DNA of 27,743 nt from an uncultured Planctomycetaceae bacterium (GTDB taxonomy: Bacteria; Planctomycetota; Planctomycetia; Planctomycetales; Planctomycetaceae). Positions within the stretch are counted from its first letter, which is position 1, and every line of letters begins with the position of its first letter. Below the pieces are notes generated by a model. That model did no database searches. It was not told the origin of the DNA and was given only the letters and a program-made list of their open reading frames with translations. Below, piece by piece: positions 1 through 27,743 of the stretch. The stretch covers positions 1 to 27,743 of the forward strand of contig CAIXQV010000071.1 in the NCBI GenBank assembly GCA_903921605.1, read 5' to 3'. The translations under genes and the position numbers were made by a program.

Positions 1-540
1 AACCACGAACGATGGCAGATTCTGATTGACGGTTCCAAGTCCGTAGCTCACCCACGACCCTGCGCTCGGTCGCGCAAACTGTGCTGAACCCGTGTGAGCC
101 GCCAGGGTCGCTTTGTCATGACCATCACTCTCGCAGTGCATTGCATTGAGCACACACACATCGTCGATGACTGAACCAACGTGTGGGAACAGTTCGCTGA
201 CCCATGTTCCGCTTTGACCGTATTTCTTGAAGGCGTACCGTGGCTTAATCAGGAACCGGTTGAATTCACCTGATTTATTGAGCCACCGCGAGGCCGTAAT
301 GGACTTGCCATGATCGGCGATTAGCTGCGGTCGATGATTGAATGTGTCAATGTGCGAAGTGCCGCCGGTCGAGTAAAGGAAGATGACTCGGTCGGCCATC
401 GCGGTGTGGTGGCCGTTTCGCGCAGCAAGCGGATTGTCCGGTGCCGCTTGAAGCTCGCTGCACATCCCGGCGAATGCAACTGCTCCGAATCCACCAGAGG
501 CGCGGCTTAAAAAATCGCGGCGTGTTTGTGATTGATTCAT
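1..540 (-). CDS. DUF1501 family protein, N-terminal part (cut by window edge)
   Basis: The reading frame opens with ATG at 540 (complement) and stays open for 180 codons to base 1, so only the N-terminal part is present. The start MNQSQTRRDFLSRASGGFGA is a twin-arginine (Tat) signal, with RR at residues 7-8 followed by a hydrophobic stretch and a probable cut after ELQAA. The mature part begins with the family's typical block: RVIFLYSTGGTSHIDTFNHR, then a later VLNAMHCESDGHDKA segment. DUF1501 proteins belong to the alkaline phosphatase/sulfatase-like fold class and are very abundant in planctomycetes; their substrates are mostly unknown. It is the last visible gene of the minus-strand operon, 74 bases after the PSD1 gene, the usual partner of DUF1501. 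The C-terminal half lies outside the window, so completeness cannot be judged. Confidence 0.85.
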   Translation of the reverse strand, partial: MNQSQTRRDFLSRASGGFGAVAFAGMCSELQAAPDNPLAARNGHHTAMADRVIFLYSTGGTSHIDTFNHRPQLIADHGKSITASRWLNKSGEFNRFLIKPRYAFKKYGQSGTWVSELFPHVGSVIDDVCVLNAMHCESDGHDKATLAAHTGSAQFARPSAGSWVSYGLGTVNQNLPSFVV

Positions 541-614
541 CGTGTTCTTGTCCAATTTGGGACATCAATTGTTTGCAGAATGAATTGACGACAGGCCAAA
601 TGCCTAACCTCGCG

Positions 615-3600
615 CTAATCGACATATAGAAACGCATTGCTCGTCAACAACACTCTCGCCAGCGCTGACCAGGCTGCAATATCCTTGTCAATAGTCGCTT
701 CGCTGCCTGCGAGTTTCTCCCGATAGGCCGACACAAACGTGAGGGCATCGTGGAGAACGGCATCTTCCGGAATTTGACCATGTGCTGTTTCGAAAGCCCA
801 TCGCATTTTCGCGTTGTCGTCACCGGATTCGGATACCACGCGACGCGCGAAGCCGTCGGACGCCTCGTGGACAAAGGGCGAATTCATCAGGAACAGGGCT
901 TGTGTCGGAGTCGTTGTCGGTTGTCGAGTTGCAATACTTTGGTTGGGATCCGCAGCATCGAACAACGCGAGGTACGGATGCCGTCGGTTTCGCTGCACCA
1001 TCAAGTAGACGCTGCGATGGTTTGAATCGTAAACCGCGTGGAATGGATTGTGGATGGTGAACGCCCATGTATCCACCGCAGGAAACGGATGAGATTCTGG
1101 CACGTTGCGATCAAGTCGACCACTGACGGCAAGCATGGCGTCGCGGATCGATTCGGCATCCAGCGAGCGTCGTGAATACCGCCAGTGCCAGCGATTGCCG
1201 GGATCGGCCGCGAGGTTCGCTTCGTCGTCAACGCTGGCCAGTTGGTATGTTCGCGAATTCATGATCAACCGATGCAGAGACTTCACCGACCAATCCGATG
1301 CAATGAATTCACCGGCTAGCCAGTCGAGCAACTCCGGATGTGTCGGTCGCTCGCCGCGCGAGCCAAAGTCGCTGGGCGTTGTGACGAGCGCTTCGCCAAA
1401 ATGCCACTGCCAAACGCGGTTCACGAAGACGCGGGCTGTCAGAGGGTTAGTGGGCCGAGTGATCCAATTCGCCAGTTCAAGTCGACCACTGCCAGAACCA
1501 GCAGGAACAATTTCGCCACCGAGCACTTCAAGATTCCGGCGCGGGACTTCGTCGCTGAGCCGATGTGGCTCGCCACGCAACTGCAGACGACTATTCGTGG
1601 GCGAACCTTCGGCGACTCCATACGCGACCGGATATGACAGCTCCGTCGCGACAGCTTGCCGACGTTCCGTTAGTGTCTTGATCTCGACATCGAGCGCTGC
1701 CATCCTTTGTTGAGCGTCTGGTTCTACCGATCGAGGAGCGATCGGCCCTGAATCGGGCGTACCAAATGCTGTTTCACGAAGTCCGAGGTTGTCGAGGTCT
1801 CGTACACATGCTGCTCCCGCAACATGCCCAAGTCCGTCACAGATAAAGCAGTCAATGACACCGTCCCAGTTTGGTCCCGTCTGCTTATCTTGAAAGGCTG
1901 TCAGGTCATCCCGTGTGCCAACGATGCCAGTGTATGTTTTCGCGGCGGGGTCAATCGTCAGCCGCAGCGTGTACCAAGTGCCAGGCGTGATCTGTCGAAT
2001 GACCTCCCAATTGGATCCGTTGCGAATCGCAAATTCCATTGCTGTCACGCTGCATTCAACCGCCAGCGACTCAACAACACCGCGACCAACGAAGAATCGA
2101 AATGCGCCCTTCTCATTCGCATCGACTGCTCGAAAATCGATCGTGAAGTGCATCTGTTTGTCAGGCGCTGGCCGCAAGCCGTTTTCGAAAACGTATCGCA
2201 GGCCGTCGTTTGGTTGGCCGCTTCCGAGCCGAACGCCCAATTTTCCTTGAGGGTGAATATGGTCGAACGGACTCTGTGCCTCGGCGGTCACCTCGATCGG
2301 CCCTGCGCTGAACCAGGGTTTGCCGGGCGGTTTTCCGGACTGCTGGGCCTCAAATCCCAGGTCCACTCCACCCGTCTGAGAATCTGGGTCAAGTTCCGAC
2401 CGCTTGCGTTTGAGTGCAGCGATGTCATTATCGAGGCGAGCGAGTTCTTCGGCCTTCGCTTTCTCCAGTTTTGCAACTTCATCGGGAGGCACCAGTGGCG
2501 GAAAGTGCGCAGGACGTTTCTGCTCTTCGCCGCCAGGAAACGCCCACTGCGTGCTTTCCATGATTCCATACAGTGCATAGTAGTCAGCGGCTGAGACGGG
2601 GTCGTATTTGTGATCGTGGCATCTTGCGCAGCCCAATGAGAGTCCCAGCAGAGAACGACCGACCGAATCAATGGCATCGCCAAAGTCCAGATACTGATAG
2701 TCGGGCGACGCCTTGTATCCGTAGCGTTTTCCGATTGCCAAAAATCCCGTCGCAGTGACTCGATCGGCATACTCTTCAGCCGGGCCTTCGAGAGCAAGGA
2801 TATCGCCAGCGATCTGATCGCGGACGAATTCGTTGAAGGGTTGGTCGCGGTTAAAAGCGTCGATCACCCAATTGCGATACTTCCCTGCTTCGCGCACCGG
2901 ATAGTCGGCTCCATCGCCCGCCGTGTCGGCATAGCGAGCCACATCAAGCCAATGTCGTCCCCAACGTTCTCCGTAGGCAGGCGACTGAAGAAGTCGATCG
3001 ACCACTGTCTCAAAAGCGTCGGCAGATTCATCGCGTAGAAAGGCTTCGATCTCATCGGGTGTCGGCGGAAGTCCAGTCAGATCGAACGTTGCTCGGCGAA
3101 TCAGGGTGCGTCGATCGGCGTCGGCGACGGGCGACAACTCGTGTTTCTTCAACTCAGCGAGAACAAACGCATCGATTGCATTCCGCGACCAGCGATCCGC
3201 AACGTCTTGCGGTGGGGCGACAACTTCCAGGGGTTGGAATGACCAAAACGCCCGAGACTGTTCGAGAGTCATTCGTTTCGAAATTGCTGCGGCTGATTCA
3301 CGTCGAGGATCAGGCGCACCCCGTTGGACCCATGCTTCGAGATCCGCGATCTCTGCCGCTGTCAGTTTTTTATTGTCAGGTGGCATTTGTAAGTCGGGGT
3401 CATCATGTCGCACGGCCTGAATGAGTAAGCTCTTATCAGGCTCGCCCGCAATAATAGTTTCACCTCGATCACCACCGCGCATCCACGCGTCGCGTGAATC
3501 TAGCCTCAGCCCACCCTCTTGTTTTTTTTCACCATGACACTCCAGACAGTGCTTGACCAATAATGGTCGCACGCGTGCCTCGAAGAAGTCGTCATCGCTT

Positions 3601-3701
3601 TCCGCGCGACAAACAGATGTGATGAATAAAATGCATAGCGTTAAACATGTCGTAACGCACGGCCGCGTCATTCTCACGAACTTACTCATTACATAACTCA
3701 T
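615..3701 (-). CDS. PSCyt1-DUF1549-DUF1553 (PSD1) multidomain cytochrome protein with inserted coiled-coil/jelly-roll region
   Basis: This is a 1028-residue exported planctomycete protein. A signal peptide spans about residues 11-33 (MTRPCVTTCLTLCILFITSV). PSCyt1 (about 38-130) holds a c-type heme motif CLECH at 52-56 and a possible Met axial ligand in QMPPDN. DUF1549/PSCyt2 runs about 170-380 with the block GERWGRHWLDVARYADT and a second CxxCH, CARCHDHKYDP, at 358-368. A coiled coil follows (about 405-437), then roughly 200 residues that look like a beta-sandwich domain (446-648), a second helical stretch (662-690) and DUF1553 (about 737 to the end, finishing in NAFLYVD). The pair DUF1501/PSD1 is conserved in planctomycetes and thought to act outside the cytoplasm; the chemistry is not established. 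It lies 92 bases after a DUF1501 gene in the same direction. Met1, Met5 and Met11 are all possible starts and none has a clear ribosome binding site. Confidence 0.92.
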   Translation of the reverse strand: MSYVMSKFVRMTRPCVTTCLTLCILFITSVCRAESDDDFFEARVRPLLVKHCLECHGEKKQEGGLRLDSRDAWMRGGDRGETIIAGEPDKSLLIQAVRHDDPDLQMPPDNKKLTAAEIADLEAWVQRGAPDPRRESAAAISKRMTLEQSRAFWSFQPLEVVAPPQDVADRWSRNAIDAFVLAELKKHELSPVADADRRTLIRRATFDLTGLPPTPDEIEAFLRDESADAFETVVDRLLQSPAYGERWGRHWLDVARYADTAGDGADYPVREAGKYRNWVIDAFNRDQPFNEFVRDQIAGDILALEGPAEEYADRVTATGFLAIGKRYGYKASPDYQYLDFGDAIDSVGRSLLGLSLGCARCHDHKYDPVSAADYYALYGIMESTQWAFPGGEEQKRPAHFPPLVPPDEVAKLEKAKAEELARLDNDIAALKRKRSELDPDSQTGGVDLGFEAQQSGKPPGKPWFSAGPIEVTAEAQSPFDHIHPQGKLGVRLGSGQPNDGLRYVFENGLRPAPDKQMHFTIDFRAVDANEKGAFRFFVGRGVVESLAVECSVTAMEFAIRNGSNWEVIRQITPGTWYTLRLTIDPAAKTYTGIVGTRDDLTAFQDKQTGPNWDGVIDCFICDGLGHVAGAACVRDLDNLGLRETAFGTPDSGPIAPRSVEPDAQQRMAALDVEIKTLTERRQAVATELSYPVAYGVAEGSPTNSRLQLRGEPHRLSDEVPRRNLEVLGGEIVPAGSGSGRLELANWITRPTNPLTARVFVNRVWQWHFGEALVTTPSDFGSRGERPTHPELLDWLAGEFIASDWSVKSLHRLIMNSRTYQLASVDDEANLAADPGNRWHWRYSRRSLDAESIRDAMLAVSGRLDRNVPESHPFPAVDTWAFTIHNPFHAVYDSNHRSVYLMVQRNRRHPYLALFDAADPNQSIATRQPTTTPTQALFLMNSPFVHEASDGFARRVVSESGDDNAKMRWAFETAHGQIPEDAVLHDALTFVSAYREKLAGSEATIDKDIAAWSALARVLLTSNAFLYVD

Positions 3702-3793
3702 GCCGAACGACTTTCAAGAAAAGGGCGATATCGTCTGGCGACCGCTCGCGTACACATGGTCCCGGTTGAAGTCGGCGTGATTTTTACCCATGT

Positions 3794-5290
3794 TCACGAC
3801 AGCAGCTCATTTCGCACTCGTCCGGTGCCGGCGATAGGGTGAGGTCGGCCTTGTTGGTCGGGGACGGTGGTGGATTCGTCGTAGCCTAAAAGGTGATAGG
3901 CTGTGGCCTGCATGTCTTTCGGGGAAATTGGGACATCGGCCACGTCGCCGCCGATTGAGTCTGTCGAGCCGACAACTCGGCCGCGTGCCATGCCTCCACC
4001 AGCAAAGACCGACGAGTAAGCTCGCGACCAGTGATGACGGGCTCCACCGGTTGGCTTGGAATCGATTTGCGGTGTACGACCATGCTCGCTGGTACACAGA
4101 ACCAGCGTTTCGTCCAGCAAGCCTCGATCATCCAGATCATTGATTAACGCGGAATAGCTTTGATCAAAGACTGGCAGAAGATAATTTTTCAGGCGAGGAA
4201 AATGATTCGAATGAGTATCCCAGACAGACGCGCCGTGTGGTCCGAACGGATCCCAGAAAACAGAGACAAATCTGGCTCCTGCTTCCACCAGACGCCGCGC
4301 GGCGAGCATTGACTGACCGAACAATGTCATGCCGTAGCGATCGCGCAGCGAGTTCGATTCCTTGCTGACATCGAGTGCCTGACGAATGCGATTGGAGCCG
4401 ATAAGCGATAAAGCCCGCTGCTGATGATCGTTGTAATTTCCGATCTCCAGTGCGCGATCCATCATGGGGCGATTTGCGTCGAACTGCTGCAGCAGATGTA
4501 CGCGAGCATCGAAGCGAGATGTTGAAAGCTCGGGAGGAAGCTGGCATCCTTCGGACAATTGAAACTGAGATGCTCTACGTATCCCGGCATGTGGGTCGAG
4601 GACGTTCTCTGTCTGTCCGTCGGCATTAAGTTTCGGTACGACCACCGTTCCGGTTCCGTCGAAATCGGACCAGAAAGGATCGAAGCTGTTTCCAAGGAAC
4701 GCACCATAAGGACCGGCTTGAGTGGTCGAACTGCCTTTCGAACAGAATCGCCACGGCAGACCGATATTTCGCGGCAACGCCGGCGATCGTTCTCCTAAAC
4801 GGCGGCCATCCAGATAATCCACGACGGATCCCATGAACGGCCATTGCTGAGGATCCCGTGGGCTGGTTTCCAGGGGAATGCTGTAGGTCGGCATTCCAGT
4901 CATCACATAAGCACAGCAGTGAATGGGATACTCATGAGTCATCGAGCGAACGACGGTCAGTTTGTCCGCCATGCTCGCGATCTGTGGCAACCCTTCACAG
5001 ATCTGCAGACCCGGGACCACGGTGTCGATGGCCTTCATCTCTCCCTGAATTTCAGAGGCCGCTTGTGGCTTGGGATCGAATGTTTCGTGTTGTGGTGGAG
5101 ATCCGAACAGGAATACAAAGATGCAGGCTTTGGCTTTGCTGCCGGGAATTGCTGCGGCGGGTGAAAACGGTGATGCAGAAACCGGCATTCCTGCATTCAG
5201 CCCAAGCGCGCCGATTCCGCCGATGTGAAGAAGATCACGACGCGTGATGCCATTGCAGAGCGTTTTCCGGCTGCCGGAAAGATTGAGCAT
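3794..5290 (-). CDS. DUF1501 family protein, Tat-exported, 498 aa
   Basis: This is a full-length member of the DUF1501 family, which has an alkaline phosphatase/sulfatase-like fold and no proven general substrate. The N-terminus has a Tat-type signal, TRRDLLHIGGIGALGLNAG (RR at 17-18), followed by a hydrophobic, alanine-rich stretch to about residue 48. The mature domain starts with ACIFVFLFGSPPQHETFDPK, the usual DUF1501 opening. A later stretch gives VSVFWDPFGPHGASVWDTHS, and near the C-terminus comes LVLCTSEHGRTPQ, where the E-H-G-R-T-P element is the family's typical conserved block. It lies between the sugar dehydrogenase fusion (upstream, 106 bases) and the PSD1 gene (downstream, 92 bases), all minus strand, and is probably co-transcribed and co-exported with them. 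I am sure of the family; the function is inferred only from context. Confidence 0.92.
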   Translation of the reverse strand: MLNLSGSRKTLCNGITRRDLLHIGGIGALGLNAGMPVSASPFSPAAAIPGSKAKACIFVFLFGSPPQHETFDPKPQAASEIQGEMKAIDTVVPGLQICEGLPQIASMADKLTVVRSMTHEYPIHCCAYVMTGMPTYSIPLETSPRDPQQWPFMGSVVDYLDGRRLGERSPALPRNIGLPWRFCSKGSSTTQAGPYGAFLGNSFDPFWSDFDGTGTVVVPKLNADGQTENVLDPHAGIRRASQFQLSEGCQLPPELSTSRFDARVHLLQQFDANRPMMDRALEIGNYNDHQQRALSLIGSNRIRQALDVSKESNSLRDRYGMTLFGQSMLAARRLVEAGARFVSVFWDPFGPHGASVWDTHSNHFPRLKNYLLPVFDQSYSALINDLDDRGLLDETLVLCTSEHGRTPQIDSKPTGGARHHWSRAYSSVFAGGGMARGRVVGSTDSIGGDVADVPISPKDMQATAYHLLGYDESTTVPDQQGRPHPIAGTGRVRNELLS

Positions 5291-5323
5291 CGGCGATCTC
5301 CAGGTCGTGTATGAGTTGAAGTC

Positions 5324-5376
5324 TCCTGTCGGCGGAGCGACAGGTGTACTGTACGCCCGTCGCTCCGTCGACGGGA
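5324..5376. repeat. Near-perfect hairpin (REP-like) between the sugar dehydrogenase and DUF1501 genes
   Basis: The arms 5324-5341 and 5359-5376 pair over 18 positions. The core is GTCGGCGGAGCGAC against GTCGCTCCGTCGAC, and both irregular positions are G-U wobbles if the plus strand is RNA. The loop itself folds again: GGTGTA / TACGCC with a CTG turn. There is no T-tract on either side, so it does not look like an intrinsic terminator. It fills half of the 106-base gap. The plain reading is a dispersed REP-like element; an RNA processing or stability hairpin inside the operon is an alternative. Confidence 0.6.
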
Positions 5377-5396
5377 AGAGTCGCAGACCGCTTATC

Positions 5397-8201
5397 CTAC
5401 GGCAAAAAGTGCACAGAATCCAGATTCATCAGGCCGCCCGCCTGATTCGGGTGAGTAAATCGGACTATCAAATCATGTCGACCTTCTGCCGGCATGAGAT
5501 CAATCGTTCGTTCGTAAAACTGTTCCCATTGGCCGTTCACTTCGATTTCTGTTGACGCCAGCAGCGGTCCGTCCGGTTGATCGAGTCGCACTTCGATGGA
5601 TCCACCGGAACCTGCGGAGGCTATCTTCAGGGTTACACCATGAATCTGATCCAGTGACATGTTTGCGAATCGCAGGTAGTGACCATGATTGATGCCTCCG
5701 ATGAACTTTCCGCCTCCGGCATTTCCGGAACCCAGAATCTGTGGCCCCTGGACTTCATCTGCCGTCTCGGCTTCGACAAGACGCTGACGTAGATAAAGAA
5801 CGGCTGATGCATTGAGGGCCGGAATCATCCCTGCTCCTCGATCCGAATAGTTGGCCTCGAGTTTGTAATGCCCGGGCTTCGCAGCTTCTTCTGCTGAGAC
5901 TGGAATCTCGTTGTTGAACCCCGGGAAGACTCTGACGAGACCTGTCGGTTCAAGACTGTAAATCCAGCCCACCATCTCTCGGATCTCATCAAGTGTGTGA
6001 TGCGAATGAGGAATCATCGGGACCTTCCCCCAGACTCCGGTTGAGCCTTTGATGACTCGTTGAACAGAAGCTTCGAGTGCTCCTTCTTTGCCTCGATACT
6101 TGTTCGCAACTTCCAGCAGCGGAGGACCGACGCGTTTCTGATCCACCGCGTGACAGTTAAAACAATCGCTGCCCTTCATGCGACGCATGCCCATCGGGCC
6201 CTGATCAGCAGCTTCTGGACTGCCGTTGGCGGAAGGCACAGGCCCCGGAGAGAAAACTGCATTCACGGATACTCGGCCGGGCGATTCGGGATCGATCGGT
6301 TCCGCATGTCCTTGATCGATCTGTTCGTCGTCGTTTGTTCCATCCTCAACATCGGCAACAACCAGTTCGTAGCGAATTGGTTGTTGAGGATCGAAGAAGT
6401 CGCCAGGCAGAGGCTTCGCAAATCGAATCGTCGGACGTTCGTTGCCAACAAGTACCGGGACTGCTGAGGACTGGCTGGCTCCCTGCGAATCCGTCACAAC
6501 AAGTTCAACGTTGAAGACACCCGTGTCGTTGAGTGTGACTTTAGGGTCTGCTTCATTCGAAAGTACTTTTGGAGTTGCTGATGGTTCGGCTGTGTTAATC
6601 AGACGCCACTCATACTTCAAATTGTCGCTGGCGTCTTTGTCAAAAGTGCCTTTGCTCGACAGGGAAACCTCCAGAGGTGCACGGCCGATATTGTTTTCGA
6701 CGGAGGCGACTGCGATTGGAGGCCGGTTGCCTCGAACATAATCGATCCGCACAAGACGAGCATCTGCGTTCACTCCCCAGGTTTCCCCGTATTCCATAAC
6801 GTATAGCGAGCCCTCAGGACCGAAAGTCATGTCGACGGGACGCACGAATTTGTGTTGCGGCATGAAAGGTTCGATCGACTTCACGTCGCCCTGCTCGTCC
6901 AGATGAACCAGTTTGATCCAGTGGCGAGTCCATTCATAGATGAACAAACAACGGTCGCAACCCGACGGGAATTTGGCCTTTGAATTCAACGCTTCGTTGT
7001 AGTGATAAACCGGCCCTGCACACGCCGAGCGTCCTCCGGCGCCGAGCTCTGGGAATTTTTCGGAGGCACCGTACGGATAGTAGATCAATGCCGAAACTGG
7101 CGGCGGCAGAATCTTTTCGCCGGTGTTGTTGGGAGATTCATTCTTTGGGCCAGCCAGGTCGTATAATGGGCCAGCCGTGTTCGTCGCAAAGTCGTAATCT
7201 GAGTACGGCAGGTTGTTCGCGATGAAATAGGGCCAGCCAAAGTTTCCTGCCTGGCGTGCCTGATTGATTTCATCGTAACCACGTGGACCACGTTCGTTTT
7301 CGCCATTGGCGTCGGGACCAACTTCGCCCCAATAAACGAATCCCGATTCCGAATCGACCGTCATTCGCCAAGGGTTGCGACAACCCATCGCATAGATTTC
7401 CGGCCGGCCCTTGGAGCCGTCTTTGGGAAACAGATTGCCATCGGGGATCTCATAGCTGCCTTCCGGTGTTGGACGAATTCGCAGGATCTTGCCGTTGTGG
7501 CTATTCGTATTCGCGGATGATTTCTGAGCATCCCAGGGAGCACGCTCCGGTCGCTCGTCGATGGGTGCATAGCCCTGTGAGTCGCCGTGAGGATGAGTGT
7601 TATCGCCCGTCGCAATGAAAAGCTCGCCGCGAGGTCCGAAGTGAAGTGAGCCGGCATGATGACAACACTCTTTACGCTGCTCCTCAAACTTCAGCAGGAG
7701 CTTCTCAGACTCCATGTCGAGTTTCCCGTCACGCAGCGTGAAGCGGCTGATGTGCTGTCCAGAGAATGTCGGCGGTGAATATTGAAGATAGATCCATTGT
7801 GTCTCTGAAAAGTTCGGATCCAGAGCCAGGCCCAGCAGACCGTTTTCCTGCTCCGTTGTAATGGTTAGTTCACCCACGAGCGACACTTGATGTGTCACAG
7901 GGTGCAGAGCCTTCAGCTTACCGTTCAGTTCAATAAAGTAGATCGTTCCGTCAGGTGCAACGGCGAGCTCCATCGGTTGAATCAGACCTGTAGCCAGAAC
8001 GGTCGCCTCGAACCGACTTGGGTCCATGGAGGATTCATCGGCTGCCGTTATTCCATTGAACGACAGGCTGACAACCGCGCACAGGCAAAGATGAATCAGA
8101 ATACCGGGAGCACGGTTATAGGTAGCAGGCATGATGGTGTTGGGCAGGTGGGTTTTCGGTGAGATCCGGCGACCGTCTTCGTGATTAAAGAGTGTTCGCA
8201 T
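5397..8201 (-). CDS. Secreted PQQ-type sugar dehydrogenase (GSDH/COG2133) fused to PKD, cytochrome c and CBM6-like domains
   Basis: This is a 934-residue exported oxidoreductase. A signal peptide lies at about residues 24-54. The glucose/sorbosone dehydrogenase beta-propeller spans about 64-488, with GLLGLALDPNF, the CCHHAGSLHFGP block (179-190), IATGDNT, and MGCRNPWRMTVD. A PKD-like beta domain follows (about 493-586). A cytochrome c domain (about 664-752) carries CFNCH at 680-684 and a likely Met ligand in KVPMIPHSHH. A CBM6-like carbohydrate-binding domain (about 807-934) ends the protein. GSDH proteins oxidise sugars with PQQ; the fused heme domain would take the electrons and the CBM would hold a glycan. 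It is the first gene of the minus operon ahead of DUF1501 and PSD1. Met24 (complement start at 8132) is a credible alternative start because it sits directly before the signal peptide. The true substrate is unknown. Confidence 0.9.
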   Translation of the reverse strand: MRTLFNHEDGRRISPKTHLPNTIMPATYNRAPGILIHLCLCAVVSLSFNGITAADESSMDPSRFEATVLATGLIQPMELAVAPDGTIYFIELNGKLKALHPVTHQVSLVGELTITTEQENGLLGLALDPNFSETQWIYLQYSPPTFSGQHISRFTLRDGKLDMESEKLLLKFEEQRKECCHHAGSLHFGPRGELFIATGDNTHPHGDSQGYAPIDERPERAPWDAQKSSANTNSHNGKILRIRPTPEGSYEIPDGNLFPKDGSKGRPEIYAMGCRNPWRMTVDSESGFVYWGEVGPDANGENERGPRGYDEINQARQAGNFGWPYFIANNLPYSDYDFATNTAGPLYDLAGPKNESPNNTGEKILPPPVSALIYYPYGASEKFPELGAGGRSACAGPVYHYNEALNSKAKFPSGCDRCLFIYEWTRHWIKLVHLDEQGDVKSIEPFMPQHKFVRPVDMTFGPEGSLYVMEYGETWGVNADARLVRIDYVRGNRPPIAVASVENNIGRAPLEVSLSSKGTFDKDASDNLKYEWRLINTAEPSATPKVLSNEADPKVTLNDTGVFNVELVVTDSQGASQSSAVPVLVGNERPTIRFAKPLPGDFFDPQQPIRYELVVADVEDGTNDDEQIDQGHAEPIDPESPGRVSVNAVFSPGPVPSANGSPEAADQGPMGMRRMKGSDCFNCHAVDQKRVGPPLLEVANKYRGKEGALEASVQRVIKGSTGVWGKVPMIPHSHHTLDEIREMVGWIYSLEPTGLVRVFPGFNNEIPVSAEEAAKPGHYKLEANYSDRGAGMIPALNASAVLYLRQRLVEAETADEVQGPQILGSGNAGGGKFIGGINHGHYLRFANMSLDQIHGVTLKIASAGSGGSIEVRLDQPDGPLLASTEIEVNGQWEQFYERTIDLMPAEGRHDLIVRFTHPNQAGGLMNLDSVHFLP

Positions 8202-8281
8202 GGCTGCGACCGGATATTGAAGGTCAGCATGTTAGAGCCAATTTGCGGCCGATGCGAATGAATTCGCCCGTGGCTGGTTTT

Positions 8282-8369
8282 GCAAGACAGAGCGATGAGG
8301 GGATTCGCAGCTGTTTAAAGCCGGAGTTGGTTGATCCTGCCGGCGATGACGACTTTCCCCTCGTCTTGC
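8282..8369. repeat. Bulged inverted repeat in the divergent gap
   Basis: GCAAGAC (8282-8288) and GAGGGG (8297-8302) pair with CCCCTC (8357-8362) and GTCTTGC (8363-8369), a 13-base-pair stem with an eight-base bulge on the left arm. Inside, GCCGG and CCGGC form a second small stem. It lies between the divergent sugar dehydrogenase and DUF167 genes. No promoter could be assigned with confidence in this 235-base gap. It may be a degenerate dispersed repeat or a structured leader. Confidence 0.35.
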
Positions 8370-8436
8370 GTTACGCTTCGATGTCAAGCGGGCATGTTTG
8401 GTCGCCGGGAACAATTGTTCATCTTGAAGGTCGTCA

Positions 8437-8670
8437 GTGGAAACAAGAGTTATCCAGGTCAAGGTTAAGCCGAACTCTCGAGTCAGTTCATTCGAACAGG
8501 CTGAGGATGGTACGTGGCTTGCCAAACTGAAATCTCCACCGGTGGATGGCAAGGCGAACGAAGAGCTGATCGCATTGCTCGCAAATCACTTTGAATGTCG
8601 CAAGGTGGACGTGTCGATCAAGAGCGGAGCGTCAGGGCGAATGAAACTGGTTCGAATTGAGACGGAGTGA
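8437..8670 (+). CDS. DUF167 / UPF0235 (YggU-like) protein
   Basis: This small cytosolic protein of 77 residues matches the DUF167 family in full length. The family signature is visible: VKVKPNSRVSSFE near the N-terminus, then LKSPPVDGKANEELIALLA, where the P-P-V-D/E-G-K-A-N element is diagnostic, and the C-terminal SGASGRMKLVRI, corresponding to the usual G-x-x-S-R-x-K-x-v-x-I. The family is widespread in bacteria, archaea and eukaryotes, and no reaction has been established. The start is GTG at 8437, preceded by GAAGG at 8426-8430 with a six-base spacing, which supports this choice. It is the first plus-strand gene right of the divergent gap and lies 112 bases before the MFS gene, so co-transcription is possible but not shown. 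Confidence 0.9.
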   Translation: METRVIQVKVKPNSRVSSFEQAEDGTWLAKLKSPPVDGKANEELIALLANHFECRKVDVSIKSGASGRMKLVRIETE

Positions 8671-8782
8671 CGACACGAGCGACAGACGAGACATCTTCCT
8701 GCTGGCACTTCTGGATTCTTTGTTCGGTCACTAGCATGCGTGGAGAAGTTCGTACTCACATTGTTTGATCGGACCCGACCTC

Positions 8783-10030
8783 ATGCGACATGTGATTCTG
8801 AGTTTTCTCTGTCTTGTCGCAGCCATTGCCTACATTCAGCGAGCCGCGTTGAGCGTACCCGCGTTGGAGGTGGCGAGAGATTTTGGTGTACCTGAAGAGT
8901 CACGTGCAACAGTCATGGGCTGGGTGCAATCAGTCTGGTATCTGGGATATGCATTGCTGCAGATGCCAAGTGGATGGCTGGCCGATCGTTACGGCAGCCG
9001 GATTACTCTGGCTGGACTCTGTGTGCTCTGGTCGCTGCTTACGTTTCTCACCGGATTGAGCTTTGGAATCGTGTCGCTGGCCGTCATCTGGTTTCTGATG
9101 GGAGCCGCGCAGGCTGGAGCGTTTCCGTGTGCGGCGAAGGCCATTGGACAGACGTATCCGGAGTCTCAACGTGCTCGGGCTTCAGGAATTCTGGCCGGCG
9201 GGATGCTCATCGGTGGTGCGATTGCTCCGGTGATCGCCGGGAACATGCTGGTAAATCTGACCCCGTTGGCGACATCGCTGCATGTGTACCGTTGGCAGTT
9301 GCTGCTGTGGCTGTTTGCTGTTCCGGGAATTATCTGGTCGATCGTCTTTCTAATGTCCATCAAGGGCCAGTCGCTGCCTCTGGTTCGTCGCGAGAGTTCC
9401 GAAACGACTGCAGGAAGCAGCGAAATCTGGGGACGACTTTTGACCAGTCCATCGCTGGCTCTGTTGTGTGCTCAGCAATTCTTTCGAGCCGCCGCGATGG
9501 TGTTTTTTTTAACCTGGTTCCCGACGTTCCTGCAGGAGACTCGCGGAGTGTCGTTGAAGGAGTCGGGTCTCCTCACAACTTACGCTGGCATCGGCGGCGT
9601 TGTGGGTAGTCTGCTGGGCGGAGTCATCTCAGACTGGTTGTTTTTGAAGACAGGAAACAAACGGCTCAGTCGTCAGGGAATAGCGGTCGTCGGAATGGCC
9701 AGTTGTGCGATTCTGATCACAGTTTCAGGGTTTGTCGCCGATTTGAATGTCAGTATCGCGATCGTTGCTCTCGGTGTTTTCTGTGCGGCGTTTGGCGGCG
9801 TCAGTGGATACACCGTTGCCATTGAATTTGGTGGCAAGCGCGCCGGCACTGTTTTCAGCGCGATGAATATGTGTGGAAACATCGGCGCGACGCTCTTCCC
9901 GATCACGGCTGGCTGGCTGGTCGATATGACTGGCAATTGGAACCAGATCCTCTATTTCTTTGCAATCATTATGGCGATTGACGCAGTGTGCTGGTCAATC
10001 CTGAACCCCAAACGACCTCTCTTTGAATAA
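8783..10030 (+). CDS. MFS permease, anion:cation symporter (ACS)-like
   Basis: This is a 415-residue inner-membrane transporter of the major facilitator superfamily with about 12 hydrophobic segments. The first segment starts directly at the N-terminus (MRHVILSFLCLVAAIAYIQR), and the YIQRAALSV element resembles the ACS family (hexuronate, glucarate and related organic anions). The classic cytoplasmic loop motif between TM2 and TM3 is seen as GWLADRYGSRITL, and the corresponding second-half loop as GGVISDWLFLKTGNKRLSRQ. The start is taken as ATG at 8783; a TTG six codons upstream keeps the frame open but adds nothing recognisable. The gene ends nine bases before the ceramidase-like gene, so the two are very likely co-transcribed and may import and cleave the same compound. 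The substrate is not readable from sequence. Confidence 0.88.
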   Translation: MRHVILSFLCLVAAIAYIQRAALSVPALEVARDFGVPEESRATVMGWVQSVWYLGYALLQMPSGWLADRYGSRITLAGLCVLWSLLTFLTGLSFGIVSLAVIWFLMGAAQAGAFPCAAKAIGQTYPESQRARASGILAGGMLIGGAIAPVIAGNMLVNLTPLATSLHVYRWQLLLWLFAVPGIIWSIVFLMSIKGQSLPLVRRESSETTAGSSEIWGRLLTSPSLALLCAQQFFRAAAMVFFLTWFPTFLQETRGVSLKESGLLTTYAGIGGVVGSLLGGVISDWLFLKTGNKRLSRQGIAVVGMASCAILITVSGFVADLNVSIAIVALGVFCAAFGGVSGYTVAIEFGGKRAGTVFSAMNMCGNIGATLFPITAGWLVDMTGNWNQILYFFAIIMAIDAVCWSILNPKRPLFE

Positions 10031-10039
10031 GCTCAAGTC

Positions 10040-11515
10040 ATGACGTTTTCAAGTCAGAAATCTGTGACCCGTGTTTCGACTCCTCAGGCACAGGTTCGAG
10101 CGGCTGTCGTTCGTTGCGATATTACTCCGCCGGTTGGGATCTATCATCGAATGTGGGGCGCTGCGTTGCATGATAAGGCGACGGGGATTCATCGACCGCT
10201 GACGGCAACGTTGCTGTGGCTGGCATCGGCAGACGAATCGAGAGCGGATGATCAGATCCTGATTTCCATGGATCATTGCATTCTGGACACGCCGGAGCTG
10301 GTGAGCATCCGAGATGCTGTAGCTGCGGTGACATCCGTGGCTGCGGAGCACATTCATGTGATGGTCACGCATACGCATGGTTCTGGCTGGATGTCTCGCA
10401 AGCGTAGTGAGTTCCCCGGCGGCGACTTGATCGGTCCTTATCTCGATAGCTTGTGCGACAAGCTTGCAGGTCTTGCTGTGGAATCTCAGCCTCAGTTGCA
10501 GCCAGCCACGATCGTCTACGGGACAGGTCGATGCTCGCTGGCTGCTCATCGCGACTTCTATGATTCGGAGCGAGGTCATGCGGTCTGCGGATTCAATCCG
10601 GCCGGATCAGCCGATGACACCGTGATCGTAGGACGCATCGCGACTCCGAGTGGTCAGATGATCGGGACGATTATCAACTATGCCTGTCATCCAACGACAT
10701 TGGCGTGGGACAACACGCTGCTCAGTCCGGACTGGATCGGAGCGATGCGCGAAACGGTTGAGCAACAAGTCGGAGGACTCTGTTTCTTTATGCAGGGAGC
10801 TTCCGGCGATCTGGGGCCTCGTGAAGGTTTTGTTGGCGATACGGCCGTTGCTGATCGCAATGGTCGCATCCTTGGATACTCAGTGCTCGCCGCGCTGGAA
10901 CAGCTGGCTCCGGCAGGGACGGAGTATGTTTACTCTGGGCCGACGTTATCCGGAACGTGGATCGGAACGTGGAAGCATCTGCCCTGCTCTGATGCTGAAA
11001 AACAGAGCCATCAAAAATGGACATGGTCAACGATCACGGCTGAATTGCCGTATCGACATGATCTGCCGACGATTGCCGAGACGACTGCGAAACGGGAACA
11101 TTGGTTCGCGGAGGAAGAAGCGTCCAAGGCTGTGGGCAATGTCGACCGAATTCGTGAATGTCGCGCCAACGGGGAGCAGATGACTCGCCAATTGGCACGA
11201 TTGAATGCACTTGCGCCGGGGAAATCATGTCCTCTGCCAGTCACACTGGCGTTTGTTGGTGATGCGATCTGGGTGCTTGTTCCTGGAGAACTCTATCAGG
11301 TGTTTCAGCTTGTGCTGCGGCAACGATTCGCATCAAAGCCCGTGCTGGTGGCAACGCTCACCGGGGACTGGCAGCCTGGTTATATTCCGCCGGCGGCTTC
11401 GTTTGGGTACGGAATTTATCAGGAAGTCATTGCGGCGACTTCACCTGGCAGCCTTGAGCTGTTGATTGAAGACGTCTCGCGAGCAATCACCAGTCGTATG
11501 ACTTCTGCTTCCTGA
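10040..11515 (+). CDS. Neutral/alkaline ceramidase-like hydrolase (PF04734 N-terminal domain), no signal peptide
   Basis: This 491-residue protein has the hallmarks of the neutral/alkaline non-lysosomal ceramidase family. It opens with RAAVVRCDITPPVGIYHRMW, followed by the metal-binding VTHTHGSG (THTH at 110-113), NYACHPTTLAWDN (CHPTTL at 216-221) and FMQGASGDLGP (about 250-260). A late block, TLTGDWQPGYIPPAASFGYG, fits the end of the same domain. Known members are zinc amidases that cleave ceramide, but planctomycete genomes carry many paralogues whose substrates are untested. No signal peptide precedes the domain, unlike secreted ceramidases, so it probably acts in the cytosol. Together with the MFS gene nine bases upstream this suggests hydrolysis of an imported compound. 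Its last 29 bases overlap the convergent metallophosphoesterase gene. The family is fairly sure; 'ceramidase' as an activity is not. Confidence 0.82.
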   Translation: MTFSSQKSVTRVSTPQAQVRAAVVRCDITPPVGIYHRMWGAALHDKATGIHRPLTATLLWLASADESRADDQILISMDHCILDTPELVSIRDAVAAVTSVAAEHIHVMVTHTHGSGWMSRKRSEFPGGDLIGPYLDSLCDKLAGLAVESQPQLQPATIVYGTGRCSLAAHRDFYDSERGHAVCGFNPAGSADDTVIVGRIATPSGQMIGTIINYACHPTTLAWDNTLLSPDWIGAMRETVEQQVGGLCFFMQGASGDLGPREGFVGDTAVADRNGRILGYSVLAALEQLAPAGTEYVYSGPTLSGTWIGTWKHLPCSDAEKQSHQKWTWSTITAELPYRHDLPTIAETTAKREHWFAEEEASKAVGNVDRIRECRANGEQMTRQLARLNALAPGKSCPLPVTLAFVGDAIWVLVPGELYQVFQLVLRQRFASKPVLVATLTGDWQPGYIPPAASFGYGIYQEVIAATSPGSLELLIEDVSRAITSRMTSAS

Positions 11516-12383
11516 AGCCGGTCACGTGAATCGTGCCGTCGTCGTGCAGTTCAAGCACAGAGGCTCCGCTGTTTTCAAGCCCGCTGCCTTCGACCATCGC
11601 AACCAGCGTGCAGTAATGAATGCCATCAATGTCTTTCAGGTCATTCTGATGGCTGTGCCCCTGAAAGACGGCAAGCACTTGGCCTGAATTCTTAAGAATG
11701 TCCCGGACATCGACACAGTTTTTGACACCATGATCGGTCGTTACGTCGAGTCGTTGATGAACGAACACGATCGTCGGGAGCTTTGTGGACTGCAGATCTT
11801 CACGCAGCCACGCCAATTCTGCTGGCGGAATGTTGGCGTCGTTCCATTTCGAATTCTTTCGACCGTAGGGAACACCGTCGTTGCGAAAGCATGCGTCCAG
11901 CAGGATGAAGTGAAAACCGGCTCGATCAAAAGAGTAATACGATTCTTTCTGTCCGACTTCCTGCAGGAACTCGGTCTTTGTTAACGTGTCGACACAGTGG
12001 TTGCCCAGAACATAATGTCGATCGGTTGAGAGTTTTGAGAACTCACGATTGATCGTTCGGAGATAACTGAGTTCTGTTTCGACACTGTCTGCAGCGTCGA
12101 TCAGATCCCCCAGTTCCACGACGAAGTCGAGCCCGGATGTCTGAAACTCTTCGGCCGCGGAATTCAGCTTTTTGATCGTCTCACGATAGAAGCGACTGCC
12201 AGCTGCTGGTTTGTCGGCGTGATGCAAATCTGTGATGAGTCCAATTCGCAGTGAAATCGACGGCGATGCATTCGCCGCAGTGATCGATTTCTGTAAGCCT
12301 AATCCGGCGGCGGCCGCAAGGACGAGAGTTCCGTTTGACACAAACGCGCGGCGAGATTCTTTTTCTGACGGGGATGTGTTCAT
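11487..12383 (-). CDS. Tat-exported metallophosphoesterase (calcineurin-like)
   Basis: This 298-residue phosphoesterase has the complete dinuclear metal site of the calcineurin-like family: D-L-H at 52-54, GDLID at 92-96, GNH at 127-129, a histidine in VFVHQ (209) and GHSH at 242-245. The usual GNH[DE] is GNHC here. The N-terminus, with RR at residues 11-12 followed by a hydrophobic AAAAGLGL segment, is a Tat signal, so the enzyme should act in the periplasm. Family members hydrolyse phosphomono- or diesters, including nucleotides and glycerophosphodiesters; the substrate cannot be told from sequence. The gene stands alone on the minus strand and converges on the ceramidase-like gene with a 29-base tail-to-tail overlap. 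No clear ribosome binding site precedes the ATG at 12383. Confidence 0.88.
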   Translation of the reverse strand: MNTSPSEKESRRAFVSNGTLVLAAAAGLGLQKSITAANASPSISLRIGLITDLHHADKPAAGSRFYRETIKKLNSAAEEFQTSGLDFVVELGDLIDAADSVETELSYLRTINREFSKLSTDRHYVLGNHCVDTLTKTEFLQEVGQKESYYSFDRAGFHFILLDACFRNDGVPYGRKNSKWNDANIPPAELAWLREDLQSTKLPTIVFVHQRLDVTTDHGVKNCVDVRDILKNSGQVLAVFQGHSHQNDLKDIDGIHYCTLVAMVEGSGLENSGASVLELHDDGTIHVTGFRKQKSYDW

Positions 12384-12424
12384 GCGGCTTGCTGATTTCC
12401 AGGACTATCGTTCGGGCGGGCATA

Positions 12425-12498
12425 ACAACTCGACGCGTCAGCGAGGGTTTCGTGGCCGTACCGCGAAAGGTAAATCTCTCACTGACGTTTCGGGTTGT
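12425..12498. repeat. Long imperfect inverted repeat, REP-like (contains GCGTCAGCGAGGG)
   Basis: The outer arms 12425-12450 and 12472-12498 are imperfect inverted copies; the conserved cores are CGTCAGCGAG and CTCACTGACG. The interior continues the fold as TTTCGTGG / CCGCGAAA around CCGTA, so the whole 74 bases can form one long hairpin. It lies just upstream of the metallophosphoesterase start. The core resembles a short dispersed repeat I associate with planctomycete genomes; that is from memory and not tested here. Confidence 0.55.
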
Positions 12499-12591
12499 GA
12501 AGGTGGAACACGCAAAGCTTTGAAACGCTGCCGTGTCTTTGAAGACGATTAGATCATCAGCCCGTGTGCCGCATCAGTTTTACTGAGGGCG

Positions 12592-12640
12592 CAAAAAGAA
12601 AAAAGGCCGATCGGATCAATCTGATGCCGATGGCCTTTTT
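12592..12640 (-). terminator. Strong Rho-independent terminator of the candidate small RNA
   Basis: On the minus strand AAAAAGGCC (12640-12632) pairs with GGCCTTTTTT (12608-12599). The stem continues inward through ATCGG and ATCA pairing with TGAT and CCGAT, with single-base bulges around an ATC turn. The 3' side runs into TTTTTTCTTTTT, a full U-tract. On the plus strand the flanking tract is shorter, so termination there is possible but weaker. Confidence 0.85.
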
Positions 12641-12785
12641 CAGGGAGCGAGGTTTCTCAGGCACTCGCTCGAATTTGTGGGCTCGTTTCTCAGGCGAGCC
12701 ACCGTCTCTCTCAGAAATACGCAGCTTTCTCAAGGCTACGTTTTGGGCTCAAGGATCTCACTCCGAGCCCAAGTCTCTCTCGAAA
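12592..12785 (-). ncRNA. Candidate small RNA with four UGAGA-loop hairpins and an intrinsic terminator
   Basis: Read on the minus strand, the order is linker 1 (UUUCGAGAGAGAC, 12785-12773), hairpin 1 (12770-12745, stem GGGCUC/GAGCCC, apical loop GUGAGA), hairpin 2 (12740-12720, stem CGUAGC/GCUGCG, loop CUUGAGAAA), linker 2 (UUUCUGAGAGAGAC, 12717-12704), hairpin 3 (12700-12680, stem GGCUCG/CGAGCC, loop CCUGAGAAA), hairpin 4 (12670-12645, stem GAGCGAG/CUCGCUC, loop UGCCUGAGAAAC) and a terminator. The stems differ but the loops agree, which is the pattern of an RNA presenting one motif several times. The U-G pair in hairpin 2 and the terminator's U-tract both point to the minus strand. There is no good reading frame with coding character. 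A TATCTA box at 12795-12790 could be a -10 element. The target is unknown; I did not recognise the RNA as a known family. Confidence 0.72.
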
Positions 12786-12830
12786 GAAATAGATAGCACG
12801 GCCCGTGCCAAAGATCCTTCGTAACGGACG

Positions 12831-13207
12831 AGCATCGCGGTGGATTTGATGGTAGAATTGACGTAAGTGTTTTTCCTGTAATTGTTTATGAGTGTTGGTT
12901 GATTTGTTTTTGGGTTGCTCTGCAGCGTTTTGGCAATACTATCGAGGCATTGAATTGCAATTCTTACAACGACGGGGCATTGCATTTTTTACAAATTTAC
13001 GAGCGGTTGGCGGCGTTTTCAGGACTCTGGGCCGTGAATTTGTAAGTTTGGACGTGAGCCATCAAATCGCTTCGACGATCCGAAAAGCCTGTTTGCCAGA
13101 TGTGACCTGCCGCAGCGATGCGGTTATAGTATTCCATCTCTGAAAAGCGATTTCGGCTGTGTTTAAGATGTGCTGTTCCGGATCCGTCATTAAGCGGAGT
13201 GTTCAAC
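12831..13207 (+). other. Leader/promoter region of the DUF1501-PSD1 operon
   Basis: No coding frame of merit was found in these 377 bases. They contain a perfect 12-base palindrome, GAATTGCAATTC (12952-12963), a small hairpin CCGCA-GCGA-TGCGG (13110-13123) with a GNRA-type loop, and directly after it TATAGT (13125-13130), which could be a -10 box although only a weak -35 (TGTGAC, 13101-13106) is present. GGAG at 13196-13199 is the ribosome binding site that decides the DUF1501 start at 13208. The palindrome may be an operator; nothing in the window identifies its binder. Confidence 0.4.
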
Positions 13208-14665
13208 GTGCAGTTCCTGAATGACTCAAGTGTTCCCGAAAGTGTTCTGCGGCGTGATTTTTTGCGGACCATGGCGGCTGCATCGACGGCTGCTTTGGCG
13301 GCGTCCGCTCCTCGCCAGCTTCGTGGAGAGGTGAATCTCAATGCCGTCCACCCGAGGGCAACGGCCGACGCTTGCATCCTGATCTGGATGGGTGGCGGCA
13401 TGGCCGCTCCGGATACGTTCGATCCGAAACACTATGAGCCGTTTCGAGTGGGGCTCCCCGTCAAAGATATGCTGAGCACTTTTCCCGCGATCGACACGGC
13501 GGTGAGTGGTCTTAAGATTTGCGAGGGGCTTGAGCAGATCGCCTCTGTGATGGACCGTGCCACGTTGATTCGCTCTGCGGTTCAGCCGGATCTGGGAAGC
13601 ATCCTGCATTCTCGGCACCAGTATCATTGGCACACAGGTTATGTCCCCCCGCAGACCGTTGCTTGTCCTCATATTGGTTCGTGGATGGCTCGCATTTTGG
13701 GCTCCGTGAATCCTGTCATGCCGGCGTTCGTCAATGTGGGACAGCGACTGGAAGGAGTTGGGGAAAGCGAAGAGTTGAAGGCGTTCACGACGGCCGGATT
13801 CTTTGGATCGGAATTTGGTCCGATGAATCTTCCGTTTCCAGAAGACGCAGCTCAATCCGTTCGTCCGCCGGGTGCGATGACGAGCGATCGATTTTCCAGT
13901 CGGAACAAATTGTTCCGCCGACTCGTGGATCAGAGTCCTGAACGCGAATTCTTGAGCGACTATCAGCAGGAGTCGATGCTGAGGTCTCTCGACAACGCTT
14001 ATCGATTGCTGAGCTCAAAAGATCGCGAAGCCTTTGATATCAGCCTCGAACCCGAAGAAAGCCGCAAGCTATATGACAACAGTCGCTTCGGCCGTGGTTG
14101 CCTGTTAGCTCGCCGACTTGTAGAAGCCGGGACTCGATTTGTTGAAGTCACGACAGAGTATGTTCCGTTTCTGCACTGGGATACTCACGCGAATGGTCAT
14201 GAAACGGTGGCACGCATGCATGCAGAAATGGATCAGCCCATCGCGCAGTTGATCAGAGATCTGGAACTTCGAGGACTTCTGGATCGAACTCTGGTGGTTA
14301 TTGCTTCGGAGTTCAGTCGGGATGCGCTGATTGAAGGGGTTCCTGGCTCTAATGCGGCCGACCAGGCGACGGAACGAGTTGAAGCCGTATCCGAAATGAA
14401 GCACTATGGACTGCATCGTCATTTTACTGGCGGGACCAACGTCGTGATGTTTGGCGGCGGGATGAAGCGCGGTTTCGTCTATGGCAAGACTGCCGATCAG
14501 AGACCTCTGATTGCCGTTGAGAATCCCGTCTCCATTGCGGACCTACACGCAACGATCATGACTGCGATGGGCATCAGTCCGCAGGCTGGATTTGATATTG
14601 AAGGCCGCCCGTTCTACGTGACTCAGGATGGCAAGGGCCAGGCCGTGAAGGAACTGTTTGCTTGA
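13208..14665 (+). CDS. DUF1501 family protein, Tat-exported, 485 aa
   Basis: This is a second full-length DUF1501 protein with an alkaline phosphatase/sulfatase-like fold. The N-terminus has RRDFLRTMAAASTAALAAS, a Tat signal with RR at 15-16. The body has ACILIWMGGGMAAPDTFDPK, the family opening, and later FVEVTTEYVPFLHWDTHANG and RTLVVIASEFSRDAL. In this protein the block that reads SEHGRTPQ in the other cluster is SEFSRDAL, a clear divergence at a conserved position. The start is GTG at 13208, eight bases after GGAG; the GTG at 13199 overlaps that ribosome binding site and is less likely. It is followed 23 bases later by the PSD1 gene, forming a two-gene operon. The role is inferred only from the conserved DUF1501/PSD1 pairing. 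Confidence 0.92.
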   Translation: MQFLNDSSVPESVLRRDFLRTMAAASTAALAASAPRQLRGEVNLNAVHPRATADACILIWMGGGMAAPDTFDPKHYEPFRVGLPVKDMLSTFPAIDTAVSGLKICEGLEQIASVMDRATLIRSAVQPDLGSILHSRHQYHWHTGYVPPQTVACPHIGSWMARILGSVNPVMPAFVNVGQRLEGVGESEELKAFTTAGFFGSEFGPMNLPFPEDAAQSVRPPGAMTSDRFSSRNKLFRRLVDQSPEREFLSDYQQESMLRSLDNAYRLLSSKDREAFDISLEPEESRKLYDNSRFGRGCLLARRLVEAGTRFVEVTTEYVPFLHWDTHANGHETVARMHAEMDQPIAQLIRDLELRGLLDRTLVVIASEFSRDALIEGVPGSNAADQATERVEAVSEMKHYGLHRHFTGGTNVVMFGGGMKRGFVYGKTADQRPLIAVENPVSIADLHATIMTAMGISPQAGFDIEGRPFYVTQDGKGQAVKELFA

Positions 14666-14688
14666 GTCATGGTGAGAGGTTGACTGAG

Positions 14689-17600
14689 ATGAAATCTGCG
14701 TCTGGCGTTGAGCAATTAAACATGCGACGATTCATCATGCCGAGATTTGCCCCGATTCTTGTTCTCGCCGTCTTTGTATTTCAGCCCAAGGTCGGCATCG
14801 CGCAGGAACAGGATTCTCCGGCGGAGTTCTCTGCTGAGGATCTGACGTTTTTCGAATCCAAAGTTCGTCCGCTGCTTGTGGATCGCTGTTATGAGTGTCA
14901 TAGCGAAGCAAAACAGAAGGGGCAGCTGCGGCTTGATGCCAGAGAATTGATTCTGGCCGGCGGAGAATCCGGAGCGGCTCTTGTGCCGAAGAATCCTGAC
15001 GAGAGCCTGCTGTTACAAGCCGTTCGTTTCGAGTCCTTCGAAATGCCGCCGAGCGGTAAACTTCCGGATGCTGAAATTGCAATCCTTGAAGAATGGGTTC
15101 GCCGTGGTGCTCCGTGGCCAAAGTCTGACGGGAAGCCGGTTGCGACCACTCATGGCAAGACGGGCTTCACAGACGAAGATCGAGCCTGGTGGGCTTTGCA
15201 GCCCCTGCAAGATCATGCGCCGCCGGAAATTGAGAACGACGTGTGGAGTCGAAATGAGATCGATCGATTTACGCTGAAACAGATGACTTCTCATCAGTTG
15301 ACCCCAGCGCCGGAGGCTGATCGCGCGACCTTGATTCGTCGACTTTCTTTTGACTTAATCGGGTTGCCACCGACACCCGCCGAAGTCGCCGAATTTGAAG
15401 CGGATGCTTCTCCCGACGCCTATGAAAAGCTGGTTGATCGATTGCTTCAGCGGCCTCAGTATGGGGAACGATGGGCCCGGCATTGGCTGGATGTTGTGCG
15501 TTATGCGGACTCGGACGGTTATCGCATCGACCATTATCGCCCCGACTCATGGCGATATCGTGACTACGTCATTCAGTCTCTAAACAGTGACAAACCGTAC
15601 GATCGATTTGCGCAGGAACAATTGGCCGGCGATGAACTTTTTCCAGACAGTCCGGACGCACTGGTTGCCACGGGCTATCTGCGTCATTGGATTTACGAAT
15701 ATAACAATCGGGATGCTCGCGGTCAGTGGGATCTGATTCTCAATGAAGTCACGGACACAACCGGCGATGTATTCCTTGGTGTTGGGCTGCAATGTGCCAA
15801 GTGTCATGATCACAAGTATGACCCTATTCTGCAGAAAGACTACTATCGTCTGCGTGCGTTCTTTGAGGCCATCCGTCCGGACGATAAGCGAGTCGTGGCT
15901 TCTACCGCAGAGCAAAGCAGCCATGCGGAGCAACTGAAACAGTGGGAACAGGCGACTGCTGAGATTCGGGAACAGATTGCTGCCTTGGAAGCCCCTTATC
16001 GAGCCAAAGCGAAGCAGGATGCATTCGAGAAATTTCCGGCGGACATTCAGGATCTGCTGAAAGCGGAGGATGCAAAAAGAACTTCGCATGAACAACAGGT
16101 TTTTGAAATCGCCTGGCGGCAGGTGGACTACGAGTACGATGGTCTCGATAACCGAATCAAAGGCGACGACAAAGAGAAGTTGCTGACTTTGCGACGTGAA
16201 CTGGCAAAGCATGACGGCTTAAAGCCCAAAGCTCTTCCCACGGCACTTGTTGTTACAGATGTCTCTAACGAGGCCCCGGTCACAAAGATCCCGAAGCGGA
16301 AGATGGAAGTCGAGCCGGGAGTTTTGAGCATTCTTAATCCCGATGAAATGGAGATCCCTGCGCTATCTCCACAGCAAACGACAACAGGTCGGCGAGCAGC
16401 GCTGGCTCGGTGGGTGACTCAGCCGGATAATCCTCTTACAACTCGAGTGATCGTCAATCGAATCTGGCAGGGCCATTTTGGACGCGGGCTGGCTCAGAAT
16501 GCCAGCGATTTCGGAACTCTGGGCGGACCTCCCACGCATCCGGAATTGCTTGATTGGTTAACGCTGAACTTTGTTCGCGGAGGATGGAGCATGAAGAATC
16601 TCCATCGTCTGATTGTCACATCGGCGACCTACCGGCAGGCGGCCGAGCATTCTCACATGGCGGAGTATCAGTTGACGGATCCGTTGAATCGCGAATACTG
16701 GCGATTCTCAACTCATCGACTGGATGCGGAGCAGATCCGTGATGCGATTCTTGCAGCTTCAGGCCAGTTGGATCTGACTGCCGGAGGTCCCGGGGTACAG
16801 TCGGATGTTCCTCGACGTTCCATCTATATGCGTGTGATGAGGAATGAGCGGGACTCGTTGTTGGATGCGTTTGATCTGCCATTGTTTTTCTCCAGCACAT
16901 CATCTCGAGACACAACGACATCGCCCGTGCAGTCGCTGTTGCTCTTCAATAGTCAGATTATGATGAACCATGGAGCGAAGTTTGCGGCGTCGCTGTTGAA
17001 CACGCAGAGCGGGGTATCATCATCGCAACCGACTTCTTCACAAATCACAGCGCTGTGGGAACGAGCTTTTGGCCGCGAACCCTCAGAATCAGAACTTCGA
17101 GATGCGGAGCAATTCCTGAGCGAACAGCAGGAGCGAATTGTTGGCGAGCGTGGAAAAGTTGATACCGCATCAATTCCGATTGGTCGGTTGCCGTATCGAG
17201 ATGGCCAGGCTGTGATCGTGAATCCGGAAGACAAGCCTTTGAGAATGGCAATCGACTCCAATGACGCGATGAATGCCACTGAGTTTACCATAGAGGCCTG
17301 TTTTCAGGTTCGATCGATCCATGAGACTGGTGCTGTGCGGGCCATTGCGGCGAAGTGGAACGGAGATGCCAAACAGGTCGGATGGATGCTCGGTATTACC
17401 GGGAAAGGGTCGCGACGAAAACCGCAAACGCTGGTCATGCAGTTGTTTGGAAAGTCCGTCGATGGAAGTGTCAAAGAAGCGGCGTTGTTCTCTGATCAGC
17501 ATGTCGAGCTGAACACTCCGTACTTCGTTGCCGTGACATTTAAACCCGCGACAACTGTTTCGGAATCCGGAGTCGTAACTTTTAACCTGAAGAATTTGGC

Positions 17601-17979
17601 CAACGCAGATGAGACGCTCGGTTCAGTATCTGTTCCTCACAGTGTGATTGACGGTCTGCAAAACAATTTGCCGCTGACACTGGGATTCCGGCAGGGAGCT
17701 GCCGAGAGCAGTTTTGATGGATTGATCGACGATGTGCGTCTTTCGGCCACGGCTCTTGGCGTTGATCAGTTGTTGCTCAGCTCCGAAGGTCCCGGGCCAT
17801 CGACACTGGCCTTCTGGAAATTCGAACCGGTTCCGGGGCTCCTTGAAGACTCCAGTTCTCATTCGCGTCGGCTGTCCATCCTTCGCGAGGACTCATCCGC
17901 CGTTTCGCCAGAGCAGGCCGCTCTGGCCGATCTGTGCCACGTCATTCTGAACTCGAACGAGTTCTTGTACGTCAAGTAG
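14689..17979 (+). CDS. PSCyt1-DUF1549-DUF1553 (PSD1) protein with LamG-like domain inserted near the C-terminus
   Basis: This is an exported planctomycete cytochrome-like protein of 1096 residues. Its signal peptide lies at about residues 12-39. PSCyt1 carries CYECH at 67-71, and DUF1549 carries GERWARHWLDVVRYADSDGY and a second heme-type motif CAKCHDHKYDP at 369-379. A charged helical region (about 410-510) separates DUF1549 from DUF1553 (about 568-830). Residues about 840-1048 look like a LamG/concanavalin-type sandwich (EFTIEACFQVRS, GWMLGITGKG, FDGLIDDVRLSATAL, LAFWKFEP). After it the sequence returns to the normal DUF1553 ending, ALADLCHVILNSNEFLYVK. LamG-like domains usually bind glycans or proteins. 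The ATG at 14689 follows GAGAGG by ten bases; the upstream TTG at 14662 overlaps the DUF1501 stop codon and is not favoured. Confidence 0.92.
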   Translation: MKSASGVEQLNMRRFIMPRFAPILVLAVFVFQPKVGIAQEQDSPAEFSAEDLTFFESKVRPLLVDRCYECHSEAKQKGQLRLDARELILAGGESGAALVPKNPDESLLLQAVRFESFEMPPSGKLPDAEIAILEEWVRRGAPWPKSDGKPVATTHGKTGFTDEDRAWWALQPLQDHAPPEIENDVWSRNEIDRFTLKQMTSHQLTPAPEADRATLIRRLSFDLIGLPPTPAEVAEFEADASPDAYEKLVDRLLQRPQYGERWARHWLDVVRYADSDGYRIDHYRPDSWRYRDYVIQSLNSDKPYDRFAQEQLAGDELFPDSPDALVATGYLRHWIYEYNNRDARGQWDLILNEVTDTTGDVFLGVGLQCAKCHDHKYDPILQKDYYRLRAFFEAIRPDDKRVVASTAEQSSHAEQLKQWEQATAEIREQIAALEAPYRAKAKQDAFEKFPADIQDLLKAEDAKRTSHEQQVFEIAWRQVDYEYDGLDNRIKGDDKEKLLTLRRELAKHDGLKPKALPTALVVTDVSNEAPVTKIPKRKMEVEPGVLSILNPDEMEIPALSPQQTTTGRRAALARWVTQPDNPLTTRVIVNRIWQGHFGRGLAQNASDFGTLGGPPTHPELLDWLTLNFVRGGWSMKNLHRLIVTSATYRQAAEHSHMAEYQLTDPLNREYWRFSTHRLDAEQIRDAILAASGQLDLTAGGPGVQSDVPRRSIYMRVMRNERDSLLDAFDLPLFFSSTSSRDTTTSPVQSLLLFNSQIMMNHGAKFAASLLNTQSGVSSSQPTSSQITALWERAFGREPSESELRDAEQFLSEQQERIVGERGKVDTASIPIGRLPYRDGQAVIVNPEDKPLRMAIDSNDAMNATEFTIEACFQVRSIHETGAVRAIAAKWNGDAKQVGWMLGITGKGSRRKPQTLVMQLFGKSVDGSVKEAALFSDQHVELNTPYFVAVTFKPATTVSESGVVTFNLKNLANADETLGSVSVPHSVIDGLQNNLPLTLGFRQGAAESSFDGLIDDVRLSATALGVDQLLLSSEGPGPSTLAFWKFEPVPGLLEDSSSHSRRLSILREDSSAVSPEQAALADLCHVILNSNEFLYVK

Positions 17980-18150
17980 ACGATTTTCATCCGTAATGTG
18001 ACATCGCTGCGGTTTCGTTAAATTGGTGGAGACAGGCGAGGGAAAGTTACAGTTCCAGCGTTTCCTCGATGTTTTGCATGGGGAAAGTGCGTTTATCCGG
18101 TGAGGAAGTGAATTGTTGAGCGAGTTTCGTGATCCCCTGGGGTGGGTTCC

Positions 18151-18179
18151 TTGACCGGGAAAACGGGCTTCTCAATAAT
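18151..18179 (+). promoter_or_regulatory. sigma70-type promoter of the dksA-like/lspA pair
   Basis: TTGACC (18151-18156) and AATAAT (18174-18179) are separated by 17 bases and each match five of six consensus positions. Transcription would start near 18186, leaving a leader of about 65 bases. Because the promoter sits inside the longest open frame (from 18142), it supports the later ATG at 18250 as the real start of the zinc-finger gene. Confidence 0.6.
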
Positions 18180-18249
18180 CCGGCCCCTCATTGGGACGTC
18201 GTCCGATGTCCCTGCCGCATCAACACTTTCCTCGCGGGGCTCTGCCAAA

Positions 18250-18639
18250 ATGAAGCCGGAAGAACTGATTGAATTTCGGAAGATGCTCAAACTTCTGCAG
18301 GCTCGTCTGCGAGGAGACGTCGAGCAGCTTCAGGAAGAGGCGTTTTCCGGTTCCGAAGCGGGAAGCGAATCCCGGTCATCCAATCACATGGCGGAAATGG
18401 GTTCTGACGCCTGGGATCTGGAGTTTTCTCTGCAGCTTGTGGAAAGTGATCAGGGCGTTCTGGAAGAGATCTCGCACGCTTTGAAAAAGTTTGATAATGG
18501 TACTTACGGACTTTGCGAAGCCTGCACCGAGCAGGGTAAACCGGAAGCAAAGGCACGTATCCCCAAGGCTCGCCTTCAGGCGATTCCCCACGCTCGGAAT
18601 TGTGTCGAGTGTGAAAGGATCAAGGAAAAAGGTCGCTGA
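18250..18639 (+). CDS. TraR/DksA-type zinc-finger protein
   Basis: This 129-residue protein combines an N-terminal coiled coil with a C-terminal four-cysteine zinc finger, C89-x2-C92 and C118-x2-C121, with the typical spacer IPKARLQAIPHARNC. The two acidic tip residues found in DksA (D-x-x-D) appear to be kept as D53 and D56 in GSDAWDLE. DksA-family proteins enter the secondary channel of RNA polymerase and adjust promoter responses, often with ppGpp; smaller planctomycete members are usually annotated only as TraR/DksA family. The frame is open from 18142, but a good promoter at 18151-18179 lies inside that extension, so ATG 18250 is chosen. The stop codon overlaps the lspA start (TGATG), meaning translational coupling. 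Confidence 0.85.
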   Translation: MKPEELIEFRKMLKLLQARLRGDVEQLQEEAFSGSEAGSESRSSNHMAEMGSDAWDLEFSLQLVESDQGVLEEISHALKKFDNGTYGLCEACTEQGKPEAKARIPKARLQAIPHARNCVECERIKEKGR

Positions 18640-19196
18640 TGACTGCTTATCCACGGACTCGGATTGGTGTCTATGCTGCTCTGACAATCGTGGCACTTGC
18701 GACGGATTTGATCAGCAAGTCTGTGGTCTTCAATCGACTTGGTGGAGTCTTTCAGGGGACAGGTTGGCTGATCGATGGCTGGCTCAAGTTTGAGCTTCAC
18801 ACCAGCCTTAATGCCGGCGCGCTGTGGGGCATGGGGCAAGGTTTTGCTTCAGGCTTCGCGTTGCTGAGTGTGGTTGCCGTTGTCGGGATTGTTTACTGGT
18901 TGTTTTTTCGAGGTGCCGCGGCCAGCTTATGGCTGACAGTAGCTCTCGCGATGGTTTCCGGAGGAGCACTCGGAAACTGTTACGACCGACTCGGACTGCA
19001 CGGCGAACATTTTCCGAACGACCCTGAACCCGCGCTGGCCGTGCGAGACTTTCTGCGATTCCGCTTTGGCACGTATGACTATCCCATCTTCAACATTGCC
19101 GATTCCTTCCTTGTCGCTGGCGCGATTATGTTAATGATTCAGTCAGTCCAGCAGGAAGAGGATTCAGTCCCGAATGAATCAACGGCTTCGGCGTAG
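18639..19196 (+). CDS. lspA: Lipoprotein signal peptidase (signal peptidase II)
   Basis: This 185-residue inner-membrane aspartic protease removes signal peptides from diacylglyceryl-modified prolipoproteins. Four hydrophobic segments are visible. The conserved blocks are TSLNAGALWG (Asn58), GGALGNCYDRL (catalytic Asp116) and FNIADSFL (catalytic Asp155). The loop between the two catalytic blocks is longer than in many family members and includes HFPNDPEPALAVRDFLRFRF. The ATG overlaps the stop codon of the zinc-finger gene by one base. The pair converges on the RND pump gene with a 21-base gap and no obvious terminator between them. The window also contains at least one lipoprotein with a clear lipobox (24822-25775), a plausible substrate. 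Confidence 0.93.
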   Translation: MTAYPRTRIGVYAALTIVALATDLISKSVVFNRLGGVFQGTGWLIDGWLKFELHTSLNAGALWGMGQGFASGFALLSVVAVVGIVYWLFFRGAAASLWLTVALAMVSGGALGNCYDRLGLHGEHFPNDPEPALAVRDFLRFRFGTYDYPIFNIADSFLVAGAIMLMIQSVQQEEDSVPNESTASA

Positions 19197-19217
19197 TTGA
19201 TTCGGTTCCGATAGCTC

Positions 19218-22200
19218 TTAGTGGTGCTCTTCGGTCAATTCAACTTCTGACTGCTCTGCCCCGACAACGGACTCGGCGGCCTTTAGTCCGAAAAGCCAGA
19301 ACAGCGCGGGATGCACAAAGAAGTCCAGCAATGTGGAACTGATCACACCGCCCAGAATCACAGTAGCGACGGGATAAAGGATTTCTTTGCCCGGCTGATC
19401 CGCAGCAAGGACCAGCGGGATCAGTCCAATCCCCGCCGTCAGGGCTGTCATCAAGACCGGGGCCAGTCGTTCCAGGCCTGCTCGGACAATCATCTCTTTG
19501 GTCCATTGTTCGCCTTCGTAACGAACCAGATGCAAGTAGTGGTTCAAAAGCAGAATCCCGTTGCGAGACGCGATGCCCGCCAGCGAAATAAAGCCAACCA
19601 TCGCGGCAATAGTCAGTGTCTGATGAGTTAACACCAGAGCCGCCACGGATCCGATAAAAGCCATCGGAAGCGCGGCCATGACCTGCAACGATAGATTGAC
19701 TGATCGAAACATCGTGAACAGAGCCAGGAAGACACCCAGCATCGCGACCAGGAACAGGAGTCCCAGCATGCGAGACGCCTTTTGCTGGCTCTCAAACTGT
19801 CCGGCGAATTCGATGTAGTAACCCTGTGGCAGCGATGATTGCAGGTCTTTAAGTTTCGCCTGAATCTCCTGCACAACATCTACGAGACCTCGATCTGCCA
19901 CGTTGCATTGAACCACAATTCTGCGGCGGACCTTTTCTCGGTTGATCGTGTTCGGACCGCCGGATTCATAAATTCTGGCTACGGCTTCCAATGGCACCTG
20001 GCCGCCTTCTGGAAGATCGATGGCCAGGCGTCGCAGAGTGTCGAGGTTTTCGCGGGCATCTTCTTCCAGACGCAGGACGAGATCGAAAGATCGTTGGCCT
20101 TGAAGAATCTCGGAGATACTATGCCCGTTCATGGCGGTTTCGATGAACTCGTTCACATCGGCCGCACTCAATCCATACTGGAGCAGACGATCTCGATCCA
20201 GTTCGATCCGCAATTGAGGCACCGTTGTTTGCTGTTCAACGATCAGGTCTTTGACGCCGGGAACTGCTGAAATCACGCCCTTGACTTCGTCGGCTTTGCG
20301 CCGCAGGATCTCCAGGTCATCCCCGAAGATTTTGATCCCAATTTGGGCCTTTACGCCTGACAGCATGTGCGAGATCAGATGTGAAATGGGCTGTTCGACG
20401 GCCGTGACGATTCCCGGGATGTCAGCCATGGCCTCGCGAAGTTCTTCCAGTTGCTCTTCGCGATTGCGCGTTGACTGTGGATCCATTTCCAGAATGTATT
20501 CACTGGCACTGACAGGTTCGGCATGCTCATCCAGTTCAGCTCGGCCGGTACGTCGAACAATTGAAACGACGTCCGAAACTGCCTGTAGTCGTTCTTCAAC
20601 GGTCTGATTGATTTCATTGCTCGTGGCCAGCGATGTACCCGGCGGCAGCAGAACATTGAGCTGGACGGCTCCTTCATTGAATGCCGGCAGGAAGTCTCGA
20701 TCCAGTCTCACCACAAACAATCCGGCCACTGCGACGGCAATCACAACTACGGCCAGATTGAGCCGTGGGAAGGCGAGACTAAACCGAATGACTTTGTCGG
20801 CGATCCATTTCAGACATCTGAGCAGTGGACCATCTTTCTCAGCATGGCTGACAGTTTCACGTCCCAGCAGCCAGTAGGAAAGAATTGGAGTAACGGTCAG
20901 AGACACAATCAGAGATGAAAAGATGGAGACGACGTAAGCGACACCCAGCGGAGTAAACAGACGCCCTTCCATGCCTTCCAGAGCGAACAGCGGGATGAAG
21001 ACCAGACACACAATCAATGTGCTGAACACGATTGAATTTCTGACTTCGGTACTCGCTCGATAAACGACCAGCAGTGGTGGTAGCGGTGATGAAGATTCAC
21101 GGTTTTCTCGGAGTCGGCGGAAGATGTTTTCTACGTCCACGATAGCGTCATCGACCAGTTCCCCAATAGCGACGGCAAGGCCTCCCAACGTCATCGTGTT
21201 GATCGACATTCCGGTGATCTTGAACACGATTACAGTCATCACCAGTGATAGAGGAATCGCCGTGAGTGAGATAAACGTGGTGCGAAAATTCATTAGAAAC
21301 AGAAACAGAATGATGACCACCAGAATGCCGCCGTCTCGCAGCGCTTCGATCACATTATGGATCGCTCGATCGATGAATGATTCCTGCGAATACATGGGTT
21401 CAATCTGGTAATCGGCAGGCAGCGAGGCTTTCAGTTCCTGAACAGCCGCCATGATGTTCTTTGTGATTTCCCGAGTATCCGCGCCCGGCTGTTTACTGAT
21501 CGTCATGACCACAGATGGGCCGCCTTCGAACTGGCCCGGTTCACCAGTGTCGGCATTGTTGGGTAAACGCCGATAAGCACTGCTGTCGCCACGCTTCGCT
21601 TGAGCCGCCTCGGTAATCCGTGCGACCTGAGCTAATGCGACGGGTCGACCATCTCGAATGGTGACGACGACCTTTTGAAGATCTTCGACCGTCTGAATTC
21701 GTCCAAGTCCGCGTACGAGCAATTCATTGGGGCCCTGCTGATCGAGATAACCACCGGTGGCATTCTGATTGCTGCGTTGCAGCGCTTCGCGGATTTGCCC
21801 GAGCGTAACGCCGTAATGCTGCAGAGACGAGGGTTCCACTAAGACATGAAACTGCTTGCGGCCGCCTCCCATCGTGAAAACCTGGGCGACTCCGGGAATC
21901 GTCAGAAGCCGTTGTCCGATCACCCAGTCCGCCTGAGTTCGGAGTTCCACTGGATCCGTCTTGCTGTCTCGGCTCCACATACCAAGGACCAGGATCTGTC
22001 CCATAATTGATGAGACGGGCCCTAGTTGTGGCCTGACACCTCGCGGCATTCTGTCGCTTACGGCCGCAAGTCGTTCGTTCACAATCTGGCGATCGACATA
22101 GATATCGCTGCCGAAGCCGAATTCCACGTTGATGACGGCAAGTCCTATTCCTGACGTGCTGCGAACAGCCTGAACGCCCTGGGCTCCATTCAATGCGGTT

Positions 22201-22409
22201 TCGAGTGGAAACGTAATGCGCGTTTCTACTTCTTCAGGTGCAAGACCTGGGGCCTCGACCATGACCACGACACGCGGTCGATCGAGATCCGGAAAGACGT
22301 CGATCGGCATTTTCAGGGCCGCCCAGGAGCCGTAGCCCAGCAGGAAGATTGCAACTGCAATCGTCAGCAGTCGTTGGTGCAATGCAAATCGGATGATGGC
22401 GTTGAGCAT
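19218..22409 (-). CDS. RND efflux pump permease, CzcA/CusA (heavy-metal efflux) type
   Basis: This 1063-residue inner-membrane pump component starts MLNAIIRFALHQRLLTIAVA, as is usual for HME-RND proteins, followed by KMPIDVFPDLDRPRV and EVETRITFPLETALNG. The proton-relay helix reads AIGELVDDAIVDVENIFRRL (414-433), keeping the acidic residues D420, D421 and E427 expected for HME pumps and adding D425. Two large periplasmic loops and about twelve membrane segments are present, so length and layout are complete. The family exports divalent or monovalent metal ions through an adaptor and outer-membrane channel. The metal cannot be named because the helix motif does not match the common Cu/Ag or Co/Zn/Cd forms closely. 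The adaptor gene lies 107 bases upstream; no outer-membrane (TolC/CusC-like) gene is in the window. Confidence 0.9.
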   Translation of the reverse strand: MLNAIIRFALHQRLLTIAVAIFLLGYGSWAALKMPIDVFPDLDRPRVVVMVEAPGLAPEEVETRITFPLETALNGAQGVQAVRSTSGIGLAVINVEFGFGSDIYVDRQIVNERLAAVSDRMPRGVRPQLGPVSSIMGQILVLGMWSRDSKTDPVELRTQADWVIGQRLLTIPGVAQVFTMGGGRKQFHVLVEPSSLQHYGVTLGQIREALQRSNQNATGGYLDQQGPNELLVRGLGRIQTVEDLQKVVVTIRDGRPVALAQVARITEAAQAKRGDSSAYRRLPNNADTGEPGQFEGGPSVVMTISKQPGADTREITKNIMAAVQELKASLPADYQIEPMYSQESFIDRAIHNVIEALRDGGILVVIILFLFLMNFRTTFISLTAIPLSLVMTVIVFKITGMSINTMTLGGLAVAIGELVDDAIVDVENIFRRLRENRESSSPLPPLLVVYRASTEVRNSIVFSTLIVCLVFIPLFALEGMEGRLFTPLGVAYVVSIFSSLIVSLTVTPILSYWLLGRETVSHAEKDGPLLRCLKWIADKVIRFSLAFPRLNLAVVVIAVAVAGLFVVRLDRDFLPAFNEGAVQLNVLLPPGTSLATSNEINQTVEERLQAVSDVVSIVRRTGRAELDEHAEPVSASEYILEMDPQSTRNREEQLEELREAMADIPGIVTAVEQPISHLISHMLSGVKAQIGIKIFGDDLEILRRKADEVKGVISAVPGVKDLIVEQQTTVPQLRIELDRDRLLQYGLSAADVNEFIETAMNGHSISEILQGQRSFDLVLRLEEDARENLDTLRRLAIDLPEGGQVPLEAVARIYESGGPNTINREKVRRRIVVQCNVADRGLVDVVQEIQAKLKDLQSSLPQGYYIEFAGQFESQQKASRMLGLLFLVAMLGVFLALFTMFRSVNLSLQVMAALPMAFIGSVAALVLTHQTLTIAAMVGFISLAGIASRNGILLLNHYLHLVRYEGEQWTKEMIVRAGLERLAPVLMTALTAGIGLIPLVLAADQPGKEILYPVATVILGGVISSTLLDFFVHPALFWLFGLKAAESVVGAEQSEVELTEEHH

Positions 22410-22516
22410 GGAAGTACCAGCGATTTGGAGTGATTCGTCTTGAAGTCTGGACGCAACAGTAGTTCGTTGCGTTGCGTGGCAATGGCTGATTGATAAGCAG
22501 GGCCTTACCGAGCCAC

Positions 22517-23965
22517 CTAGTGATTGTGGCCCGCGTGTGGATCGATCCCACCGCCAGCTTTATTGCGTACAGCCATCTGCATCTGGTGAGCGTTGCGCAG
22601 AGCAATCACGTCGCCAGGGAATAGCGCTCCATCATTGGCGAGAACAACAGACGATTGATCTTTGTGAATCACATGAACCGGGATTCGATCGAAGTGTTCG
22701 CCGTTCTGTTGGAAGACAAAGGACTCCGCGCCTTCCTGAGCCACCGCATCGACAGGAACGACGATCTGATCTTTCCACTCCTCAACAGGAATCATCAGCT
22801 GCAGACGCTGTCCGGGTTTGTATTTCCATGAGACAAACCGATTCCCTTCGTCGTCTTTCTGATCTCGAATAATTTCGTTTTCAAGGTCGACAAAAAACTT
22901 CAGAGTGCGAGCATTTTCATCAATTTCGCTGGCGATGAAAGAGATCGGTAAATTGTTCAATGTGATTCCGTCTGCGAATAGTGCCTGAGCTTTCCAGTTG
23001 TTAGCTGTCGCTTTACTGATCGCATCGGCATCCTGCTCGAACGCTCGTCCTTCGAAGTACAATCGGCTGTAGTCTGCCAGAGAACACAGCTTTCCGCCCT
23101 GTTCAATAGATTGTCCATGCTGCACATCCATTGATTCGATGATAAGGGGAGCCGCTGGATTCTGATGTAGCGCGACGGGGCGATAAGCTTCATTACCCGA
23201 AAGTCTCAGTTCGTTCTGAATCTGCTTGTTTTCAGGAACAGTGACGCTTAGTTCGCTCAGAAGCCTTCTGTCCTTTTCGATTTGAGAAACCTGTCGTTCA
23301 GACAACCCATGAAGTCTCAACGCTTCTCGCTGTGCTCCCAGCAGAGCTTCCAGCTTTTCTTTCGCGTATTGGTGCTCGAGCACGGAACGTGGAGGAATGA
23401 CGCCACTGTCGACGCCGGCCTGCAATCGCTTGAGTTCTCTCTCTTCAACATCCAGTTCACCGAGTGCTCGCACGAATTCAGACTGCGACGCAACAAGTTC
23501 TTCGTGAGTCAGTCTGATTTGAAACAAGGGAGCCCCGGGTTCTACAGCTGACCCCGGAACTGCAGACACTTGTGTGACAACTCCTGTCATGGGCGTGGAA
23601 ACCTGAACGACTGTGCGTCCGGGACGCTCAACAATCAGAGCAGGCACAGAAATCGTTCGATAGTACGTGGCTGTCGTGATTGGTTTGAGAAACTCGGCCG
23701 TCAGCCCAAGATTCTTCATCGCCTGTGCCGAAAGTTCCAGTGATTCCACTTCCGCGTGTGGAGCGTGTTCCTCGTGTCCTGCATGAGCATGATCATCATG
23801 GCCATGCGCGTCTTTCGCTGCCGCAGATTTTCCCACCATTTGATCGACCTTCGTGTTCAGCGAAGTCCACCAGAGGTTTCGTGAGGCATAAGCACCGCCA
23901 GCGAGAAAGAAGAGCATCAGAAGTTGAGCTGGACGACCGGTCAGTTTTGAGCGAGAAGTATTCAT
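22517..23965 (-). CDS. RND efflux periplasmic adaptor subunit, CusB/CzcB-like, His-rich ends
   Basis: This 482-residue membrane-fusion protein has one N-terminal membrane anchor (about residues 13-28). Right behind it is a histidine-rich segment (52-70, DAHGHDDHAHAGHEEHAPH), and the C-terminus ends DPHAGHNH, so both ends could bind metal. The core shows the usual order of a beta-barrel/lipoyl half (RPGRTVVQVSTPMTGVVTQV), a long alpha-hairpin (about 155-245, with DVEERELKRLQAGVDSG), the second lipoyl half (IIESMDVQHGQSIEQGGKL) and a beta-barrel domain. It links the RND pump to an outer-membrane channel and may hand over metal ions. It precedes the pump gene by 107 bases on the same strand. It belongs to the metal group with the small His/Cys-rich protein upstream. 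Confidence 0.9.
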   Translation of the reverse strand: MNTSRSKLTGRPAQLLMLFFLAGGAYASRNLWWTSLNTKVDQMVGKSAAAKDAHGHDDHAHAGHEEHAPHAEVESLELSAQAMKNLGLTAEFLKPITTATYYRTISVPALIVERPGRTVVQVSTPMTGVVTQVSAVPGSAVEPGAPLFQIRLTHEELVASQSEFVRALGELDVEERELKRLQAGVDSGVIPPRSVLEHQYAKEKLEALLGAQREALRLHGLSERQVSQIEKDRRLLSELSVTVPENKQIQNELRLSGNEAYRPVALHQNPAAPLIIESMDVQHGQSIEQGGKLCSLADYSRLYFEGRAFEQDADAISKATANNWKAQALFADGITLNNLPISFIASEIDENARTLKFFVDLENEIIRDQKDDEGNRFVSWKYKPGQRLQLMIPVEEWKDQIVVPVDAVAQEGAESFVFQQNGEHFDRIPVHVIHKDQSSVVLANDGALFPGDVIALRNAHQMQMAVRNKAGGGIDPHAGHNH

Positions 23966-24218
23966 CAGCGGAGAATTCCGAATAGAGCGGAGTTTGAATT
24001 CATTCGTGCATGAAGCGAAGATTGCTGTGCAGCGATGTTAAGCGAAGGAACCTGGCGTAATGTCGTGATGGTTCGTCGGGAGCGATGGACCGCGCGTTAG
24101 TCATGCGCGGACAGAAATAGAAGCGGATGTGTGCGACGAGAAGTGCGGCGGCGGCGGATACGGGTACTTGAGATCAAGGCAGGGGCCACCTGAAATCAGG
24201 CGAGCAGCATACTGCTCA

Positions 24219-24641
24219 TCAAGTACGCCAGACCTGAAGACGCGCGCAGAACTCGGGCGCGTGGGTGTCGCTGGCGAGAATTGGGCCAAGGCAATAATCC
24301 GCCTTCACCACAGATCCTGCGTTCGCATCGGTTTCTGGAGCAACAATCCAGAGAACGCATTCCGGAGGAGCCACGATCGCCACCGCATTGGTCGCGACAA
24401 AGCGGCACTCGGTGTGATCGCATTCGCTGGAATGCTTATCATGTGACACTGGAGATTCAGAATCCGATGACCGGTGGTGCGAGTGACCCGGAGCATGTGA
24501 ATGCCCGCAGTGCGTGGAATGCTGGGTCTCAGAGGTCTCTACACAATGACTCATGCAACCATGGACATGATGCCAGCCGCATCCGTAGACGCTGTGCAAC
24601 AGCATCGTCAGAAGCGTCAAACATCGAAAAAACACGGCCAC
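24219..24641 (-). CDS. Small exported His/Cys-rich protein, probable metal binder
   Basis: This 140-residue protein has a short hydrophobic N-terminus (MAVFFRCLTLLTMLLHSVYG) that fits a signal peptide. The rest is rich in possible metal ligands: ten cysteines and sixteen histidines, concentrated between residues 21 and 79 (for example CGWHHVHGCMSHC and HCGHSHAPGHSHH). The C-terminal half is less biased and contains a hydrophobic stretch (NAVAIVAPPECVLWIVAP). No known domain was recognised. The start is GTG at 24641, preceded by GGAG with a seven-base spacing. It lies 253 bases upstream of the adaptor/pump genes on the same strand, which suggests a periplasmic metal buffer or chaperone for them. 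The region is overlapped by several frames on the other strand, but this one has the signal peptide, ribosome binding site and a meaningful composition. Confidence 0.68.
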   Translation of the reverse strand: MAVFFRCLTLLTMLLHSVYGCGWHHVHGCMSHCVETSETQHSTHCGHSHAPGHSHHRSSDSESPVSHDKHSSECDHTECRFVATNAVAIVAPPECVLWIVAPETDANAGSVVKADYCLGPILASDTHAPEFCARLQVWRT

Positions 24642-24821
24642 AGGAACACTCCAGTGCGAGCTGACCTCGTCCGGTCTGGAGATAAATCCAAGGAAAACCG
24701 CGTGGTCAACAACTGATGCAACTCTACATCATAGATCCCATGGCGCGAATATGAAGATGTTGCTTTTGCTCAACTGCGGTTTTGTGCCGATCGGGTTTTC
24801 CCCCGGAGTTCGGCCGGACGA

Positions 24822-25775
24822 TCAAGGGGATTGCAAGGCACTTTTGAGTCGCATGAAATTGCCGTGGATTCGTTCGAAAACGCTGTTCGACGAATCCTGC
24901 AGCGGATACTCACAGAGATCTATTCGGATCACGGTGAGTCCAGCCTCGGTGGCGAATGTGGCTGTCGATACTGGTTGAAGTGAATTCAGCAGAATGAAAC
25001 GAGGCTTGTCTTTCGGCAGTTTATCCGTCAGGGCCGCTAACTCATCTTTCGCGATGGATGTCAGTTCCTGAGATTCATCCCAATGCACATATTGGAACTC
25101 CAGGCCCAGCTTGCTGGTCAGGTAATGATAGTAGGGACTGTCGCCGACCAACGTGATTTTCTGGGCGGGCGTCTTTGCAGAAATCTCAGCAGCGAGTGCT
25201 TGAGTCTTTTCAAGCTGCGTTTTGATCATCGTTAAGGCTGCGGTGATCTCGCGGGATGCTGCTGGCTCCAATTCCACAAAGAGATCTGCGACCCGAATGA
25301 ATTGCGATTCAGCGAGTTCCGGGTCCAGCCAGGTGGCCCACACGGTTCCAGGATGGGCATGTTTACCTTCAGGGCCGTGTTGATGAGTGATCGCGTCCGG
25401 AATTCGGATGAATTCGGAGTAGTAGCCAGCCGCCGTGTCCTTCAGGCGCGAGCCTGGCAGGGAGACTCGATCCTTCCACGGCTCATAACCCGCGCCGCTG
25501 ATCAGAATCATGTTGGCATTCTGGAGACGCTTCACATCGTCTTTCTGTGGCTTCCAGTTGCGAGACGCGATGTTATCCGGAGTAATCTTGTGCACTTCGA
25601 TGTGGTCACCAGCGAGTAAGTCAGCCACCTCGAAAAGTGGCTGACTTGTGACCATGACCACTGGCTTCTTGTCGGCGGTGGAATTGCTCGATCGGTCAGT
25701 CGATGAGCTGTCCTTGACGTCGCTGCATCCAGAGATGAGCAAGCAGGCCGTCAGAATGAAGCCCCAGGAACGCAT
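24822..25775 (-). CDS. ZnuA/TroA-like substrate-binding lipoprotein with atypical metal ligands
   Basis: This 317-residue lipoprotein is related to cluster A-I metal-binding proteins (ZnuA/TroA, PF01297). The signal MRSWGFILTACLLISGC ends in a lipobox with Cys17. The first domain begins VVMVTSQPLFEVADLLAGD, then KPQKDDVKRLQNANMILISG, matching the family order. The normal first ligand motif (PHxYEP) is replaced by SRNWKP, the PHxW ligand block by VWATWLDP, and the third (SHDAF-like) by GDSPYYHY. A histidine cluster, HQHGPEGKHAH, precedes TWLDP and could supply metal ligands instead. The start is Met at 25775, six bases after TGGAG; the Met at 25787 would add four residues. No ABC ATPase or permease gene is nearby, so it may be an orphan receptor or buffer. 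Confidence 0.82.
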   Translation of the reverse strand: MRSWGFILTACLLISGCSDVKDSSSTDRSSNSTADKKPVVMVTSQPLFEVADLLAGDHIEVHKITPDNIASRNWKPQKDDVKRLQNANMILISGAGYEPWKDRVSLPGSRLKDTAAGYYSEFIRIPDAITHQHGPEGKHAHPGTVWATWLDPELAESQFIRVADLFVELEPAASREITAALTMIKTQLEKTQALAAEISAKTPAQKITLVGDSPYYHYLTSKLGLEFQYVHWDESQELTSIAKDELAALTDKLPKDKPRFILLNSLQPVSTATFATEAGLTVIRIDLCEYPLQDSSNSVFERIHGNFMRLKSALQSP

Positions 25776-25820
25776 CATCGACTCCATCAGTCAATTGATT
25801 TAGCCGCCGTTTCGTTTGTA

Positions 25821-25882
25821 TTGCTGGCTTCAGCCAGCAACACAACGCGACCAGGAGTGCCGATGCCGACTGAAATCGGCAC
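25821..25882. repeat. Two adjacent REP-like hairpins downstream of asd
   Basis: The first is TTGCTGGC-TTCA-GCCAGCAA (25821-25840), perfect in its eight-base arms. The second is GTGCCGAT (25857-25864) with ATCGGCAC (25875-25882), again perfect, around a ten-base loop. Neither has a T-tract. They lie between asd and the ZnuA-like gene, both on the minus strand, and may mark the operon boundary. The sequences look like dispersed palindromic repeats, though only one copy of each was noticed in this window. Confidence 0.6.
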
Positions 25883-25914
25883 CACGAATCAAATCAACGC
25901 GCCACCAACAAGGT

Positions 25915-26922
25915 TTACTTCAGGTTCTTCGCCAGTAGCTCTGCAATCTGAACGGCGTTTGTCGCCGCACCTTTGCGAAGATTGTCGGACACGCACCAGA
26001 ACGTGATGGCATTCGGATTCGACATGTCCTTGCGAATACGTCCGATAAAGACATCGTCGCTGCCATCACAGGTCGATGGCATCGGATACTGACTGTTGGC
26101 AGGATCATCGACCACTGTAATGCCCGGCGTTGCCGTGAAGAGCCGGCGAGCTTCTTCCACAGAAACTGGTCGTTCCGTTTCGACGTTGATTGTTTCGCTG
26201 TGACAGTTCGAAACAGGAATACGAATACAGGTGGCGCAGACCTGAATGGACTCATCGCCCAGGATCTTGCGAGTTTCGTAGACCATCTTCAACTCCTCGC
26301 TGGTGTATCCGTCGTCCTTGAAACTGCCGATCTGTGGGATTGCGTTGAACGCGATTGGATACTTGAAGACCTGGTACTGATAGTCTTTGCCTTCCAGATG
26401 CGCGCGGGAGCCATCAATAAGATCAGCAGTTCCCTGCAAGCCTGCACCGCTGGTGGCTTGATAAGTACTCACGATCACGCGGCGAACTTTTGCGGCATCA
26501 TGCAATGGCTTCAGGGCCAGAACCATTTGAGTCGTTGAACAATTTGGACTCGCGATAATTCCTTTGGCATTCAAAGCAGCTTCGGGATTAATCTCCGGGA
26601 CGACCAAAGCCACATCGGGCTTCATGCGGAAGAAGCCGGATTCATCGATGACCTTGCACCCAGCTTTGATGGCTGATGGCAGAAACTCGGCAGCCGTCTC
26701 ATCCGGAGTGCTGGCGATGAGCAGGTCGATTCCTTTGAAACAGTCGTGAGTCAGTTCTTCCACTGTGATCGTGCTTCCGTTGAATTCCACTTTCTGGCCG
26801 GCGCTGCGGGCCGATGCGAGAAAGCGGAAGTTCTTTGCGGGGAATTTTCGTTCCTGCAGAAGCTGAAGAATGATTCGCCCTACGGCACCAGTCGCGCCGA
26901 CGACGGCCACAGTGTTAAACAC
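25915..26922 (-). CDS. asd: Aspartate-semialdehyde dehydrogenase
   Basis: This 335-residue cytosolic enzyme reduces L-aspartyl-4-phosphate to L-aspartate-4-semialdehyde with NADPH, the branch point to lysine/diaminopimelate, threonine and methionine. The N-terminal Rossmann motif is GATGAVG (9-15). The catalytic cysteine is C128 in SPNCSTTQM, and the substrate-binding/acid-base block is RIPVSNCHSE with R234 and H241. Length and ending (RKGAATNAVQIAELL) match the family. The start is GTG, with AGGA seven bases upstream. Its neighbour on the left is the ZnuA-like gene behind two hairpins, and on the right a divergent ECF sigma gene; no other amino-acid synthesis gene is in the window, as is common for planctomycete asd. 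Confidence 0.95.
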   Translation of the reverse strand: MFNTVAVVGATGAVGRIILQLLQERKFPAKNFRFLASARSAGQKVEFNGSTITVEELTHDCFKGIDLLIASTPDETAAEFLPSAIKAGCKVIDESGFFRMKPDVALVVPEINPEAALNAKGIIASPNCSTTQMVLALKPLHDAAKVRRVIVSTYQATSGAGLQGTADLIDGSRAHLEGKDYQYQVFKYPIAFNAIPQIGSFKDDGYTSEELKMVYETRKILGDESIQVCATCIRIPVSNCHSETINVETERPVSVEEARRLFTATPGITVVDDPANSQYPMPSTCDGSDDVFIGRIRKDMSNPNAITFWCVSDNLRKGAATNAVQIAELLAKNLK

Positions 26923-26983
26923 GGAATTATCCTTTCGAAACGGAAAGACAGCTCAGGTGAGCGGTGGAAGAAGTCAGCGAATT

Positions 26984-27015
26984 GTCGGTGGTAGCCCGTT
27001 TTCCAGACCACCAAC
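26984..27015. repeat. Imperfect hairpin in the asd/sigma divergent gap
   Basis: GTCGGTGGT (26984-26992) pairs with ACCACCAAC (27007-27015) with one mismatch, which becomes a U-G wobble when the minus strand is RNA, as in the asd leader. Its loop is AGCCCGTTTTCCAG. It looks like a REP-type palindrome or a leader hairpin of asd. A second small stem, CGGGAA/TTCCCG (27041-27059), follows in the same gap. Confidence 0.4.
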
Positions 27016-27117
27016 GTACATGGGCTGTTCCTTTTGGGAGCGGGAAAATATCCTTCCCGGTGAGAATTTCCAATTCCGGCAGACAAACTGAGCATTCTCC
27101 CGACTTTTGACAATGCC

Positions 27118-27675
27118 GTGAACCAAACAGAAGCCTCCGAATTTCAGGCTCGTTTCAAGATCTGCGTTGGTCGCCTGACGCTTGAGCCTGAGCGCGCGCT
27201 GACGGAGATGTTTGACCTTGCGGCTCAGCGATTGGTTCGGTTTGCTGTCACAATTACTGGAAATCAGCCGGACGCTGAGGATGCACTGCAGGGGGCATTT
27301 TCCCGCATTGCCTTTCGACCTCGGTTACTGGCGAATGCGGACGCTCCCTGGCCGTATTTGATTCGTTCGGTGAGAAACGAAGCCCTGCGGATTATCCAAA
27401 AGAGACGAGGCAGTGGATACGAAACGCCGGATCGAGGCTCCAGCGAGGAAAGCGTGGAGGCTCAGGTCGTTCAGGAAGAAACGGCGGACAGTGTTCGAAG
27501 AGTGCTGCAATCCCTTCCCAAGTCTCAGTATGAGGTTGTCATTCTTAAGCATTGGGAAGAACTGACGTTTGCCGAAATCGCCGAAGCACTGGGATTGTCA
27601 CAGAATACTGTGGCCAGCCGATACCGATATGCGATGGAAAAGCTTCAAAGAAGTCTTGAACCCCTTATAAAATAG
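27118..27675 (+). CDS. ECF-type RNA polymerase sigma factor
   Basis: This 185-residue sigma factor has region 2 (about 30-97, with DAEDALQGAFSRI and PWPYLIRSVRNEALRIIQKR) and region 4 (about 125-177, with SLPKSQYEVVILKHWEELTF and the helix-turn-helix IAEALGLSQNTVASRYRYAM). Regions 1.2 and 3 are absent, which defines the extracytoplasmic-function group. It would redirect RNA polymerase to a dedicated regulon under an unknown signal. The start is GTG at 27118; the in-window ATG at 27113 is followed at once by a stop codon. It is divergent from asd over a 195-base gap. Just after it, at 27727 (GTG) or 27736 (ATG), a further frame opens at the window edge, which is where an anti-sigma or membrane partner gene would be expected, but too little is visible to call it. 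Confidence 0.9.
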   Translation: MNQTEASEFQARFKICVGRLTLEPERALTEMFDLAAQRLVRFAVTITGNQPDAEDALQGAFSRIAFRPRLLANADAPWPYLIRSVRNEALRIIQKRRGSGYETPDRGSSEESVEAQVVQEETADSVRRVLQSLPKSQYEVVILKHWEELTFAEIAEALGLSQNTVASRYRYAMEKLQRSLEPLIK

Positions 27676-27743
27676 TTATCCCCACCCCAAAAATCCTGCC
27701 ATGATTTTGTTCTCTTCAATGGACAAGTGAATCCAATGATCGA

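Follow-up and report, generated by a model that had tools for sequence, protein, structure and literature searches.

What is encoded on the minus strand between positions 12592 and 12785 of the 27,743-nt stretch of DNA analysed here (hereafter the window), where consecutive hairpins carry near-identical UGAGA loops, and what could a loop repeated in this way serve for? The earlier note had placed there four hairpins (with the loops of Table 1) and an intrinsic terminator, and all these elements were found within that segment. The locus turned out to hold more, namely a sigma-54 promoter, palindromes upstream of it and GAGAGAGA linkers, with the same hairpin recurring in mRNA leaders. The hairpins are joined by these conserved linkers, and our own count gives six UGAGA or GAGAGA sites in the RNA. 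Judged by its parts, the stretch 12599-12784 of the minus strand is a small-RNA gene of its own (hereafter UGAGA RNA), the transcription of which would begin at the start predicted from the promoter.

Table 1. Features of the UGAGA-RNA locus in the window (A2, alignment of 28 homologues; R1, covariance model made from A2; percentages refer to the covariation test).
Feature	Position	Strand	Remarks
Upstream palindrome 1 (TTGTAAAAAATGCAA)	12980..12994	minus	Probable enhancer-binding-protein site; 184 nt above the promoter
Upstream palindrome 2 (TTGTAAGAATTGCAA)	12955..12969	minus	25 nt from palindrome 1; −159 from the promoter
Sigma-54 −24/−12 promoter (TGGCACGGGCCGTGCT)	12795..12810	minus	−24/−12-like element at the same place in all 28 A2 rows
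Small RNA, ~186 nt	12599..12784	minus	Start predicted from the promoter; R1 match of 198 bits at 12599-12786, the window sequence being itself a member of R1
5' linker (UCGAGAGAGAC)	12773..12783	minus	Purine linker; GAGAGA conserved in A2
Hairpin 1, loop GUGAGA	12743..12772	minus	Helix 1: 76.2% of cells paired
Hairpin 2, loop CUUGAGAAA	12719..12741	minus	Helix 2: 93.9% of cells paired
Linker (UCUGAGAGAGAC)	12704..12715	minus	Purine linker; GAGAGA conserved in A2
Hairpin 3, loop CCUGAGAAA	12677..12702	minus	Helix 3: 97.6% of cells paired
Hairpin 4, loop UGCCUGAGAAAC	12645..12670	minus	Helices 4-5: 75.9 and 69.0% of cells paired
Intrinsic terminator	12599..12640	minus	Helix 6: 91.7% of cells paired
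Metallophosphatase gene, downstream of UGAGA RNA	11487..12383	minus	Not part of the RNA; start ~215 nt past the terminator

The predicted fold of segment 12585-12800 reaches −83.1 kcal/mol, as compared with −63.3 ± 4.6 kcal/mol for dinucleotide shuffles (z −4.36; none of the 200 shuffles was as good). The plus strand of the segment also beats its shuffles (z −3.49), because perfect hairpins must fold on both strands. A coding transcript was rejected, as the window RNA lacks an ATG reading frame and the 28 sequences of A2 share none. On the upstream side, we observed an inverted repeat of 13 nt, its arms 31 nt apart (window 12989-13045), which overlaps with upstream palindrome 1, and, at 13199-17979, a DUF1501 gene and, after it, a PSCyt1/PSCyt2/PSD1 gene.

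Homologues were first found by a DNA search of 170 genomes, which make up one planctomycete family (the family of G001) and include a Thalassoglobus neptunius genome and metagenome-assembled genomes titled Schlesneria. The covariance model R1 was made from the 28 sequences of A2, an alignment that leaves out L117, cut by a contig end, and the chance matches L128 and L129. UGAGA RNA occurs in 30 of the 170 genomes, 29 of them with R1 scores of at least 66 bits and the last one, G026, with a copy split across two contigs. The nearest relative, L001, differs by three substitutions in the ~186 nt of the RNA and by one in the promoter, the region as a whole being aligned at 88%. The number of hairpins per RNA varies among genomes. 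Divergent RNAs were also found by R1 in G096 (39 bits; L159/L180), G173 (26 bits; L165/L174) and G032 (24 bits; L171/L175), each with a sigma-54-type site above it and an hflX-like gene downstream. Among 397 genomes taken from the class, no homologue outside the family was confirmed by R1, the searches over 40 genomes using stricter filters with which weak matches are lost; the matches outside the family scored 26-29 bits in four genomes, and all four were read and judged to be terminators only.

The earlier note had also claimed that the stems differ while the loops stay near-identical, and had given stems that do not covary and loops that are not conserved as refuting the small RNA. The reverse was found in A2. 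Both sides have changed in 25 of the 36 pairs and the loops stay fixed; all 500 shuffles fell short of the alignment on each of the five measures used. When the partners were slid by one column, pairing dropped from 86% to 44-50%, a comparison in which the test structure, taken from the window sequence, is favoured over the slid versions and the related rows are not independent. The same was seen by counting motifs, with L081 (nearly identical to the window) left out and L157 and L158 added: 75 of the 133 UGAGA motifs of 29 RNAs lie within stems of at least four pairs round a 9-nt loop, whereas permuting the arms 1000 times gave a mean of 10.8, with no run above 21, and shifted registers gave 0-2. 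These stem-borne motifs sit on 35 distinct stems, and their loops read CCUGAGAAA, CUUGAGAAA, AGUGAGAUC or close variants of them. The anatomy of the RNA and its covarying stems with fixed loops are thus demonstrated at the level of sequence.

That the RNA belongs to no described family, as first supposed, agrees with the Rfam search of the window, which gave no match at the gathering threshold. A search of nine homologous loci at E values up to 0.5 returned two matches, which fell short of the threshold and belonged to unrelated families, and a known Rfam family was therefore rejected for the window and these loci. No description of UGAGA RNA was found in the literature covered, most subscription journals lying outside its scope and novelty being to that extent unproven. 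From the covariation, the lack of an Rfam match, the promoter, the upstream sites and the terminator, the view that UGAGA RNA is a new small-RNA family is supported by the tests made.

How would such an RNA be switched on? A −24/−12-like element lies above it in all 28 rows of A2 (its first base is C in L109), a count that combines a narrower pattern, which misses L101 and L109, and a wider one, which misplaced L115. Further up, two palindromes of the form TTGTAAnAATTrCAA were found in all 27 loci scanned, one at −191 to −161 and the other at −161 to −136 relative to the promoter (in the window, at −184 and −159), their start-to-start spacing being 25 nt in 21 loci, 26 nt in three and 35 nt in three. 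The lowest real site scored 12.3, whereas in base-shuffled regions the 99% level lies at 11.1 and the highest score is 13.4, with a matrix built from the same sites that it scores and L081, nearly identical to the window, left out. Targets of enhancer-binding proteins usually take the form of tandem sites above a −24/−12 promoter, and the two palindromes are probably sites of this kind.

The gene context bears on whether the segment is a separate RNA at all. It could be read as a leader or attenuator of the metallophosphatase gene, which lies downstream on the same strand here and in L001; the terminator, however, stands about 215 nt before that gene, and in 11 of 24 loci (sorted by eye) the RNA is divergent from a tadA-like gene and has other genes downstream. 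The leader reading was rejected on account of the terminator and the changed gene context, and we regard it as very improbable.

Weak R1 matches led to other transcripts with UGAGA hairpins. Two tandem CCUGAGARA motifs gave 57 matches in 43 of the 170 genomes, as compared with 8 for the reversed control. By our own sorting, the tandem is of the leader type in 28 genomes, and the next gene is a pilin-like one in 28 of 28; the remaining matches are mostly UGAGA RNA itself or repeats devoid of stems. A looser tandem pattern gave 85 matches in 12 genomes, versus 38 for its reversed control, and the tandem matches outside the family look like plain repeats, as judged from the matched letters and not from their context. 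The pilin-like protein weakly resembles Flp pilins (PF16982, E 0.015, under the cut-off, for one of two queries) and has relatives in 139 of the 170 genomes, as many as 23 of them in a single genome. Further pilin-like genes in tandem arrays were noticed in G040:C1, near 5108887-5111437, and in relatives.

We then quantified this link with the best pilin hit of each RNA carrier, scanning the 600 nt upstream for a hairpin of at least five pairs. Such a hit is present in 25 of the 30 carriers (none in G023, G028, G109, G110 and G139), and the leader hairpin was found at 14 of the 25, against 0.53 expected from dinucleotide shuffles. It accompanies 12 of the 14 hits scoring at least 83 bits and 2 of the 11 scoring less, and none of the five second pilin hits of carriers. 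All 15 close relatives of the pilin first found, that of L357, are preceded by it as well (0.55 expected), these relatives being mutually related. It was found at none of the 13 best pilin hits of further genomes (L373-386, except L381, the upstream sequence of which is too short for this test), although two of these genomes, G066 and G083, carry the hairpin ahead of a different pilin copy. The pilin hits of L411 and L412 have a long reading frame in common with L406 and L409. As a background, with the loop letters restricted, three hairpins were found in 80 metallophosphatase loci (1.31 Mb), two of these being UGAGA RNA itself in L001. The sharing of the hairpin by the RNA and the leaders is likewise a direct reading of the sequences. 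In the genomes of L357-372, which have the pilin-leader hairpins, R1 finds nothing or weak matches, which are the leader itself in those examined.

The pilin genes resemble UGAGA RNA in their promoters too, a sigma-54-type site being found upstream in 16 of 16 of L357-372 and in 11 of the 14 hairpin-bearing pilin leaders of carriers. Nevertheless, one activator for both the RNA and the pilin is not supported, as the RNA palindromes are missing from the pilin promoters: among 21 of these, no match exceeded 9.4 (only 47 nt were scanned in L399). Because the upstream palindromes are not common to the two, the RNA and pilin promoters appear to be controlled by different activators. Around the pilin sigma-54 promoter, a pattern repeating every ~9 nt was noticed by eye, for example in L409 and L172.

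From these data, we propose, with a probability of roughly 0.55, that UGAGA RNA is a sigma-54-dependent regulatory sponge for one RNA-binding protein, and that the pilin leader is affected by it. A signal would act through an enhancer-binding protein bound to the pair of upstream palindromes to turn on the −24/−12 promoter, and the transcript of ~186 nt would end at its own terminator. The UGAGA-loop hairpins and the GAGAGAGA linkers would offer repeated sites to a single RNA-binding protein, which would otherwise sit on the pilin mRNA leader by means of the same hairpin. With more UGAGA RNA, the protein would be drawn off the pilin leader and pilin output would be altered; transcription of the RNA, the protein binder, its titration and the direction of the effect on pilin are what we infer from the sequences. 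The titration idea gains weight from the occurrence of the same hairpin in pilin mRNA leaders, since a motif that is shared by the RNA and the leader, and not complementary between them, points to a common binder.

Several observations count against this proposal. First, 11 of the 25 carriers lack the hairpin at their best pilin hit, including two among the 14 closest, and five carriers have no pilin hit. Second, R1 finds nothing or weak matches in the genomes of L357-372 in spite of their pilin-leader hairpins. Third, the upstream palindromes are not shared by the RNA and pilin promoters. Fourth, the hairpins of the leaders are distant from the start codon, about 120-450 nt before it. The pilin link thus holds for roughly one half of the carriers, and there must be other targets, given the carriers that have no pilin hit or no hairpin ahead of one.

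The shared motif also bears on the opposite possibility, that UGAGA RNA acts by base pairing. Its exposed, repeated and invariant short loops would suit seeds for mRNAs carrying UCUCA (complement UUUCUCAGG), with the pilin leader competing for a third RNA in which the complement occurs. However, the pilin leader bears the same motif and not its complement, Hfq was not found in the 170 genomes, and conservation extends over stems, loops and GAGA linkers, not over a single extended seed. We consider base pairing unlikely, the same motif in RNA and leader being a better fit for the sponge of a common binder than for antisense pairing.

Which protein could read the loops? PyrR recognizes loops of the consensus CNGNGA, which the loop core CUGAGA resembles, in a match of letters only. 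The UGAGA loop is 9-11 nt long, however, and has a different closing context, so that hairpin loops read by a PyrR-like protein are an improbable account, if somewhat less so than a leader. A sponge for Hfq was rejected: Hfq was found in 0 of the 170 family genomes at E values up to 0.001, many of these genomes being drafts and the control search being positive in 5 of 14 known genomes. By contrast with Hfq, CsrA is present in 170 of 170 genomes, with 3-17 copies in each.

From the lack of a GGA core in the loops, the earlier note implied a partner other than CsrA. Given that Hfq was not found and that each genome has 3-17 CsrA genes, a diverged CsrA is nonetheless a serious candidate for the UGAGA binder, the alternative being another protein. 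In this special case of the sponge reading, one or more CsrA paralogues, including a clade with sigma-54-type promoters, would read UGAGA instead of GGA, and UGAGA RNA would be their CsrB. The following lines of evidence bear on it. First, a comparison of 85 of the 86 CsrA matches of ten genomes (the one omitted, from G040, has an internal stop) singled out a clade of 10 genes in 9 genomes, with a support of 0.98 (L291, L295, L299, L303, L305, L307, L310, L314, L316 and L318; upstream regions L426-L435). The fifth strand of this clade reads VRVMRGEL, versus VAVHREEI in the solved protein 2jpp, the arginine being kept. Second, a −24/−12-like site lies 96-127 nt before the start codon of 10 of the 10 clade csrA genes and of 10 of the 75 others with a threshold chosen afterwards, although at the pre-set threshold of 12 this excess comes down to 3/10 versus 5/75. 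An enrichment of sigma-54 promoters at csrA genes of Planctomycetia is reported in a published survey (PMC12316311).

Third, a palindrome, TTGTCAAAATGACAA, stands at −177/−178 above the clade csrA promoter in the five RNA carriers with a clade gene (G001, G136, G110, G023 and G028; one letter is changed in G023), whereas for the five clade csrA genes of the four other genomes it did not rank as one of the two best matches. It resembles the RNA sites in its form, its position and its outermost letters, yet it is single and differs from them in sequence. Fourth, some hairpin loops of the divergent RNAs of G096, G173 and G032 read GGAGA beside UGAGA, as seen by eye. Against this candidate, CsrA needs GGA in the systems known, and the standard loops have none. 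Furthermore, the clade occurs in genomes where no UGAGA RNA was seen (G105 and G016), and the csrA palindrome is not that of the RNA. A CsrA clade confined to carriers was looked for in ten genomes and not found. On balance, we hold the diverged-CsrA case as a tentative one. The likeliest binder may still be a member of the CsrA family, expanded as it is in these genomes, a choice that we make with low confidence; otherwise, it would be another RNA-binding protein.

Similarly to CsrB/CsrC and RsmX/Y/Z, UGAGA RNA has several hairpins with one repeated loop motif and a terminator, its loop motif recurs in mRNA leaders, and CsrA is plentiful in the genomes of its family. It differs from them in that its loops carry UGAGA and not GGA, so that the multiple GGA loops of these RNAs are not found, in having a sigma-54 promoter with palindromic upstream sites and no Rfam match, and in that its binding to CsrA is hypothetical. 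With CrcZ/CrcY of Pseudomonas, it shares a sigma-54-type promoter and a sponge-like repeated motif. CrcZ titrates Hfq/Crc through A-rich single-stranded motifs, whereas Hfq was not found in the planctomycete family studied here (0/170). With the Qrr RNAs of Vibrio, it has in common a sigma-54-type promoter, upstream activator sites and a terminator. Qrr RNAs pair with mRNAs through Hfq, whereas the repeated element of UGAGA RNA is a hairpin loop, and the search for Hfq gave none. In sequence at least, UGAGA RNA has the −24/−12 promoter and the upstream activator sites of a sigma-54-driven small RNA. By analogy, it would work like CsrB or CrcZ, and yet it falls under neither definition, with no GGA, no Hfq found and no Rfam match.

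To our knowledge, few RNA-binding proteins have a known sponge RNA. UGAGA RNA is a candidate for such a sponge that comes with its promoter, upstream sites, structure and a linked mRNA leader, in a family that looks devoid of Hfq and is rich in CsrA (up to 17 genes per genome). It is possible, and we put it forward with reserve, that in this family without detectable Hfq a CsrA paralogue or a new protein with UGAGA specificity, kept in check by the sponge, gates pilin along with other targets. The UGAGA hairpin provides a ready bait for the identification of its binder, and a change of specificity by CsrA paralogues becomes directly testable.
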